64,000 bases of DNA from contig NZ_VTWT01000001.1 of the NCBI RefSeq assembly GCF_008727925.1, forward strand, positions 248,001 through 312,000. Direction: 5' to 3'. This DNA comes from Adhaeribacter soli (lineage in GTDB: Bacteria > Bacteroidota > Bacteroidia > Cytophagales > Hymenobacteraceae). A program made the position numbers and the translations under genes. The notes under the pieces were generated by a model. That model had not been told where the DNA came from. It was given only the letters and a program-made list of their open reading frames with translations, and ran no database searches. Positions 1 through 64,000 of this stretch are shown piece after piece. The stretch's first letter is position 1. Each line of letters begins with the position of its first letter.

Positions 1-291
1 GGTGTGCACACCTTCTTTGCTTTTGTTAGCTGCTAAGAATTCCTGGCCTTCGCGTTTGTTGTTTTCGCCCTGTTTACCGGCTTTCTCCTGGAATTTCTGT
101 TCCATTTCAGCCTGCAGCTGCATCATGGTCTGCTGGGTTTCTTCGGCCGAAAGGAGGGAAGGTTTACCTGCCATGGCATCTTTCAGGCCGGCAACTAATT
201 GTTCCGCCTCAATTTCAATGCCTTGTTTGCTGAAATTGGAAGCCATGTCGCGGCCGATAATGTAGCTGATTTTTTCTTTTAACGTCTTCAA
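1..291 (-). CDS. FKBP-type peptidyl-prolyl isomerase, N-terminal part (cut by window edge)
   Basis: Only the first 97 codons lie in the window; the gene continues past base 1. The peptide reads KEKISYIIGRDMASNF near its start, followed by a charged helical stretch with IEAEQLVAGLKDAMAG and a Gln/Glu-rich helix. This is the dimerisation domain that precedes the FKBP catalytic domain in FkpA/Mip-type isomerases, which speed proline isomerisation during folding of exported proteins. I chose the TTG at 289-291 as start because an in-frame stop lies a few codons upstream and no ATG occurs before residue 16. The catalytic domain is not visible, so activity is inferred from family. Confidence 0.8.
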   Translation of the reverse strand, partial: MKTLKEKISYIIGRDMASNFSKQGIEIEAEQLVAGLKDAMAGKPSLLSAEETQQTMMQLQAEMEQKFQEKAGKQGENNKREGQEFLAANKSKEGVHT

Positions 292-385
292 GGTTTTTTC
301 TGAAAAGTTCAGCGCAAAAGTAAATGCTGTTTTCGGGATTGCCTAATTTTTTAGCGCTTAACAAATTAAATGGTAGGCTATGTAA

Positions 386-411
386 AGAAAAAAGCAACCA
401 CGGCCGGTTGC
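386..411 (-). terminator. Intrinsic terminator after the 42-residue peptide gene
   Basis: The stem GCAACC/GGTTGC has a 6-base loop and is followed on the minus strand by a T-rich run. It sits 33 bp beyond the stop of the small gene at 444-572, which supports that gene being transcribed. Confidence 0.6.
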
Positions 412-443
412 TTCTCTGCTATATCAGTTAAAAAAATCGGGTA

Positions 444-572
444 TTATAAGTAGAGGTGGTAATCTTCGTCGGCGAAGTTCAGGGTTATTTCGCCCGGGCT
501 CAGCCAGGAGGTTACCAGAAAACCGACGGTGCCCAGCACCAGCAGGGATGAGATTGCAGCAAACTTTTTCAT
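444..572 (-). CDS. Small 42-residue membrane or secreted peptide
   Basis: An ATG at 570-572 opens 42 codons ending in TAA at 444-446. The peptide starts MKKFAAISSLLVLGTVGFLV, a typical signal peptide or single TM segment, and ends in a short acidic tail (FADEDYHLYL). I do not recognise the family. A terminator hairpin follows directly at 386-411, and codon choice resembles the neighbouring genes, so it is probably real even though it is short. It could be a small lipoprotein-like or membrane-tethered peptide; nothing shows its role. Confidence 0.55.
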   Translation of the reverse strand: MKKFAAISSLLVLGTVGFLVTSWLSPGEITLNFADEDYHLYL

Positions 573-1174
573 GGGGTTGGAACGGTTAGGAATTTAAATC
601 TAAACGCTGCTGTAATCAATTTGTTCCATAGCCATTATTAAATATAAAGCTATTAAGTTGTTATTCGAGTCAACGGAGTTAATATTCTGGTAAATAGCCT
701 ATTATAAAAGGTCATTTTAACCTTTCTTATAAGCCGGAAATTAAAGGTTGCTGACATGGAATGAAAGCGGAAATATTTTGGTTGCTTCTATATCGGTTTC
801 CGGATAAAAGCCGTTATGTTAGCAAGTGCTGCAGGCCAATTACCGGTATTTACTTTTTGTAGCGTTTACTTGCCGGAAATCCTTTTGCTTTAAATAAAAA
901 TAGGCAATATTTGCAGTAAAAATAATAATATGATTCCTTTCGGCAACAATTGGTCTTTGGAGACAAACCAGCTTACTGGTTTTGTAGCTTCGTCGCACCA
1001 CGTATCGCAAAGCGATATGCTGAACGGCTATTGTCTGCCTTTCTATACGGCACAAAAAGACTTTAATAAGTAAGTCGGAATTGCATTTACCGGCCTTTTC
1101 TACCCTGGCCAGCAATTCCGATCAAAGCCTCCGCATTAAACTTCCAATTTTTTAACTCAAATTTTCTTTTAACA
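573..1174. other. Intergenic region, 600 bp, no convincing gene
   Basis: The stretch is AT-rich. It has a 47-codon open frame at 930-1073 on plus and a 91-codon one at 840-1115 on minus, but neither has a recognisable domain and they overlap each other. I see no RNA gene. Promoters for the gene at 1175 and the small gene at 572 must lie here, but no clear TAnnTTTG box was found. Confidence 0.5.
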
Positions 1175-2743
1175 ATGGTCATGAATATGAGCATTCGGCG
1201 AATGCTTGCTTTAGCATTTACAGCAGCATATGCAGCTGTTTTCGCGGTTTCTGTTTCCAACCCTTACGCCTGGTGGTTACTGGCTTTATTAGTACCCCTG
1301 AACGTGGTGTTGGCTCACAACCTGCTGCAGCGTAAACATGCTATCCTCCGGAATTATCCGCTCCTGGGTTACCTGCGTTACTTTTTCGAAAGCATCCGGC
1401 CGGAAATGCGCCAGTACTTCTTCGAATCCGACCTGGATGGCAAACCGTTCAGCCGGCGGCAACGGAGCATTGTTTACCAGCGGGCCAAGAACGTAAAGCA
1501 AACGGTGCCTTTCGGGATGCAAAGCAACAGCCAGGAGCTCGGCTACGAGTGGATCGCCCATGCCATGTTCCCGGCCCATGCCAATCTGACCGACCTGCGG
1601 GTAAACGTAGGCAGCAGTCGCTGCAGCCAGCCGTACAATGCCAGCATCCTCAATATTTCGGCCATGAGCTACGGCTCGCTGAGCAAAACCGCGGTAATGG
1701 CTTTGAACGGCGGTGCCCGCCTCGATAATTTCGCCCACAACACCGGCGAAGGCGGCATCAGCCCGTTCCATTTGCAGGAAGGCGGCGACCTGATCTGGCA
1801 AATTGGTACCGGGTATTTCGGCTGCCGGAACAAAGACGGGAATTTCGACGAAAAGCTGTTCCAGGAACAGGCTGCTCACCCGAATATCAAAATGATCGAG
1901 CTAAAGCTTTCTCAGGGTGCCAAGCCGGGCCACGGCGGGATTCTGCCCGCCGCTAAAAATACCCCGGAAATTGCCGCGATCCGGAAAGTGGAGCCGCATA
2001 CCACGGTTGCATCGCCGCCGTCGCACAGCGCCTTTTCCGACCAGTTCACCCTTTTGCTTTTCATTGAAAAACTACGGGTACTGGCCGACGGGAAACCAAT
2101 TGGTATAAAGCTTTGCCTCGGAAACAAAGACGAATTTGAGCGGTTATGTCAGGAAATGAAGCACAACAACCTTTTCCCTGATTTTATTGCGATAGACGGG
2201 GCGGAAGGCGGAACCGGGGCTGCTCCTTTAGAATTTACCGATAGCTTAGGCATGCCGCTGAACGACGCACTAAGTTTTGTGCACCAGCGTTTACAATATT
2301 ATGGCCTCCGGAAAGAAATAAAACTGATTGCCGCCGGGAAAATTATTACCGGTATCGATATCATAAAAACGATTTCGTTGGGGGCGGATATGTGTTACAG
2401 CGCCCGTGGTTTTATGTTCTCGCTGGGCTGTATTCAGGCCCTGCAATGCGATTCCGGGAAATGCCCGGTAGGAATTGCCACCCAGGAAAAGAGCCTTTAC
2501 AAAGGGCTGGACGTTTCGGATAAAAAGGTGCGGGTAGCTAATTTCCATCGCAATACCATAAAAGCCACCATTGAGGTAATGGAAGCATGCGGCTTTGCTT
2601 CCCTGGAAGATATTTCAGCCGACAAAGTATTCCGGAGAGTAGAGCAGGGCAAGAACCTGAGCTTCGGCCAGATCTACTTTAACCAAACAGGAAATCATTC
2701 TGGCAATAGTTTAACGAAAGGCCATAACTTAATTCCTAATTAA
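1175..2743 (+). CDS. FMN-binding glutamate synthase family protein (membrane-anchored)
   Basis: The 522-residue protein starts with about 50 residues holding two hydrophobic segments (MLALAFTAAYAAVFAVSV and WWLLALLVPLNVVLA). The rest is the FMN/glutamate-synthase barrel: ISAMSYGSLSKTAVMALNGGA, NTGEGGISPFH, KLSQGAKPGHGGILP, IDGAEGGTGAAPLEF and a late Cys-rich segment (CIQALQCDSGKCPVGIATQ) like the Fe-S loop of GltS. The amidotransferase and NADPH subunits of true glutamate synthase are absent, so this is one of the stand-alone relatives of unknown substrate; glutamate synthesis should not be assumed. The next gene starts one base after the stop, so the two are probably translated together. Of the ATG codons at 1175, 1181 and 1187 any could be the start. 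Confidence 0.88.
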   Translation: MVMNMSIRRMLALAFTAAYAAVFAVSVSNPYAWWLLALLVPLNVVLAHNLLQRKHAILRNYPLLGYLRYFFESIRPEMRQYFFESDLDGKPFSRRQRSIVYQRAKNVKQTVPFGMQSNSQELGYEWIAHAMFPAHANLTDLRVNVGSSRCSQPYNASILNISAMSYGSLSKTAVMALNGGARLDNFAHNTGEGGISPFHLQEGGDLIWQIGTGYFGCRNKDGNFDEKLFQEQAAHPNIKMIELKLSQGAKPGHGGILPAAKNTPEIAAIRKVEPHTTVASPPSHSAFSDQFTLLLFIEKLRVLADGKPIGIKLCLGNKDEFERLCQEMKHNNLFPDFIAIDGAEGGTGAAPLEFTDSLGMPLNDALSFVHQRLQYYGLRKEIKLIAAGKIITGIDIIKTISLGADMCYSARGFMFSLGCIQALQCDSGKCPVGIATQEKSLYKGLDVSDKKVRVANFHRNTIKATIEVMEACGFASLEDISADKVFRRVEQGKNLSFGQIYFNQTGNHSGNSLTKGHNLIPN

Positions 2744-2744
2744 T

Positions 2745-3152
2745 ATGAACAATATATATGTAACCCAAAAAGACCATCAGCGCCTGCACGAAATGGTGCA
2801 GCTCCAGCGTGGCAACAACGGCAACAGTAAATACGCAACCCAGCTGGGCACTGAACTGAAACGCGCCAAGCAGGTAAAACCCGAAGACATTCTGGATTGC
2901 GTGGTAACCATGAACTCCAAAGTGCGTTTGCGCGAACTGAAATCCAAAAAGGAATTCGAGATCACCCTGGTGTACCCGCAGGACGTAAACATTAACGAGC
3001 GCAAAGTTTCCATTCTAGCGCCCGTGGGCATTGCTATTTTAGGTTGCAAAGAAGGCGACATAGTAGAATTGCCGATGCCAACCGGTTCAGTTACGTACGT
3101 AATCGATAAGGTACTTTATCAGCCGGAAGCCGCTGGTGATTACCACCTGTAG
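2745..3152 (+). CDS. Rnk-like GreA/GreB C-terminal domain regulator
   Basis: The 135-residue length matches Rnk (about 136). An N-terminal helical part (residues 1-50) precedes the GreA/GreB C-terminal fold: VVTMNSKVRLRELKSKKEFEITLVYP, then ISILAPVGIAILGCKEGD-like sequence at residues 85-105 and a closing beta segment. Proteins of this family lack the long Gre coiled coil, bind RNA polymerase and were first described as regulators of nucleoside diphosphate kinase. It lies one base after the glutamate-synthase-like gene and before a strong terminator, so the pair forms a two-gene operon. The precise role in this organism is inferred. Confidence 0.82.
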   Translation: MNNIYVTQKDHQRLHEMVQLQRGNNGNSKYATQLGTELKRAKQVKPEDILDCVVTMNSKVRLRELKSKKEFEITLVYPQDVNINERKVSILAPVGIAILGCKEGDIVELPMPTGSVTYVIDKVLYQPEAAGDYHL

Positions 3153-3174
3153 CAGCAAGCTTCTAAAGCTTAAA

Positions 3175-3211
3175 AGCGAGCCCGGTCATTTGATCGGGCT
3201 CGCTTTTTTTA
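3175..3211 (+). terminator. Intrinsic terminator after the Rnk-like gene
   Basis: A perfect 10-bp stem, AGCGAGCCCG/CGGGCTCGCT, with a 10-base loop, followed by seven T. Confidence 0.9.
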
Positions 3212-3321
3212 TGCCACCAACTTCTGATGCCAATCGTGATAATTCCTGCAAGGTTTAACTATTTACAGCAACCCTGAAAAGAAAAGCAAGCGTAAACGGT
3301 AAGGGAAACAGCCAAAAACCT

Positions 3322-3819
3322 ATGGAGTTCCTGAACCTCGACTTTGCCAAAATTTTCCGTATCGAAACTTCCGTTCTGGAATTGATTTTGAGAGGAACGT
3401 TATTTTTCCTGGGGATCCTGCTGCTGTTGCGCATCATGCCCCGCCGCACGGGTGGGGAACTGGGGGTAATGGACCTGATCTTCGTGATCCTGATCGCGGA
3501 AGCCGCTGCAAATTCCCTGGGCGGGTATTCTTCTGTAACCGAAGGCTTTATTGTGATCGGTACTTTAATGGCCTGGAATTACCTGGTAAACGTGTTGAGC
3601 TACCATTTCCCGTTCATCGAAAAACTGGTTTCTGCGCCGCCCATGGTTATCGTAAAAGACGGAAAACTGCTGCGAAGAAACATGCGCCGCGAATACCTGA
3701 CCGAAGAAGAAGTAATGGAACAGATCCGCAAAGCCGGCTTTGACGACGTGCAAGCAGTGAAAAAAGCATTTATAGAAAGCGACGGTACAATCAGCGTGAT
3801 CGGCAAGGAAAAGAATTAA
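3322..3819 (+). CDS. DUF421/YetF-family membrane protein
   Basis: This 165-residue protein has two or three N-terminal TM segments (LRGTLFFLGILLLLRIMP; GVMDLIFVILIAEAAANSLG; FIVIGTLMAWNYLVNVLSY) and a soluble C-terminal YetF domain with SAPPMVIVKDGKLLRRNMRREYLTEEEV-type sequence, then a short beta strand GTISVIGKEK. The RMPRRTGGELGVMDLI stretch is typical of DUF421. Members are small membrane proteins linked in Bacillus to stress or spore functions, but no biochemical role is established. It stands alone between terminators. Confidence 0.85.
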   Translation: MEFLNLDFAKIFRIETSVLELILRGTLFFLGILLLLRIMPRRTGGELGVMDLIFVILIAEAAANSLGGYSSVTEGFIVIGTLMAWNYLVNVLSYHFPFIEKLVSAPPMVIVKDGKLLRRNMRREYLTEEEVMEQIRKAGFDDVQAVKKAFIESDGTISVIGKEKN

Positions 3820-3853
3820 CGTAGGCTTTTTAGGTTTGCGAAATAGATATTAG

Positions 3854-3889
3854 CGGTAGGTTTTTATGGGAAATTCTACCGTTTTTTAT
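3854..3889 (+). terminator. Terminator-like hairpin after the DUF421 gene
   Basis: The stem CGGTAG (3854-3859)/CTACCG (3876-3881) is followed by TTTTTTATT. The loop is 16 bases, so it is weaker than its neighbours. Confidence 0.55.
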
Positions 3890-3921
3890 TGGTGTTGGTA
3901 GTGTTTATGGGGTAATGTTAA

Positions 3922-3949
3922 ATTGTTGGTGAAAACACCAACAACGGCG
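3922..3949. repeat. Palindromic repeat, TGTTGGTG family (copy 1)
   Basis: TGTTGGTG and CACCAACA pair around a 4-base loop, followed by ACGGCG. A close copy lies at 14454-14483, again followed by ACGGCG, so this is a dispersed element and not a terminator. Confidence 0.6.
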
Positions 3950-3994
3950 GGATTCGGCCGGACGGCGTGAAAATGGTTATTTGAAATAATCATC

Positions 3995-4144
3995 TGTAGA
4001 GACGCAATGCTTTGCGTCTTATCCGGAGGTAGAACCAATCAAAACCATCTGAATTTCCCTTCCTGGTAGGTGGCATCATTTCATTTATTTTTACGGCAGT
4101 GGTCAGACGCAAAGTGTAGAGACGCAAAGCATTGCGTCTCTACA
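3995..4144. repeat. Two copies of the TGTAGAGACGC palindrome
   Basis: Copy 1 is at 3995-4020 and copy 2 at 4115-4144. Copy 2 is a 30-bp palindrome with one mismatched pair (arms TGTAGAGACGCAAAG and CATTGCGTCTCTACA). Copy 1 lacks the last few bases. This kind of REP-like palindrome is common between genes in Bacteroidota. Confidence 0.7.
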
Positions 4145-4161
4145 TTTCCAACCCCCAAAAC

Positions 4162-4193
4162 AAAAAAGGAAGCTGCTGGCAGCTTCCTTTTTT
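4162..4193 (-). terminator. Terminator of icmF (hairpin works on both strands)
   Basis: GGAAGCTGC (4168-4176) pairs with GCAGCTTCC (4179-4187), with A-runs before and T-runs after. It lies 50 bp past the icmF stop. Confidence 0.85.
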
Positions 4194-4243
4194 GTTTAAA
4201 GAAAATCGAACATTCGAACTACGAAAATTCGAACAATCCAAAC

Positions 4244-7200
4244 TTACATATTTCTTCGATACTGTCCGCCAACTTCAAACAACGCATTTGTAATCTGACC
4301 CAAGGTGCAGTACTTCGCAACCTCCATCAGTTCATCGAAAATGTTTTCGTTTTTGATCGCTTTTTCCTGCAGGCCTTTCAGCAAGCCCGGAATTTTATCT
4401 TCATTCCGCTTATGCTGTTTCTGCATTTCGGAGATCTGGAACTGCTTTTCTTCTTCGGTTGCGCGAATTACTTCGGAAGGAATAATGGTAGGAGAGCCCT
4501 GGCTGCTGAGGAAGGTGTTTACCCCAATGATCGGGTATTCGCCGGTGTGTTTCAGGGTTTCGTAGTAAAGGCTTTCTTCCTGAATTTTGCCGCGCTGGTA
4601 CATGGTTTCCATAGCACCTAATACGCCACCGCGTTCCGTGATTCTATCGAACTCCAGCAATACTGCTTCTTCTACCAGGTCTGTAAGTTCTTCGATAATG
4701 AAAGAGCCTTGCAGCGGGTTTTCGTTTTTGGCTAAACCTAATTCGCGGTTAATGATCAGCTGGATGGCCATGGCACGACGAACGGAACCCTCGGTTGGCG
4801 TGGTGATCGCTTCGTCGTAGGCGTTGGTGTGCAGGGAATTACAGTTGTCGTAGATGGCGTAAAGGGCCTGCAGCGTGGTGCGGATGTCGTTAAAGTCGAT
4901 CTCCTGGGCGTGCAGCGAACGGCCGGACGTCTGGATATGGTACTTCAGCATTTGCGAACGCGAATTGGCGCCGTATTTCAGCTTCATCGCTTTCGCCCAG
5001 ATCCTGCGTGCTACGCGACCGATAACTGCGTATTCCGGATCGATGCCGTTGCTGAAGAAGAAGCTCAGGTTTGGCGCGAAATCGTTGATGTTCATTCCGC
5101 GGCTCACGTAATATTCCACGAAAGTGAAACCGTTGGCGAGCGTGAAGGCTAACTGCGAGATCGGGTTGGCGCCGGCTTCGGCAATGTGGTAACCGGAAAT
5201 AGATACCGAATAGAAATTCCGGACGTTGTGGTCGATGAAATACTGCTGCACGTCGCCCATTAAACGCAGGGAGAATTCAGTGCTGAAAATGCAGGTGTTC
5301 TGCGCCTGGTCTTCTTTCAGAATGTCGGCTTGTACGGTTCCGCGAACGGAAGCTAAGGTACGTTCTTTAATAGCAGCGTAAACATCGGCCGGTAAAACCT
5401 GGTCGCCGGTTACGCCTAAGAGCATTAAGCCTAAGCCGTCGTTGCCTTCCGGTAGTTCGCCCTGGTAGGTTGGACGCGCCTGGCCTTTTGCTTTGTAAAT
5501 GGCTTCGATCTTGGCGTTAACTTCCGCTTCCAGTCCGTTTTCTTTGATGTAAAGCTCGCACTGCTGATCGATGGCGGCGTTCATGAAGAAAGCCGTTAAG
5601 ATAGCCGCCGGACCGTTAATGGTCATCGAAACCGAGGTTTTCGGATCGGCTAAGTTAAAGCCGGAATACAGTTTTTTAGCGGCATCTAAGCTCCAAACGC
5701 TTACGCCGGAGTTACCAATTTTACCGTAAATGTCCGGACGGTGATCCGGGTCTTCGCCGTAAAGTGTTACCGAGTCGAAAGCCGTGGAAAGGCGTTTGGC
5801 TGGCATTCCCAGAGACACGTAATGGAAACGACGGTTGGTGCGTTCCGGTCCGCCTTCGCCGGCAAACATCCGGGTTGGGTCTTCGCCTTCGCGCTTGAAC
5901 GGGAATACACCGGCGGTGTATGGGAATTCACCCGGAACGTTTTCCTGCAGGTTCCATTTCAGGATATCGCCCCAGGCTTCGTAGCGCGGCGTAACCACTT
6001 TCGGAATTTGCAGGTGCGATAAGCTTTCGGTGTGCGTGGCAATTTTCAGTTCCTTGTCGCGCACCTTGAAAACGAAGAATTCATCTTTGTAAGACTGGCG
6101 TTTCGCTTCCCAGTTATCCAGTAATTTTTTGTTCTGACCGTCCAGTTTCAGGGCCGTTTCTTCGTAGGCGTATTCCAGCTGCTTTACCAGGCGGTCTTTG
6201 TCTTCCACGTTCATCCCGGAAATGGTGTCGATGGAATTGCGCAGGCTGTAAAGTTTCTGCGCCACTTCGCCCTGTTCTTTCACCCACTTATCGTAGTTGC
6301 GGTTGTTCTCCGAAATTTCGGATAAGTAACGCGTGCGGCTCGGCGGAATGATGTACACTTTCTCGCTCATTTCGGAAGAAGTGCTCAGGTGCGATTCGAA
6401 TTTCACGCCCGATTTATCGCTTATTTTCGCCATTACGGCTTTGTATAAACGGTTCATTCCCGGGTCGTTGAACTGCGAAGCGATGGTGCCGAAAACCGGA
6501 ATGTCGTCGTCGGAAGTATCCCAGAGCTGGTGGTTGCGCTTGTATTGTTTTTTCACGTCGCGGATGGCATCGAGGGCGCCGCGCTTGTCGAATTTGTTCA
6601 GGGCAATGATGTCAGCGAAATCGAGCATATCGATCTTTTCCAGCTGCGTGGCGGCGCCGTACTCCGGCGTCATTACGTACAGGCTGGCATCGGAATGCTC
6701 AATAATTTCGGTGTCACTTTGACCAATGCCGGACGTTTCCAGGATGATGAGGTCGAAGTGGGCGGCTTTTACGATATCTACGGCGTCCTGCACGTATTTA
6801 CTTAAAGCCAGGTTGCTCTGGCGGGTAGCCAAGGAGCGCATATAAACCCGTTCGTTCGAAATGGCATTCATCCGGATGCGGTCGCCTAATAATGCGCCGC
6901 CGGTTTTGCGTTTCGAAGGGTCTACGGAAATAATGGCAATGGTTTTGGTCGGGAAATCGATGAGGAAACGACGCACCAGTTCATCTACCAGGGAAGATTT
7001 ACCCGCGCCGCCGGTTCCGGTTATTCCCAGGACAGGAGTTGTTGGTTGTTCGTTGCTGGTTGCTGGGGTTCCGATAATTTGCTCCCGCATTTTAGCGTAA
7101 TCTTCGGGGAAGTTTTCGGCGGCGGAAATTAAGCGGGCAATGGCTTTTACGTCTTTGTTTTTGAGGTGCTTTACTTCGCCGTTCAGGTTCTGGCCGGTCG

Positions 7201-7642
7201 GGAAATCGCAGCGCTTGAGCATATCGTTGATCATGCCTTGCAGGCCCATCGCGCGACCGTCGTCGGGAGAGTAAATGCGGGTTACGCCGTAGCCTTCCAG
7301 TTCTTTGATTTCGGTAGGGAGAATTACGCCGCCGCCGCCGGCAAAAATGCAGATGTGGCCGGAATTTTTCTCCTTCAGCAGGTCGTACATATACTTGAGG
7401 TACTCCACGTGGCCGCCCTGGTAGGAGGTAAGCGCAATGGCCTGGGCATCTTCCTGAATAGCGCAATCCACGATCTCCTGCACGGAACGGTTGTGGCCCA
7501 GGTGAATTACTTCGGCGCCGGAAGCCTGGATGATGCGGCGCATGATATTGATACTCGCATCGTGGCCGTCGAAAAGGGAGGCAGCCGTAACGATACGGAT
7601 GTGATTTACAGGTTTATACGGTTCTATTTTGGTAGCTTGCAT
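4244..7642 (-). CDS. icmF: Fused isobutyryl-CoA-type mutase IcmF
   Basis: The 1,132-residue protein joins three units. Residues 15-150 are a cobalamin-binding domain with the DGHDAS motif (His27 is the expected lower ligand of B12), the Ser of ALTSYQGGH and the glycine stretch FAGGGG. Residues about 200-420 are a MeaB/ArgK-type G-protein with P-loop [11 protein letters not shown] (206-216) and a NKFD guanine motif. The rest, from about residue 570, is the mutase barrel with [17 protein letters not shown]. This order is that of IcmF, which interconverts isobutyryl- and n-butyryl-CoA (some members act on isovaleryl/pivalyl-CoA) with its own GTPase chaperone. The start at 7640-7642 fits a TACCTTCG -7-like box at 7676-7683 and gives [12 protein letters not shown]; 40 extra upstream codons are open but look non-coding. 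Exact substrate cannot be told from sequence. Confidence 0.93.
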
Positions 7643-7675
7643 ACTGCAGTGTTCTGGTTGAGATAGAAACTGCTG

Positions 7676-7683
7676 CGAAGGTA
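7676..7683 (-). promoter_or_regulatory. Probable -7 element of the icmF promoter
   Basis: On the minus strand this reads TACCTTCG, one base off the Bacteroidota consensus TAnnTTTG, followed by CAGC as in the lepA promoter (TACCTTTGCAGC). It predicts a 5' leader of about 28 bases. icmF therefore need not depend on transcription from the TIR cassette upstream. Confidence 0.5.
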
Positions 7684-7779
7684 CGGAAAATTGAGGGAAA
7701 TGGGAAAGGGAGGGGAAAATGGTTAATGGGCAATTTAGTCTTGACTTGACCACATCTGGCACCAGGTGTGAATCGGAAA

Positions 7780-8661
7780 TTAGTTAATAAAATCTGGTCT
7801 TTTACCAAGAGCAGGTTTAGGTAGTTGGGGTTTATCATAAATTGACAGTAATAACTCCGAAAACTTTTTGTCAAATTCTTGGTCATTAATCATATCAACT
7901 GCAATAAATTGTTGCATAAAATTTGGCACAGAAGTTTCTATTGTACCACTTCTCAGCACTGGGATATATTTCTTATTTGTAGTTATAGTCTTATATAACT
8001 CAGTATTAAGGATTGAATATTCAAAGCCAACACCGCCTTCTCTCTTTTCAGATTTTAGTTTATAATTAGGAGTGAAAATAATTAAGACTTTATCTGACTT
8101 ATTTACAGAATTCTCCATAAAATGAAACATATTATGCCCTGGGCCAAGCTCATAAACATCAAGTAAAACCCTAACTCCATTCTCAAATAACTTGTTAGCT
8201 AAATCAATAACCCATTTTTTATGTTCTTCATTATCCCATGAATATGAAATAAAGACAATTGGGCCTTGTTCTTCAATAGTTTCTTGATTTATAACTTTTG
8301 GTGTTGGAGGATTAATAGCAGTATTAGGCGTTAAGTTAAATATGTTAAAGATATCTTCGGAATCTTTATTTTCAATATTTACATTATTCTTCGATTCTTC
8401 AACTTCTTGCCAAATTAGTTTAATAATTTCAGTTCTAGTAGGCTCATCAAATGACATGAGAATATCATAAAAGTAAGCTTTTCTACTTGTGCTCAAGCTT
8501 TTACCATTCCTTAGGTCCATATATTGTTGATAATCTGGAAAAGAGGGATCAAAAGTTCGAACTAAATTAATAAAGCGGGGCCCAGAAAAATATGCTGGTG
8601 TGCCTTTAACATTTATCGTATTGAATAAGGTATTAAAGCTACGTATCGAGTTTAAATCCAT
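7780..8661 (-). CDS. TIR/SEFIR-domain protein with unknown N-terminal domain (third gene of cassette)
   Basis: The 293-residue protein has an unrecognised N-terminal part (1-90, with [15 protein letters not shown]), a linker rich in Asn (90-130), and a C-terminal TIR/SEFIR fold starting [19 protein letters not shown] (133-151). The domain goes on with [10 protein letters not shown] (166-175), [12 protein letters not shown] (189-200) and GGVGFEYSI (209-217). Glu214 sits where such domains carry the conserved acidic residue before the last helices. The GGVG[FY]E form is what I remember from defence-associated TIR domains, including TIR-APAZ proteins of short Argonautes; no Argonaute gene is here. 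It is the last of three minus-strand genes, 44 bp after the membrane protein. The DNA is far richer in A/T than icmF and the aldo/keto reductase on either side, which suggests transfer. NAD cleavage is only a possibility. Confidence 0.8.
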
Positions 8662-8705
8662 TTATAAATATTTCAGTTTTAATAATTTGAATTTAAGGCT
8701 TAAAA

Positions 8706-9119
8706 CTAAAGTAACCACATTACAAATAAAGTTGTAACTAAAGATATTCCATAGAATGGTAATATTGTTTTTGAAACTAATCCTCGTAACCAAGTCCGAT
8801 CTTCATCATTATAATTTGATGCATCCATACTAAAATCGATGTTATTGATATTTTTAGCTGCAACTTCTTTATACAACTCTCTATATTGTTTTTCTATAGA
8901 AATAAAAAAACCGTCTAATATCCAAAATGCTGGTATTACAATATAAGAAATTAACACATAATTAATATTTGCATCTTTTGCAGCTAATGCAAAAAGAGCG
9001 GCGACTAAAGTAATAGTCCAACCTTTAATCATAAAAGAATTAGAATTCATCCTTGTAATTACATTTTGTATGAATTCTAGGTGCTTTAGTTTGTTTTCAT
9101 TCATATCATTATAATTCAT
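8706..9119 (-). CDS. Three-TM membrane protein, middle gene of TIR cassette
   Basis: The 137-residue protein has an N-terminal amphipathic segment (KLKHLEFIQNVITRM), TM1 at about 29-47 (FMIKGWTITLVAALFALAA), TM2 at about 52-73, a charged cytoplasmic-looking loop with EKQYRELYKEVAAKN and many Asn/Asp, and TM3 at 117-136. The start at 9119 overlaps the end of the upstream TIR gene by 11 bp, so the two are co-translated; Met6 is an alternative start. I do not recognise a named domain. The size and layout are like small membrane effectors or sensors found beside nucleotide-signalling immune genes (SLATT-type proteins are the nearest idea), but that is inference. Confidence 0.75.
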   Translation of the reverse strand: MNYNDMNENKLKHLEFIQNVITRMNSNSFMIKGWTITLVAALFALAAKDANINYVLISYIVIPAFWILDGFFISIEKQYRELYKEVAAKNINNIDFSMDASNYNDEDRTWLRGLVSKTILPFYGISLVTTLFVMWLL

Positions 9120-9882
9120 ATAGAGCGTTTAATGCTTCAAACTTGTTATTATATTTACCTTTTGCCCATTTATTAAAGATCGTTTCGTAGTTTAAAAATA
9201 CTAGATGACTTAAATCTAAATTATAATTAATCTTTAATTTCTTTTCTTGGTCGGCTGAGGCAAATATCTTTCTTGATTCTGTTAAAGGAAGCTTTTTCAA
9301 TCTGTCGGGAATGTTTTCTCGCAAAGTTTTAGATATTGCTATTTCTGCATAAATCCATGGGGAGTCAGTTAGATCTAAATCCTTGTATGGTTTAACAGAT
9401 TGTGGTGTCCTTAAGAAAAAAAGACATTCTGTTTTATCCATCATCATAGATAATGCTGTAGAAAGCATCATATGTACATGGCTGGATGCAAAATTAACCT
9501 GATTATATGAATAAGTTTCTTTTAAAGGTGAAGACCAAGAATAATTATCATTTATAGTTTGCAATAAATCTTCTGAATTCCCCCAAATACAAGAATCAAC
9601 AAACGATTTTATATTAAATCTGCTCTCTAACCATCCAGCTAAATAGATGGCTAACTTTTGATTTTTATGAGAATGAGAAATAAATAAATCAAAGTTTAAA
9701 TCAGGAAACCAATTTTCTTGGATCTTTGAGCCATTTAGTGAGCCGTCATGGAATAAAAAGCTGTCTAATGTCTTCTTTATTTCAGATTTATATTGTTCAT
9801 ATGATTCAATTCCAATTCTGTAAAACTTTTCAAAGATTGCATCTTCTTTTAAATATAAATCTACTTTAAACCCCTTAAACAT
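9109..9882 (-). CDS. TIR-domain protein, first gene of cassette
   Basis: The 257-residue protein has about 60 N-terminal residues of unclear fold, then a TIR domain: FDLFISHSHKN (64-74), LAIYLAGWLE, SFVDSCIWG (93-101), a helix with HMMLSTALSMMMDKTECLFFL (137-157) and SPWIYAEIAIS (174-184). Glu180 lies in the S-x-W-x3-E setting that holds the catalytic Glu of NAD-cleaving bacterial TIR domains. The insert between the second strand and HMMLSTAL is long. It starts the cassette; its last 11 bp overlap the membrane gene. The A/T-rich composition matches its two partners and not the flanking genes. Confidence 0.8.
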   Translation of the reverse strand: MFKGFKVDLYLKEDAIFEKFYRIGIESYEQYKSEIKKTLDSFLFHDGSLNGSKIQENWFPDLNFDLFISHSHKNQKLAIYLAGWLESRFNIKSFVDSCIWGNSEDLLQTINDNYSWSSPLKETYSYNQVNFASSHVHMMLSTALSMMMDKTECLFFLRTPQSVKPYKDLDLTDSPWIYAEIAISKTLRENIPDRLKKLPLTESRKIFASADQEKKLKINYNLDLSHLVFLNYETIFNKWAKGKYNNKFEALNALYEL

Positions 9883-10284
9883 AAACTTTAATTAAATAGC
9901 TTCTTTAGAAAAAATACTGAATATTTATTTCACCTTAATATTCAAAAGGCTAAATATAAACCAAATTTTGTTTATCAGGTGATTTATGTTGTTGACTTTC
10001 GATAATTTTAGCAATGATTAAAGATACCCGCAAAACCCTAGCATTGTAGATCTACCACCCCAACACCTCCTTTGAAAGGAGGGGAGCTTTTTTTCTTCCC
10101 AGCTTCCTTTTGACTTTTTGAGGCTTAAACCCTAGCGTTTTTGCCTGGTAAAACCTCTTAGATTCAGAACCGTTATTGCCTTTACGTTATCCTGAAGCTA
10201 CCATTTAGCTGGCAGGATAAAGCAGCATCTGAACTTCCGGAAAGGCTACCATCAAACCTTTTCCGGCTAACCAAAAATCATAAA
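9883..10284. other. Intergenic region between TIR cassette and aldo/keto reductase
   Basis: The first 130 bases are very A/T-rich and should hold the cassette promoter; TATATTTA on the minus strand near 9955 is a weak -7-like match. A palindromic repeat unit follows at 10054-10139. No gene is seen. Confidence 0.5.
10054..10139 (+). repeat. CCACCCC/GGAGGGG palindromic repeat, single unit
   Basis: It starts ACCACCCCAACACCTCC, pairs with GGAGGGG, and goes on with a T-rich tail and AGCTTCC...TTTGACTTTTTGAGG...TAGCGTTTT. The same order of blocks occurs at 11341, 11492, 12115, 28135 and 28678. Confidence 0.75.
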
Positions 10285-11277
10285 ATGAAAAAAAGAAATC
10301 TTGGCAAAAATGGGCCCGCCGTTTCCGCAATGGGCCTGGGTTGTATGGGGATGAGCGATTTTTACGCCGGCCGCGACGATGCCGAATCGGTGGCTACCAT
10401 TCACCGGGCGCTGGAACTGGGCGTAAATTTCCTGGATACCGCCGATATGTACGGGCCTTATTTAAACGAAGAACTGGTGGGCCGGGCTATAAAAGGCAAA
10501 CGCGACCAGGTTTTTATTGCCACCAAATTCGGGATCGTGCGCGACCCGAACAACCCGGCCGTGCGCGGCATAAACGGCAGCCCGGAATACATCCGCAAAT
10601 CGGTGGAGGGCAGTTTGCAACGGCTGGGCGTAGAAACCATAGACCTGTATTACCAGCACCGTGTAGATCCGAATGTTCCCATAGAAGAAACGGTTGGCGC
10701 GATGGCCGAACTGGTGCAAGCGGGCAAGGTGCGTTACCTGGGTTTATCGGAAGCCGCCGCCGAAACCATTGCGCGTGCCCACCAGGTTCACCCCATCACG
10801 GCCGTGCAAAGCGAGTATTCCCTCTGGACCCGCGACCCGGAAAGCAACAATGTGCTGGCTACTTGTCATAACTTAGGGATCGGGTTTGTGCCTTACAGTC
10901 CTCTGGGCCGGGGTTTCCTGACGGGCGCCTTTAAAACGCCGGAAGATTTTGAAGAAGGCGATTACCGCCGGTTTAGTCCGCGGTTTCAGGGCGAGAATTT
11001 CTACAAGAATTTAGAACTGGTAAACAAAGTAAAAAGCCTGGCAGAAGCCAAAGGTTGTACCGCGTCGCAGCTGGCCCTGGCCTGGGTATTAGCGCAAGGC
11101 GAAACCATTGTTCCTATTCCCGGCACGAAACACCGGAAGTACCTGGAGCAGAATGTAGGTGCGCTAGAAGTAACTTTAAGCCCGGAGGAGTTGAAAGAGA
11201 TTGATGCTATTTTTCCGCTTGATGCGGCTGCTGGTTTAAGATACCCGGAGCAGATGATGGGTTCGGTGAATAAGTAA
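10285..11277 (+). CDS. Aldo/keto reductase
   Basis: The 330-residue protein is a full-length AKR barrel. The catalytic tetrad is visible: Asp and Tyr in DTADMYG (residues 52-58), Lys in ATKFG (about 80-84) and His in YYQHRVD (about 123). NADP(H)-binding features are [13 protein letters not shown] and [16 protein letters not shown] near the C-terminus. The early [11 protein letters not shown] is typical of the AKR group that includes yeast-type and plant auxin-induced reductases. The enzyme reduces carbonyl compounds with NADPH; substrate is unknown. It stands alone, between two units of the CCACCCC repeat. Confidence 0.93.
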
Positions 11278-11340
11278 GGAAAGTGGATATTCGCTTTTAG
11301 GTTGCTGGAAGTGCTTTTTTTATTTCTCTACCCAGGAAGT

Positions 11341-11430
11341 ACAACCACCCCCAACCCCTCCTTTTTTAAGGAGGGGAGCTTTTTCTTCGCTGCTTTTTTT
11401 TGGTTTTTGTGCTTGAAAGGATAGTGTTTT
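11341..11430 (+). repeat. CCACCCC/GGAGGGG palindromic repeat, single unit
   Basis: The head ACCACCCCCAACCCCTCC, loop TTTTTTAA and GGAGGGGAGC are followed by CTTCGCTGC, a T-run, TTTGTGCTTGAAAGGATAG and TTTT, the same tail as the other units. It is 64 bp after the aldo/keto reductase stop and may double as its terminator. Confidence 0.8.
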
Positions 11431-11491
11431 TCTCCCGCTAAGTGGCTTGGTTCTCCCGGGACACATAATGAGTTTTTCGGTCTCCTGAGGT

Positions 11492-11661
11492 CAACCACCC
11501 AATCCATCCTTGAAAAGGAGGGGAGCTTTTGCGTCCCTGCTTCTTTAGAGTTTTTGTGCTTGAAAGCTACGCTTTTCAGCTGCTTGCTACAAAACACTGC
11601 TGCTTAAATTCGGTAGAAAATAGCTCCCCGCCTTAAAAAAGGAGGGGTTGGGGGTGGTTGT
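11492..11661. repeat. Doublet (MITE-like) of the CCACCCC repeat, 170 bp
   Basis: A forward unit (11492-11575) and an inverted unit (11622-11661) enclose a middle that includes TGCTACAAAACACTGCTG. The outer ends are inverted repeats: AACCACCC at the left, GGGTGGTT at the right. The doublet at 28135-28304 has the same length (170 bp) and nearly the same middle (TGCTACAAAACGCTGCTG). Equal length and layout at two places argue for a mobile unit and not for chance hairpins. Confidence 0.8.
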
Positions 11662-11733
11662 ACTTCCTGGGCACTGCAGCCTAAAGTGAACTAATCCGTC
11701 TTTTCTGGCTTTTGCTTTCCAAACACGAAACCC

Positions 11734-12111
11734 ATGAAGCCGCAAAAGAAAGAACCGCTGCATAACCAAGCGCACCTGAAAGTTTTTCGAAAAGAGCTCC
11801 GCAGTAACCTGACCCCGGCGGAAGCGGTGCTTTGGAAAGCTTTGCAGGGAAGTCAGCTGGAGGGAAGGAAGTTCAGGCGGCAGCATAGTTTTGGGAAGTA
11901 TATTCTGGATTTTTATTGTCCGGCGGAAAGGTTGGCGGTTGAACTGGATGGGCGGCACCATTTTTCGGATGCGGGTTTTGAAGCGGATTCGGAAAGGTCG
12001 GCGTTTTTGGAGAGCCATGGAATTAAGGTTTTGCGGTTTGAGAATAAGGAGGTTTTTGAGCAGCTGGATGGGGTTTTGGAGGAGATCCGGTTGGCGTTTG
12101 GGAATGCGTGA
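11734..12111 (+). CDS. DUF559 endonuclease-like protein
   Basis: The 125-residue protein has NLTPAEAVLWKALQGSQLEGRKFRRQHSFGKYILDFYCPAERLAVELDG-type sequence, the mark of DUF559, a small restriction-endonuclease/Vsr-like fold. The expected metal-binding acidic residues are Asp in ILDFYC, Glu in VELDG, with the nearby GxxHF. The C-terminal part, GIKVLRFENKEVFEQLDGVLEEI, completes the domain. The gene lies 72 bp after an inverted repeat unit (11622-11661), and another unit begins only 3 bp after its stop (12115). It is thus embedded in the repeat cluster. Activity and target are unknown; a link to repeat spread is an inference set out in the findings. Confidence 0.85.
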   Translation: MKPQKKEPLHNQAHLKVFRKELRSNLTPAEAVLWKALQGSQLEGRKFRRQHSFGKYILDFYCPAERLAVELDGRHHFSDAGFEADSERSAFLESHGIKVLRFENKEVFEQLDGVLEEIRLAFGNA

Positions 12112-12114
12112 ATT

Positions 12115-12205
12115 TAACCACCCCCAACCCCTCCTTGAAAAAAGGAGGGGAGCTTTTGCTTCGCTGCTTTTATTTGACTTTGCGCTTGAAAGCATAGCGT
12201 ATTTC
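12115..12205 (+). repeat. CCACCCC/GGAGGGG palindromic repeat after the DUF559 gene
   Basis: The head ACCACCCCCAACCCCTCC pairs through GGAGGGGAGC, followed by CTTCGCTGC, TTTGACTTTGCGCTTGAAAGC and ATAGCGTATTT. It faces the inverted unit at 11622-11661 across the DUF559 gene. Confidence 0.8.
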
Positions 12206-12319
12206 TTTAGTTTCGGTTTAGTTTTTAGTTTAAAAACATAGCGTTTTATATTCACCGTCAGGTAATTGTATCCATATAAAATATCCGGCGTAAGACTTAA
12301 TTCACCTAAAGCCGGAACG

Positions 12320-12661
12320 ATGGACCACGATCACTTTTTTCCGCAACCTACCCGCGAAATTGCCGAAAAGCGGGCTGCTCTGGCGCCTGAAGCGCTGGAA
12401 GCCTGGCGGAATTTCAGTCGTACGGTTTATAAGGAAGGTGCCCTCCCCGAAAAATACAAACAACTGATTGCCGTGGCGGTGGCGCACGTAACGCAATGCC
12501 CGTATTGCATTCGCAGCCATACCGCTTTGGCGGTCCGGAAGGGCGCAACGCAGGAAGAAATTATGGAAGCTATTTGGGTGGCGGCGGAAATGCGGGCAGG
12601 TGCTGCGGTAGCCCATTCGGCGCTGGCCATGGATGAAATGGAAAAGCTGGCGGGTAAGTAA
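12320..12661 (+). CDS. Carboxymuconolactone decarboxylase/AhpD-like protein
   Basis: The 113-residue protein has the AhpD-type motif HVTQCPYCIRSHT (the CxxC pair plus His), followed by VRKGATQEEIMEAIWVAAEMRAGAAVAHS. This single-domain type forms small all-helical oligomers and uses the CxxC pair in peroxide or alkyl-hydroperoxide reduction; some relatives are decarboxylases. I chose ATG 12320 because MDHDHFFPQPTREIAEKRAAL is a normal family start; an upstream ATG at 12266 would add 18 unlike residues. It stands between the repeat cluster and a DUF2945 gene; manganese catalase is close by. Confidence 0.88.
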   Translation: MDHDHFFPQPTREIAEKRAALAPEALEAWRNFSRTVYKEGALPEKYKQLIAVAVAHVTQCPYCIRSHTALAVRKGATQEEIMEAIWVAAEMRAGAAVAHSALAMDEMEKLAGK

Positions 12662-12794
12662 ACTTTCCGGATTCTTCGTTTAAAACAGAACCGGGTTTTT
12701 AGGTTATAAACGGTAGCATTTTGAATCGAAGAACCGGTGAATTTTGCGTATTAGAAATTACCTCAATCCTGATTTTAACTCAAAGAAAAAAGCG

Positions 12795-13010
12795 ATGGAA
12801 AAGCACTTTAAAACCGGAGATCATGTGCGATGGAATTCGGAAGCAGGTTACGTTTCGGGTAAAATTATTAAGGTGCATACTACCGATTTCGAGTATAAAG
12901 GTTACACCCACCACGCCAGCAAAGACGAGCCGCAATACGAAATTAAAAGTGATAAAACCGATCATATTGCCGCGCACAAAGGTTCGGCGCTGACTAAAAT
13001 TAACAGCTGA
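12795..13010 (+). CDS. DUF2945 (HVA1/TUDOR-like) small protein
   Basis: The 71-residue protein reads FKTGDHVRWNSEAGYVSGKIIKVHT and then YEIKSDKTDHIAAHKGSALTKI, which is the whole DUF2945 domain (hypervirulence-associated TUDOR fold). ATG 12795 gives the usual short N-terminus; an earlier ATG at 12744 in frame would add 17 residues. Function in bacteria is unknown; members often turn up near stress genes. Confidence 0.88.
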   Translation: MEKHFKTGDHVRWNSEAGYVSGKIIKVHTTDFEYKGYTHHASKDEPQYEIKSDKTDHIAAHKGSALTKINS

Positions 13011-13369
13011 AACGGTAGCGAATAGGCGGGAAAAGTCTGTGAGTAGAAAAGTAGAGAAAGCATAACCGGCAACCGGTAAAACGTTCCGGATCATCGGGCA
13101 GGCTACGCACAGTCGGGAGGAATTCGTACAAGCTTTATTGTCTTTTCAGCAAGATCAGGAAAACCTTTTTACTGCGGCGTTCTGCAAAACGCATCACCTG
13201 GAAAAATAGAAATTGTAAGCAAACCGAATTGGTTTTAGAGGTGACTGGAATCGTTTTATAGAGGCGGTTTTCTTTAAGTTCTTCTTCCTTCTGAAAGAAA
13301 AAAAGCAGCAAGTGTATTGCTGCTTTTTTGAAATCAGGATTTTGGTTTTCTGTTAGCTTTGGCAGTAGT
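13011..13369. other. Intergenic region with a possible gene remnant at 13066-13209
   Basis: A 47-codon frame without ATG (13066-13209, plus) has protein-like composition (FRIIGQATHSREEFVQALL and so on) and ends in TAG. It may be the 3' end of a lost gene, or chance. The catalase terminator is at 13297-13329. Nothing else is seen. Confidence 0.3.
13297..13329 (-). terminator. Terminator of the manganese catalase gene
   Basis: The stem AAAAGCAGCA/TGCTGCTTTT is flanked by an A-run and a T-run, so it could work on both strands; the catalase stop is 40 bp away. Confidence 0.8.
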
Positions 13370-14272
13370 TTAAAATTTGATGCCCATTTTCTTAGCGATG
13401 TCTTTGAACATTTCCGGGTCGATGTGGTCGCCGCTGGGGGCGCTTAGTTGCGGTTCTTCTTCCAGGTCCGGAGCGGGGTAGCCATCCGGGGAGCCAAACA
13501 CCACTTCCAGGGGCTTTCCGTCTTCCGGGTGCGGACCGTTGAACACCAGAGCTACTTTCTGGTAATCGTCTTTGCTGAAGGTGTAAAGCCGGCGGTGGAT
13601 GCCGCTTGCTTCGTATTTGCGGGTTTCCGGGAAGGCTTTGTTGTCCATGTCCGGGATCGGGAGAAGTTTGGTTACTTCCACGCCGGTCAGTTTTTCCAGG
13701 GCGCGGGCGTAGCCTACAATGTGAAGGCCGCCGCGTACCAGCAGGTAACCCACCATTTCGCGGGCTGTTGGGTCGGTTACCATTTCGTACACCCGGATCT
13801 TGTTGGCGCGGGCGCCGCATTCCAGGAAGAAATTGTGCAGAAGGTCCATTTTAAGGTTACCGCTGCTGAACACATTCTCGCCGCTCCACCAGCCACCCAT
13901 CGAATCCATGGGCAGGGCAGACTGGCCGCTGGCAATAAAATGGCGGGCATTCCGGAAATCGGTGGCATTTTTCAGCGGGCCGGGTTCCGGATCAAGGCCG
14001 CGCTTGGTAACGCCGGTAAGCAACAAGTTAATGGCATACGAAACCAGTTCGATGTGGCCGTATTCTTCGCCGGCAATGCTGCCGATCAAATCATAGAAGG
14101 GGCGTAGTTTATTTCTTCCGCGGAAATTGAACGACTGAAAGGTGTAATTCATCAGCGTCGACATTTCCCCGAATTTGCCGCCGAGCAGTTCCTGCACGGC
14201 AGCAGCATCGTTGGCTGACGGATTTTTAGGCTTTGGCAGCTCGATGGGCAGCCGGTCCATTTTTAAGATCAT
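13370..14272 (-). CDS. Manganese (non-haem) catalase
   Basis: The 300-residue protein has the di-manganese site of this family: Glu36 in GGKFGEMSTLMNYTFQSF, Glu70 and His73 in AGEEYGHIE (the same E-x2-H spacing as in the Lactobacillus enzyme), then Glu in NKIRVYEMV and His in RGGLHIVGYARALEKLTGV. It turns hydrogen peroxide into water and oxygen without haem. The C-terminal tail (PAPDLEEEPQLSAPSGDHIDPEMF) is acidic and family-like. Met5 is an alternative start. The gene stands alone, upstream of the AhpD-like and DUF2945 genes on the other strand. Confidence 0.95.
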   Translation of the reverse strand: MILKMDRLPIELPKPKNPSANDAAAVQELLGGKFGEMSTLMNYTFQSFNFRGRNKLRPFYDLIGSIAGEEYGHIELVSYAINLLLTGVTKRGLDPEPGPLKNATDFRNARHFIASGQSALPMDSMGGWWSGENVFSSGNLKMDLLHNFFLECGARANKIRVYEMVTDPTAREMVGYLLVRGGLHIVGYARALEKLTGVEVTKLLPIPDMDNKAFPETRKYEASGIHRRLYTFSKDDYQKVALVFNGPHPEDGKPLEVVFGSPDGYPAPDLEEEPQLSAPSGDHIDPEMFKDIAKKMGIKF

Positions 14273-14453
14273 AGTTTTCGGTTTAAGAGGTGGGAAATAC
14301 TATTGACCCTTTGAAAACCTTTTAAACTGTGTAATGTTTGGGGCCGGTTGGCTGGAGAAGATCGATGGTTATTGATGGGAACTAATGCGTAGGCTATGTA
14401 GCGGGGAAGAAAGCGGGGTTGGTTATTTGTCGGGTAAAAGCCGGCTGATGTAT

Positions 14454-14483
14454 GGTTGTTGGTGAGAACACACAACAACGGCG
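14454..14483. repeat. Palindromic repeat, TGTTGGTG family (copy 2)
   Basis: It reads GGTTGTTGGTGAGAACAC and then ACAACAACGGCG, matching 3922-3949 with a few changes. The rest of 14273-14603 shows no gene. Confidence 0.55.
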
Positions 14484-14603
14484 AAAGGTCGTGCCCGATT
14501 ATTTAATCTTTAAGGAATACCAGAGATGGTTCTTTAAAATCACAAGTCCTTTTCAGGACTACAAAGCATGTTTTATGGTTATTTATATGTACTCATGGTT
14601 GCG

Positions 14604-14652
14604 CAAAAAACAAAAGAGCCTTCGGCAGAATCAGGATCGCTGCCGAAGGCTC
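14604..14652 (-). terminator. Terminator of the royal-jelly-like lipoprotein gene
   Basis: GAGCCTTCGGCAG (14616-14628) and CTGCCGAAGGCTC (14640-14652) form a perfect 13-bp stem; on the minus strand CTTTTGTTTTTT follows. Confidence 0.88.
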
Positions 14653-14679
14653 ATGCCTAATCTCCAGATTAAGTAGCCT

Positions 14680-15819
14680 TTATTTAGCTACGGCCGGAAA
14701 TTTATAGATCTCGAATTCTATGTTGGAAATATCGCCTTCCGATTCGCCGAGGTGGCTGAGGGTGAAGTAAAGCTGCCCGTCTTTGCCCAGGGTAAAGGTA
14801 TCGGGCCATTTAAGCACGGAATCCTGCACGAGGGTTCTCATTTCCCCGGACGGAGTACGGTAAACGATGGCATTTTTCTCCAGATCGGCCATGTACAGGT
14901 TGCCGGCTTTGTCGAAGATCATGCCGTCGGGCGCCGGGGTTTTACCAAGGTTCTTTACATTTTGGGCAATTTCGGCTTCGTTGCCGGCGGCCAGGGCAGC
15001 GGTGGGTACCTGGTACAGGGTGTAGCCGGTTAAAGCGTGGTAAAATAAATAATCGTTGTCCGGCGATAAAGCGATGCCGTCGGAATGGATCTGCGGTTTT
15101 TTGCCTTCGCGGGTCCAGGTTTTACCATCTATCTTTAGAGATATATTTTCGGATTTGGTGGAAGGGTGGTTTGCCAGGAACCGCTGCGCCTTTTTTGTTT
15201 TCGGATCCAGGACTACAATGGCGCCCATGCCGGAATCGGTAATGTAAATGCGGCCGTTTTTATCGTCTACCCGCAAATCATTTAAGTAAGATTTTGCCGG
15301 GGCTACGGTTTTATCGAAGGTGTATTTGTTTTTCAGCTTGTTCGTGTTCAGGTCGAACTCGTAGAGCATGGCATTGCCCACCACGCCTTTCATTTTAGGG
15401 CTGCTGGGGTCCAGTACGTAAAGCGAATTGCCGTGCGCCACCACCGATTGCACACAGGTAAACTGGTTGGCTCTGGGTTTGCCGTTCCAGAGGTTCCAGG
15501 TGGAATCGGGATAGGCTTTTACGTTGCCGTCGGGCATAATTTCTACTACCGAAAAAGGGATGAAATCGTGCCAGCGCGGAAAGTTGGCAAACATGCGGCC
15601 GTTATCGGCAATGGTAATGCCGGTTACCTGCGCGCCGGTAAAGCCGATCACTTTGGTCAGGCGGCCGGCCAGGCGGTTGGTTGCAGTAGCGGAAGTATCG
15701 GAAGTGGTTGCGGTGTCGGTCCGGGTGGTGGTTTTGGTACTTTCGGTGGTGGTACGTTTCTGTTCGCAACCGGTAACTAAAAGAAAGGAAAGAAAGGTAA
15801 GCGTTAAAAAGTGTTTCAT
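14680..15819 (-). CDS. Major royal jelly protein/Yellow-like lipoprotein
   Basis: The 379-residue protein starts with a lipoprotein signal (FLSFLLVTGC, Cys18) and a Thr-rich linker (about 20-48). The rest is a six-bladed propeller of the royal-jelly/SMP-30 type: TGITIADNGRMFANFPRW, QSVVAHGNSLYVLDPSSP, LNDLRVDDKNGRIYITDSG, SDGIALSPDNDYLFYHALTG and APDGMIFDKAGNLYMAD. Relatives bind small ligands or act as lactonases; the role here is unknown. It is probably anchored to the outer membrane or periplasmic face. It has its own terminator. Confidence 0.88.
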   Translation of the reverse strand: MKHFLTLTFLSFLLVTGCEQKRTTTESTKTTTRTDTATTSDTSATATNRLAGRLTKVIGFTGAQVTGITIADNGRMFANFPRWHDFIPFSVVEIMPDGNVKAYPDSTWNLWNGKPRANQFTCVQSVVAHGNSLYVLDPSSPKMKGVVGNAMLYEFDLNTNKLKNKYTFDKTVAPAKSYLNDLRVDDKNGRIYITDSGMGAIVVLDPKTKKAQRFLANHPSTKSENISLKIDGKTWTREGKKPQIHSDGIALSPDNDYLFYHALTGYTLYQVPTAALAAGNEAEIAQNVKNLGKTPAPDGMIFDKAGNLYMADLEKNAIVYRTPSGEMRTLVQDSVLKWPDTFTLGKDGQLYFTLSHLGESEGDISNIEFEIYKFPAVAK

Positions 15820-16002
15820 AATTTAAACGTTAGCTGGTACAAATTGCTTTTCTTTCTTTATACTTAAGCTTTTGCGTAGGGTTAAGATTGGGGTGAAATG
15901 GTAGCTTTCCGGCCGGGAAAAGTAAAAGGCTTTGTGGTGAGAAAATATTCGCTTTAGCATTGGCAAGGTCGTTTCATTTAGGAAGCGGTCTTTGAATCAG
16001 GA

Positions 16003-16044
16003 GTTCCTTGTAGCGTAGGGTTTAAACCCTACGCTACAAGGAAC
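16003..16044. repeat. Perfect 42-bp palindrome
   Basis: Each 21-base arm reads GTTCCTTGTAGCGTAGGGTTT or its exact complement, and the centre is TTTAAA. There is no loop and no T-run, so it is not a normal terminator. It lies in a 570-bp gap between two minus-strand genes. Confidence 0.85.
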
Positions 16045-16098
16045 AAGTAAATCTGGCTTTAGGAAGATGGCTTCCGGGAGGAAAGTATGACGGCCGGA

Positions 16099-16130
16099 AA
16101 CAAAGAAAGCAGCCCGTTTGAGCTGCTTTC
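16099..16130 (-). terminator. Terminator-like hairpin beyond the gene remnant
   Basis: GAAAGCAGC (16105-16113) pairs with GCTGCTTTC (16122-16130) around CCGTTTGA. The T-run is weak on both strands. It lies 80 bp past the end of the frame at 16211. Confidence 0.45.
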
Positions 16131-16210
16131 TTCCTTTAGTTTAACTTTCCCTATTATCTTCGGAAACCGTTTTTGCAGCTGTCGCCTCAATGAAGTTGAA
16201 AACTTCAGAT

Positions 16211-16336
16211 TCATTTATAGGTCCAGGTTACCGCTTCGCTAAAATCTGAACCAGCCAAAGTAAGATTAATGCGGCTTGTCTCTACGGGTGGAATTTTCGG
16301 GGCAAAGTTGCCGTTAGGCAGAAATAACAAAGGCAC
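16211..16336 (-). pseudogene. Possible 3' remnant of a lost gene (41 codons)
   Basis: From a GTG at 16334-16336 a frame reads VPLLFLPNGNFAPKIPPV, then ETSRINLTLAGSDFSEAVTW, and ends at TGA 16211-16213. It has a protein-like, beta-rich composition, and a hairpin follows at 16105-16130, as expected for the end of a gene. No domain is recognised. It overlaps the hairpin below msrA, so it could also be chance. Confidence 0.3.
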
Positions 16337-16357
16337 GGATCATTTCCTTGCCTTTGT
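16327..16357 (-). terminator. Hairpin after msrA
   Basis: ACAAAGGCA and TGCCTTTGT form a perfect 9-bp stem around a 13-base loop 33 bp past the msrA stop. The T-run is poor, so termination is likely but not certain. Confidence 0.55.
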
Positions 16358-16389
16358 CTTACGTTTGATTGAATCCGGGAAAAAGGACC

Positions 16390-17022
16390 TTAATCCGCTT
16401 TCAGTTTTTCTTTAAATACCTTCTCAAGTTTTTCCATTTTCGGTTTTATTACATACTGGCAGTAAGGTTCCTGGCCGTGCAGTTTGTAGTAATCCTGGTG
16501 GTAGTTTTCGGCTTTGTAAAATGTAGCTGCCGGGGCAATTTGCGTTACAATAGGGTTGGGGAAAACCTGCTGCCGGTTCAGTTCCTGCATAAAGTTTTCG
16601 GCTACTGCCTTCTGTTCGGGCGTGTGGTAAAAAATTACGGAACGGTACTGGGTTCCCACGTCGGCGCCCTGGCGGTTCAGGGTGGTTGGGTCGTGCAGTT
16701 TCCAGAAGATTTCCAGTAGCGTTTCGTACGAAATTTCCTTCGGGTTATAAGTTACCTGAATTACTTCGGCGTGGCCGGTGGTTCCGGTGCAGACTTCTTT
16801 GTACGAGGGGTTTTTGGTATGGCCGCCTTCGTAACCCGATTCTACTTTGTACACGCCTTTCAGATCCTGGAAAACGGCTTCGGAACACCAGAAACAGCCC
16901 ATGCCAAAAGTAGCGGTTTCCATGGAAGGGTTTCCGGAGGTATTATTTTCTGCTGAAGTCATAAGGGTAATGAATAAGGTGAAAATTGCTGCAAGATAAA
17001 GCCTGAACTTGTTGTTTTTCAT
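16390..17022 (-). CDS. msrA: Peptide-methionine (S)-S-oxide reductase MsrA, exported
   Basis: The protein has the catalytic motif FGMGCFWCSEAVFQDLKGV, with the reactive Cys in GCFWC, then GYEGGHTKNPSYKEVCTGTTGHAE and NYHQDYY. It repairs methionine sulfoxide in proteins. I chose ATG at 17020-17022 because it gives an N-terminus like a signal peptide (MKNNKFRLYLAAIFTLFITL, then MTSAEN); an in-frame ATG at 17082 would add 20 more residues, also hydrophobic. Export to the periplasm is inferred. No MsrB domain is fused. Confidence 0.93.
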   Translation of the reverse strand: MKNNKFRLYLAAIFTLFITLMTSAENNTSGNPSMETATFGMGCFWCSEAVFQDLKGVYKVESGYEGGHTKNPSYKEVCTGTTGHAEVIQVTYNPKEISYETLLEIFWKLHDPTTLNRQGADVGTQYRSVIFYHTPEQKAVAENFMQELNRQQVFPNPIVTQIAPAATFYKAENYHQDYYKLHGQEPYCQYVIKPKMEKLEKVFKEKLKAD

Positions 17023-17144
17023 ATTTTCCGAACTATACGAAAGTATTACTAATAAGACCAGAAAACCAGCAAGGAAATTCATTTTTGACTTTATTGCCTA
17101 ATCCGATAGCTTTTTCAGAAATATAAACGGTAGGTTTTTAAAAG

Positions 17145-17180
17145 AAAAAGCAGGCTCCGGATAACCGAAACCTGCTTTTT
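17145..17180 (-). terminator. Terminator of the 761-residue secreted protein gene
   Basis: AAAAAGCAGG (17145-17154) pairs with CCTGCTTTTT (17171-17180); T-rich on both sides. The gene stop is 20 bp away. Confidence 0.85.
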
Positions 17181-17200
17181 ACAAAGTTGCAAAATTGAGC

Positions 17201-19486
17201 TTAGTTTGCTTTTATGAATTTACCGGTGCTCAGTACTTCCTGGCCGCTGGTAATTGTATAGATATAAATACCGGCCGGCAGGTTGTTTACGCTGGTTCCG
17301 GCTTCAGCACTCATTTGGGTTAAGTTCAGTGTTTTTACCTGTAAACCGCCAATAGTATAAATCTGTAAAGTGGCATTTTCAAGCGTGCTGCCGTTCAGGT
17401 TGAAGCGGAGGCTTTCTTTTACCGGGTTCGCTGCTAAAGCGATTTCCGGCTTCAGGGTTTTGTTAAACTTAACGGTAGCCACTTTGCTGTACTCAAATGT
17501 ACCGTTGTAGTCTACCTGTTTCAGGCGGTAGTAAAGTTGCTTTTCTGCTCCGTTTACCTGATCGGTGAAGGTGTAGTTTATTACCGAGGAACTGTTGCCA
17601 TGGCCTCTTACCTGACCGGCTTCAGTCCAATTCATGCCGTTACCGCTTCTTTCAATAATGAATTTATCGTTGTTCAATTCGGTAGCCGTGGCCCAGTTAA
17701 GCTCTACGCCGTTGCCTTTTACCATGGCTTTAAAGGAAAGTAATTCTACCGGTAATGGCTGGAATTTGTTTAACGGGGCATTTTCGCCGGTTACTCCGAA
17801 TACCGAAAAGCTGGTAACGTTAGCAAGGCTTCTGGTGTAAGGGCTGCTTCCGGAAGCGGGGGCCAGCGTAGAGGTAGTCCAGCCTTCGGTGGTGTATTGA
17901 GAGATGCCGGTCTGGCTACGGTTAAAGTCAAGTTGCTCATCGGCACTGGTCCACTGGAATTGTACGGTTGCGTTAGTGCCGCCTTCGGTTTCTTCTTCCA
18001 TGATCCAGGTGGTGTTTACTACTTTGCTGGTAATCTCGCTGCCGGTCGGTACAAAAGTTTCGTCGTAAGCGGTGTAAAGTTTCGGCATAACCGATACATA
18101 AAAATTATCGGCGGTACTGCTGTTTGCCAGCGTAATGGTGGCCGGGTTGTAGGTGGTTTCGGTTCCTACCGGGAATGTAACAGTCTGGCCTTTGCCGATA
18201 GCCTGCATCAGAGCGCCGGTACCTTTGGTCTTAATGTAATTGGCCGCGTTTGCTCCCGTAATGGTGCTGCCGGACTGCATGAGCAGGTTATTATCTTTTA
18301 AAACCAGGGAACCGGAAGTAAAGGAGAGTTTACCTCTTACCGTAATATTGGAATTCAGTTGTTTTTCACCGGTACCGGATACCGTTAAATTGCCGTAGGT
18401 TGCTGCTGAAATAAGCTGGTTCCCCTGGGCATAATCAACGGTACTTGTAGAGGCAAGCGTACCTAAATTCGGAGCCGCTGCACTTCTTACGGTAAGCGTG
18501 GCATTTGCCTGCAGGTCCAGGGCTGCCGTTAAAACCGTTCCAGCCGGGATGGTAAAGTTAACGGCGGATCCGCCATTGTCAAGAATTACTTTAGAACCGA
18601 AACCACTCACTGTCCAGCTTTTTGCAATGGTTTTGGCAGAACCGTTCCGAATGTTAAAGATCTGTCCCGGATTGGTGAAGTTTGCCGGTGAATTTCCGCT
18701 GCCATCTAACCGGCTGCCCCAGGTGTTCAGTTCGCTAAGATCGCCGGCGCTTTTGGAATAGTATTGGTTTGGGGTTAGGGCTGCAATGGTAACGTCATCA
18801 ATCGCCAGGGCGTGGTCGTTGGCTTTATGGTTAATATCAGTCCAGCGGAACATGATCTCGCTTCCCGGAGCCAGGGAGATGCCCGTTACAGTATATTCTA
18901 CATAGGTGCGGTTCGCGGCAAGATTGCCATCCAGGGCGTAAGCAGTGCCGCCTTTCACCGGAGAAGTGAAATCCAGGGCCGTTACTGTATTCCAGGTGCC
19001 GGAAGTCTGGACTACCGAGGTAATTGCGCTAGCGCTGGTGCGGTAGGAGAATTCCAGGGACTGGGCACTTGCCTTGCTGTTGCGCCATTGTTCGCCGGTA
19101 AAACTGATATTAAAAGCCGTAATGGTAGCATTGGTATTGTTTTTCATGCGTACCCCCCAATAGTAGTTGCCGGTGTTGCCGGAACCGATAGAACCTAAAG
19201 CTCTGTCGGCACTGCCGGTAGCGCCAAAATTGTAAAGGCTTGGGTTGCTGTTGGTGCCATTGCTCACTACCAAAGTAGTCAGGGAACCGTTCGAACGATC
19301 GGCATACCAGTTAGGAAGGGTGCTGTTGTTTACCCAGTTTACAGAACTTACAGCGTTCAGGGTATTAAAATCCTGAGTATAGGCTGCTTCTTTTCCAAGG
19401 CCGGTAATAGAAACCTGGGCCTGGGCTGATGAACCGCTTAAGAATAAGATAAGGGCGGCAGCAATTTTCTGATATGTTCTGAACAT
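17201..19486 (-). CDS. Secreted protein with T9SS type A sorting domain
   Basis: The 761-residue protein has a signal peptide (IAAALILFLSGSSAQAQ) and a first beta-rich region with ITAFNISFTGEQW and HALAIDDVTI that is like domains of extracellular nuclease/Lamin-tail type proteins in Bacteroidota. A parallel-beta stretch follows (WTVSGFGSKVILDNGGSAVNF, LQANATLTVRS). It has the common LPVELLSFKA-x5-VELNWATATELNNDKFIIERS fibronectin-like module near residue 580-670, and ends in a Por secretion tail (AANPVKESLRFNL, LPAGIYIYTITSG). The protein should cross the outer membrane through the T9SS and be processed at the tail. No enzyme motif is visible. Adhesive or surface-layer function is possible. 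Confidence 0.88.
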   Translation of the reverse strand: MFRTYQKIAAALILFLSGSSAQAQVSITGLGKEAAYTQDFNTLNAVSSVNWVNNSTLPNWYADRSNGSLTTLVVSNGTNSNPSLYNFGATGSADRALGSIGSGNTGNYYWGVRMKNNTNATITAFNISFTGEQWRNSKASAQSLEFSYRTSASAITSVVQTSGTWNTVTALDFTSPVKGGTAYALDGNLAANRTYVEYTVTGISLAPGSEIMFRWTDINHKANDHALAIDDVTIAALTPNQYYSKSAGDLSELNTWGSRLDGSGNSPANFTNPGQIFNIRNGSAKTIAKSWTVSGFGSKVILDNGGSAVNFTIPAGTVLTAALDLQANATLTVRSAAAPNLGTLASTSTVDYAQGNQLISAATYGNLTVSGTGEKQLNSNITVRGKLSFTSGSLVLKDNNLLMQSGSTITGANAANYIKTKGTGALMQAIGKGQTVTFPVGTETTYNPATITLANSSTADNFYVSVMPKLYTAYDETFVPTGSEITSKVVNTTWIMEEETEGGTNATVQFQWTSADEQLDFNRSQTGISQYTTEGWTTSTLAPASGSSPYTRSLANVTSFSVFGVTGENAPLNKFQPLPVELLSFKAMVKGNGVELNWATATELNNDKFIIERSGNGMNWTEAGQVRGHGNSSSVINYTFTDQVNGAEKQLYYRLKQVDYNGTFEYSKVATVKFNKTLKPEIALAANPVKESLRFNLNGSTLENATLQIYTIGGLQVKTLNLTQMSAEAGTSVNNLPAGIYIYTITSGQEVLSTGKFIKAN

Positions 19487-19744
19487 AATATTCGGCTTTA
19501 AATGTATTCTGATGATTGCCAGGGTTTGTTTCCGTAGCTTTCTGATACAAATTTGGCCTGAATAATGGCTCAGCTCTTTTTTATTCGATGAACAGGTGGA
19601 AGTAACCGATGAAAATGCCGGTTTGCCCGATGAAAAATGCGGCGGGATTTTCCGGTGAACCGATAAGATTTATCAGAGAAAGGTGCTTTCGTATGAACCT
19701 TGGAGCAATTGTAGTTGTTAGAACCACCTTAGTTGAGACGGGAA

Positions 19745-19900
19745 TTCCGTTGACTGAAGTCAACGGCAATGGATTTAAGATTACAAGGTTTACTTTTCAT
19801 ACCTGTGGGATGGCTGGAAATTATAAAAAACAGCGTTAATAGTTTAAGCTCACCATTTAAATACATGGCAATTCCTTGCCGTTGACTGAATTCAACGGAA
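19745..19900. repeat. Pair of CCGTTGACT palindromes in inverted order
   Basis: Copy 1 (19745-19769) and copy 2 (19876-19900) each hold CCGTTGACT-like arms pairing with AGTCAACGG or its one-base variant. Copy 1 ends ACGGCAA, copy 2 begins TTGCCGTT, so they are inverted to each other and may be the two ends of a 156-bp element. The rest of 19487-19922 holds no gene. Confidence 0.65.
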
Positions 19901-19922
19901 TTTCGGCATTGGATTAAGAATC

Positions 19923-20492
19923 TCAGGTGCCTTCTTTTTTGTTTTGAAGGCCTTTCTTTATCTGCTGTTCTTCCATGGTGTCGAGTACTTTTTCCGGCTG
20001 CACATCCTTTTCCAGTTCTTTTATTTCCGGGTCGTAGGCTTCTTCAATGTTCATTTTTTTGGCGATTTCCGATACCATTTTTACCAGCCGGGTTACTTCG
20101 TGTTCGGTTAAAAGGCTTACCTGCAAATCCAGGTCGGCGCGTTTATCGGCTTGCGCCGTCATGCGGTTCTGGCTGATGAGCACAAAGGTGGAAAGGAAAA
20201 TAGCTTCTACGGAGGCTTCCATGGCCAACACCACAAAAGTAGGGTCGAAGGGTTTTAAGCCCAGCCAGCCCAAGTTCCAGACAATCCAGAGCCCGAAAAG
20301 AACGAGGTGGATGTAAACGAAAGCCATGCTTCCGGTAAAGCGGGTAATTGCATCGGCAATCCGGTTCTCCACCGATTTTGCCTTTTTTTCCTGCCGGCGT
20401 CGCTCCAGTAAAGCTTTTATGTTGCGTTCCACAATCCCCGTCATCTGCGATTGGGGTTGGGGTTCCGGACCGGAGGAAAGTTGCTGGGCCAT
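19923..20492 (-). CDS. DUF1003 membrane protein
   Basis: The 189-residue protein has a charged N-terminal part, then the DUF1003 core: ADAITRFTGSMAFVYIHLVLFGLWIVWN (TM1) and FVVLAMEASVEAIFLSTFVLISQNRM (TM2), followed by KRADLDLQVSLLTEHEVTRLV. The C-terminal tail is charged and helical. The family is widespread and of unknown function. The gene reads away from the PAS-LuxR gene's side in the same direction. Confidence 0.88.
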   Translation of the reverse strand: MAQQLSSGPEPQPQSQMTGIVERNIKALLERRRQEKKAKSVENRIADAITRFTGSMAFVYIHLVLFGLWIVWNLGWLGLKPFDPTFVVLAMEASVEAIFLSTFVLISQNRMTAQADKRADLDLQVSLLTEHEVTRLVKMVSEIAKKMNIEEAYDPEIKELEKDVQPEKVLDTMEEQQIKKGLQNKKEGT

Positions 20493-20575
20493 AAGCGGGA
20501 AGGTAAATCTTCCTTTCTATACGTTTTATCGGTTGTTGCGGATCGGCCACGCAAGCGGTTCAGGTAAAAAAGAAG

Positions 20576-20607
20576 AAAGCCGCTATCTGTTGAGAAATAG
20601 CGGCTTT
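20576..20607 (-). terminator. Terminator, probably of the PAS-LuxR gene
   Basis: AAAGCCGCTAT and ATAGCGGCTTT form a perfect 11-bp stem; on the minus strand CTTCTTTTTTACC follows. The nearest minus-strand gene upstream is the PAS-LuxR gene at 20988, with the 280-bp element E1 in between. No plus-strand gene ends nearby. Confidence 0.7.
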
Positions 20608-20651
20608 AAACGAGAAGCTTTTTATTATAAAAGGATGATGAGCGAACCTGT

Positions 20652-20930
20652 TTGTCTGAACACGATTTTAAGGATTGATAGGATGGACAGGATTATTTGT
20701 AAAAAAGTTACTGTGAACCCGGAGCGGAAACAGAAAGAGTGAAGTTGAAATGGTGCCGGAATTGGTGCCGGAATTGGTGCAGTAAACTCCTGGTTCATTT
20801 AAAACTTACAAAAGGCTTTGGTTGCAGGTTCTATTGTTCGGGCATACGCCGCTCCTGGATTGTAATTATCTCTTTCTCTGTAATTAGATTCTGTCTATCC
20901 TTTCAATCCTTTAAATCGTGTTCAAGACAA
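20652..20930. mobile_element. MITE-like element E1 with terminal inverted repeats
   Basis: The left end reads GTCTGAACACGATTTTAAGG and the right end is its imperfect complement, AATCGTGTTCAAGAC. GGATAG...GACAG and its complement CTGTCTATCC extend the arms to about 40 bp each. The middle has no gene, but holds three copies of GGTGCCGGAATT or part of it. Similar elements lie at 37901-38320 and 60706-60974. Confidence 0.7.
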
Positions 20931-20987
20931 TTCGGCTAAAATACACCTAGAGTTAAATCAATTTCTGAATTGCCAAAAAAGTGGAAA

Positions 20988-21698
20988 TCAGATCAGATCG
21001 AAAGCCATGGCGTACTGGGAAATTTCGTAAGAAGAGGAAACGCTGAGTTTCTTTTTGAAGTGCTTCCGATGGGTGTCTACGGTTGCAGTAGAAATAAATA
21101 AGATATCTGCAATTTCGTTCGAGCTCTTACCCAGGGCGGTTAATTTCAGTACGTCGCGTTCCCGGTTGCTGAGGGTGGCAAATTTGCTATAGTTATTGCG
21201 CAAAAAGTCGTTCTCTTTCTGAAGCCGCTCCACTTTGGTGGTTAAATGATGGGAAGTATCTAAGGGCAGGGCTATGGTAATATTTAAGACAGGCCTGCCA
21301 TCGTCGTCGTGCATCAGGATCTTTGTGGAAGAAGCGTACCAGGTCCACTTATGATCTTCCGAAGGCCGTACCTGCTGGAAATAGCATATCCATTCCTGCC
21401 GGTCGTTGCGTTGGAGCAATTCCATTATTTTAGGTACAAAATGTTTGGATTCTTCGGGATTAAAAAAGCGGTCATGGTATTCAACGCCTAAGTTTTTTAA
21501 TTCTTCCACGGTAAAACCTAAAATTTCGGTTCCCCTTTCAGACATATAAACTACCGATAAATCCAGGTTATTGTGGATGATTATTACGCCGGGAAGTTCA
21601 TTGGCAATAGCTTCGATCTCTGCAATTTTGGCTTGAATGCGTGCCTCCAGCGAGTTTCCGTCTTCGGTAGGAGGCGTACTTGGGGTAGCGTTTTGCAT
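20988..21698 (-). CDS. PAS-domain LuxR-type transcription regulator
   Basis: The 236-residue protein has a PAS domain at about 30-145 (ELPGVIIIHNNLDLSVVYMS, GFTVEELKNLG), a short coiled segment (KVERLQKENDFLRNNY) and a C-terminal LuxR helix-turn-helix (LSNRERDVLKLTALGKSSNEIADILF then ISTATVDTHRKHFKKKL). It should sense a small ligand or redox signal through PAS and bind DNA; no receiver or kinase domain is present. Targets are unknown. The gene is transcribed alone and its likely terminator is cut off from it by element E1. Confidence 0.9.
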   Translation of the reverse strand: MQNATPSTPPTEDGNSLEARIQAKIAEIEAIANELPGVIIIHNNLDLSVVYMSERGTEILGFTVEELKNLGVEYHDRFFNPEESKHFVPKIMELLQRNDRQEWICYFQQVRPSEDHKWTWYASSTKILMHDDDGRPVLNITIALPLDTSHHLTTKVERLQKENDFLRNNYSKFATLSNRERDVLKLTALGKSSNEIADILFISTATVDTHRKHFKKKLSVSSSYEISQYAMAFDLI

Positions 21699-21983
21699 AT
21701 AGTGGTGAATTTGGGAATTTCAATTTACTAATTATTATAATAAAATTACCTGCTACTGGGTATTTTAATTCCGAAAATTTATTATAGGGAAATAATTACA
21801 GAGAAAGGAATTTTTCTGGCTAAAGCTGCCTTTTAAAAGGTAAACAGAAGGTGCAACGCGGCAGAAGGGCTAAAGGCTTGTTCCAGCCCTTGCCATATAA
21901 TTGGGCAACCTAAATTTTCAGCAATAATATAAGAATAATGGCCGGAGAACGGCGCGGCATTATTCGTTTTGCCCAGATATTTG

Positions 21984-21991
21984 TACCTTTG
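21984..21991 (+). promoter_or_regulatory. -7 element of the lepA promoter
   Basis: TACCTTTG matches the Bacteroidota -7 consensus TAnnTTTG exactly. It lies 20 bp upstream of the lepA ATG, so the leader would be about 13-15 bases. The rest of 21699-21983 shows no gene. Confidence 0.6.
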
Positions 21992-22010
21992 CAGCTTGTA
22001 GACCCTACAT

Positions 22011-23798
22011 ATGAAGAATATTCGGAATTTTTGCATCATTGCACATATAGATCACGGTAAAAGCACCCTGGCCGACCGCCTCCTGGAGTTTACCTCTACG
22101 GTAGCCCAGCGCGAAATGCAGGCGCAGCTTTTAGATAACATGGACCTGGAGCGGGAACGCGGCATCACCATCAAAAGCCACGCCATCCAGATGGTATATA
22201 ATTATAAAGGCGAAGAGTACATCCTGAACCTGATCGATACCCCCGGCCACGTCGATTTTTCTTACGAAGTTTCCCGTTCCATTGCTGCCTGCGAAGGCGC
22301 ATTATTGATCGTGGATGCCTCGCAAGGTATTGAAGCCCAGACCATTTCCAACCTGTACCTGGCCATCGGCAATGACCTGGAAATTATCCCGGTACTGAAC
22401 AAGATCGACCTGCCGCATGCCATGCCGGAAGAAGTTTCGGACGAGATCATCGACCTGATCGGCTGCGATAAAGCGGACATTATTCCTGCTTCCGGCAAGG
22501 CAGGTATTGGTATTAAAGAAATTCTGGATGCCATTTGCGAACGCATTCCGGCCCCAAAAGGCGATCCGAACGCACCGCTGCAGGCGCTTATTTTCGACTC
22601 CGTTTTTAACTCTTACCGCGGTATCGAGGTTTATTTCCGGATCATGAATGGTACGCTGAAAAAAGGCGACAAGGTAAAGTTCGTGAACACGGGCAAAACC
22701 TATAATGCCGATGAAATTGGGGTGCTGAAACTGAACCAGGAACCACGCGACGTGATGAGCGCCGGCAACGTGGGCTACCTGATCTCGGGTATTAAAGATG
22801 CCAAAGAAGTAAAAGTAGGCGATACCATTACCACGGTAGATAACCCGACGAAGGAATCGATCCAGGGTTTTGAAGAAGTAAAGCCTATGGTTTTTGCCGG
22901 TATTTATCCGGTAGAAACCAGCGAATTCGAAGAATTGCGGGCCAGTATGGAAAAGCTGCAGCTGAACGATGCCTCCCTGGTTTGGGAGCCGGAAAGCTCG
23001 GCCGCCCTTGGTTTTGGTTTCCGTTGCGGGTTCTTAGGCATGCTGCACATGGAAATTGTGCAGGAACGCCTGGAACGCGAATTCGACATGACGGTAATTA
23101 CCACCGTACCAAGCGTGCAGTTCAAGGTATTTTCCACAAAAGACGAAGAAATTACGGTAAATGCGCCTTCGGATATGCCGGAGCCGAACTTCATTAAAAC
23201 CATTGAAGAACCGTACATCAAAGCCCAGATCATTACCAAATCCGATTATGTAGGTTCGATCATTTCGCTTTGCATGGACAAACGTGGTATTATCAAAGGC
23301 CAGAATTACCTGACTTCCGACCGCGTGGAAATGATCTTTGAAATGCCTTTGGCTGAGATCGTATTCGACTTTTTCGATAAACTGAAAACCATTTCCCGCG
23401 GCTACGCCTCTTTGGATTACGAACTGATCGGTTTCCGGACTTCGCACCTGGTGAAGCTGGATATTATGCTGAACGGCGAAAAAGTGGATGCGTTAAGCGC
23501 CATCGTGCACCGCGACAAAGCTTACGACTGGGGCCGCCGCCTGTGCGAAAAGCTAAGAGAATTGCTGCCGCGCCAGATGTTTGAAATTGCCATTCAGGCC
23601 GCCATCGGGCAGAAGATCATTGCCCGCGAAACGATTTCGGCCATGCGCAAGAACGTACTGGCCAAATGCTACGGCGGTGATATTTCCCGTAAACGGAAAC
23701 TCCTGGAAAAGCAGAAGAAAGGAAAGAAACGGATGCGCCAGGTCGGCAACGTAGAGATCCCGCAGGAAGCGTTCCTTGCTGTGCTCAAACTCGACTGA
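22011..23798 (+). CDS. lepA: Elongation factor 4 (LepA)
   Basis: The 595-residue GTPase has the G1 motif [14 protein letters not shown] (residues 11-24), switch [18 protein letters not shown], and the LepA-specific C-terminal part with [25 protein letters not shown]. It back-translocates stalled or mis-translocated ribosomes. The length fits the family exactly, and ATG 22011 follows a clear promoter. A strong terminator follows. Confidence 0.97.
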
Positions 23799-23804
23799 TG
23801 TGAA

Positions 23805-23849
23805 AAACAAAAAGCCCCAACGTGCGAAAGTATTTTGGGGCTTTTTGTT
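23805..23849 (+). terminator. Terminator of lepA
   Basis: AAAAAGCCCCA pairs with TGGGGCTTTTT (one bulge region of loop AACGTGCGAAAGTATT), followed by GTTTTCG. It lies a few bases after the stop. Confidence 0.88.
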
Positions 23850-23943
23850 TTCGATTATTCGACTGTTCGAATTTTCGTAGGTCCGACTTTTTGAGGTGAA
23901 AAGGGTAGCGCTTTAAATAATTTCTTCCATATGGTTAAAACTT

Positions 23944-24153
23944 TTGATTAATCTTTCAAATAATAAGAAAATTAAAAACTTATTATGGGAGAATTATTTA
24001 AAAAGTACTGGGAAAAAAAAATCCGAGGAAGAGATTTTAAAAGGTTTGAAAAACTTGAACAATCCTAAAGACAAAAAAATAAGAAATGAGGAAATACAGT
24101 ATTTAACGAGATTACTCCGGAAGTATAAAATTTCAAATCTCTTAAATGAATAA
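23944..24153 (+). CDS. Small AT-rich hypothetical protein
   Basis: A TTG at 23944 opens 69 codons with the peptide [20 protein letters not shown] and a basic, helical rest that has [18 protein letters not shown] and [22 protein letters not shown]. It has no ATG start and the frame opens only nine codons upstream. The DNA is much richer in A/T than lepA and folD, which flank it closely. I do not recognise it. It may be an acquired small gene or an open frame by chance. Confidence 0.4.
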
Positions 24154-24191
24154 AATTATTAATTCTTAATTATAAATTATTAATTACAAAC

Positions 24192-25088
24192 ATGACTCTC
24201 CTAGACGGAAAACAAACAGCCGAAACCATTAAAGAAGAAATTGCCGCCGAAGTTAAGAACATCATTGCCGAGGGCGGCAGAGCGCCTCATTTAGCGGCTA
24301 TTCTGGTAGGTAACGACGGCGGTTCGGTAACTTATGTAACGAATAAAGTGCTGGCTTGCGAAAGAGTGGGCTTCGAATCTACTTTAATTCAGATGGAAGA
24401 TACCGTTTCGGAAGAAATACTGCTGGGCAAGATCGCGGAACTGAACAACGATCCGGAAATAGACGGTTTTATTGTGCAGCTGCCTCTCCCTAAACACATC
24501 GATACCGAAAAAGTACTGGAAGCGGTAGATCACCGGAAAGACGTGGACGGTTTTCACCCGGTTAACGTAGGCCGGATGGTGGCCGGATTGCCTGCCTTTT
24601 TACCGGCTACTCCCTATGGAATTCTGCAACTACTGGAGCGGTATAAGATCGATACCTTCGGGAAGCATTGCGTGGTGGTTGGCCGGAGCAAGATTGTGGG
24701 TACGCCCATGAGCATTCTGATGAGCAAATGCACCTATCCGGGCGAATGCACCGTTACCATTTGCCACCGCAATACCGTGGACCTGGCACACCACACCCGG
24801 CAGGCCGATATTCTGATTGTGGCCATTGGTAAGCCGGAATTCATTACCGCCGATATGGTGAAAGAAGGAGCCGTGGTGATAGATGTGGGAACCACCCGGG
24901 TGGCAGATGCTACGCGCAAGGCTGGTTTTAAACTGAAAGGCGACGTGAAATTTGACGAAGTGGCGCCGAAATGCAGCTATATTACACCGGTGCCTGGCGG
25001 GGTTGGTCCTTTAACAATAGCCATGTTGCTGAAGAATACCTTGCGGGCGGCCAGGCACGAAATCTATGGTGAACTTGCCGCTAACTAA
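24192..25088 (+). CDS. folD: Methylenetetrahydrofolate dehydrogenase/cyclohydrolase
   Basis: The 298-residue protein has the FolD signatures: [16 protein letters not shown] (with the catalytic Lys), [14 protein letters not shown], and the NADP-binding [14 protein letters not shown], then [15 protein letters not shown] near the end. It interconverts methylene- and formyl-tetrahydrofolate for one-carbon metabolism. The length is standard. It begins 38 bp after the small AT-rich frame. Confidence 0.96.
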
Positions 25089-25300
25089 ATGTTTAAGTGT
25101 GGTTGGCAGGTGGTAATATGAATTTTTATAGGCTTCACCATTTCTTCAGAATTTTAACCGATCATTCGTGCTTAAAGGCCGTATAGAAAGCAAAAGCAGG
25201 TTGCCTGGCAGCCAAAAAATAAAAATGCTTATATTACGTTCTTAAATAGTATCGAAAACAGCCTTGCTGCTGTACTTAAAAGATTTGGTTACCTTTATGG

Positions 25301-25338
25301 TTGCTCAGTCGCTAATGTAGGTGGCTGAGCAATTTTTT
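25301..25338 (+). promoter_or_regulatory. Terminator-like hairpin overlapping the queE start region
   Basis: TTGCTCAG (25301-25308) pairs with CTGAGCAA (25325-25332), directly followed by six T. This is an intrinsic-terminator shape, yet it ends inside the first possible queE start codon (TTG 25337). A TACCTTTA box at 25290-25297, one base off the -7 consensus, lies just upstream. It may be a 5' attenuator for queE, or the terminator of a transcript coming from folD, 210 bp before. Confidence 0.55.
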
Positions 25339-26005
25339 GAATTTAATTACCTTGGAAACACTATTACGCAATTCAGCTGAATCCCCGGAAATTGTTCCTG
25401 CCGACGGAACAAAACTTCCGTTGATGGAAGCCTTTTACACCATACAGGGAGAAGGTTTTCATGCCGGCCGGGCCGCATATTTTATTCGTTTAGGTGGCTG
25501 TGATGTCGGCTGCCACTGGTGCGACGTAAAAGAGTCGTGGAATGCCGACGACCATCCGCTTACCTCCATAAACAGCATTGTAGCGGCGGCAGCGGCTTTT
25601 CCGGCGAAACTGGTGGTTATTACCGGCGGCGAACCGCTGATCTATAACCTGAAACCGTTGACCCAGAAACTGCACGAAAAAGGCATTCAGACGTTTATTG
25701 AAACTTCGGGTGCCTATCCGTTATCCGGCGAGTGGGACTGGATCTGCCTTTCGCCGAAAAAATTTAAAGAGCCTACCGAAAGCATTATGCCGCACGTAAG
25801 CGAACTGAAGGTGGTAATTTTCAACAAATCCGATTTTGCCTGGGCCGAAAAATTTGCTTCCCGGCTCGATCCGAAAGCTCGTCTTTTCCTGCAGCCGGAG
25901 TGGAGCAAGTCGGAGCAGATCACCCCGCTCATAGTGGATTATGTAAAGAATAATCCGAAGTGGCAGATCTCTATTCAAACCCATAAGTACATGAACATTC
26001 CGTAG
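25337..26005 (+). CDS. queE: 7-carboxy-7-deazaguanine synthase (radical SAM)
   Basis: The 222-residue protein has the QueE opening MEAFYTIQGEGFHAGRAAYF and the radical-SAM cysteines in GGCDVGCHWCD with the C-x3-C-x2-C spacing typical of this family. VITGGEPLIYN is the GGE motif that binds the SAM amino group. It makes the deazaguanine ring on the route to queuosine and related bases. No ATG precedes residue 30; TTG at 25337 or 25352 must be the start, since related Bacteroidota proteins also have 20-30 residues before the MEAFYTIQ segment. The OmpA-like gene starts 4 bp after the stop. Confidence 0.92.
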   Translation: MNLITLETLLRNSAESPEIVPADGTKLPLMEAFYTIQGEGFHAGRAAYFIRLGGCDVGCHWCDVKESWNADDHPLTSINSIVAAAAAFPAKLVVITGGEPLIYNLKPLTQKLHEKGIQTFIETSGAYPLSGEWDWICLSPKKFKEPTESIMPHVSELKVVIFNKSDFAWAEKFASRLDPKARLFLQPEWSKSEQITPLIVDYVKNNPKWQISIQTHKYMNIP

Positions 26006-26009
26006 GTAT

Positions 26010-27947
26010 ATGTTCCGAAAGAGCTGGTTAATTGTGTTTTTTGTTTGTTTGCTGTGCCCGAAGGTTTTCGCCCAATCCGAAAAACTTTCGTCTACGGTTC
26101 CGCGCGCGGTACTCATGTATCAGCGTAGCATGCAGGCCGCCAAAGACCGCGATTTCCAGAAGGCGATCGAGCTGATGGATAATGCCATTAAACGCGATCC
26201 TAAATTCGGAGAAGCCTATTTGCGCCTGGGCGGCTATTACAAAACGATGGCTAATAAGGGCCTTGCCTTCGAAAATTACAAGAAGGGCATCAGCGTTTTG
26301 CCTTTCAACCCGGCCCTGGTAAATGATTATCTTACCGTAGCCGATGCAGCCATTAACCAGGGCGATTACAAGTTTGCCGAAGAGCAGTTTACTAATTTCT
26401 TAAAGGCCAGCGAAGGAAATCCGAAGGTACAGAAAAACGTGCCGTATGCCGAAATGCAGGTTAAAAGCTGCCAGTTTGCCCAGGAAGCCATGAAGAACCC
26501 GGTCGATTTTAAACCTTCCCGGTTAGGCGGCCATATCAACCAGTTTGCTTACCAGTACTTCCCGACGGTTACGGCCGATCAGCGGCATTTTCTTTATACC
26601 GGCCGTGGCGCCAGCCCGGATGCCGACGAGAACCTGTACCTGTGCGAAAAAGTGGACGGCCGCTGGAGCGCGCCTGCTTCGGTTTCGGCCATGATCAATA
26701 CCCAGTATAACGAAGGGGCCGGCACGATTTCCGGCGACGGCAAAACCCTGGTATTTACTTCCTGTGAACGACCTGATTCCCAAGGTGATTGCGACCTGTA
26801 TATTTCCGTTAAAAAGGGCGACCAGTGGAGCAAACCGAAAAACATGGGCCCGATCGTAAACTCCGCATCCTGGGATTCCCAACCATCTTTATCGGCCGAC
26901 GGGCGGACGCTTTATTTTTCTTCGCTCCGGAAGAACGGCAGCTTTGGCCAGGAAGATATCTGGGTAACGCGGCTGCAGGAAAACGGTACCTGGAGCGGGG
27001 CGGTTAACGTTGGCGCGCCCATTAATACGCCCGGAAAAGACATGGCGCCCTTTATTCATGCCAGCGGTACCACGCTTTATTTCACCAGCGACGGCCACAT
27101 TGGTATGGGCGGGCTGGATTTGTACGAAGCCAATTTCGAAAACAATGCCTGGTCTATGCCCCAGAATATGGGCTATCCGCTGAATACGTTCGAAGACGAA
27201 GGTTCTATTTTCATTACGTCTAACAATACCAAAGGCTATTATTCCCGGCAACTTACCAACCCGAACAGCGGCAAACGGGCCATCGATCTGTATGAATTTG
27301 ACGTTCCGGCTGCCTGGCGGAGCAAAGAAACCACTACCTATGCGGCCGGACGGGTTTTTGATGCAGTAACCAAACGCCCGATCAAAGCTGATGTGCAGCT
27401 TTACGACCTGGCCAAAGACGAGCTGATGCAACAGGTAAATTCCGATCCGGTAAACGGCGAATACACCATTGTGCTGAACGAGGGCACCCAGTATGCCATG
27501 TACGCCGCCGCGGACAATTACCTGCTCAAAAGCCTCAACTTCGATTACCTGAACAAAAAAGATTTTAACCCGCTTACCCTCGATATTTACCTCGATCCGG
27601 TAAAGCCGGGTGCTTCAGTAGTGCTGAACAACATCTTCTTCGGAAGCAACAAATATAATTTAGAAGGAATTTCCAAAACCGAACTCAAAAAACTGATCAC
27701 GTTTATGCGCCGCTACAATACCATTCGGGTAGAGATATCGGGGCATACCGACGATGTTGGTTCGGATGAAGCCAACAAAGAGCTCTCGGAGAAACGGGCG
27801 CAATCGGTAGCGGCTTATCTTGCTGCCAATGGTATTTCCAAAGACCGGATCAAAGCCATTGGCTACGGCGAAACCAAACCGGCCGTACCGAATAATTCGG
27901 AAGCGAACCGGCAGCAAAACCGCCGCATCGAGTTCCGGATTTTGTAA
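26010..27947 (+). CDS. TPR-propeller-OmpA envelope protein, PorE-like
   Basis: The 645-residue protein has a signal peptide (WLIVFFVCLLCPKVFAQ), TPR repeats at about 35-150 (DFQKAIELMDNAIKRDPKFG, EAYLRLGGYYKTMANKG), a WD40-like PD40 propeller at about 190-425 (NEGAGTISGDGKTLVFTS, WDSQPSLSADGRTLYFSS, DMAPFIHASGTTLYFTSDG), a carboxypeptidase-regulatory-like fold at about 440-530 (AAGRVFDAVTKRPIKADVQL) and a C-terminal OmpA peptidoglycan-binding domain (VEISGHTDDVGSDEANKELS, RIKAIGYGETKP). The same domain order is known for PorE, the T9SS part thought to tie the secretion machine to peptidoglycan. Several paralogues of this design exist in most Bacteroidota, so the PorE call is tentative. It is 4 bp after queE. 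Confidence 0.82.
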   Translation: MFRKSWLIVFFVCLLCPKVFAQSEKLSSTVPRAVLMYQRSMQAAKDRDFQKAIELMDNAIKRDPKFGEAYLRLGGYYKTMANKGLAFENYKKGISVLPFNPALVNDYLTVADAAINQGDYKFAEEQFTNFLKASEGNPKVQKNVPYAEMQVKSCQFAQEAMKNPVDFKPSRLGGHINQFAYQYFPTVTADQRHFLYTGRGASPDADENLYLCEKVDGRWSAPASVSAMINTQYNEGAGTISGDGKTLVFTSCERPDSQGDCDLYISVKKGDQWSKPKNMGPIVNSASWDSQPSLSADGRTLYFSSLRKNGSFGQEDIWVTRLQENGTWSGAVNVGAPINTPGKDMAPFIHASGTTLYFTSDGHIGMGGLDLYEANFENNAWSMPQNMGYPLNTFEDEGSIFITSNNTKGYYSRQLTNPNSGKRAIDLYEFDVPAAWRSKETTTYAAGRVFDAVTKRPIKADVQLYDLAKDELMQQVNSDPVNGEYTIVLNEGTQYAMYAAADNYLLKSLNFDYLNKKDFNPLTLDIYLDPVKPGASVVLNNIFFGSNKYNLEGISKTELKKLITFMRRYNTIRVEISGHTDDVGSDEANKELSEKRAQSVAAYLAANGISKDRIKAIGYGETKPAVPNNSEANRQQNRRIEFRIL

Positions 27948-28134
27948 ACTAAAGCCGTTTGTTTTTGTTTCTTAAGTTTCCTTTTTGTCATCCTGAGCGC
28001 AAGCGAAGGACCTCGTCGGCTATTGGTAGTTTTTTAGTTTTAATTGCTACTGTTTTTCAAATTTTCTTCCTGGTTTTTAGTAAAAGGGTTATTTATTCTA
28101 AGCTTTCTTCTTTGCTCCTCATTACTGTAAAAAG
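27948..28134. other. Start of a 900-bp repeat island
   Basis: 27988-28020 reads GTCATCCTGAGCGCAAGCGA and GGACCTCGTCGG, a single end of the GTCATCCTGAG family seen in full at 28343-28463 and 59529-59695. No gene is visible between here and the citrate synthase terminator at 28851. Confidence 0.55.
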
Positions 28135-28304
28135 AACCACCCCCAACCCCTCCTTGAAAAAAGGAGGGGAGCTTTTTTTTCTCCCTTTCTTTATTTGGCT
28201 TTTGAGCCTGAAATAATAGTGTTTTCTGCCGTTTGCTACAAAACGCTGCTGTTAAAATTTGGAAGTACAATGCTCCCCGCCTTAAACAAGGAGGGGCTTG
28301 GGGC
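28135..28304. repeat. Second doublet (MITE-like) of the CCACCCC repeat, 170 bp
   Basis: It has the same structure as 11492-11661. The forward head AACCACCCCCAACCCCTCC with GGAGGGGAGC is at 28135-28172, the middle includes TGCTACAAAACGCTGCTG, and the inverted end TGCTCCCCGCC...GGAGGGGCTTGGGGC is at 28270-28304. Confidence 0.8.
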
Positions 28305-28342
28305 AATGCTGTCAACTTAAGGAAAGGGCCAATACATTATTA

Positions 28343-28463
28343 GGTCATTCTGAGCCTGTCGAAGAAACTATTGGTTACTACTATGGCATTTGGGCGTAGC
28401 AATAAATGCCTTTCTTTCGGGTTCGGTACGCGATAGTTCCCTCAACTTCGTTCGGGATGACCA
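28343..28463. repeat. GGTCAT...ATGACC inverted-repeat element
   Basis: The left arm (28343-28371) begins GGTCATTCTGAGCCTGTCGA and the right arm (28435-28463) is the complement of a GGTCATCCCGAACGAAGTTG-like sequence, so the two ends are inverted copies of one family. The middle has no gene. Confidence 0.65.
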
Positions 28464-28489
28464 TATAAACTCTTAAATTGACAGCATTG

Positions 28490-28750
28490 GGGGCTGGGGG
28501 TGGTTGTATTTTTAAGTTCTGCACAATAGGATAACCGCACCATTTTTGATAGCTGAATCGGAACGACGACTTTTTGGAACAACTCCGGCAACTGAGTTTG
28601 GGAGTTTGAGAAAAGGCAGCTTTAGCAGTTGGATTGAGTCTTGGAGGGATTCAGATGGCATTTGGAACGTGAAAAATTAACCACCCCCAGCCCCTCCTTG
28701 AAAAAAGGAGGGGAGCCTTTTTTCAAGGAGGCAACCTCTGAAGGGGAGCT
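28490..28750. repeat. Two more CCACCCC units, facing each other
   Basis: A partial inverted unit (TGGGGGCTGGGGGTGGTTGT, 28490-28510) faces a forward unit at 28678-28750 (ACCACCCCCAGCCCCTCC and GGAGGGGAGCC). The last one has an extra hairpin, GGAGGCAACCTCTGAAGGGG. The 170 bases in between have no gene. Confidence 0.65.
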
Positions 28751-28850
28751 GACTTGTAGTTCTTCGTATTCTCAGAATTCAAATTCCCTACACGTTTAGA
28801 GTAAAGTCCTGAAAATGCTTAAATCCTGAAAATCCTGATGCTGAAAGTAA

Positions 28851-28883
28851 AAAAGAAAACCCAGCCGTTTGGCTGGGTTTTTT
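28851..28883 (-). terminator. Terminator of gltA
   Basis: AAACCCAGCC and GGCTGGGTTT form a 10-bp stem with a 3-base loop; a T-run follows on the minus strand. It lies 23 bp past the stop. Confidence 0.9.
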
Positions 28884-28905
28884 GCTATAAAAACATAACG
28901 TTTAA

Positions 28906-30195
28906 TTATTTGCGCTCTGCCATTGGAATATAATCGCGAACGGTTTCGCCGGTGTAGATCTGGCGCGGACGGCCGATCGGCTCTTTGTTCGTGCGCATTT
29001 CTTTCCACTGGGCGATCCAGCCTGGGAGACGGCCTAAAGCAAACATAACCGTAAACATTTCGGTTGGGATGCCCATGGCGCGGTAAATGATACCAGAGTA
29101 GAAGTCTACGTTCGGGTATAGTTTGCGGTCAATGAAATAAGGATCGGTCAGGGCAGCTTCTTCCAGTTCCTTGGCAATGTTCAATACCGGATCTACTACG
29201 CCCAGGTCCGCCAGAATGGTGTCGCAAGCCGCTTTGATGATCTTCGCACGCGGGTCGAAGTTCTTGTAAACGCGGTGACCGAAGCCCATTAAACGGAACG
29301 GATCGTTCTTGTCTTTGGCTTTCTCGATCCATTTTTTAGAATCGCCGCCGTCGGCTTTAATGGCTTCCAGCATTTCAATTACTTCCTGGTTTGCACCGCC
29401 GTGCAGTGGTCCCCAAAGGGCACAGATACCAGCAGAAACAGAAGAGTAAAGCGAACCGTTTGCCGAACCTACCAGACGTACGGTAGAAGTTGAGCAGTTT
29501 TGTTCGTGATCGGCGTGCAGAATTAAGAGTTTGTTCAGGGCATCTACTACTACCGGGTTTACTTTATATTCCTCGGTTGGGTAAGCGAACATCATGTGCA
29601 GGAAGTTCGAGCAGTAATCGAGGTTGTTTTTAGGGTAGATAACCGGGTGGCCGATCGAGTTTTTATAAGACCAGGCGGCAATGGTAGAAAGCTTGGCAAT
29701 TAAGCGGATAATGCTCAGGTTCATTTCCTCTTCGGTCTGGTTCGGGTTCAGCGACTCCGGGTAAAAAGCGGTAAGCGAACCGGCCAGCGAAGAAAGAATA
29801 CCCATCGGGTGGGCAGTAGAAGGGAAACCATCCAGGATCTTGCGGATGTCTTCGTGCACCAGCGTGTGCATTTTGATCTTGGTGCTGAATTCTTCCAGTT
29901 CGGTGGCGGTAGGAAGCGAGCCGTAGATCAGCAAATAAGCAACTTCAATGAAGTTCGATTTCTCCGCCAGCTGGTCGATCGGGTAACCCCGGTAGTTCAG
30001 AATGCCCAGTTCACCGTCGAGGAATGTGATGGCGCTTTGCGTGGCGCCCGTATTTTTATAGCCCGGATCGATGGTGATGTAACCGGACTGGTCCCGGAGC
30101 TTAGAGATATCAACTGCTTTTTCGTTTTCGGTGCCGGTAATTACTGGCAATTGGTAAGATTTACCATCTAAGATAATTTCTGCGATTTCTGCCAT
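28906..30195 (-). CDS. gltA: Citrate synthase
   Basis: The 429-residue protein is a type II citrate synthase. It has the early beta region with DPGYKNTGATQSAITFLDGELG, LLIYGSLPTATELEEF, the catalytic His in CALWGPLHGGANQEVIEML, the second His in FGHRVYKNFDPRAKI, and the Asp in NVDFYSG. It joins acetyl-CoA and oxaloacetate at the start of the TCA cycle. The gene is alone and ends in a strong terminator. The AT-rich 358-bp gap upstream (30196-30553) carries its promoter and that of the next gene. Confidence 0.97.
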   Translation of the reverse strand: MAEIAEIILDGKSYQLPVITGTENEKAVDISKLRDQSGYITIDPGYKNTGATQSAITFLDGELGILNYRGYPIDQLAEKSNFIEVAYLLIYGSLPTATELEEFSTKIKMHTLVHEDIRKILDGFPSTAHPMGILSSLAGSLTAFYPESLNPNQTEEEMNLSIIRLIAKLSTIAAWSYKNSIGHPVIYPKNNLDYCSNFLHMMFAYPTEEYKVNPVVVDALNKLLILHADHEQNCSTSTVRLVGSANGSLYSSVSAGICALWGPLHGGANQEVIEMLEAIKADGGDSKKWIEKAKDKNDPFRLMGFGHRVYKNFDPRAKIIKAACDTILADLGVVDPVLNIAKELEEAALTDPYFIDRKLYPNVDFYSGIIYRAMGIPTEMFTVMFALGRLPGWIAQWKEMRTNKEPIGRPRQIYTGETVRDYIPMAERK

Positions 30196-30466
30196 TAGAG
30201 AAAAATATGGTTGTGAGTAGTTTGCTTATCAAGACCGCAAATTAGATAAAAATCAATTAAAAAGAAATGTAAAATTCCTATTCTTGAATTTATTAACCTT
30301 GGCTTAATTTTAACCAAACCTGAACTGCGCCTTAATACTATTTTAAATCATTAAAGTTTAATTTGTGTGCATGCATACTATATGAACTATGCCGGCTCTT
30401 TGATGATTTTTTGCATGAAAGTCGAAAGATGCTACAGAAATATGCTATTTTTAACGTGGAGGTACG

Positions 30467-30474
30467 TACCTTTG
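30467..30474 (+). promoter_or_regulatory. -7 element upstream of the ferredoxin-NADP reductase
   Basis: TACCTTTG followed by CGGC matches TAnnTTTG exactly. It is 80 bp upstream of the ATG, so the leader would be about 73 bases, long for this window. Confidence 0.55.
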
Positions 30475-30553
30475 CGGCAGATTTTTAAAACGCTATACTT
30501 TAGAGCCTGAAATAAGGTTATTAAAGCAGCGTTCCTTATATAAAGTTAGTAAC

Positions 30554-31564
30554 ATGAATATGATAACCACCGATATTTGCATTATCGGCGCCGGACCGGT
30601 TGGCCTATTTGCCGTTTTCGAAGCCGGACTGTTAAAGTTGCGTTGCCACGTAGTAGATGCCATTGCCCAGCCAGGCGGTCAGCTTTCGGAGATCTATCCG
30701 AAGAAGCCGATATACGATATCCCGGGTTTTCCGGAGGTACTTGCCGGCGACCTGGTAAATAACCTGATGAAGCAGATTGAGCCGTTCAAACCTACTTTTA
30801 CCCTGGGCGAACGCGTAGAGCACCTGCACAAACAGGAAGATAAATCTTTTATTGTAGAAACCGTAGCCGGAACCAAAATTGCCTGTAAAGTAGTGGTAAT
30901 TGCCGCCGGTTTAGGTTCTTTCGAGCCACGCAAACCTGCTTTGGAAAACCTCGAGCAGTTCGAAGGCAAAGGCGTGAACTATATGGTGATCGATCCGGAG
31001 AAATTCCGCGGTAAGAGAGTGGTAATTGCCGGCGGCGGCGATTCAGCTCTCGACTGGTCTATTTTCCTGACCGGCGTTGCCTCCGAACTTACCCTGGTTC
31101 ACCGCGGCAGCTCGTTCCGTGGCGCGCCGGAGTCGGCCGAGAAAGTGGTAACGCTTACCGAAGAAGGCCAGATGCGCTTGTTACTCAAATCGAACGTTAC
31201 GGCCCTGAACGGGAACGGCGTGCTTCAGAAAGTAACCGTAGAAAGCGAGGATAAGAGTTCTACCGAAATTGAAGCCGATTATTTTATTCCGTTGTTTGGT
31301 CTGGTTCCGAAATTAGGCCCGATCGAAAACTGGGGACTGGAAGTTGAAAAAGGCGCCATCGTGGTGAATACCTTCGATTACAGCACCAACGTACCAGGCG
31401 TTTTCGCTATCGGCGACATCAATACTTATCCGGGCAAGCTGAAGCTTATTTTGTGCGGTTTCCACGAAGCGGCTTTAATGGCGCAAAGTGCTTACAGCAT
31501 TATTAACCCGGATAAAAAATACGTACTGAAATACACGACCGTAAACGGCGTACCAACCCTGTAG
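30554..31564 (+). CDS. Ferredoxin-NADP reductase, thioredoxin-reductase-like type
   Basis: The 336-residue flavoprotein has the FAD motif CIIGAGPVGLFAVFEAG, QPGGQLSEIYPKKPIYDIPG, the NADPH motif VVIAGGGDSALDWSIFL and FAIGDINTYPGKLKLI near the end. It lacks the CxxC redox pair of thioredoxin reductase, as usual for YumC-type ferredoxin/flavodoxin-NADP reductases. The ferredoxin gene follows after 4 bp, so the reductase and its likely partner are made from one mRNA. ATG 30554 or 30560 may be the start. Confidence 0.94.
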   Translation: MNMITTDICIIGAGPVGLFAVFEAGLLKLRCHVVDAIAQPGGQLSEIYPKKPIYDIPGFPEVLAGDLVNNLMKQIEPFKPTFTLGERVEHLHKQEDKSFIVETVAGTKIACKVVVIAAGLGSFEPRKPALENLEQFEGKGVNYMVIDPEKFRGKRVVIAGGGDSALDWSIFLTGVASELTLVHRGSSFRGAPESAEKVVTLTEEGQMRLLLKSNVTALNGNGVLQKVTVESEDKSSTEIEADYFIPLFGLVPKLGPIENWGLEVEKGAIVVNTFDYSTNVPGVFAIGDINTYPGKLKLILCGFHEAALMAQSAYSIINPDKKYVLKYTTVNGVPTL

Positions 31565-31568
31565 GCAT

Positions 31569-31889
31569 ATGGACGAAATAAAAGTAACCGTTGTAGAGCC
31601 TTCCGGCGAACGCACCGAATTAACCGCGCCAACCGATATGGGCTTGAGCCTGATGGAATTCCTGAAAGCCAGCGAATACCCGATCCAGGCAACGTGCGGC
31701 GGCATGGCCCTTTGCGCCACCTGCCACGTAGAGGTATTGGATGGCCCCGAACTCCGCGAACCATCTGATGACGAAGCCTACATGCTCGAAAGCCTGCCGA
31801 CTTCCACTTCGCGCAGCCGCCTTTCCTGCCAGATCAAGCTTTCCGAAGAAATAGACGGAATTGTGGTTAGAATTGCTGCCGAAGACTAA
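31569..31889 (+). CDS. [2Fe-2S] ferredoxin, adrenodoxin type
   Basis: The 106-residue protein has the cluster-binding cysteines in ATCGGMALCATCHVEVLD (C-x5-C-x2-C) and a fourth in RLSCQIKL, the adrenodoxin/Isc-Fdx layout. It carries single electrons. It is the second gene of the operon with the ferredoxin-NADP reductase and is followed by a terminator. The target enzyme (perhaps a P450, desaturase or Fe-S assembly) cannot be seen. Confidence 0.94.
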   Translation: MDEIKVTVVEPSGERTELTAPTDMGLSLMEFLKASEYPIQATCGGMALCATCHVEVLDGPELREPSDDEAYMLESLPTSTSRSRLSCQIKLSEEIDGIVVRIAAED

Positions 31890-31909
31890 GGTATATTTTG
31901 AATGTTTTA

Positions 31910-31942
31910 AAAACTCCCGTCCGGAAAAGGCGGGAGTTTTTT
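31910..31942 (+). terminator. Terminator of the reductase-ferredoxin operon
   Basis: AAAACTCCCG and CGGGAGTTTT form a perfect 10-bp stem with an 11-base loop, followed by TTG TTTT. Confidence 0.9.
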
Positions 31943-32026
31943 GTTTTATAACGATACTGTTTTCAACTAAAAAGTCCCGAACGGCCAGGCAGATTATTCG
32001 TAAGCAGAACCAGCAATCTGAAAAAT

Positions 32027-32806
32027 ATGGACAAAACCTACGAAGGAAAAACCGTGCTGATAACCGGCGGCGCCCAGGGAATTGGCTTGGGTATGGCTCA
32101 GGCTTTTGCCCGCGAAGGCGCTACGGTTATTTTAGCTGATTGCGATCAGAAAGCAGGCGCCGAAGCAGTGGAGAAACTGAAGCAGGAAAAGCTGGAAGTT
32201 GCGTTTGAATTATGCGATGTAAGCCTGGAAAACCAGATCGTGGAATTGTTCGAAACAGTAGGCCGGGAGAATAAAAAACTCGATGTGCTAATAAACAATG
32301 CCGGTACCGGTTTTCAGAAACCCGTTCCTCTGGAAGAACTGCTGGCCTCCGATTTCGACCGGATCCTGAACGTAAATTTGCGCGGGCCTTTGCTCTGTAC
32401 CAAATATGCCTTGCCGCTGCTGCAGAAAAGCAATTTCCCGGCAGTACTGAATATTACCTCCACAAGGGCCTTTATGTCGGAACCGAATACGTTTGGTTAT
32501 TCTGCTTCCAAAGGCGGACTGGAAGCACTCACCCACAGTTTAGCCATTAGTCTGGCCGAAAAACGGATCCGGGTAAATGCCATTGCGCCGGGTTGGGTCG
32601 AAACCGGCCCGTGGGAAAAAGAAAGCAAACGCTACGAACCAAAACACAGCAAAGCCGATAAAGAACAGCATCCGGCGGGAAGGGTAGGAGTGCCCGAAGA
32701 TATTGCCGAAGCAGCCCTGTTTCTGTGTTCCGAAAAAGCATGCTTTATTACCGGCCAAAGCTTAACCATAGACGGTGGCATGACGGTGAAGATGATCTAC
32801 GTGTAA
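32027..32806 (+). CDS. SDR-family oxidoreductase
   Basis: The 259-residue protein has the Rossmann motif LITGGAQGIGLGMA (TGxxxGxG), NNAG in VLINNAGTGF, and the catalytic Ser-Tyr-Lys in NITSTRAF and YSASKGG. ADCD after the second strand (with an acidic residue) suggests NAD(H) preference. The C-terminus TGQSLTIDGGMTVKMIYV is standard for classical SDRs. Substrate is unknown. The ZIP transporter gene starts 64 bp further on the same strand. Confidence 0.93.
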   Translation: MDKTYEGKTVLITGGAQGIGLGMAQAFAREGATVILADCDQKAGAEAVEKLKQEKLEVAFELCDVSLENQIVELFETVGRENKKLDVLINNAGTGFQKPVPLEELLASDFDRILNVNLRGPLLCTKYALPLLQKSNFPAVLNITSTRAFMSEPNTFGYSASKGGLEALTHSLAISLAEKRIRVNAIAPGWVETGPWEKESKRYEPKHSKADKEQHPAGRVGVPEDIAEAALFLCSEKACFITGQSLTIDGGMTVKMIYV

Positions 32807-32870
32807 GCAAGCTACGTAAGTGTATTAACCGTCAGATTGAAAAGCTGATTAAAACCTAACGCTCAAAGAT

Positions 32871-33632
32871 ATGGATGTGCCTGAATGGATAATGGCGGGT
32901 GCCTGGGGTTTGCTGGCCGGATCGGCGCTGCTGATCGGAGCCGCAATCGGTTTTCTGGCACCTATCAAACAGCGGATAATTGCCAGTATCATGGCGTTTG
33001 GGAGCGGGGTGCTTATATCGGCCTTGTCTTTCGATCTGATGAATGAAGCTTTTAAACAGGGAGGGATCCGGCCGGCATCCATCGGTTTTTTTGCCGGAGC
33101 AGCTATTTTTACCGGGGCCAACATGATCCTGAACCGGCAGGGAGCCAAACACCGGAAGCGGTCCGGCAATCAGCAGCCCAAGCAAAGCGAATCCAGCGGC
33201 TTGGCTTTGGCAATCGGCGCCTTGATCGATGGCATTCCGGAGTCGCTGGTAATTGGGGTTAGCATGTTGTCGGGTGCGGGGGTAAGTATGGTAGCTGTTA
33301 TTGCCATATTCCTTTCCAACCTGCCCGAAGGCCTGTCCAGTTCCGCGGGTATGCGGAAAGCCGGCCGTTCGTTGCGCTACGTTTCTACCGTGTGGTTTAC
33401 CATTGCTGTTTTGTCCGGAGCTGCTTCCATTTGTGGCTATACGTTTTTCAGCGGGGTTTCCGACCAGACCATTGCCATTATCACTGCTTTAGCAGCCGGG
33501 GCAATTTTAGCAATGCTGGCCGACACCATGATCCCGGAAGCCTTTGAAGAGGAACATGAATTTACCGGCATCATTACGGTAACCGGTTTCCTGGTAGCTT
33601 TTTTTCTGAGCAAGGCCGAAATAGGTTTTTAA
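32871..33632 (+). CDS. ZIP-family metal transporter
   Basis: The 253-residue protein has about seven to eight TM segments. The metal site is seen in TM IV and V: ALAIGALIDGIPESLVIGVS (Asp and Glu take the place of the more usual His) and FLSNLPEGLSSSAG. The variable loop (residues 85-105) is basic (AKHRKRSGNQQPKQ), with few His. Members move zinc or other divalent metal into the cytoplasm. The ion cannot be told. Confidence 0.88.
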   Translation: MDVPEWIMAGAWGLLAGSALLIGAAIGFLAPIKQRIIASIMAFGSGVLISALSFDLMNEAFKQGGIRPASIGFFAGAAIFTGANMILNRQGAKHRKRSGNQQPKQSESSGLALAIGALIDGIPESLVIGVSMLSGAGVSMVAVIAIFLSNLPEGLSSSAGMRKAGRSLRYVSTVWFTIAVLSGAASICGYTFFSGVSDQTIAIITALAAGAILAMLADTMIPEAFEEEHEFTGIITVTGFLVAFFLSKAEIGF

Positions 33633-33744
33633 ATCCGAATGCCTATTGCTTTATTTTTCCGAATTCCCGGTTAAACCAATGCCATCCGAAAAAGTATTCG
33701 TTTACCTTTCTGAAGCTTCTTTGAAGTTACCTTATAAATCAAGA

Positions 33745-33776
33745 TTTCTCTGTAGAGCTACAGCGCTACAGAGAAA
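33745..33776. repeat. CTGTAG/CTACAG palindrome
   Basis: TTTCTCTGTAG (33745-33755) pairs with CTACAGAGAAA (33766-33776) around AGCTACAGCG. There is no T-run. It sits between the convergent ZIP and haemoglobin genes. Confidence 0.6.
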
Positions 33777-33831
33777 TTCATTAGCCCAAAGCAATTTCAA
33801 AAGCTGCTCCGGGTATTTATGAGATAGCTTC

Positions 33832-34242
33832 TCAGTCGTTTTTCATGATGGGAATAGAAGGGTCTTTGCCTTGGATCGCGTTGATCTTGTTCAGGAAAAT
33901 GCGGGCAATATTGGCCGCGCGTAACTTCGCCTCTTCGGTAACCGGTCCTTTAAAATTCTCCGTAAGCGTTTCGTGAAAAAGGTAAAGCCACTGGCTGAAA
34001 TGTTCCTGGCCAATGGGCAAAAAAGCATGCTTCGGAAAAGTCTGTCCCGAATAAGACAAAGTTCCCAGTAAGATCGTGCTCCAGAAACGGTACATGATGG
34101 GTAAATGCTTTTCCCAGTCCACCTTGGAAAGGTCGTTGAAGATCGGCGAAAGCAGGGCATCCTGGTTTACTTTATCGTAAAAAGTATCTACCAGTTTTTT
34201 GATGTCCTCTTCCGTAGTTATATCGTGGCGTTCGGTATTCAT
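33832..34242 (-). CDS. Group III truncated haemoglobin
   Basis: The 136-residue protein has VDTFYDKVNQDALLSPIFND (the B10-type Tyr in FYDKV), MYRFWSTILLGTLSYSGQTF and the proximal His in LPIGQEHFSQWLYLFHETL, all typical of group III. Such haemoglobins bind O2 and NO in microaerobic or nitrosative conditions. It lies at the end of a minus-strand cluster with a cupin and a small protein, 205 bp after the cupin stop. Confidence 0.93.
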   Translation of the reverse strand: MNTERHDITTEEDIKKLVDTFYDKVNQDALLSPIFNDLSKVDWEKHLPIMYRFWSTILLGTLSYSGQTFPKHAFLPIGQEHFSQWLYLFHETLTENFKGPVTEEAKLRAANIARIFLNKINAIQGKDPSIPIMKND

Positions 34243-34447
34243 ATTTTTTAATTTGGAGATTTGAAGATTTGGAAATTTGAAAATGGAAAACTGGAAAGTA
34301 GGGCATTGAATCGTGATAATTAATAAAATTCAGGGACAAATTTAACCTTGAAGGTGTTTCAGTCTTTTTATTATTAACCAAAAATGATTTTGACGAATAC
34401 TCTTCATTTTCAAATCTCCAAATTTCCAAATCTCCAAATTTTCAAAT

Positions 34448-34777
34448 TCACTTCACCAGCAGCATTTTAAAATCGGCGATGGCTTTCAGGCTGTGCGGTT
34501 CCCTGGCCGGGATCAGGATCACTTCGCCGGCGCGGAGTAATTGTACATTGCCCTGCATGCTGAATTCACAAAAGCCTTCCAGTATTACCAACAACGCATC
34601 TTTGGAGGTTTTATGTTCCGGCAAACACTGTCCGGCGGAAAAAGCAAGGAGAATTGTTCTCTGACCGTCGTTGTCCAGTACCACTTTTCGTTGAAAATTA
34701 TCTCCTGCATAACTGATCTGATCAGCCAGGTTTTCCATGTTTTCAGTTATTTCCGGGTTTTCAGGTAAATACGACAT
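34448..34777 (-). CDS. Single-domain cupin protein
   Basis: The 109-residue protein has a cupin barrel: AFSAGQCLPEHKTSKDALLVILEGFCEFSM and LLRAGEVILIPAREPHSLKAI. Metal-binding His in PEHKT and in EPHSL are kept. The start lies 17 bp inside the end of the upstream small gene, so they are coupled. Similar cupins often accompany haemoglobin or NO-related genes; the role is unknown. Confidence 0.88.
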   Translation of the reverse strand: MSYLPENPEITENMENLADQISYAGDNFQRKVVLDNDGQRTILLAFSAGQCLPEHKTSKDALLVILEGFCEFSMQGNVQLLRAGEVILIPAREPHSLKAIADFKMLLVK

Positions 34778-34985
34778 TTTGCTGCAGGTTTATTAGGTAA
34801 AGGCTCAGTTGATTTTTTACATGTTCGAAATAAGTGGCCAGCCCCTCCGGATTATTGCTTTTCCGGAACGACTCCGGCAACGGGATCGGGTTTTGTTTTA
34901 ATTGCTCGAAAAGCGCCGGATCAGCCTTCTGAATTTCCAGCGAAAGAGCTTCAATTTCCTGAAGCGTGTGGCTTAGCGTTTTCAT
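34761..34985 (-). CDS. Small helical protein (first gene of haemoglobin cluster)
   Basis: The 74-residue protein reads HTLQEIEALSLEIQKADPAL, then FEQLKQNPIPLPESFRKS and YFEHVKNQLSLYLINLQQ. No domain is recognised. Its overlap with the cupin gene and its place behind a palindromic operator candidate support it being real. Confidence 0.68.
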   Translation of the reverse strand: MKTLSHTLQEIEALSLEIQKADPALFEQLKQNPIPLPESFRKSNNPEGLATYFEHVKNQLSLYLINLQQNVVFT

Positions 34986-34999
34986 ATTATTGCGAATTA

Positions 35000-35018
35000 A
35001 CAGGAACAGAAGTCCTGT
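35000..35018 (-). promoter_or_regulatory. Palindromic operator candidate before the haemoglobin cluster
   Basis: ACAGGA-N7-TCCTGT is a perfect 6+6 palindrome, 15 bp upstream of the first start codon of the cluster. Its position near the likely transcription start fits a repressor. The regulator is unknown. Confidence 0.45.
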
Positions 35019-35097
35019 CAGGTATTTAAAAAAGTTGAGGTTTTGGTCCGGCTTAAAGGATCTGGTATGCAGCTACCGGCAGGTACCTATGTCAGGG

Positions 35098-35247
35098 TTA
35101 AATAAATAAAGTGAAGGTTATCTTTTCCGGGGAAGCGGATTGGGGCGTTAACTTTAAGGATGCTTCCTTAGAAGAGATTCCGATGCACTTGCGTGTCCAG
35201 ACCAGGGTTGCCACCAGTACAAAAGCAGGTATCAGATAATCCTTCAT
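35098..35247 (-). CDS. Small 49-residue membrane peptide, divergent to the CcoI-like ATPase
   Basis: ATG 35245-35247 opens 49 codons: MKDYLIPAFVLVATLVWTRK and then a soluble tail with SSKEASLKLTPQSASPEKI. One TM segment (residues 4-17) is clear. A perfect TAATTTTG -7 box lies at 35267-35274 on the minus strand, about 20 bp before the start, with an ATGA-N6-TCAT site centred 33 bp further. This promoter layout is the main reason to call the gene real. The family is not recognised; it is not CcoS. Confidence 0.5.
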   Translation of the reverse strand: MKDYLIPAFVLVATLVWTRKCIGISSKEASLKLTPQSASPEKITFTLFI

Positions 35248-35266
35248 GGCTTGCGGTTTAATTTTT

Positions 35267-35362
35267 CAAAATTATTCAATGGAGCTGCCCCCGGCCATGA
35301 CCTAAATCATGCAGGGGCATGATAAACGTCATATTAACCGGCCCGGGAACACGGTAATTTTG
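35267..35362. promoter_or_regulatory. Symmetric divergent promoter with two Crp/Fnr-type boxes
   Basis: Minus strand: TAATTTTG at 35267-35274. Site 1: ATGACCTAAATCAT at 35297-35310. Site 2: ATGATAAACGTCAT at 35319-35332. Plus strand: TAATTTTG at 35355-35362. Both sites are ATGA-N6-TCAT palindromes; their centres are 22 bp apart (two helix turns). Each site centre is exactly 33 bp from the centre of the nearer -7 box, which puts it near -41 of its own transcript, the class II activator position. This fits activation of the copper ATPase and the small peptide by an Fnr/Crp-family protein, probably at low oxygen. Confidence 0.72.
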
Positions 35363-35388
35363 TAAAGAACTAAAACCCTAAAGATCAG

Positions 35389-37809
35389 ATGGAAGCCGCA
35401 CCTTCAGTCGATTTAAAAACCTGCTACCACTGCGGGGAAGATTGTGACGATACGCCAATTCTCGCCCACGAAAAAGCCTTCTGCTGCGAAGGCTGCAAAG
35501 TGGTGTACGAAATTCTGGACGCCAATAACCTTTGTACTTATTATACCATAGAAGACCGCCCCGGAAACTCCGTAAAAGATCCCGTGGCCGAATCGCGCCT
35601 GGCCTACCTCGACGATGTTTCGGTGATAAACCAGCTGCTCGATTTTCAGAATTCCCAGATCAGCAAGATCACGTTTTACATTCCCCAGATGCACTGCAGC
35701 TCCTGCATCTGGCTGCTCGAAAACCTGCACAAACTCGATGCCGGCGTAACCGATTCCAAAGTGAATTTCCTCCGCAAAGAACTGGCCGTAACGTTTGAGC
35801 ACGGGCAAACCAGCCTGCGCAAAATTGTAAAACTGCTGGCCGCCGTCGGCTACGAACCCAATATTACGCTGGCCGATACGCACGCCAAAATTCAGCCGAA
35901 AAGCTACAAAATGGCTTATAAATTAGGCCTGGCCGGCTTCAGTTTTGCGAACATCATGCTACTGAGTTTTCCGGAATACCTGGCTATGGCCGGAGATCTG
36001 GAGCAAAGCCTGGGCAGTTTTTTTGCTTATCTGAATATCGTTTTAGCTTTACCCGTTCTGCTTTTCAGCGCCACTGGTTTCTTTACTTCGGCCTGGCAGG
36101 GCATTAAGCAGAAAATGGTGAACCTCGACCTGCCGATTGCCATTGGCCTGGCTTCGCTCTTTACGGTGAGTATTTACGACATAGTAACCGGCAAAGGTCC
36201 CGGCTTCCTCGATTCCTTTACCGGCCTGGTATTCTTCATGCTTATCGGCAAATACTTCCAGCAGAAAACCTACGATTCCCTTTCCTTCGACCGCGATTAT
36301 ACGTCTTACTTCCCTATTTCGGTAACTGTGTTGCGCAACAACCAGGAAACCTACGTACCTGTGAAAGAACTGAAAACCGGTCAGCGCCTGCTCATCCGCA
36401 ACCACGAATTGATTCCCGCCGATGCGATTTTAATGAAAGGCACGGCCAATATCGACTACAGTTTCGTTTCGGGCGAATCGGTGCCGGTGGCCAAAGTGGC
36501 CGGAGAAATTATTTACGCCGGCGGCCGCCAGGTAGGCGAAAGCATTGAACTGGAAGTGGTGAAAGAAGTAAGCCAGGGCTACCTGACCCAACTCTGGAAC
36601 AGCAGCGTTTTCCGCAAAAAAGACGAAACCAATTTCGAAACCTACGCGCACGCCGTGGGCAAATACTTCATTACAGTTACCCTGATGATTGCTGCCGGTG
36701 CTTTAATTTACTGGGTGCCGCGCGATACCGATATGGCCATCAAAGCGTTTACTTCCGTTTTGGTTATTGCCTGTCCGTGCGCCTTGTCTTTGGCAACGCC
36801 GTTTACGCTGGGCAGCGCCCTGCGTATTTTCGGCAAGAATAAATTTTACCTCAAGAACCTGAGCGTGGTAGAAGAAATGGCCAAAGCCGATACCATTGTG
36901 TTCGACAAAACCGGTACCCTTACCGAAACCGACCAGTCGGAAATAAACTACTTCGGGGCGAAGTTTTCGCCGGAAGAACAGGTGCTCTTAAAATCGGTGC
37001 TGAAGCATTCTACCCACCCGCTGAGCCAGCGCATTTACAACCAGTTTGCCACTACTACGTTGCCAGTATTGAACTTTGCCGAAATTCCCGGCAAAGGCAT
37101 TGAGGCGGAAGTGAAAGGCACGAACGTAAAGATCGGTTCGGCAGGATTTACCGGCGCCGTGCCCGGACCGCAAACCGAAACCCGCGTGTACATCAGCCTG
37201 CACGGTGAAGTTTACGGCTACTACGTATTCCAGAACAAATACCGCAAAGGCCTGGAAACGGTACTGAAATCGCTGAAAAAAGTAAAAAAACTGGCTGTAC
37301 TCAGCGGCGACAACGACAGCGAAAGGGAACGCTTAAGAGCTTTATTCGGGCCGGAAGCTGAACTGAACTTCAACCAGAGCCCGGTGCAGAAACTCCAGTA
37401 CATTCAGCAACTAAAAGACCAAGGCCATAAAGTAATCATGATCGGCGACGGCCTGAACGATGCCGGCGCCCTGAAGCAAGCCGATGCCGGCATTGCCCTG
37501 ACCGATAAAGTAAGCGGTTTCAGCCCAAGTTGCGACGGCATTCTGGAAGCGAAGAACTTTGCTCTGCTGGGTACATTCCTCAAGTTCTCGAAAGTGAATA
37601 TGCGGATTATTTTAGGTAGCTTCGGCGTTTCATTCGTCTACAACATTATCGGTTTAACCATGGCCGTAATGGGTGAGTTTACCCCGATCGTTTCCGCCAT
37701 TTTAATGCCGATCAGTACCATAAGCGTAATTGTTTTTGCTACCATTTCGGTACAGATCGCGGCCAATAAATTGAAGCTGAACAAACCGGAAAAACTGGCT
37801 ATGACCTAA
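35389..37809 (+). CDS. Copper-type P1B ATPase, CcoI/FixI-like
   Basis: The 806-residue protein has an extra N-terminal Cys-rich metal domain (CYHCGEDC, FCCEGCKVVYEIL), an HMA domain with MHCSSCIW at about 101-108, eight TM helices, the ion-site motif ACPCALSLATP (about 461), the phosphorylation site DKTGTLTE (about 506) and GDGLND (about 686). The order fits CcoI, which exports Cu(I) for assembly of cbb3 cytochrome oxidase. The Fnr-type promoter agrees with that. The ccoS and ccoN genes that often follow are not here; a terminator comes directly after. Confidence 0.92.
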   Translation: MEAAPSVDLKTCYHCGEDCDDTPILAHEKAFCCEGCKVVYEILDANNLCTYYTIEDRPGNSVKDPVAESRLAYLDDVSVINQLLDFQNSQISKITFYIPQMHCSSCIWLLENLHKLDAGVTDSKVNFLRKELAVTFEHGQTSLRKIVKLLAAVGYEPNITLADTHAKIQPKSYKMAYKLGLAGFSFANIMLLSFPEYLAMAGDLEQSLGSFFAYLNIVLALPVLLFSATGFFTSAWQGIKQKMVNLDLPIAIGLASLFTVSIYDIVTGKGPGFLDSFTGLVFFMLIGKYFQQKTYDSLSFDRDYTSYFPISVTVLRNNQETYVPVKELKTGQRLLIRNHELIPADAILMKGTANIDYSFVSGESVPVAKVAGEIIYAGGRQVGESIELEVVKEVSQGYLTQLWNSSVFRKKDETNFETYAHAVGKYFITVTLMIAAGALIYWVPRDTDMAIKAFTSVLVIACPCALSLATPFTLGSALRIFGKNKFYLKNLSVVEEMAKADTIVFDKTGTLTETDQSEINYFGAKFSPEEQVLLKSVLKHSTHPLSQRIYNQFATTTLPVLNFAEIPGKGIEAEVKGTNVKIGSAGFTGAVPGPQTETRVYISLHGEVYGYYVFQNKYRKGLETVLKSLKKVKKLAVLSGDNDSERERLRALFGPEAELNFNQSPVQKLQYIQQLKDQGHKVIMIGDGLNDAGALKQADAGIALTDKVSGFSPSCDGILEAKNFALLGTFLKFSKVNMRIILGSFGVSFVYNIIGLTMAVMGEFTPIVSAILMPISTISVIVFATISVQIAANKLKLNKPEKLAMT

Positions 37810-37826
37810 AGTTTTCAGTTGGAAGA

Positions 37827-37860
37827 CAAAAAAAGGCTGGTATGGATACCGGCCTTTTTT
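37827..37860 (+). terminator. Terminator of the CcoI-like gene
   Basis: AAAAGGCTGGTA and TACCGGCCTTTT pair with one G-T pair; T-rich tail. Confidence 0.85.
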
Positions 37861-37900
37861 GTGGGTACTTTTTGAAGAGTTTACCCGGTATTAGTAGTTC

Positions 37901-38320
37901 TTTGTCTGAACACGATTCAGGGATTTGAATGATGTACAGGATTTTCCTTCAAAAGAAATATTACGTTCGCGGATATTACGTTCGCGGAGCGGAAGGAGAA
38001 TTAAGGGAAATTAAAGGTAGCCGAAAGGTTTTCTTTCATAGGTTTTAATCACAAATTTCTCTATTTGAGAAAACTTCGCTTTTCTCCCGATTTAATACCA
38101 AATCGCCACACGCCAATTCCATTAAATACTTATACTAGTGCGAGCCTCCGGCTCGTATCACTTTCAAAAACTGATCAAATAATTCTGATACGAGCCGGAG
38201 GCTCGCACCAGCGATCAAGATAATTACAGGAATGGAAAAAGTTTTCAAAGAACTGTTATAATTCCTTTTCAAAGAAAATCCTGTCCATCTTTTCAATCCT
38301 TAAAATCATGTTCAGACAAA
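37901..38320. mobile_element. MITE-like element E2 with terminal inverted repeats
   Basis: The left end TTTGTCTGAACACGATTCAG and right end (ATCATGTTCAGACAAA) are inverted. Further in, GTACAGGATTTTCC faces GGAAAATC-like sequence CCTGTCCATC. It is 420 bp long, about 140 more than E1 and E3; a different inverted repeat (38138-38208) is nested inside, which explains part of the extra length. GCGGATATTACGTTC is repeated inside. No gene. Confidence 0.65.
38138..38208. repeat. Perfect 23-bp inverted repeat nested in E2
   Basis: The arm at 38138-38160 (GTGCGAGCCTCCGGCTCGTA...) is exactly complementary to 38186-38208, with 25 AT-rich bases between. Each arm is also nearly palindromic within itself (CGAGCC-TCC-GGCTCG). 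Confidence 0.85.
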
Positions 38321-38369
38321 GCAGCCTGCGTAACTGCAAACGGTAATTGCTATCAGTTTAAAGTATCGC

Positions 38370-39317
38370 TTAATCAAGAACCAATTCCATCTGAATATTG
38401 CTTCGTTCGTAAGGGGAAGGCTTTCCCACGATCTTTTTAAAACCCAGTTTGTGGTACAGGTTTATGGCCGGAACCAGTTTGGTGTTGCTTTCCAGGAACA
38501 GTTTTTTAGCGCCTAAGGCCTTGGCTTTTTCAATGCAGGCTTTTCCCAGTAACCACCCGATGCTTTTTCCCTGGGCCGCCGGGCTCACCGCCATTTTAGC
38601 CAGTTCATACGTTTCATTATCCATTTTAAGCAGCGCGCAAACGCCCATAATTTCACCTTTATATGCTGCTACCAGAATATGGCCGCCCTTATCCAGAATG
38701 TACCCTTTCGGATCGTTCAGACTTTCCAGGTCTTTTTTCTCCAGCTTAAAATAGTGCTCGATCCATTCCACATTCAAATCCCGGAAACGGGTTTGGTGTT
38801 CGGGTTCATAAGCCTGAATGATTACCTGTTCACTTTCGCGTGCTTTCATTTTATTTTTTACCCTTTCAAATAAGTTTTGCTGCCCGAGCAGGAACTCGGT
38901 TTCTTCCATTGCCTTCCACAGATCGTACTGCATTTCCCTAAAAAGATCTTCCACCGCCTGCTGCACATCCGTAACCTGCTGCTTTAAATTCGGAACCATG
39001 GCTTTGCCTTTTTCGGAAAGCGAAAGCATGGTTTTGCGACCATCTTTTGCGTCTTTAGTTTCCATTACCAGATCCTGCTTTTTCATTTCCTTTACGATCT
39101 GGCTTACTGAAGCATGCGTTTGGCCTATTTCCTGGGCGATTTCGGTAACTGCCAGCCTTTCCTTTTCGGCCAGCATATAAAATACCGGAAACCACCTGGG
39201 CTCCAGTTTTACGTTGTACAGGCCATAAATTTTCAGGGCATCTTCGGTAACCGTATCGCTCAATTTCCGGAGCCGGCTGCCCAGAGCCATTTTTCCTGCT
39301 GCCTGATAAAAGTCCAT
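38370..39317 (-). CDS. MarR regulator fused to GNAT acetyltransferase
   Basis: The 315-residue protein has a MarR winged helix at 1-145 (RWFPVFYMLAEKERLAVTEI, IGQTHASVSQIVKEMKKQDL, DGRKTMLSLSEKGK) and a GNAT domain at about 165-312 (HILVAAYKGEIMGVCALL, ELAKMAVSPAAQGKSIGWLL with the acetyl-CoA loop QGKSIGW, LGAKKLFLESNTKLVPAINLYHKLGFKK). Such fusions exist in many phyla, so the two functions probably work as one. A palindrome at 39341-39354 next to a -7 box points to self-control. Substrate is unknown. Confidence 0.92.
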   Translation of the reverse strand: MDFYQAAGKMALGSRLRKLSDTVTEDALKIYGLYNVKLEPRWFPVFYMLAEKERLAVTEIAQEIGQTHASVSQIVKEMKKQDLVMETKDAKDGRKTMLSLSEKGKAMVPNLKQQVTDVQQAVEDLFREMQYDLWKAMEETEFLLGQQNLFERVKNKMKARESEQVIIQAYEPEHQTRFRDLNVEWIEHYFKLEKKDLESLNDPKGYILDKGGHILVAAYKGEIMGVCALLKMDNETYELAKMAVSPAAQGKSIGWLLGKACIEKAKALGAKKLFLESNTKLVPAINLYHKLGFKKIVGKPSPYERSNIQMELVLD

Positions 39318-39340
39318 AAATAAATTTTTTAAAAAGCTTA

Positions 39341-39362
39341 CGTAAGTACTTACGCAAAAATA
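39341..39362 (-). promoter_or_regulatory. MarR-GNAT promoter with operator over the start site
   Basis: On the minus strand TATTTTTG (39355-39362) matches the -7 consensus TAnnTTTG. Directly downstream, where transcription should begin, lies the perfect 14-bp palindrome CGTAAGTACTTACG (39341-39354). The start codon is 24 bp further. An operator over +1 would block transcription, so autorepression is likely. Confidence 0.68.
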
Positions 39363-39479
39363 AGGTAAACAGAAATAATCTCCAAATCAGCAGCAAAAGG
39401 GAAGAGAAATAAGCAGGGGAGAATTTGCCAGGTTATAATCAATGCCGTCAACTTATGGATATTGCGCTTAAGCGCTCTT

Positions 39480-39590
39480 CCAGACATCTGTGTCTAGGAA
39501 CAACCTGCCGGGGACATCCGTGTCCCCGTAACTTCACAAGCGGACACAGATGTCCGCACCAGAATAAGTTTCAGACACAGATGTCTGAAA
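39480..39590. repeat. Cluster of four GACAnnTGTC-type palindromes
   Basis: Four palindromes with related cores lie in a row: AGACATCTGTGTCT (39482-39495), GGGGACATCCGTGTCCCC (39510-39527), GCGGACACAGATGTCCGC (39540-39557) and TTTCAGACACAGATGTCTGA (with AA more; 39569-39590). The outer bases differ but each keeps its own pairing. The first two and last two are inverted to each other. Nothing else is seen between 39363 and 39753. Confidence 0.8.
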
Positions 39591-39753
39591 CAGCGGTTAT
39601 TATTCATTCATAATTCCTTAAGTTAACCGCATTGGTTTTATAATGTGCTCCAAAGGAATTTCCAGGCTATAAATATTAAATCAGCCGAGTTCCCGGTCTG
39701 AAAGGTCACAAACTTCTACTGGAAACCGTAGGAAAAGGGGCCTGAAAAGTAAT

Positions 39754-40572
39754 TCATTCAGCAAACCTGACCGGCTGTTTTTTCTGGTTAAAAGCATCAA
39801 AATTCAGTGCCAGACTGATGCCGGGGACGCCATAAAGGTAGGTTGGAGCCATCACAATGGTCGGTTTCCGGCCCCAGCGGTTGCGGTGCGATAAATAAGC
39901 TGCATGCGAGCACAGGATCCCGATGCCGGCGCCTACAAATACATCCGATTGCCAGTGCTTGTTTTTCAGCATCCGGAAGGCGCCCACACTCGTGGCAATG
40001 CCATAACCTGCCACGCCGTACCAGTTGCTCCGGTGCTTCAGCTCGGTATGTAAAATAGAAGCTGCCAGAAATGCCTGGGCGGTATGCCCCGAAGGCATCG
40101 ATTCCATATTTTCGCCGTTTGGCCTTTCCAGATTGGTGATTTCCTTTAACCCGAACACAGTAACTGCAAAGAGTGCTTCGGCTTTTAAAATTACCAATGT
40201 GGTGTTGAGCAGATCGTTATTGGACCGCTGGTTGAAAAGGTTGGCTGCGGCCAGTTCCACGTAAGGCGCTACCAGGAAAGCGTCATCCAGCCAGGTGTCG
40301 AAGTTCGGGAACTCCCGCAAAATATCTTCCCGGGCATCGTAACTGCTGTAAAACCCGTTGTCACGCACCGTACTCACACCATACCCGATGAGAATGGCCG
40401 GTACAATGGTAGCTTTAAAAACTTTGGATTTATAAAAAGGCGCCTTTTCTTTCGGGGCGAAAAGAGGGTCCTGGTATTTCTGAAGCGTATCGGTTTGCTG
40501 GGCCTGCAGGTTGGTGCAGCAAAACAGGATTATAAACAAAACAGAAAGCCACCAGCGGTAAAGATGTTGCAT
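39754..40572 (-). CDS. PAP2-family phosphatase, exported
   Basis: The 272-residue protein has a signal peptide or TM (LSVLFIILFCCTNLQAQ), then the PAP2 motifs: K-x6-RP in KEITNLERPNG, SMPSGHTAQAF and R-x5-H-x3-D in FRMLKNKHWQSDV. It removes phosphate from lipid phosphates such as undecaprenyl pyrophosphate, phosphatidate or lipid A. The C-terminal end (ISLALNFDAFNQKK) looks like an outer-membrane beta strand. It has no operon partner. Confidence 0.9.
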   Translation of the reverse strand: MQHLYRWWLSVLFIILFCCTNLQAQQTDTLQKYQDPLFAPKEKAPFYKSKVFKATIVPAILIGYGVSTVRDNGFYSSYDAREDILREFPNFDTWLDDAFLVAPYVELAAANLFNQRSNNDLLNTTLVILKAEALFAVTVFGLKEITNLERPNGENMESMPSGHTAQAFLAASILHTELKHRSNWYGVAGYGIATSVGAFRMLKNKHWQSDVFVGAGIGILCSHAAYLSHRNRWGRKPTIVMAPTYLYGVPGISLALNFDAFNQKKQPVRFAE

Positions 40573-41092
40573 AAGCAGGTCTGAGAATTAATCGGTAGTA
40601 TTATCCTTAAAGCGTGAATTTCCGGAAATGGTTACTGCCAAAAAGGAGGAAAGCCGAAATTGCATAAAATTCCGAAATGCCCGTAATGCTAATCACTTGA
40701 CTTTCTCTGAAAATTACATGAAAGAGCCGCAACTGGTATAGTTTACCTGGCGCAAGTATTAAGCAAAGCGTCACTTGGGCCTGAAGAACAAAAGCAAGTC
40801 TCCAGACTTGCGTAACAGGGGGAGTTCAGAAATCCGATTTTTGTCCATTATAAGTAAATAAACAAATTTATTTTAAACTACTACCATTGTCATTCAGTTA
40901 GAAATTGATGGAATTGAAGCACAGAAATCACAAGTTTTTTAAAGAATGACAGCAAGGAAAATCCTAACCGGTGATACTAAATTGTTCACTTACATCCTTT
41001 TAAAACCCCTTCCAGTTATTGCTCACCTATTATATAAAAAGAGGCTGCCTTAGTTTTGAGACAGCCCCCTTTCATTTCTGATTCAGGTACAA
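40573..41092. other. Intergenic region, 520 bp
   Basis: It holds a small palindrome (GCAAGTCTCCAGACTTGC, 40794-40811) and, at 41034-41068, the terminator of the first giant gene. No gene is seen. Confidence 0.55.
41034..41068 (-). terminator. Terminator of the first giant gene
   Basis: GGGGCTGTCTC and GAGGCAGCC-like arms (one mismatch) pair on the minus strand, followed by TCTTTTTATA. Confidence 0.55.
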
Positions 41093-44000
41093 TTATTTTT
41101 CAATCACTAACTTCTTAATCCAGGTTTTGCTGCCGTCGGTTAATTGCAGCAGGTAGATCCCGTTTCGCAAGCTTCTTAATTGCAGTTCTTCGTTAATGAT
41201 CCCTTGGGCATTTGCCAGTAAGCGCTTCTTGTAGAAAGGCCTGCCAATGGAATCAAAGATCGTCAGGTTAACGGCATGGGTTCCCTGCTGGCGGAATTCC
41301 AGTTTGGTTTTTCCGGCCGAAGGGTTCGGGTAAAGCCTGAAGCCTTCCGGCTGTTCTGGTAGGGAAGCGGGCTGATAATTATAAGCGGCAGAAGTATCGG
41401 AAATGCATAAGGCATTCCAGACGATTACCTGGTACATTCCATATTCTTTCGGTTTAATTCCCGGTGCATTGGCAGTTAAAGCCTTGCCGTTCAACAGCCA
41501 CTGGTAAGCTGTACCGTTTACCGAACTTCCCAGGCTGTCCAGGTTTATCAGGTTGATAACCGGTTTAGCCGGTGCTGCCAGGATGGTAACGGTAGTAGAA
41601 GCCGAAGCCAGACAGCCATTCATGGTGTAAGTATAAACCAAAGGATGCTTACCAGCACCGGCTGCCGTTAAGTTAAAGTTGTTGCCAGTTAAAGCATTGC
41701 TTCCTGACCAGGTACCGCCGGCCGGCGAACCCCTTAAGGTCAGCATGCTTTCTGAAATACAAACGGTAGTGTCTTTTACGGCTGCAATTACCGGGTTCGG
41801 TTTTACGATTATCCTAACCGAATGAGTACTGGAGCAGCCGGTGGCAAAATCGGTAACCGTTAACACTTTAATTAAAGTGTCTGCCAGAGGATTGAAGTTG
41901 GTAAAAATAAAGGTTGGGTTCGAAAGCTGGCTGTTGCTCAAACCATTTGCCGGTGACCAAATATAGCCATAACCCGGTGTCGGTGAACTGCCCAGAGTAA
42001 TCGTTTCGCCGGAACACATAATCTGGTCAGAGCCGGCGGAAGCAACCGGAGTTGGTTTAACTGTGATTTCGATTGAATCTTTTACCGTACAGCCATTACT
42101 GGTGAAGGTATAAACCAGCTTATGCAATCCGGCTCCGGCTGTTAGTGGATCGAAGGTATTTCCGCTCACGTGCGGACTTCCGCTCCAGGTACCGCCCGCA
42201 GGCGTTGGTGTAAGCTGGTAGAGCCCGGAGTTCGCGCAAACAGAAGCGTTAGCTCCGGCTGAAACTACCGGTACCGGTTTCACAATGATTTGTACCGTAT
42301 CGGTGCTGCTACAGTTGGTAGCCAAGTTCGTTTTAGTTAGCACTTTTAGTAAGGTATCCGCCTGAACGGTATGATTTGATTGGGTAAAAGTCGGGTTGGA
42401 AATAAACGGACTAGTTAACCCGGCTGCTGGTGACCACCTGTAAGAAAAGCCCGGTACGCCGGAAGTTCCTAGTGCAACTGGCTCACCTGAACAAACCAGG
42501 GTGTCGTGACCGGCAAAAGCAGCAGGAGCAGGAAGAACCGTAAGTTTAACCGAATCTGTAACCGAACAGCCGTTCAGATTAAAGGTATATGCCAGCCTGT
42601 TTATTCCGGGAGTCGCCGCTGCCGGATCGAAAGCAGTGCCTGAAATGCCGGCACTACCGGTCCAGGTTCCACCCAAAGGCCTGCCGTTCAGTTGGTAAAT
42701 ACCTGCATTGGCGCAAAGCGAAGCATCTGGTCCTGCATTTACTACCGGCAGCGGATTTACCGTGATTTGTACCTGGCTGGTAGATGTACAACCGGTGGAA
42801 GTGTTCGTTACCGTCAGGGTTTTTACAAAAGTAGCAGGAGAGGTTAGATTACTGTTTGTAAATACCGGTTGCGCTGCCGCCGGGTTATCGAGGAAGGTTC
42901 CCGGCGACCATTGGTAAGTATAACCAGCCACGGCCGGAACTCCCAAAGTAACCGAACTTCCTGCACAAATGGTGGTGTCGCGGCCTGCACTTGCCAACGG
43001 CGTAGGAGTAACAGTTATAAAGGTAGAATCGGAGCGGGTACAGCCATTTTGCTGAATATTGTAAACTAACTTATGTCTGCCCAAACCGGCCATAAAGGGA
43101 TCGAACAAACCAGTGGCGATTATCCCGTTTCCCGTCCAGGTGCCGCCCGCCGGACTGGCAGAAAGCTGCATCGGCAACCGGTCGGCGCAAACCGACTGGC
43201 TGGCTGGCAGCGTGATCGGAGCGACACCCTTCACTACTATTTTCAGGTAACTGGTACTAGTACAGCCATTCACCAGATCGGTTACGTGCAGCACTTTCAC
43301 CACCGTATCGTTCTGGGCATTCGGGTTTATGCCGGTAAACACCGGATTCGCGATAAGCGGATTGCTTAATCCGGCCACTGGCGTCCAGGCGTAGCTGAAG
43401 CCGGCATTCGGCGTCATTCCGATCTGTACTGAACTTCCGGAACAAATGGTTTGGTTCCCACCGGTTAGGGCAGGAGGCGAAGGCATTACTTTCACTTTGC
43501 GGGTTTCAGTAGCCGTACAACCATTCTGGGTTAAGGTATAGGTAATGGTATGGTTGCCGGAAAGCGCCGGAATGAACGTATTTCCGAAAACAAGTCCTCC
43601 GGAGAAGGTGCCGCCGGCTACAGCAGGAGTCAGAGTAATGGATTGGGTAGAAGCACAGTAAACGCTATCCAAACCGGCAAAAAAAGTATTCGGCCGCGGC
43701 TTCACGATAACTTTCAAAATAGCTGGTAAGCTCTCGCAACCGGTAGTGGTCTGGGTTAGGTAATAATTGGTAGTATCGGTAAGTTGCGGCGGGGTAAAAG
43801 TAATGCCAGAATGCACCAGCTGCTTTAATTGTGCATCGGCGTACCAGCGGAGATTGGAACCTGTAGCCCGAAGTGGTGCGATTGTTTCTCCATGGCAGTA
43901 TTCTGGCGGCTTTACAAACTGTGGCGGGTTAGGAATGGCATTGACCGATAAAGGCATAGTTACCGGACTTGTATATGCAGGAGAAGTTGCAATAACGCGG

Positions 44001-47000
44001 ATCTTGTACAGGCTGCTTTTTTTACTGTTAGCCGGCAACGTAATGGTAAAGGTATCGGAAACGGCCGTGGCTTTCGAGCCAACAATAATAGGATTCAGGA
44101 AATTGAAATTACCCGCCGAATCGCTAAGCTGTGCCTGCAGCACATTGGCCGCGTTAAACTGGCCAAAAATTTCGAAAGGCAGTTTGAACTGATTGCCGGC
44201 ACAGAATATACTTAAAGCCGGAGGAATCAGCACCACCGAACGAACGGAGTTGCTTTTCACGCAAATGGTAAAGTCGCCGTTGGTTATTTCCTGGTTATAA
44301 GCATACACTCGCACGTAATAGGTTCGCCCTACAATGGTTCCGGCAAATTTTATCACTTCATTTCCCCCGGCAATGGCCGTATCGCGGCACATTACCGAAT
44401 TTGGGGCGTTGCACGAGCCTGAAAGCAGTTCAGCTACCAGGTCGGCATCGCCGGCATTGGTTACGGTTATGGTATTTTCCGGACCTAAAGCAGTGAACTT
44501 GTACCACACATCTGTAGCCGCTGTTCCGCTGCAGCCTCTTAAAGATTCCGTGGCATTTAAAACAGTGCCGGCAACCGGATTGCAAACTGTATCTGCTGCC
44601 AGCGTAATTGCGTTCACGCAATGGTCATTAATTGGCGGCAAAGGTCTTTCCTGCACACAGATGCTGAAGTTGCCGCTGCCGTAACCCGGACCTTGATTGT
44701 ACACCCGCACAAAATAGGTCTGGCCTACGGTTAAGCCGTTCACATCCAGGTTTTCTGTTAAGCTTATGCCCGTATTATCGGTACAGGTTATAGGCGTTAT
44801 GCTGCCGCAGGTTCCGTTAAACAGTTCTACTACCGGGTCGAAGCCGATGGCACCTTTTACCTGCACCCGGTGGCTCTGGCTGGTAGCCGTAAATTTATAC
44901 CAGGCATTGTCGTCGGCGGTGCCGGAACAACCCTGTAAATTTGGTTCAGCAAAAGAGCCGGTAGTGGTGCCGTTCACCGCATTGCAAACGTTTGGCGCAT
45001 TAACCGGAAGCGTAACGGCTCCGCCGCAGGTGCTGTTGATTACTTCCGGAATGCTGGTAACACAAATGCTAAATTCCCCGCTTCCATTATTCCTGAACAG
45101 GTAATTGACTACCCGTAAATAATAAATCTGGCCGGGATTTAATTTATAAAAATTCTTCGTGAAAACCGTGTCCTCATTCCAATCCGGGCAACCCATCGAT
45201 TTCAGGGCGCCGCAGGTATCCTGGTACATTTCTACACCCGGCCGGAAAGTTGCAGTCGCGGAAGCTGAAATCGTAACGTTCCGGCTGGCTGGCGCGGTAA
45301 ATTTATACCAGACATCCTGGTCGGACATAGTGGTGTAGCAGGTCTTAGGAGTTGCAACGGCCATAGCTAAATTGCCCTTCACCGGCGTGCATACCGCATT
45401 AACCGGCAGTGAGATGGCGCCTGCACATTCATCGTTGGAAGGGTAAACAGCCGGTTCGATCAATAAGCGGAACGAACCACAAACCGGATCGTTCGGACCG
45501 GCCCATTTATCGACAACAATGTAATAATCTCCGTTGGTGGTAAAGGTAAAGTTCGCGCTGGCGGTAGTATCCGAGCCGGTGGTAAGTGGTAAATGGGCGG
45601 TTGTAAAAGGGCAAGCTTTATTAATCCTGATCACCTTCCAGCGTTCGGGGCCTGCTATGGTAATTTTGTAAGTAACCGGCGCATTGGCAATGCTCAGTTT
45701 GTAAACCATATCTTCCCCGAATCCATAATTGGAAGGAATTGCAGGATTGGTTCGGGAATCCAGGGTAAGAACACCATAATCGTTGCCTTTGCCGCAGGTG
45801 CTCTGCAGGCCGCTGTTAAAAGGAACAGCAGGAATAGGAACCGCATTGGCACAGGTAGAACCGGGAGGTTGCGGCGCTGCGCCGTCGGTAAGGCAAATAG
45901 TAAAATTGCCTGAAATTCCGAACCCTACCCGCTGCTCGAACACCATTATAAAGTAGGTTTGCCCCACTACCAGGTTGTTCGCATTTATTATTTTGGTTCC
46001 TGAAGGGTTAACTGAAGTTTCGCACTTAAAAGCGGTAAAATTGGTGCAGGTTCCGGTTAAAATGCTTACTCCCGGCCAATAACCGGCAGAGCCCTGAACG
46101 GTTATGGAATGATTTGTACTGGTGGCTACAAACTTATACCAGACATCATCATCGTTTTCATCGAAATAATAGTATGGTGAACTGCAGATACCGGCCCCGG
46201 GGTTTCTTCTTGCCCCGGCAGAGTTGCCGCTTACGGGCATACACACCGATCCGGAAGAAAGCAATATGGCGTTTGCACAGGCATCATTCACCGGCGGCGT
46301 TATCGGGTTTACGGTTAAATTAAATTCGCCGCATTCACCTGGATTAGCCTGGTTAATTTGTTCATAGTCTTCCACCACCACATAATAAGTGCCGTTGGCC
46401 GTAAAATTATAGACCTCACTAACGGTAGAATCCCGGTCCGCCGTTAAAGTTGACGGCTCACGATAATTAAATTCGAAATATTCTCCTTCTACACAGTTTG
46501 ATGGAGAGAAGGCCGGGCTTGGACAACCGGCATAAACACCTACTAATTTTTGAGTGCCTGTACTGGTAAGGGAAAGCTTATACATAGCCGGGGCGTTGGT
46601 AACCTCCATTTTAAAAACCAGGTCTCTAAATGGCTTATACCGTAACCTGCAGTTTCCATTATAATCGTTGTTGGCATTACAGGTGGTAAAAGTGCCGCTG
46701 TTAAAGGGGTAAGAATTTATCGGAATGGCATTGCTGCAAAGATCCCCCTGAACCGGAGCCTGCTCTTCCTGCACGTAAACCGTAAACTTATCGTAATAAA
46801 TACCCTGTTGTTGCTCAAAGACCCGGAAGTAGTAGGTATTGCCCGGTATCAGGTTGGAGGTATGGATCTCCCCCGTATTTGGCCAGAAAGTAGGGGTAGC
46901 GCAAACCAGCGAGTTCAGGCTTCCGCAGGTACCGTTATATAATTCCAGGCTGGGTATAAATGAAGACATTTCTGCAGCCTGCCCGTTTACGTCCAGGCCG

Positions 47001-48922
47001 GTTACTTTAATAAACTGGTAAGCCGAGGTAGCCGTAAATTTGAACCACACATCGTCGTTGGGGAAGGTATACCCTACAGAACCGGTACAAGCCGGCAAAG
47101 ACTGGGTAGCGCCGGAAGTGGTGGCGAATTGCGGCACCGGCGTGGCATTTACCGGCTGAACCGGCAAGGTTATAGCTCCGCTACATTCATCATTTTCAAT
47201 GTATTCGGTTACACAAATAGAAAACCTGCCGCTACCCCAGCTCGACCGGCTATCATACACGCGCAGGTAATACGTCTGGCCAATAATTAAGCTATCTGCA
47301 TTTATATCGTAGATTCCAACGCCAGAATAACTTGCCTCAAGATTGGAAAGATTGTTACAGGTGCCGGAAAATAATTGAACAACATCATCATAACTCCCCA
47401 TTGAGCCCGGCTCCAGAACAATTTTATGTTTCGTGCTTTTTGCAACAAAACTGAACCAGACATCATCGTCGGCTACTGTAGGCTTGTTTCTATTAACCGG
47501 GGGAAACGTAATTCCGGGCATTGATTGGGTGGCATAAGCCGAAGTGGCGTTGTAAGGTATGCAGGTTTTTCCTACGGTTAAGCTAATGGCATTTATGCAT
47601 TCGTCGTTTATCGGTGGTTTTGGAATGGGTAAAATGCTTAAATTAAAGTTGCCGCAGGCGCTGCCGCTCCCAAATTTATCGACCACGAAATAATAAGTGC
47701 CGTTGGAATTTAAGGTTATCGTACTGCTGTCGTTGCTTATCGGGCTGTCACCTACAAAGTTACCCGGAGCAACTGCAGGGGTAGGGCAATCCTGGAAAAC
47801 AGATACCGCATATCTTTCACCCGGGCTAACATTTTGGTCCAGCTTTACCAAATACGAAACCGGGGCATTGGTAACAACCAGCTTGTACACCATTTCTTCC
47901 CCCGTAATGACATAATTTAAAAAATTGCCCCGGTAAAAATCGCCTTTGCCGCAAGTAGTCTGCACCCCGCTGGTAAACGGAATGGCCGGAATATCAACCG
48001 CGTTCTCACAAAGCGCCCCGTCTGGCAGGGTCCGGTTTTTTACGCAAATGGTAAAGGGCTGACTGGTGGTGACATTGCCGGTAGTATATACCCGGATGAA
48101 ATAGGTTTTGCCCGGCACCAGCGGTGCCAATTCCATCGTATGACTTGAACCTATCGTAATCTTGCATTTCAAACTGGTCAAGCTATTGCAGCTGTTGCCG
48201 GAGAATGCTTCTACGGAAGCGCCGGATGATCCGGTGGTAACCACTGTCACGTCGTGGGCAAGCCCGGTGGCCGTAAATTTATACCAAACGTCTTTTGCGG
48301 TCCCGGAAAAGCCGCCGCAGGGTGGCAGGGATTGCGTAGCGTTCAGCAGGTTGCCGGAAACAGTCGAGCAGGTATTTCCCGGAAAGAGTTCTTCCGCTCC
48401 CTCGCAATAATCATTATTCGGATCCGAAACGCAGATGGTGAAAGTGGAAGTTCCGGCACCGGCTTTGTAATGATAAACCCGCACATAATAGGTGTTCCCG
48501 ATAATCAGGTTGGCGGGCTGCGCGGTTTCGGCTTGTCCGTTCGAAGCTACATCGGTACAAACCAGGGAATTCAGGTTGCCGCAACTGCCGGAAAATACTT
48601 CCAGCACCGCATCGTAACCGGCGCTGGGGGTAACTTTTACGGCGTGCTGTTTTCGGGTAGCCACAAATTTAAACCAGACATCATCGTCGGCCACCCCGCC
48701 GGTGCCGCAAGCCAGCATCGATTGGGTGGCGCCGACAGAGCCGCCGCTTACCGGGGTGCAGGCCTGGTTGGGTGTTATTAAAAAAGCCCCGGAGCAGTTG
48801 TCGTTGGCCGGCACGGCCTGAGCTGCTGCCTTCATTGAAAAAATTAAAGGTATAAGGAATACCAGTAAAATGCTCTGCCAATATTTGTACTTTTTTCCAG
48901 TGAGGGGTAGCGCTTTTTTCAT
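41093..48922 (-). CDS. Giant T9SS-secreted repeat protein, paralogue 1
   Basis: About 2,609 residues from ATG 48920-48922 (an in-frame ATG 12 codons up is less likely). It has a signal peptide (SILLVFLIPLIFSMKAAAQ), then from about 40 to 1,560 eleven modules: eight of the NDxCxxAxxL...C...DDVWYKFxA...GxTYxxRVY type (pre-peptidase C-terminal-like beta sandwiches of about 130 residues) and three shorter ones starting GxxCxNAxxIPxxPF. After a link region come Ig-like pairs (SVCADRLPMQLS, DTTICAGSSVTLG, GYTYQWSPGTFLDNP) at about 1,750-2,450: four pairs and one single. It ends in a Por secretion tail (EGFRLYPNPSAGKTKLEF). It should be exported by T9SS and sit on or leave the surface. No enzyme motif is seen; adhesion is a guess. 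Confidence 0.85.
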   Translation of the reverse strand: MKKALPLTGKKYKYWQSILLVFLIPLIFSMKAAAQAVPANDNCSGAFLITPNQACTPVSGGSVGATQSMLACGTGGVADDDVWFKFVATRKQHAVKVTPSAGYDAVLEVFSGSCGNLNSLVCTDVASNGQAETAQPANLIIGNTYYVRVYHYKAGAGTSTFTICVSDPNNDYCEGAEELFPGNTCSTVSGNLLNATQSLPPCGGFSGTAKDVWYKFTATGLAHDVTVVTTGSSGASVEAFSGNSCNSLTSLKCKITIGSSHTMELAPLVPGKTYFIRVYTTGNVTTSQPFTICVKNRTLPDGALCENAVDIPAIPFTSGVQTTCGKGDFYRGNFLNYVITGEEMVYKLVVTNAPVSYLVKLDQNVSPGERYAVSVFQDCPTPAVAPGNFVGDSPISNDSSTITLNSNGTYYFVVDKFGSGSACGNFNLSILPIPKPPINDECINAISLTVGKTCIPYNATSAYATQSMPGITFPPVNRNKPTVADDDVWFSFVAKSTKHKIVLEPGSMGSYDDVVQLFSGTCNNLSNLEASYSGVGIYDINADSLIIGQTYYLRVYDSRSSWGSGRFSICVTEYIENDECSGAITLPVQPVNATPVPQFATTSGATQSLPACTGSVGYTFPNDDVWFKFTATSAYQFIKVTGLDVNGQAAEMSSFIPSLELYNGTCGSLNSLVCATPTFWPNTGEIHTSNLIPGNTYYFRVFEQQQGIYYDKFTVYVQEEQAPVQGDLCSNAIPINSYPFNSGTFTTCNANNDYNGNCRLRYKPFRDLVFKMEVTNAPAMYKLSLTSTGTQKLVGVYAGCPSPAFSPSNCVEGEYFEFNYREPSTLTADRDSTVSEVYNFTANGTYYVVVEDYEQINQANPGECGEFNLTVNPITPPVNDACANAILLSSGSVCMPVSGNSAGARRNPGAGICSSPYYYFDENDDDVWYKFVATSTNHSITVQGSAGYWPGVSILTGTCTNFTAFKCETSVNPSGTKIINANNLVVGQTYFIMVFEQRVGFGISGNFTICLTDGAAPQPPGSTCANAVPIPAVPFNSGLQSTCGKGNDYGVLTLDSRTNPAIPSNYGFGEDMVYKLSIANAPVTYKITIAGPERWKVIRINKACPFTTAHLPLTTGSDTTASANFTFTTNGDYYIVVDKWAGPNDPVCGSFRLLIEPAVYPSNDECAGAISLPVNAVCTPVKGNLAMAVATPKTCYTTMSDQDVWYKFTAPASRNVTISASATATFRPGVEMYQDTCGALKSMGCPDWNEDTVFTKNFYKLNPGQIYYLRVVNYLFRNNGSGEFSICVTSIPEVINSTCGGAVTLPVNAPNVCNAVNGTTTGSFAEPNLQGCSGTADDNAWYKFTATSQSHRVQVKGAIGFDPVVELFNGTCGSITPITCTDNTGISLTENLDVNGLTVGQTYFVRVYNQGPGYGSGNFSICVQERPLPPINDHCVNAITLAADTVCNPVAGTVLNATESLRGCSGTAATDVWYKFTALGPENTITVTNAGDADLVAELLSGSCNAPNSVMCRDTAIAGGNEVIKFAGTIVGRTYYVRVYAYNQEITNGDFTICVKSNSVRSVVLIPPALSIFCAGNQFKLPFEIFGQFNAANVLQAQLSDSAGNFNFLNPIIVGSKATAVSDTFTITLPANSKKSSLYKIRVIATSPAYTSPVTMPLSVNAIPNPPQFVKPPEYCHGETIAPLRATGSNLRWYADAQLKQLVHSGITFTPPQLTDTTNYYLTQTTTGCESLPAILKVIVKPRPNTFFAGLDSVYCASTQSITLTPAVAGGTFSGGLVFGNTFIPALSGNHTITYTLTQNGCTATETRKVKVMPSPPALTGGNQTICSGSSVQIGMTPNAGFSYAWTPVAGLSNPLIANPVFTGINPNAQNDTVVKVLHVTDLVNGCTSTSYLKIVVKGVAPITLPASQSVCADRLPMQLSASPAGGTWTGNGIIATGLFDPFMAGLGRHKLVYNIQQNGCTRSDSTFITVTPTPLASAGRDTTICAGSSVTLGVPAVAGYTYQWSPGTFLDNPAAAQPVFTNSNLTSPATFVKTLTVTNTSTGCTSTSQVQITVNPLPVVNAGPDASLCANAGIYQLNGRPLGGTWTGSAGISGTAFDPAAATPGINRLAYTFNLNGCSVTDSVKLTVLPAPAAFAGHDTLVCSGEPVALGTSGVPGFSYRWSPAAGLTSPFISNPTFTQSNHTVQADTLLKVLTKTNLATNCSSTDTVQIIVKPVPVVSAGANASVCANSGLYQLTPTPAGGTWSGSPHVSGNTFDPLTAGAGLHKLVYTFTSNGCTVKDSIEITVKPTPVASAGSDQIMCSGETITLGSSPTPGYGYIWSPANGLSNSQLSNPTFIFTNFNPLADTLIKVLTVTDFATGCSSTHSVRIIVKPNPVIAAVKDTTVCISESMLTLRGSPAGGTWSGSNALTGNNFNLTAAGAGKHPLVYTYTMNGCLASASTTVTILAAPAKPVINLINLDSLGSSVNGTAYQWLLNGKALTANAPGIKPKEYGMYQVIVWNALCISDTSAAYNYQPASLPEQPEGFRLYPNPSAGKTKLEFRQQGTHAVNLTIFDSIGRPFYKKRLLANAQGIINEELQLRSLRNGIYLLQLTDGSKTWIKKLVIEK

Positions 48923-49227
48923 GCTTCGTGTTTTGCGTTTGCAGAAAGAGTTTCTCAAAATAGCAGACAGCGGGAATTGCTAAACGGTTGTATGGCGTTC
49001 CTGAAAAATTATTTAACCATTCATAAAAGAAAATACTTTATTTTCCAGCTTTGGCTGTAAAACCATACCGTTTAGGTTCTCGGCGAACATTTACGAACCC
49101 GGACTTTTTATTTGCAATTTTATTTTCTGACCAGTGAAAACTTCATGTTGATTTTAGAGCCTGCAAAGTCTAAAAGAGCTGCTCACTGATAAAGAAAGCA
49201 GTCCATTAGATTTTAATTCAGGTACAA
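48923..49227. other. Gap between the giant genes
   Basis: The 5' part near 48950-49000 shares GCCATACAACC and TGTCTGCT...TTTTGAGA (minus strand) with the region upstream of the second giant gene (57560-57620), so a common promoter came with the duplication. The last bases before 49228 repeat the ATTCAGGTACAATTATTTTT seen at 41080. No gene. Confidence 0.5.
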
Positions 49228-52200
49228 TTATTTTTCAATCACTAACTTCTTAATCCAGGTTTTGCTGCCGTCGGTTAATTGCAGCAGGTAGATCCCGTTT
49301 CGCAAGCTTCTTAATTGCAGTTCTTCGTTAATGATCCCTTGGGCATTTGCCAGTAAGCGTTTCTTGTAGAAAGGCCGGCCAATGGAATCAAAGATCGTCA
49401 GGTTAACGGCCTGGGTTCCCGGCTGCCGGAATTCCAGCTTGGTTTTACCAGCCGAAGGGTTCGGGTAAAGCCTGAAGCCTTCCGGTTGTAGGGGTAGGTC
49501 AACGGGCTGGTAATGATAAGCGGCAGATGTATCGGAAATACATAAGGCATTCCAGACTATTACCCGGTACATGCCATATTCTTTCGGTTTTATTCCCGGC
49601 GCATTGGCAGTTAAAGCCTTGCCGTTCAACAGCCACTGGTAAGTTGTACCGGTTACCGAACTTCCCAGGCTGTCCAGGTTTATCAGGTTGATAACCGGTT
49701 TAGCCGGTACTGCCTGAATGGTAACGGTAGTAGTTGTCGAAGCCGGGCAGCCGTTCTGGTTAAAAGTATAAACCAGCGGATGTTTACCCGCACCGGCAGC
49801 CGTTAAGTTAAAGCTGTTGCCATTCAAAGCATTGCTTCCCGACCAGGTACCGCCAGACGGCGATCCGCTTAGCGTCAGCATCCCGGCCGAAATACAAACG
49901 GTAGTGTCTTTTACCGCTGCAATTACCGGGTTCGGTTTTACGATTATCCTAACCGAATCGGTACTGGAGCAGCCGGTGGCAAAATCGGTAACCCTTAACA
50001 CTTTAATCAGAGTATCTGCCAGTGGATTGAAGTTGGTATGCGTAAAGGTTGGGTTCGAAAGCTGGTTGTTGCTCAAGCCTGTTGCCGGTGACCAAATATA
50101 GCCATAACCCGGAGTTGGTGAACTGCCTAATGTAATGGTTGCGCCGGAACATATAATCTGGTCAGAGCCGGCCAAAGCTACCGGAGTTGGTTTAACCATA
50201 ATTTCGATTGAATCTTTCACCGTGCAGCCATTACTGATGAAGGTATAAACCAGCTTATGTAATCCGGCTCCGGCTGTTAAAGGATCGAACGTATTTCCGG
50301 TCACGTGCGGACTACCGTTCCAGGTGCCACCAGCAGGCGTTGGTGTAAGCTGATAGAGCCCGGAGTTCGCGCAAACAGAAGCATTAGCTCCGGCCGAAAC
50401 TACCGGTACCGGTTTCACAATGATTTGTACAGTATCGGTGCTGCTGCAATTGGTAGCCAGGTTCGTTACGGTAAGCACTTTAATTACGGTATCTGCCTGA
50501 ACGGTATGATTTGATTGGGTAAAAGTCGGGTTGGAAATATTCACATTGTTCAGGCCGTTTGCTGGTAACCAGCTGTAAGAAAAGCCGGGTAACCCTGCTG
50601 AACCAAGCTGAATTGTTTCCCCGGAGCAAATTGTGGCATCGGCGCCAGCATTTGCCACCGGTGCAGGCCGGACTGTAACGAGCAGAGAATCGGTAACGGT
50701 ACAGCCATTCGCCGAAAAAGTATAAGCTAAGTGGTGAAGCCCAATAGTTGCCACAGCCGGGTCAAAAACGGAACCGTTTACCGCCGGGCTGCCGGACCAG
50801 CTGCCGCCTGATGGCGTTGGAGCTAACGGAACAGGACCTGCATTCGAGCAAACCGTTAGGTCACTTCCCGCCGAAACTACCGGCATCGGTTTTACAATGA
50901 TGGTAACCGAATCGCGGCTTATGCAACCGGTAGCAAAATTGGTAGCCGTCAGCACTTTCACAAGCGTATCGTTCTGAACGGTATGGTTAGGCAATGAAAA
51001 AGCAGGGTTGGAAATAAACGGATTGCTTAAACCGGTTACCGGCGACCATTGGTAAGCAACTCCCGAAACCGGGGCAGTTCCTAATGCAATTCCTTCACCG
51101 GAACAGATCGTTGAATCTTTTCCGGCAAAGGCCATTGGTGCAGCCAATACCGTAATATTCACCGAATCCGTAACCGCGCACCCATTCAGATCAAACGTGT
51201 AAGCCAACCTGTTTATCCCGACAGGGGCCATAGCCGGATCGAAAGCAGTACCTGAAATGCTGGCGCTTCCGGTCCAGGTTCCGCCTAAAGGCCTGCCGTT
51301 CAGCTGGTAAATTCCTGCATTGGCGCAAAGCGAAACATCGGGTCCGGCATTTACCACTGGCAACGGATTTACCGTGATCTGTACCTGGCTGGTAGATGTA
51401 CAACCGGTGGAAGTGTTCGTTACGGTCAGAGTTTTTACAAACGTAGTTGGAATGCTAACAGCAATAGACTGGAATACCGGTTGGGCCGCCGCTGGGTTAT
51501 CGAGGAAGGTTCCCGGCGACCATTGGTAAGCATAGCCTGCAACCACCGGAACTCCCAAAGTAACCGAATTGCCTGCACAAATGGTGGTATCGCGGCCTGC
51601 ACGGGCCAACGGCGTAGGAGTAACAGTTACAAAGGTAGAATCGGAGCGGGTACAGCCATTTTGCTGAATGGTATAGATCAATTTATGTCTGCCTAAACCT
51701 GCCATGAACGGATCGAACAAACCAGTGGCGCTTATTCCGTTTCCTGACCAGTTACCGCCCACCGGACTGGTAGAAAGCTGCATCGGTAACCTATCGGCGC
51801 AAACCGACTGGCTGGCAGGAAGCGTGATCGGGGCAACGCCTTTCACTACTATTTTCAGGTAACTGGTACTGGTACAGCCATTCACCAGGTCGGTTACGTG
51901 CAGCACTTTTACCACCGTATCGTTCTGGGCATTCGGGTTTACACCGGTAAACACCGGATTGGCGATAAGCGGATTACTTAAACCGGCAACCGGGGTCCAG
52001 GCGTAGCTGAAGCCGGCACTCGGCGTCATCCCGATCTGCACCGAACTGCCGGAACAAATTGTCTGGTTCCCGCCGGTCAGGGCAGGGGGTGAAGGTTTCA
52101 CTTTCACTTTCCGGGTTTCGGTAGCGGTACAACCATTCTGGGTTAAAGTGTAAGTAATGGTGTGGTTGCCCGAAAGTGCCGGTATAAACGTATTTCCGAA

Positions 52201-55200
52201 AACCAGTCCTCCGGAGAACGTGCCCCCGGCTACCGTAGGGGTAAGGGTGATGGGTTGGGTAGAAGCACAGTAAACACTATCTAAACCGGCAAAAAAAGTG
52301 TTCGGCCGCGGCTTCACAATTACTTTTATTATAGCTGGCAAGCTTTCGCAACCGGTAGTGGTCTGAGTAAGGTAATAGGTAGTGGTATCGGTGAGTTGCG
52401 GCGGCGTAAATGTAAGGCCCGAATGCAGCAGTTGGTTTAATTGCGCATCGGCGTACCACCGAATATTGGAACCCGTAGCCCGGAGCGGAGCAATGGTTTC
52501 TCCCAGACAATATTCCGGCGGCGCAACATAACTAGGGGCATTCGGGATGGCATTTATCGTGACCGGAACCTGTACCGGACTGGTATAAGCCGGCGAAGTA
52601 CCTATGATCCGGATCTTATACAGGCTGCTTTTCTTACTATTAGCCGGCAACGTTATATCCAGGGTATCGGAAACTGCCGTAGCAATGCTTCCAACTATTA
52701 CCGGAGAGGAACTGAAATTACCGGCTGAGTCGCTGAGTTGTGCCTGGAACGTATTGGCAAAAGTAAACAACCCGAAAACCTGGAAAGGCAACCTGAATTT
52801 CTCGCCGGCGCAGAATACACTCAGGGCTGGAGCAACCGGAATAACCGACCGCACCGAATTCGTTTTCACGCAGATCGTAAAATCACCGTTCGTAATGGCC
52901 TGGTTGTACGCATACACCCGTACATAATAAGTATTCCCTACGGTAGCCCCCGCAAACTTAATTATTTCATTGCCGCTGGCAACAGCAGTATCGCGGCACA
53001 TAACGGAATTTGGTGCCGAACAAGAATTGGAGAGCAACTCAGTTACCAGGTCGGCGTCGCCGGTATTCGTTACGGTTATGGTATTTTCCGGACCCAGGGC
53101 CGTGAATTTGTACCACACATCCGTAGCCGCCGTGCCGCTGCAACCTCTTAAAGATTCCGTAGCATTTAAAACAGTACCGGTAACCGGGTTACAAATAGTA
53201 TCTGCCGCTAAGGTTATAGCGTTCACGCATTGGTCGTTGATGGGCGGAAGTGGCCTTTCCTGCACGCAGATACTGAAGTTGCCACTGCCGTATTCCGGTA
53301 ACTGGTGATACACCCGTACGAAATAGGTCTGGCCGATGGTTAAGCCGTTAACATCCAGGTTCTCCGTTAAGCCCACTGTCGTATTATCTGCACAAGCTAC
53401 CGGCGTAAAGGTACCGCAGGAACCGGTAAACATTTCCACTACCGGGTCGAAGCCGATGGCACCTTTTACCTGCACCCGGTGGTTAGCCTGGGTTGCCGTA
53501 AATTTATACCAGGCATTGTCGTCGGCGGTGCCGGAACAGCCCTGTAAACCCGGTTCGGCAAAAGAACCGGTGGTGGTGCCATTCACCGCATTGCAAACAT
53601 TCGGGGCATTAACCGGAAGCGTAACGGCCCCGGAACAAATGCTGTTGGCCACGATTGGATAATCGGTTACGCAAACTTCAAAATCAGGATCCCGGGTTAT
53701 ATACGTTGCGTTATTCAAAACCCTGAAATAATACGTTTGGCCGGGTACAAGCTTAAAGTAATTCAGGGTAAGGGTGCTATCCATATTCCAATCCGGGCAA
53801 CCCATCGATCTTAAGGCGCCACAGGTATCCTGGAACATTTCTATCTGGGGCTGGATGCTGGTTTTAGCCGATACAGAAATACGAACGTTTCGGGAAGCCG
53901 GGGCGATGAATTTATACCAGGCATCCTTATACCGGTCAAAGGAACCACAATAGGTAGGCTTAGAGACCGTTGCCAGCGCCAGGCTGCCTCTGGTAGGAGA
54001 ACAGGTGGTAGTTACCGGCAGCAGAATAGCCCCACTACATTCATCATTCGGAAAATAAACGGGCTGATCGATCTTAATGCGGAATACATCACAAACCGGA
54101 TCATTTGGAGCTGCCCATTTATCGGTAATAATGTAATAAGTGCCGTTTCTGGTAAAAGTATAATTGGCATTTGCCGAAGTATCGGGGCCGGTTGCCAGGG
54201 CATCGAAAACGCCGTTAAAAAGATCGATCGGGCAGGCGTCGTAGATCCGCATAACCTTCCAGCCGGTAGGAGAAGAAAGCGTGAAATTATAAGTTACCGG
54301 GGCATTCGTAATAGTAAATTTGAAGACCATATCTTCTCCGTAACCATAAAAACCAGGTTGCCCCTGATAACTGCTTACTAAAGAACCGAAGAACCCATAG
54401 TTGTTTCCTTTGCCGCAGGTAGTTTGCAGGCCGCTGTTATACGGGAGGCTCGGAATGTTGACCGCATTTTCACAAACTGATCCCATCGGGCGGGGTGCCC
54501 CATCCGTAACGCAAATGGTAAAGTTGCCGGTGGTGCCATAACCTGGTCGTTGGTCGAATACGTTTACATGATAAGTGGTACCTGGAACGAGGTTTTCCGC
54601 CTGAATGATCCGCGTTCCTCCCGGGTTAAATCCCGGATCGCAATAAAGCGGCGTTAAACCAGTACAACTTCCCCGATACAATTGCCCCCCTGCCCAGAAT
54701 CCGCCACCCGTTCCTTTAATGGTAATGGTATGGGAGGGGCTGGTAGCTACAAACTTATACCAAACATCATCGTCGGTAAAACCAGGCCTCACCGAACCAC
54801 AGGTTACGGAACCCGGAAGATTACTGGCCCCGGCGGTGGTACCAAAAACCGGGGTGCAACCCGCTCCGGTTTGCAATAGAACAGCGTTGGCACAGTTATC
54901 ATTTACCGGAGCAGATACTGGCGTTACCTTAAGGTTAAAGGTGCCGCAGGTACCCGTTGCATTAGAGGCAAAATCTTTAGAGTCTTCAACCACAATATAA
55001 TAATTGCCGTTCTGGGTAAAGGCAAAGATCTCATGAATAATAGAATCATTGTCACTCAGGTTCGTTATAGCAGCGTACTTCGATCCTTGAAAATACCTTC
55101 CGGAAAAGCAATTGCCGCGTGGTGCCGACGGGTTGGGGCAACCGGAAAATACCGCCAGGCTTTTTACGGTACTTTGGCTGGAAAGCGAAATTTGATAAGA

Positions 55201-57534
55201 AACCGGTGCATTCGTGATCTCCAGCTTAAATACCATTTCCTCATCTAAACTGCCGCCGCTACCACCGCATAAAGTGTTGTAATCATTACCGGAACCGCAG
55301 GTAGTTTGGGTACCGCTGTTAAAAGGAATACTACTGATTGGAATCGCGTTGCTGCACATTGCACCCGGAACAGGCGCTAACTTTTCCTGAACGTAAATGG
55401 TGAATTTATCATAGGAAATATCATCAGAGGTGTCGAATACCCTTAGGTAATAAGTGTTTCCCGGTATCAGGTTAGTGGTATTTATTTCACCTATTGTAAG
55501 CCAGTTGAGGGAGGCACATATAAGGGAATTCAGCGAGCTGCAGGAACCATCGAAGAGTTCCAGGTTTGGCCGGAAATTAAACTGACCAACCTGCCCGTTT
55601 TTATCTAACCCAACTACTTTAATGAGCTGGTAAGCGGAAGTAGCGGTAAATTTAAACCAGACATCATCGTTCGGGAATACAAAGCTGCCGTTGCCCCCGC
55701 AGGCCGGCAGCGACTGGGTGGAAACGGCACTGGTAGCCAATAGCGGAGTAGGGGTTGCGTTTAAAGGTTGTACCGGCAGGGCAATGGCGCCGGCGCATTC
55801 GTCGTTCTCTATCAGTTCGCTTACGCAAATGGAAAAACTACCGCTTTGCCATCCCACATTCCGGTCGTAAACCCGGATGTAATACGTTTGCCCGACCACC
55901 AGATTGGTAGCATCGATATCGAACATAATGCCGCTGGAACTATACTTGGTTTTTAAGGAAGTAAGATTGCTGCAGGAACCGGAAAATAACTCCATCACCC
56001 CGTTAAATTGGAAGGCGTTAACGCCATCCAGCACAATTTTATGGTGCGGGCTTTTCGCAACAAAACTAAACCAGACATCATCGTCGGCTACGGTAGGGTG
56101 GCGTAACGGCGAAGGGAATCTTACCCCTGGCAGCGATTGGGTGGCGTAGGCAGAAGTTCCGTTAAAAGGTATGCAGGTTTTACCCACCGTTAAGCTAATG
56201 GCATTGATGCATTCGTCATTTACCGGAGCTTTTGTGTTGGGTAGGATCTCTAGATTAAATTCGCCGCAGGGGGTTGTATTTTTTACCCGGTCTACCACAA
56301 AATAATAAATGCCATTGGTTTTCAGGGTAACCGTGCTGCTATCTACGGTTAAAGGGCTGTCTCCTACAAAGTTTATGGGACCAAAAGCAGGGTTGGGGCA
56401 ATCTTTAAAAACCGCCACGCCCAGGGCATCTGCTCCGGCATTCAGTTTGTTTAATTTTACCAGGTAAGAAACCGGCGCATTGGTAACATTCATTTTAAAG
56501 ATCATCTCTTCCCCGGTAAACTGGGGCTCCAGAAAGTGGCCGCTGAAATAATCGCCTTTTCCGCAGGTAGTTTGCGTACCACTGTTAAAGGGGACAGCCG
56601 GAATGTCGATGGCATTTCCGCAGGAGGCGCCCGCCGGTAAGGTCCGCTCTTTTACGCAAATGGTAAAGGGTCTGCTGGAAATAACGCTGGAAGTTGTAAA
56701 GGCCCGGATGTAATAAGTCTGCCCCGGAACCATGGACCCTAGTTCCATGGTATAGCCGTTCGTATTGATGGAGGTCCGGCATTTGATCGAGCTTAAGCTG
56801 TTGCAGAAATTGCCGGAAAATACTTCCATGGCCAGGTTAAAGGAATTTCCCGGCTGAATCGTAATATCATGCGCAAGCCCGGTGGCAATGAATTTATACC
56901 AGATATCGCTTACCGCACCTGTACCGCCACAAGCTGGAAGCGATTGCGTGGAATTTATAAGGTTGCCGTTTACCGGGTTGCAGGAATTGGCCGGAATTAA
57001 TTCGGTCGCCCCGTCGCAGAAATCATTTACCGGATCGGAAATACAGATGGTAAAGCTGCCCGACCCGGATCCGGATTTATAGTGGTAAACCCGGATGTAA
57101 TAAGTATTTCCCGGTACCAGGTTGGCAGGTTGGGTCATTTCAATTTGCCCGGTTGTGGCTTCATCGGTACAGGAAATAGAATTCAGGTTGGTACAGCTTC
57201 CGGAAAACAATTCCAATACCGCATCGAAGCCGGCGCTGCCGGTAACTTTAATGGCATGTTGTTTTTTAGTGGCTACAAACTTAAACCAGACATCATCGTC
57301 GGCCACGCCACCTGCCCCGCAAGCCAGTAAGGATTGGGTAGCTCCCGTTGAATTGCCGTTTACCGGGGTGCAGGCCTGGTTGGGCGTTAATAAAATAGCG
57401 CCTGCACAATCATCGTTGGCAGGAATGGTTTGCGCCGCAGCCTGAACCGATAAAATAAACGGTATTAAAAAAGCTAGTAATAAGGGGCCGCATTTCTTGG
57501 TGTGAACAGATAGGGTGAGTAGCAGTGCTTTCAT
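49228..57534 (-). CDS. Giant T9SS-secreted repeat protein, paralogue 2
   Basis: The 2,768-residue protein has the same plan as paralogue 1: signal peptide (LLLAFLIPFILSVQAAAQ), eleven PPC-like or short modules to about 1,560, Ig-like pairs and a Por tail. It has five Ig-like pairs and one single, one pair more than paralogue 1; the extra begins near SDLTVCSNAGPVPLAPTPSG. Cysteines are kept in each module, one near the start and usually one before the last strand. The last 90 residues are the same as paralogue 1 but for a few changes, while the first modules differ more. The two are a head-to-tail duplication. Confidence 0.86.
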   Translation of the reverse strand: MKALLLTLSVHTKKCGPLLLAFLIPFILSVQAAAQTIPANDDCAGAILLTPNQACTPVNGNSTGATQSLLACGAGGVADDDVWFKFVATKKQHAIKVTGSAGFDAVLELFSGSCTNLNSISCTDEATTGQIEMTQPANLVPGNTYYIRVYHYKSGSGSGSFTICISDPVNDFCDGATELIPANSCNPVNGNLINSTQSLPACGGTGAVSDIWYKFIATGLAHDITIQPGNSFNLAMEVFSGNFCNSLSSIKCRTSINTNGYTMELGSMVPGQTYYIRAFTTSSVISSRPFTICVKERTLPAGASCGNAIDIPAVPFNSGTQTTCGKGDYFSGHFLEPQFTGEEMIFKMNVTNAPVSYLVKLNKLNAGADALGVAVFKDCPNPAFGPINFVGDSPLTVDSSTVTLKTNGIYYFVVDRVKNTTPCGEFNLEILPNTKAPVNDECINAISLTVGKTCIPFNGTSAYATQSLPGVRFPSPLRHPTVADDDVWFSFVAKSPHHKIVLDGVNAFQFNGVMELFSGSCSNLTSLKTKYSSSGIMFDIDATNLVVGQTYYIRVYDRNVGWQSGSFSICVSELIENDECAGAIALPVQPLNATPTPLLATSAVSTQSLPACGGNGSFVFPNDDVWFKFTATSAYQLIKVVGLDKNGQVGQFNFRPNLELFDGSCSSLNSLICASLNWLTIGEINTTNLIPGNTYYLRVFDTSDDISYDKFTIYVQEKLAPVPGAMCSNAIPISSIPFNSGTQTTCGSGNDYNTLCGGSGGSLDEEMVFKLEITNAPVSYQISLSSQSTVKSLAVFSGCPNPSAPRGNCFSGRYFQGSKYAAITNLSDNDSIIHEIFAFTQNGNYYIVVEDSKDFASNATGTCGTFNLKVTPVSAPVNDNCANAVLLQTGAGCTPVFGTTAGASNLPGSVTCGSVRPGFTDDDVWYKFVATSPSHTITIKGTGGGFWAGGQLYRGSCTGLTPLYCDPGFNPGGTRIIQAENLVPGTTYHVNVFDQRPGYGTTGNFTICVTDGAPRPMGSVCENAVNIPSLPYNSGLQTTCGKGNNYGFFGSLVSSYQGQPGFYGYGEDMVFKFTITNAPVTYNFTLSSPTGWKVMRIYDACPIDLFNGVFDALATGPDTSANANYTFTRNGTYYIITDKWAAPNDPVCDVFRIKIDQPVYFPNDECSGAILLPVTTTCSPTRGSLALATVSKPTYCGSFDRYKDAWYKFIAPASRNVRISVSAKTSIQPQIEMFQDTCGALRSMGCPDWNMDSTLTLNYFKLVPGQTYYFRVLNNATYITRDPDFEVCVTDYPIVANSICSGAVTLPVNAPNVCNAVNGTTTGSFAEPGLQGCSGTADDNAWYKFTATQANHRVQVKGAIGFDPVVEMFTGSCGTFTPVACADNTTVGLTENLDVNGLTIGQTYFVRVYHQLPEYGSGNFSICVQERPLPPINDQCVNAITLAADTICNPVTGTVLNATESLRGCSGTAATDVWYKFTALGPENTITVTNTGDADLVTELLSNSCSAPNSVMCRDTAVASGNEIIKFAGATVGNTYYVRVYAYNQAITNGDFTICVKTNSVRSVIPVAPALSVFCAGEKFRLPFQVFGLFTFANTFQAQLSDSAGNFSSSPVIVGSIATAVSDTLDITLPANSKKSSLYKIRIIGTSPAYTSPVQVPVTINAIPNAPSYVAPPEYCLGETIAPLRATGSNIRWYADAQLNQLLHSGLTFTPPQLTDTTTYYLTQTTTGCESLPAIIKVIVKPRPNTFFAGLDSVYCASTQPITLTPTVAGGTFSGGLVFGNTFIPALSGNHTITYTLTQNGCTATETRKVKVKPSPPALTGGNQTICSGSSVQIGMTPSAGFSYAWTPVAGLSNPLIANPVFTGVNPNAQNDTVVKVLHVTDLVNGCTSTSYLKIVVKGVAPITLPASQSVCADRLPMQLSTSPVGGNWSGNGISATGLFDPFMAGLGRHKLIYTIQQNGCTRSDSTFVTVTPTPLARAGRDTTICAGNSVTLGVPVVAGYAYQWSPGTFLDNPAAAQPVFQSIAVSIPTTFVKTLTVTNTSTGCTSTSQVQITVNPLPVVNAGPDVSLCANAGIYQLNGRPLGGTWTGSASISGTAFDPAMAPVGINRLAYTFDLNGCAVTDSVNITVLAAPMAFAGKDSTICSGEGIALGTAPVSGVAYQWSPVTGLSNPFISNPAFSLPNHTVQNDTLVKVLTATNFATGCISRDSVTIIVKPMPVVSAGSDLTVCSNAGPVPLAPTPSGGSWSGSPAVNGSVFDPAVATIGLHHLAYTFSANGCTVTDSLLVTVRPAPVANAGADATICSGETIQLGSAGLPGFSYSWLPANGLNNVNISNPTFTQSNHTVQADTVIKVLTVTNLATNCSSTDTVQIIVKPVPVVSAGANASVCANSGLYQLTPTPAGGTWNGSPHVTGNTFDPLTAGAGLHKLVYTFISNGCTVKDSIEIMVKPTPVALAGSDQIICSGATITLGSSPTPGYGYIWSPATGLSNNQLSNPTFTHTNFNPLADTLIKVLRVTDFATGCSSTDSVRIIVKPNPVIAAVKDTTVCISAGMLTLSGSPSGGTWSGSNALNGNSFNLTAAGAGKHPLVYTFNQNGCPASTTTTVTIQAVPAKPVINLINLDSLGSSVTGTTYQWLLNGKALTANAPGIKPKEYGMYRVIVWNALCISDTSAAYHYQPVDLPLQPEGFRLYPNPSAGKTKLEFRQPGTQAVNLTIFDSIGRPFYKKRLLANAQGIINEELQLRSLRNGIYLLQLTDGSKTWIKKLVIEK

Positions 57535-57890
57535 GCAGTTTTATTTTAGACCAGGGATAAGTAGATCCTCTCAAAACAAGCAGACAAGCAAAACAACCGG
57601 ATGGTTGTATGGCATTATAACTTTTATAACCCTTTCCGGAGGAATTTTGCTTTTAAATTTCCTCTTGCTTCTTTGGAAGAAATTTTGCCTAACTTTTTTT
57701 AAGCGTGCAGGTAAATATAACAATAGTGTTGTGAAATACCACCCTGTTAAGAAAATGGAATGCCACTGCCTGCCTTGAACTTCCGTAAAAGCTGCCGCGC
57801 ATACGTTTAAAAAAAATAAAGGTTTATGAAAAGAATGGCTTAAACTTGTGAACGCATATTTCTTTTTATTTAACCTGATAAAATGTTACC
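57535..57890. other. Divergent gap between giant gene 2 and the hydrolase
   Basis: It holds the shared GCCATACAACC...TTTTGAGA block on the minus strand (57570-57620). No clear -7 box was found for the hydrolase. No gene. Confidence 0.5.
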
Positions 57891-58700
57891 ATGGAAGTAC
57901 TTAAAAGAAATAACGTTACCGTAACGGGCAGGGGAGAAACGCCAATGCTGTTTGCGCATGGCTACGGCTGTGACCAGAACATGTGGCGCTATATCACGCC
58001 GGCCTTCGAAAACAACTACAAGATCATCCTCTTCGACCATGTTGGCTTCGGAAATTCCGATGTATCGGATTACACTACCCAAAAATACCACTCCCTGCAA
58101 GGCTATGCCGACGATATGCTGGAGATCTGCCGGGCTTTAAACCTGAAAGATGTTATTTTTGTCGGCCATTCGGTCAGCGCTATTATTGGCGTACTGGCTG
58201 CCATTAAAGCCCCGGAAATTTTCCAGAAACTGGTACTCATCGGCCCGTCGCCGCGCTACATAAACGACCCGGGTTATACCGGCGGCTTCGGTCGCGAACA
58301 AATAACCGGCCTGCTCGAATCCCTGGACAGCAATTACCTGGCCTGGGCCGCGGCCATAGCGCCCCTGATCATGGGCAACGCCGGCCGCCCGGAACTGAGC
58401 GAAGAACTGGCAGCCAGCTTCTGCCGGAGCCACCCCGAAATAGCCCGCAATTTTGCCTACCTCACGTTCCTTTCCGATAACCGCGCCGACCTGCAAAAAC
58501 TTCAGACCAAATCGCTGATCCTGCAGTGCCAGGAAGATGTGATCGCGCCAATGGAAGTAGGGCAGTACATGCACCAGAACCTAAAGGACAGTGATTTGGT
58601 GGTATTGAATGCCACCGGGCATTGCCCGAATTTAAGCGCGCCGGAAGAAACCATTGCTGCCATGAAAGCATTTTTACAGGCCGAAACGGTAGCTAAATAA
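57891..58700 (+). CDS. RsbQ-like alpha/beta hydrolase
   Basis: The 269-residue protein matches RsbQ/KAI2 in size and motifs: MLFAHGYGCDQNMWRYITPAF, ILFDHVGFGNSDVSDY, the nucleophile Ser in VGHSVSAIIG, Asp in LILQCQEDVIAP and His in ATGHCPNLSAPEE. RsbQ works with the phosphatase RsbP in the Bacillus stress pathway; in other bacteria the partner varies. Here a small STAS/SpoIIAA-like gene follows 51 bp on. The ligand is unknown. Confidence 0.92.
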   Translation: MEVLKRNNVTVTGRGETPMLFAHGYGCDQNMWRYITPAFENNYKIILFDHVGFGNSDVSDYTTQKYHSLQGYADDMLEICRALNLKDVIFVGHSVSAIIGVLAAIKAPEIFQKLVLIGPSPRYINDPGYTGGFGREQITGLLESLDSNYLAWAAAIAPLIMGNAGRPELSEELAASFCRSHPEIARNFAYLTFLSDNRADLQKLQTKSLILQCQEDVIAPMEVGQYMHQNLKDSDLVVLNATGHCPNLSAPEETIAAMKAFLQAETVAK

Positions 58701-58751
58701 GAGAAAAAGTACGTTCAGGTCCTATTCTGAAAATGGAGGAAAGGTGTTGCG

Positions 58752-59156
58752 ATGAACAAAAAGGAATTAAAGAAGGCGAATGGCGATGTATTTTTCCAGG
58801 CGGAGCGCAAGGCCGGTAATTCCTATATTCAGGTAAACTGGATCGGTATTCAGTCCTTAGAAACCATTATGATGGGGGCAGGGCAGCTGCTGAACATGCT
58901 CCGGGAATTACCCTGCTCGGCCATTCTGAACAACAACCTGGAGTTGATTGGCCCCTGGGAAGATGGCGCTTTTTACCTGGGCAGCAGCTGGGCGCCCAAA
59001 GCCCGGAACCTGGGCGTAGAATATTTTGCGCACGTTTTAGCACCCGGCATTTACGGCAAAAGGTCCTTTCAGCGGTTCGATCAACTCGCCCGGCACCAGT
59101 TCCGGATCGAGACCTTTGAAACAAACAAGGAAGCCGAAACCTGGCTACAGGAGTAA
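58752..59156 (+). CDS. STAS/SpoIIAA-like protein next to the RsbQ homologue
   Basis: The 134-residue protein reads SYIQVNWIGIQSLETIMMGA, LPCSAILNNNLELIGPWEDG and YFAHVLAPGIYGKRSFQRFD, ending EIETFETNKEAETWLQE-like. The layout of alternating strands and helices with a C-terminal EAxxWL is that of SpoIIAA-like STAS domains common in Bacteroidota. With the hydrolase it may form a small sensing pair. I am not sure of the family. Confidence 0.68.
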   Translation: MNKKELKKANGDVFFQAERKAGNSYIQVNWIGIQSLETIMMGAGQLLNMLRELPCSAILNNNLELIGPWEDGAFYLGSSWAPKARNLGVEYFAHVLAPGIYGKRSFQRFDQLARHQFRIETFETNKEAETWLQE

Positions 59157-59528
59157 TTTTGTAGGCTATCTTTTCAATATCCTGGTCCTGGAGAGCGCCA
59201 GTAAAACAGCTTGTCGCGGTTAGCAGAAACGCAAATGCTATGGTTTACTGCTCAAAAACTGCTCGGTTTATTCACTCTTTTCAATTCATTACTTGCGTTT
59301 GGTATAGCTCACCGATTCGTCAGTTAAAGCAGACGGCAATGAAGGGGTGCTATTGAAGTTTAGCGTTAGGGCATTCATTTTAATCAGCTTTTAAATCCTT
59401 TCATAAAGCTCAGTCAGTGGTTGTTTATGCTGGATATGGTTTTATTCTTTGATGTTAAATTGCCAGGTTCTTCCTCTCACTGTTGTTACGTGTTTTTACT
59501 ATAACCGTCAGGGTAAGCCAATTTATTT
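59157..59528. other. Intergenic region, no gene seen
   Basis: It is 370 bp of mixed composition, with no frame of note, no tRNA and no strong hairpin. Confidence 0.5.
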
Positions 59529-59695
59529 GGTCATCCCGGGCAAAAGTGAGCGCGAGGGGAGCGCGAAACCTGCGAGCGTAGCTCTGAGGGAGCGTATAAG
59601 GCCAGAGGTTAAAGTTTAATCGGTAAAACAAATCTAGCTACGTTCGCTTTGTCATAGAAGTATTTAAAAGTTTCTTCGACAAGCTCAGAATGACC
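59529..59695. repeat. GGTCAT...ATGACC inverted-repeat element
   Basis: The left end begins GGTCATCCCGGGCAAAAGTG and the right end is the complement of GGTCATTCTGAGCTTGTCGA, matching the ends of the element at 28343-28463. The inside has GCGCGAGGGGAGCGCG and no gene. Confidence 0.65.
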
Positions 59696-59914
59696 TGAAT
59701 TCTTCTTAGCCTTACAGCTATGGATCTTTTACCATTAACAATATTTTAGCCTGCTTTTACCAGACTAGTAATTCTTTATGAGGCTCTTGGAAATCCTTAC
59801 AGCAGAAAAAGCTATAGAACACGCCTGAAAAAGTAAGCCCCACTCAATTCCCGGAAAATATTTCTTCGACCTTGCAACAAATTATCCCTTCAGCCAATCT
59901 TACTTTCAGAAAAC

Positions 59915-59949
59915 GAAATATACCGGAGGCTGCAGCTCCGGTATATTTC
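59915..59949. repeat. Near-perfect palindrome before the duplicated lipoprotein gene
   Basis: GAAATATACCGGAG (59915-59928) pairs with CTCCGGTATATTTC (59936-59949) around GCTGCAG. It lies 27 bp upstream of the start codon, so the repeat would be in the promoter or leader. Confidence 0.75.
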
Positions 59950-59975
59950 TGAACCTTATTATTTAAGCTACAACT

Positions 59976-60680
59976 ATGAAAAAGAATACTTTAAACATGG
60001 CCGGAGCGCTGCGGAGCGGAGTCGCTATGCTGGCTTTCCTGGTAACCGCTTCCTTGTCGGGTTGCGAAAGAGGCTGCGGCGATATTGAGCCCACACCCGA
60101 TATTTTACCTTGCGAAACCCTGGTTACCGTAGAATCGGCTTCCTGTGCGAGCGGCGCTTTTCAAAACCAATGGCTGAAACTCGATAACGGGGAGTGGCTG
60201 CAGCCATTCGAAAACCAGACCCATATTACCGGCATTCAGCCCGGCCAGCGTTACCGGATCGGCTACGAAGTTATGAAACGCGACAAACGCTACGACGGCC
60301 AGGTAGTTTGCTTAGCCCTGCCGCCGGCCGGAAAAGCTATCCGTATACTGTGCATGACGCCGGTAGATGATACGGGTGCCGGTTGCGATACCTACGTAAC
60401 GGCCCGGAAAGTAAACTGCAGCGTAGGCGCCTGGCAGGATACCTGGCTGCAACTCGATAACGGCCGGTACCTGCAGCCCTGGCACAACGGTACCGGCGTA
60501 GCCCAACTAAGCGAAGGAGCCCGCTACAAGATCGGCTACAGCCAAATGGCCAAAGATTCCCGTTACGACAACGTGGTTGTTTGTGCAGCAATGCCTACCG
60601 ATACCATGGCCTGGCACCCGACCGTAGTTTCGGTAAACTGCCTGGAAGCAGTTACTGCCGCCGGCGCTACCGGAAAGTAA
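59976..60680 (+). CDS. Lipoprotein with a duplicated three-Cys domain
   Basis: The 234-residue protein has a lipoprotein signal (MLAFLVTASLSGC, Cys29). Two copies of an 80-residue domain follow. Copy 1 (about 45-115): CETLVTVESASC, GAFQNQWLKLDNGEWLQPF, GQRYRIGYEVMKRDKRYDG, VVCLA. Copy 2 (about 135-205): CDTYVTARKVNC, GAWQDTWLQLDNGRYLQPW, GARYKIGYSQMAKDSRYDN, VVCAA. Each has three cysteines at matching places and the W-L-x-L-D-N-G-x-x-L-Q-P core. I do not recognise the fold. It is probably on the outer membrane. Confidence 0.82.
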   Translation: MKKNTLNMAGALRSGVAMLAFLVTASLSGCERGCGDIEPTPDILPCETLVTVESASCASGAFQNQWLKLDNGEWLQPFENQTHITGIQPGQRYRIGYEVMKRDKRYDGQVVCLALPPAGKAIRILCMTPVDDTGAGCDTYVTARKVNCSVGAWQDTWLQLDNGRYLQPWHNGTGVAQLSEGARYKIGYSQMAKDSRYDNVVVCAAMPTDTMAWHPTVVSVNCLEAVTAAGATGK

Positions 60681-60705
60681 TAAATTCCGGAAATCAGTAA
60701 CCGGA

Positions 60706-60974
60706 TTGTCTGAACACGATTTTAGGGATTATTAAGATGAACAGGATTCGATTCCGAAAGGAAATAATTCGAATTCAGAAGCGAGGCTTGCTCAAAAACG
60801 AGGAGATTGCGGAAGACCGGTGAAAGCTTTGAAATGAAAGCTGAGCTTAAATCAGCAGTTTCGGCTACCTTTTAATTTCTCTTCTTGTTCTTTCCGCTCC
60901 GAGCTTTGATCTGTAGTAACTCTTACGGCGAAAAATCATGTAAATCAATTTAATCCTTAAAATCGTGTTCAGAA
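60706..60974. mobile_element. MITE-like element E3 with terminal inverted repeats
   Basis: The left end TTGTCTGAACACGATTTTAG and the right end (TTAAAATCGTGTTCAGAAA) are inverted. It resembles E1 in length (269 bp) and ends, and has CCGAAAG...GAGCGGAAAG-like blocks inside. It starts 26 bp after the lipoprotein stop. Confidence 0.7.
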
Positions 60975-60975
60975 A

Positions 60976-61004
60976 AAAACGCCTGCACCTATTGCAGGCG
61001 TTTT
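60976..61004 (-). terminator. Terminator of the DUF748 gene
   Basis: AAAACGCCTGCA and TGCAGGCGTTTT form a perfect 12-bp stem with a 5-base loop; a T-run follows on the minus strand. It touches the end of E3. Confidence 0.9.
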
Positions 61005-61029
61005 CTTTTCGACCGAAGCGCTTACCTGA

Positions 61030-62112
61030 TCATTTGCCGCCGATTTTACCTTCAATCCCTTTGTTAAAGGCTTTGATAAAAGCGTTCCGGAGTAAGTTCT
61101 TAAACGTTTTCCAGTTGTCGGTATCCGGGTGGTTTACGTTGCCTTCTATGGGAACCACGGTCGCGATCTGGCCAACTTTTTTATCGGGGTTATTTTTGTC
61201 TTTTTCTTTGTTTTCCAGTACCCGGCCCAGTAATCCGATCACGGCTTCTTTGGCCGCGCTAAGAACGCCGCCTTCTTCTTTGTCTTTCTTCCAGTTAAGC
61301 ACTTTCACGTTCTCGAAGAAGGGTTTAAAGTAGCCTTTCAGATAGCCGTTGGTTATCTCCATTTCGGTGTACATGTCCATATTGCCGGCTTCTACGTCGA
61401 ACTTACCATACTCTTTAATGAAGCCGTTCAGACTGGTCAGGTTCACGCCGGTAAGCGAAGCGTTCAGGTTCAGGTCCGGGATTTTCTTTAAGGGATTTAC
61501 CTGCATATCGCCTTTTAATTTGCCGCCGCCAATGGAAGTTCCGGAAAATACGACGCTGGCCGGAAGCTTTTTGGCCACTTTTTCTACGTTGGCCAGGTTG
61601 AAAGCTGTAAGCTGCAGGTTCTGCACGTGAAATTTAACGTCCGGACTGGCAGAAAAATCCATGTACGCCACGCGGCCGTTATTTACCGTCAGGCGGTTGA
61701 TGGTAATGGGCATTAAGTCTTTTACGGTTTTGGTCCAGTGCTCGCGGGTGGGTTCATGGGCCGGGGCTGCGCCTTCCACCACGTTAATTACCGGGTTTTC
61801 CAGAACAACTTCTCCCACCAGACGCCCTTTAAACAAAGATTTCCATTCAATGGAAAGATCGGTGCACTTGATCCGGAGGAAGGGGTAGTTTTTGTTGCCT
61901 TTTTCTTCAATTAAATAAAGGCTGTCGAGAGAGTAAGCGCCGCGGTAAAGGGCAATGTCCACATCGGTCACGTAACCGGTATAGCCCGGAAGTTCATCCA
62001 GCGTCTTATTTACGTAATGCTTTACAAGGGTAGGAAGGAACAGCCGGAAAATAACCAGCAACAGCACGATCGTCAGCAGGATTTTGGTGGTATTGCTTAG
62101 CGTTTTAAACAT
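61030..62112 (-). CDS. DUF748 (AsmA-like) envelope protein
   Basis: The 360-residue protein has one N-terminal TM (ILLTIVLLLVIFRLFLPTLV) and then repeated beta strands: YVTDVDIALYRGAYSLDSLY, VVLENPVINVVEG, LTVNNGRVAYMDFSA, GKLKGDMQVNPLKKIPDLNL. These are the marks of DUF748 in the AsmA-like group of bridge proteins for lipid transport between membranes. The C-terminal part (AAKEAVIGLLGRVLENKEKD) is helical and charged. The lipid role is from family, not from this sequence. Confidence 0.82.
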   Translation of the reverse strand: MFKTLSNTTKILLTIVLLLVIFRLFLPTLVKHYVNKTLDELPGYTGYVTDVDIALYRGAYSLDSLYLIEEKGNKNYPFLRIKCTDLSIEWKSLFKGRLVGEVVLENPVINVVEGAAPAHEPTREHWTKTVKDLMPITINRLTVNNGRVAYMDFSASPDVKFHVQNLQLTAFNLANVEKVAKKLPASVVFSGTSIGGGKLKGDMQVNPLKKIPDLNLNASLTGVNLTSLNGFIKEYGKFDVEAGNMDMYTEMEITNGYLKGYFKPFFENVKVLNWKKDKEEGGVLSAAKEAVIGLLGRVLENKEKDKNNPDKKVGQIATVVPIEGNVNHPDTDNWKTFKNLLRNAFIKAFNKGIEGKIGGK

Positions 62113-62278
62113 CGGAAACAGATGAATTAAATTAAAACCAGCATAAATGCAGTTCTATACGCGAAGCAGCGATAAATTGATTATGAAGGTAGTATTCCCG
62201 CTGTTTAGCGAAGCGCAGCTTGCAGGAAGGAAATAAAAATCCCGCCAATTCCAAGGTTGATTCATTCTATCTAACGAC

Positions 62279-62371
62279 TATCCCCTTGAGGGGATTATAG
62301 GGGTGTTAAAACGTTATTTGATAAAATCAGCAGGTGTAAACACCCCTCATACTCCCCTCAAAGGGAGAATC
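62279..62371. repeat. CCCCTNNAGGGG-type inverted pair
   Basis: The left arm TATCCCCTTGAGGGGATTAT with AGGGGTGTT (62279-62307) is inverted to AACACCCCTCATACTCCCCT and CAAAGGGAGA (62339-62370). It resembles a small element of about 95 bp. The rest of 62113-62512 has no gene. Confidence 0.65.
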
Positions 62372-62512
62372 AGCCAGAATGAAATAGTCCTACCGCAAGT
62401 CCGGGAATTACCAGAATTTGGGGATTTTAATTTAAAGAACCCTATCGGATGAAGATTTTTTACCGGAAAAACCTCGCATGCTGAAGCAGCTTTCCGTTTT
62501 AAAGGCGGTAAA

Positions 62513-62875
62513 CTATTTGGTGCCTTCCAGTTCAAACGTAACGCCTTCCACCGTTTTGGTTTGCTTTTCGATGGGTCGGTCTAAAATGATTTTCAGGCCC
62601 TTGCGGGTTTGTTCCAGTTCCATGGAAGCATAGTTGCCGGAGGCGTCGGTAAAGCTGGTTTCGAAGAGCTGCGTGGTATCCTGCGGGCCGGCTAATTTGT
62701 ACACGTAGCGGTATTTATCCAGACCCGTAAGGTACATTTCGTAAACCAGCGATTTGCCTTTTACTTCGGTAAGTACTTCGCTCCGGATCTTATCGGTTTT
62801 CTCCAGTCCTTCGCAACCGGTTATCATCGAAAAAACAAAAGTAAGGAGCAGGAGGGATTTAAAGGTTTTCAGCAT
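62513..62875 (-). CDS. Small lipoprotein
   Basis: The 120-residue protein has a lipoprotein signal (LLLLTFVFSMITGC, Cys21) and a beta-rich body: KSLVYEMYLTGLDKYRYVYK, ASGNYASMELEQTRKGLKII and TKTVEGVTFELEG. I do not recognise a family. It stands alone, convergent to nothing near. Confidence 0.72.
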   Translation of the reverse strand: MLKTFKSLLLLTFVFSMITGCEGLEKTDKIRSEVLTEVKGKSLVYEMYLTGLDKYRYVYKLAGPQDTTQLFETSFTDASGNYASMELEQTRKGLKIILDRPIEKQTKTVEGVTFELEGTK

Positions 62876-63173
62876 TGGTTTGGGTTTAATGAATATCCGT
62901 ATTTTTCGTTTGGTGCATAAAGTTCTAATTTACCCAAAAAAGCCGGATTCTCCGGAAATGGTTGTCTTTTAATATGCAGAAGAAAGCGAACATTATATAC
63001 ATACCACCAGCCAGCTTTGCACCAGAACTTGTTCGGGGAGTTTTCACCCATAAATTGAAATTTAGGTCAACGCTAAGCAGAATCTGCCTAAATTAGGAGC
63101 CCGGTAGCTGGTTAAACTTTTCTAATAAATCAGCTCTTTACCCGTTTTAGTTTAAAAATCTTTGCTCTCATAA

Positions 63174-64000
63174 ATGGAAATTCTTATCCTGATCCTGCTT
63201 ACCATGCTGAACGGCTTTTTCGCCCTTTCCGAACTGGCCATTATCTCCGTTAACAAGAACAGGATCGCCCAGAAAGCAAAACAGGGCAGCAAAAGCGCGA
63301 ATACGATTGTAGAATTACTCCAGTCGCCGGAAAATTTTCTGTCGGCGATCCAGGTAGGCATCACCCTGATCGGGATTATTTCCGGTGCTTACGGCGGGGC
63401 CGCCCTTTCCGACGACATGGAGCAGTGGCTTTCCGGGAACAGCTATCTGGCGCCTTATGCCGGCACCCTTTCCATCGTACTGGTAATTGGCCTTATTACC
63501 TATTTTTCCATCGTGATCGGGGAGCTTATTCCCAAAACCATTGCCCTGAGCAATGCCGACAATATAGCCCTGGTTGTAGCGCCAACCATAAAAGTCTTCA
63601 CCAAATTTACCAAACCGCTGGTACGGCTGCTTTCCGGTTCTACCACGCTTTTTATTAAAGTAATAGGCATTAAAGAGCCAACGGAAGAAAAGATGTCGGA
63701 AGAGGAGTTGCGGCAGATCATTAAAACGGCCGGCAAGCAGGGACTGCTTGCCAACGAAGCGATCCAGTTACACCAGAACATTTTTACCTACGCCGAACAA
63801 CGGGCCAAGAATTTACGCACCCACCGCATGGACGTAGAATTTATTGACATTAACCAGCCGGTGGAGGAGATAAAAGAAATCATAAAACGAAGCGCGCATT
63901 CCAAATTTCCGGTAGGGGACGGGAGTTTCGACAACATCATCGGCATCCTGACGGCGAAGCGGTTTTATGAGTTTCTGGCGGAAGAAAGCGATAAGCCGCT
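63174..64000 (+). CDS. CorC/HlyC-type (UPF0053) membrane protein, cut by window edge
   Basis: The 275 codons seen start MEILILILLTMLNGFFALSE, the CNNM/DUF21 opening. Four TM segments follow, with NFLSAIQVGITLIGIISGAYGG and IGELIPKTIALSNAD typical of this domain. From about 185 the linker (EEKMSEEELRQIIKTAGKQG) leads to the first CBS domain (KFPVGDGSFDNIIGILTAKRF). The family moves or senses Mg2+ or Co2+. The C-terminal CorC domain lies past the window end. Confidence 0.92.
   Translation, partial: MEILILILLTMLNGFFALSELAIISVNKNRIAQKAKQGSKSANTIVELLQSPENFLSAIQVGITLIGIISGAYGGAALSDDMEQWLSGNSYLAPYAGTLSIVLVIGLITYFSIVIGELIPKTIALSNADNIALVVAPTIKVFTKFTKPLVRLLSGSTTLFIKVIGIKEPTEEKMSEEELRQIIKTAGKQGLLANEAIQLHQNIFTYAEQRAKNLRTHRMDVEFIDINQPVEEIKEIIKRSAHSKFPVGDGSFDNIIGILTAKRFYEFLAEESDKP

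Follow-up and report, generated by a model that had tools for sequence, protein, structure and literature searches.

The 64,000-nucleotide stretch of the Adhaeribacter soli genome analysed here (the window) carries, upstream of a ccoI-like copper ATPase gene, two Crp/Fnr-type sites flanked on their outer sides by two -7 boxes on opposite strands, the four elements forming a mirror image. Does this arrangement amount to a single region driving genes in both directions, which protein would act on it, and what lies behind its leftward promoter? We consider it likely that two activator-dependent promoters share one mirror-image control region here, from which a Crp/Fnr-type pair would co-induce ccoI and a leftward unit. 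The promoter reading of the first-pass annotation of this DNA holds and goes further than was claimed there, and its reading of a small peptide gene fails. Many relatives keep the two-way switch while the content of one side differs. The features concerned are collected in Table 1.

Table 1. Features of the ccoI control region and of its leftward side (positions in the window), and loci of the candidate Pontibacter RNA
Feature	Position	Strand	Remark
Truncated haemoglobin, 136 aa	33832..34242	-	Pfam Bac_globin; PDB 2ig3, E 2.8e-17
Inverted repeat between cupin and haemoglobin genes	34255..34435	.	arms 34255-34279 and 34411-34435
Cupin protein, 109 aa	34448..34777	-	Pfam Cupin_2
74-codon ORF	34761..34985	-	no family match
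Second remnant of the same membrane-protein gene (residues 111-125), other frame	35093..35137	-	3/8 queries, E 0.003 to 0.056
49-codon ORF, probable remnant (residues 1-34) of a ~160-aa membrane-protein gene	35098..35247	-	47% identity, E 1.4e-6 with the best query
-7 box TAATTTTG, leftward promoter	35267..35274	-	predicted transcription start ~35262 (-)
Crp/Fnr-type site ATGACCTAAATCAT	35297..35310	.	-41.5 for the leftward promoter, -63.5 for ccoI
Crp/Fnr-type site ATGATAAACGTCAT	35319..35332	.	-41.5 for ccoI, -63.5 for the leftward promoter
-7 box TAATTTTG, ccoI promoter	35355..35362	+	predicted transcription start ~35367 (+)
ccoI-like copper P-type ATPase, 806 aa	35389..37809	+	Pfam ATPase-cat_bd, HMA, E1-E2_ATPase and Hydrolase
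Candidate RNA loci, upstream of ccoI	L088-L104, L106, L107, L109, L111-L114, L119, L124, L126, L151, L163	-	
Candidate RNA	L116		behind membrane-protein gene

ATGACCTAAATCAT and ATGATAAACGTCAT are the sole two ATGAN6TCAT sites retrieved from the window by a pattern scan (0.49 expected; at least two, in any placement, in 9 of 100 shuffles). The octamer TAATTTTG is by itself unremarkable, with 5 copies in the window against 7.3 expected, its placement being the special part. The centres of the four elements lie at 35270.5, 35303.5, 35325.5 and 35358.5, corresponding to spacings of 33.0, 22.0 and 33.0 bp, the 22 bp being counted from centre to centre with 8 bp of DNA separating the two sites. Sequence and pattern scans confirmed that the positions and spacing first reported for these elements were exact. 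On both sides the box has the form TAnnTTTG, which marks Bacteroidota housekeeping promoters of the sigma-A type, and the TGA/TCA half-sites of the pair presumably resemble FNR half-sites.

In Flavobacterium psychrophilum, the -7 box covers positions -12 to -5, as given in the available text of PMC9723704. Placed in the same way, the boxes of the window would centre each site at -41.5 for the nearer promoter and at -63.5 for the farther one. The distance of 33.0 bp between the centres of site and -7 box, identical on both sides, is equivalent to -41.5, i.e. to class II, only if the box spans -12 to -5, and the start points in Table 1 are predictions from this same rule (PMC9723704). We propose that two Crp/Fnr-type activator dimers would bind 22 bp apart, i.e. 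at about two helical turns. At its near promoter (-41.5), each dimer would act as a class II activator in contact with RNA polymerase, while for the opposite promoter it would stand at -63.5, a class I-like position, and one protein pair would co-induce ccoI rightward and a stress unit leftward. Low oxygen is a plausible signal for the promoter pair; the cbb3 oxidase of F. psychrophilum is up at low oxygen, according to the same available text (PMC9723704).

The rightward gene has the characteristics of ccoI/fixI: its product is a P1B ATPase with N-terminal metal-binding domains, and it is linked to ccoN, which it adjoins in g2 genomes such as G017 and G022 (g1 to g6 being genus numbers assigned by the search tool). 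The NCBIfam cut-offs for Cu- and heavy-metal ATPases were not reached by this product. In the A. soli genome itself, ccoN is found at C8:322499, the ccoNO-ccoP-ccoG cluster starting about 37 kb beyond ccoI; it comprises a fused ccoNO, a ccoP scoring below its curated cut-off and ccoG, with a ccoS-like ORF, recognised by eye, before them. The earlier proposal that a CcoI-like ATPase is one target of the promoter pair is supported.

CcoI relatives were taken from whole genomes and from named genomes, the nearest named relative being Adhaeribacter terrigena (94%), of the family Hymenobacteraceae. The family provided 66 ccoI loci, or 61 distinct ones after subtraction of 5 duplicates, a count which leaves out G019, G020 and G024, where ccoI matches in two pieces. 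A 22-bp pair of TGAN6TCA sites was detected in 55 of the 61 distinct loci, with at most 2 mismatches in all and with none in 51; the 6 loci without the pair were set aside. On the ccoI side, a TAnnTTTG box stands 33.0 bp from the near site in 49/55 loci. When nAnnTTTG was counted at 60 offsets, the forward box was found at 33.0 bp in 52/55 loci and nowhere else, and the mirror box in 43/55, i.e. 39 at 33.0 bp and 4 at 34.0 bp, with 3 occurrences over the other 58 offsets combined; the family rows being related, these counts do not represent independent events and carry no p-value. The mirror box was present in 2/2 loci of g1 (the genus of the window), 5/5 of g3, 4/6 of g6, 31/38 of g2 (which includes the named Pontibacter records), 1/3 of the g5 loci with the pair and 0/1 in Botryobacter; it was absent from 12 of the 55 loci carrying the pair. 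In g4 the 22-bp pair was absent from 5/5 ccoI loci and from 5/5 ccoN loci, and one g5 ccoI locus also lacked it. The first base of the mirror box is T in only 6 of the 39 cases at 33 bp and in 2 of the 4 at 34 bp, the box being usually G-initial (GACATTTG and similar). The layout of a divergent pair of class II Crp/Fnr-type promoters is kept in relatives, which was the very test on which the first-pass annotation had staked its proposal.

Outside the family, locus L148 (a Saprospiraceae MAG) carries, upstream of ccoI, the 22-bp pair together with TAnnTTTG at 33 bp. The flavobacterial loci L136, L139, L143 and L158 have a lone site upstream of ccoI and a leftward TAnnTTTG at 33 bp, which faces a divergent ORF of 229-248 aa.

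The predicted starts are just 105 bp apart, and the region might be used by one polymerase at a time, the promoters competing instead of co-firing. This appears unlikely to us: most of the loci that carry the pair have retained the two -7 boxes jointly, and 105 bp should be sufficient for two outward-facing polymerases. Co-induction from the shared region is the reading that we retain.

The same spacings recur elsewhere in the A. soli genome. A scan for CAAANNTA-N{8,38}-TGAN6TCA retrieved 35 places against 17 in the backward control, and the gap of 33 bp, out of 31 possible gaps, accounted for 7 of the 35 site/box combinations, against 4 for the next commonest gap. These 7 places correspond to ccoI, the mirror promoter, the ccoN operon, a DUF2249-ScdA_N-hemerythrin (RIC-like) gene, a universal stress gene, TauE and a gene at C13:311.9 kb. 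With spacings of 32-34 bp, the genes concerned are ccoI, the ccoN cluster, the RIC-like gene, two universal stress genes (one of them included solely via a mirror box 33 bp from a degenerate site), a FixL-like kinase (32 bp), a rhodanese (34 bp) and TauE. This looser scan replaced a strict one with ATGAN6TCA and TAnnTTTG, whose 9 places against 6 in the control did not suffice for testing the spacing.

Upstream of ccoN, the pair and a box at exactly 33 bp, one box mismatch being allowed, were found in 17/22 family loci, the other five belonging to g4, the same group as at ccoI; outside the family, the pair layout was found in 3/8 loci with poorer matches. The wider family count strengthens the spacing rules; a strict scan recovers the pair layout in 2/30 ccoN loci (one far-site mismatch) and a lone site in a third. 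The first base of the ccoN box is T, G and C in 2, 13 and 2 of the 17 loci, respectively, so that a first base other than T, as in most mirror boxes, is nothing unusual for this regulon. The RIC-like gene has the 22-bp pair as well, and fixL has it in a degenerate form. The exact mirror symmetry at ccoI follows of necessity if both promoters there obey the 33-bp and 22-bp rules. The first-pass annotation had presented this symmetry as very unlikely by chance; the placement is indeed exact and special, but the symmetry is not a separate improbable fact, since the two rules recur elsewhere.

Alternatively, ccoI could have a one-way promoter that, like the one of ccoN, uses two sites (-41.5 and -63.5), and the leftward TAATTTTG would then be a chance occurrence with nothing useful behind it. 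The eight ccoN loci checked and the RIC-like gene do carry the 22-bp pair without a mirror box, and the first leftward gene in the window is a probable pseudogene. We nevertheless regard a one-way promoter as very unlikely, because the mirror box is in register in 43/55 family loci and almost never at other offsets, and because it precedes haemoglobin, membrane-protein or candidate RNA genes. The two-way control region is preferred, a reading that hinges neither on the ccoN count nor on the kinase pairing taken singly.

A second mirror promoter was observed in locus L206 at ~880-1040 (C8:600.7 kb in the A. soli genome) and in L210. It has the FixL-like kinase rightward (32 bp) and a universal stress protein leftward (33 bp), the sites being 22 bp apart and the far one degenerate. 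This layout occurs in 2/2 species of the genus, A. terrigena included, and was not found in the three other genera checked.

Two proteins with a Crp-type helix-turn-helix, and no others, were found in the A. soli genome: a response-regulator/Crp fusion of 353 aa (C8:605 kb) and a Crp/Fnr protein of 215 aa on C13. Immediately upstream of ccoI, L088 (P. ramchanderi) encodes a Crp/Fnr protein that is 46% identical to the fusion (E 9.4e-52) and hardly matches the 215-aa protein (E 0.0095). At the same place in L040, a similar receiver-Crp fusion was recognised by eye. An FNR-type helix (REVISR, by eye) is present in the 215-aa protein, which has class II-spaced sites alongside. These sites read GTGAN6TCAC (2/2, a third such site being found at the stress gene of L078), unlike those at ccoI, ccoN, the RIC-like gene and fixL, which read NTGAN6TCAT. 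Given the match of the L088 regulator and the other site form beside the 215-aa protein, the fusion is most likely the activator at ccoI. The sites could instead serve the 215-aa protein, or another signal such as NO or sulfide: the FNR-type helix and the adjoining class II sites would suit this protein, and the haemoglobin and RIC-like genes would fit NO stress. With both the site form and the L088 match speaking against it, we hold this alternative to be possible but rather doubtful, and keep the fusion as the favoured activator.

In loci L086 and L208 (C13:309-312 kb in the A. soli genome), GTGAN6TCAC sites lie around the 215-aa protein and before TauE, and also beside an MBL-fold/rhodanese-like gene (by eye). 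These genes possibly form a regulon for sulfide or persulfide. Crp/Fnr homologues of Ignavibacteria, Flavobacteriales and Saprospiraceae are predicted to be carbon-sensing and MalR-like, in the available text of PMC8510549.

The gene of the FixL-like kinase has a Crp/Fnr-type site in its promoter, and 2.6 kb lie between its end and the fusion, which comes after it. The second PAS domain of this kinase (residues 143-268) aligns with the FixL haem domain (E 2.2e-33) and the RHD motif is kept; we take its histidine to be the haem ligand, i.e. the proximal histidine which, within a haem-PAS domain, characterises the FixL oxygen sensor. The NCBIfam cut-off for rhizobial FixL was not reached (322.8 of 850 bits). 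The fusion is perhaps driven by this kinase. Between the two lie a receiver gene, an ORF of no assigned family and a receiver-kinase gene adjoining the fusion, so that either kinase could be the partner.

On the leftward side, a 49-residue membrane peptide had been put forward as a hidden gene. The corresponding ORF looks truncated and frame-broken. Residues 1-34 of a membrane protein of ~160 aa match it with all eight queries (E 1.4e-6 to 0.25, best identity 47%), and residues 111-125 resume eight bases later in another frame (53%, E 0.007; 3 of the 8 queries), in a search on a 3-kb target with composition correction off. In a whole-genome search, the region of the 49-codon ORF was the only match to the membrane protein (E 0.016). 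In A. terrigena, no relative of the membrane protein was found, and the 49-codon ORF was not found behind the promoter of this sister species. Judging from these alignments, a ~160-aa membrane-protein gene that underwent an internal deletion and a frameshift most likely left this ORF behind as a relic. A hidden small membrane-protein gene, recognisable by an intact ORF conserved in relatives, was considered as a candidate and rejected.

The ~160-aa membrane protein has no Pfam or NCBIfam match and is encoded leftward in eight loci among those read (L019, L020, L031, L032, L034, L038, L042 and L116). A cupin-like ORF comes directly after it in five of them (L019, L020, L031, L032 and L038; synteny by eye). 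In L042, the leader of the membrane-protein gene contains a strong hairpin resembling a terminator, in an attenuator-like placement.

The truncated haemoglobin is a likelier leftward product than the 49-residue peptide, since it is the first leftward gene in A. terrigena (Pfam Bac_globin); it is likewise first behind the promoter in five g3 loci (by eye). The haemoglobin of the window belongs to group III going by its best solved relative (2ig3). It is located 1 kb from the promoter, behind the relic, the 74-codon ORF, the cupin gene and the inverted repeat, and has its own TAAATTTG box without a site. Because of this distance, of the inverted repeat and of the own box, co-regulation of the haemoglobin is weak in the window, and the inverted repeat may uncouple it from the leftward promoter. 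This repeat, which could be small and mobile in nature, is built of GGAGATTTGGAAATTTGG-type units. The make-up of the leftward unit keeps changing across genera: haemoglobin, membrane protein and cupin are found in several genera, haemoglobin comes first in A. terrigena, most Pontibacter have a structured non-coding RNA, and the window has the broken membrane-protein gene, the 74-codon ORF, the cupin and the haemoglobin.

In Pontibacter, the mirror promoter mostly faces no gene and instead a non-coding stretch with a strong intrinsic terminator at its end, whose longest ORFs vary by species. A model of this stretch, R1, matched 30 of the 35 named Pontibacter loci on the leftward strand (E 2.3e-24 to 0.0014); in 29 the match follows the mirror promoter directly, and in one (L116) it follows the membrane-protein gene. 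Matches were obtained in 30/31 named loci with the mirror box (the exception being L105) and in 0/4 without it; three further g2 loci without the box (L025, G012 and G022) gave no R1 match at ccoI. The model was built from 9 of the 30 matching loci, the 21 other matches being independent of its making. For 10 of the 30, the E-value is comprised between 4e-4 and 0.0014, a range also reached by off-target matches (L097 and L111, E 3e-4 to 5e-4); these weaker matches are backed by position and sequence too. In the loci search, 25 of the 55 R1 matches were not the RNA, many corresponding to the terminator on the opposite strand. The only R1 match of the window (4074-4197, E 0.018) lies away from ccoI. 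In 59 whole genomes searched with stricter filters, 21 had matches with E <= 0.001 and the A. soli genome had 0; among the matches listed, three (G007, G017 and G032) are at ccoI. The other whole-genome matches (up to 42.3 bits, G016) were discarded as resembling ordinary hairpin-terminators.

The structure used was taken from the L098 fold, applied to a subset of 9 RNAs that aligned better. In an alignment (A4) of just the 20 matches with E <= 1e-4, 93.9% of the pair cells are standard and both-side changes occur at 19 of the 24 pairs, counts which lean towards the L098 fold. The covariation score of these 20 RNAs was 0.476 against at most 0.108 with partners slid, the alignment being fitted to the structure. 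Five single folds gave z-scores of -3.7 to -9.5, with the terminator contributing much. RNAalifold on a plain MAFFT alignment of 26 RNAs was set aside: it returned 5 pairs, all in the terminator, with a covariation term of -0.2, and missed the first hairpin. In two clades (10 and 6 loci, respectively), identity reaches 94% and 83% in the 3' part, 73% and 53% in the 5' part, and 63% and 50% at the third codon positions of ccoI. With a class II-spaced promoter, an intrinsic terminator, a conserved structure and no conserved ORF, the Pontibacter RNA is, by sequence and structure, a candidate FnrS-like small RNA, for which Rfam at gathering thresholds gave no match in the five Pontibacter loci searched.

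In locus L116, the mirror promoter is followed by an intact membrane-protein gene, whose stop codon and 3' end are the place of the R1 match (E 4.3e-7 / 2.7e-7). The simplest reading is that the RNA is a leftover of the membrane-protein transcript. Within the Pontibacter RNAs, no membrane-protein remnant scored clearly above shuffled sequences (best E 0.027 vs 0.053; one shuffle per sequence), so that the idea of a messenger turned into an RNA rests on L116. We tentatively suggest, with somewhat less than even confidence, that a new oxygen-controlled small RNA arose from the mirror promoter. Pontibacter would have lost the coding part and kept, under strong selection, the activator-driven promoter and the structured 3' end (stop-codon region, hairpin and terminator); the Adhaeribacter window would represent an independent early stage, with the promoter kept and the ORF broken.

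Taken together, these results provide a promoter grammar for probable low-oxygen control in Hymenobacteraceae, i.e. 33 bp from site to -7 box and 22 bp from site to site, and name a candidate regulator for it. The most interesting consequence, the candidate RNA, lies outside the window. If the reading is true, this RNA would be an oxygen-linked small RNA in Bacteroidota, where the first trans-encoded small RNA with known targets dates from 2020 according to the available text of PMC7366714. The series of loci with an intact gene, a broken gene and the RNA only would offer a view of a messenger becoming a regulatory RNA. Among the matches listed from the open-access PMC literature, no title or abstract opening dealt with this promoter layout or with a small RNA of Pontibacter.

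In rhizobia, the FixL-FixJ-FixK cascade controls fixI, the homologue of ccoI. The same cascade controls fixNOQP, as described in the available parts of two reports (PMC7888657, PMC9104804). The system proposed here is alike in its FixL-like haem-PAS kinase, its Crp-type regulator, and its cbb3 oxidase and CcoI genes as likely targets. It differs in that the receiver and the Crp-type DNA-binding parts are found in one protein, so that no separate FixJ-to-FixK step would be needed, and in that the kinase pairing is presumed. In E. coli, fnrS is transcribed from a class II FNR-activated promoter with its site at -41.5, as stated in the available text of PMC3032703. The ccoI pair resembles promoters of this type in the -41.5 site centre, as judged by spacing, and in its low-oxygen genes, whereas it has the Bacteroidota TAnnTTTG box and two 22-bp-spaced sites common to two mirror promoters. 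Finally, the Pontibacter candidate is similar to enterobacterial and gonococcal FnrS (PMC3032703, available text) in being a short RNA with a class II FNR-type promoter and an intrinsic terminator. Unlike FnrS, it lies opposite ccoI, is without an Rfam match in the five loci searched, and has in one species a 3' end in common with the 3' end of a membrane-protein gene.
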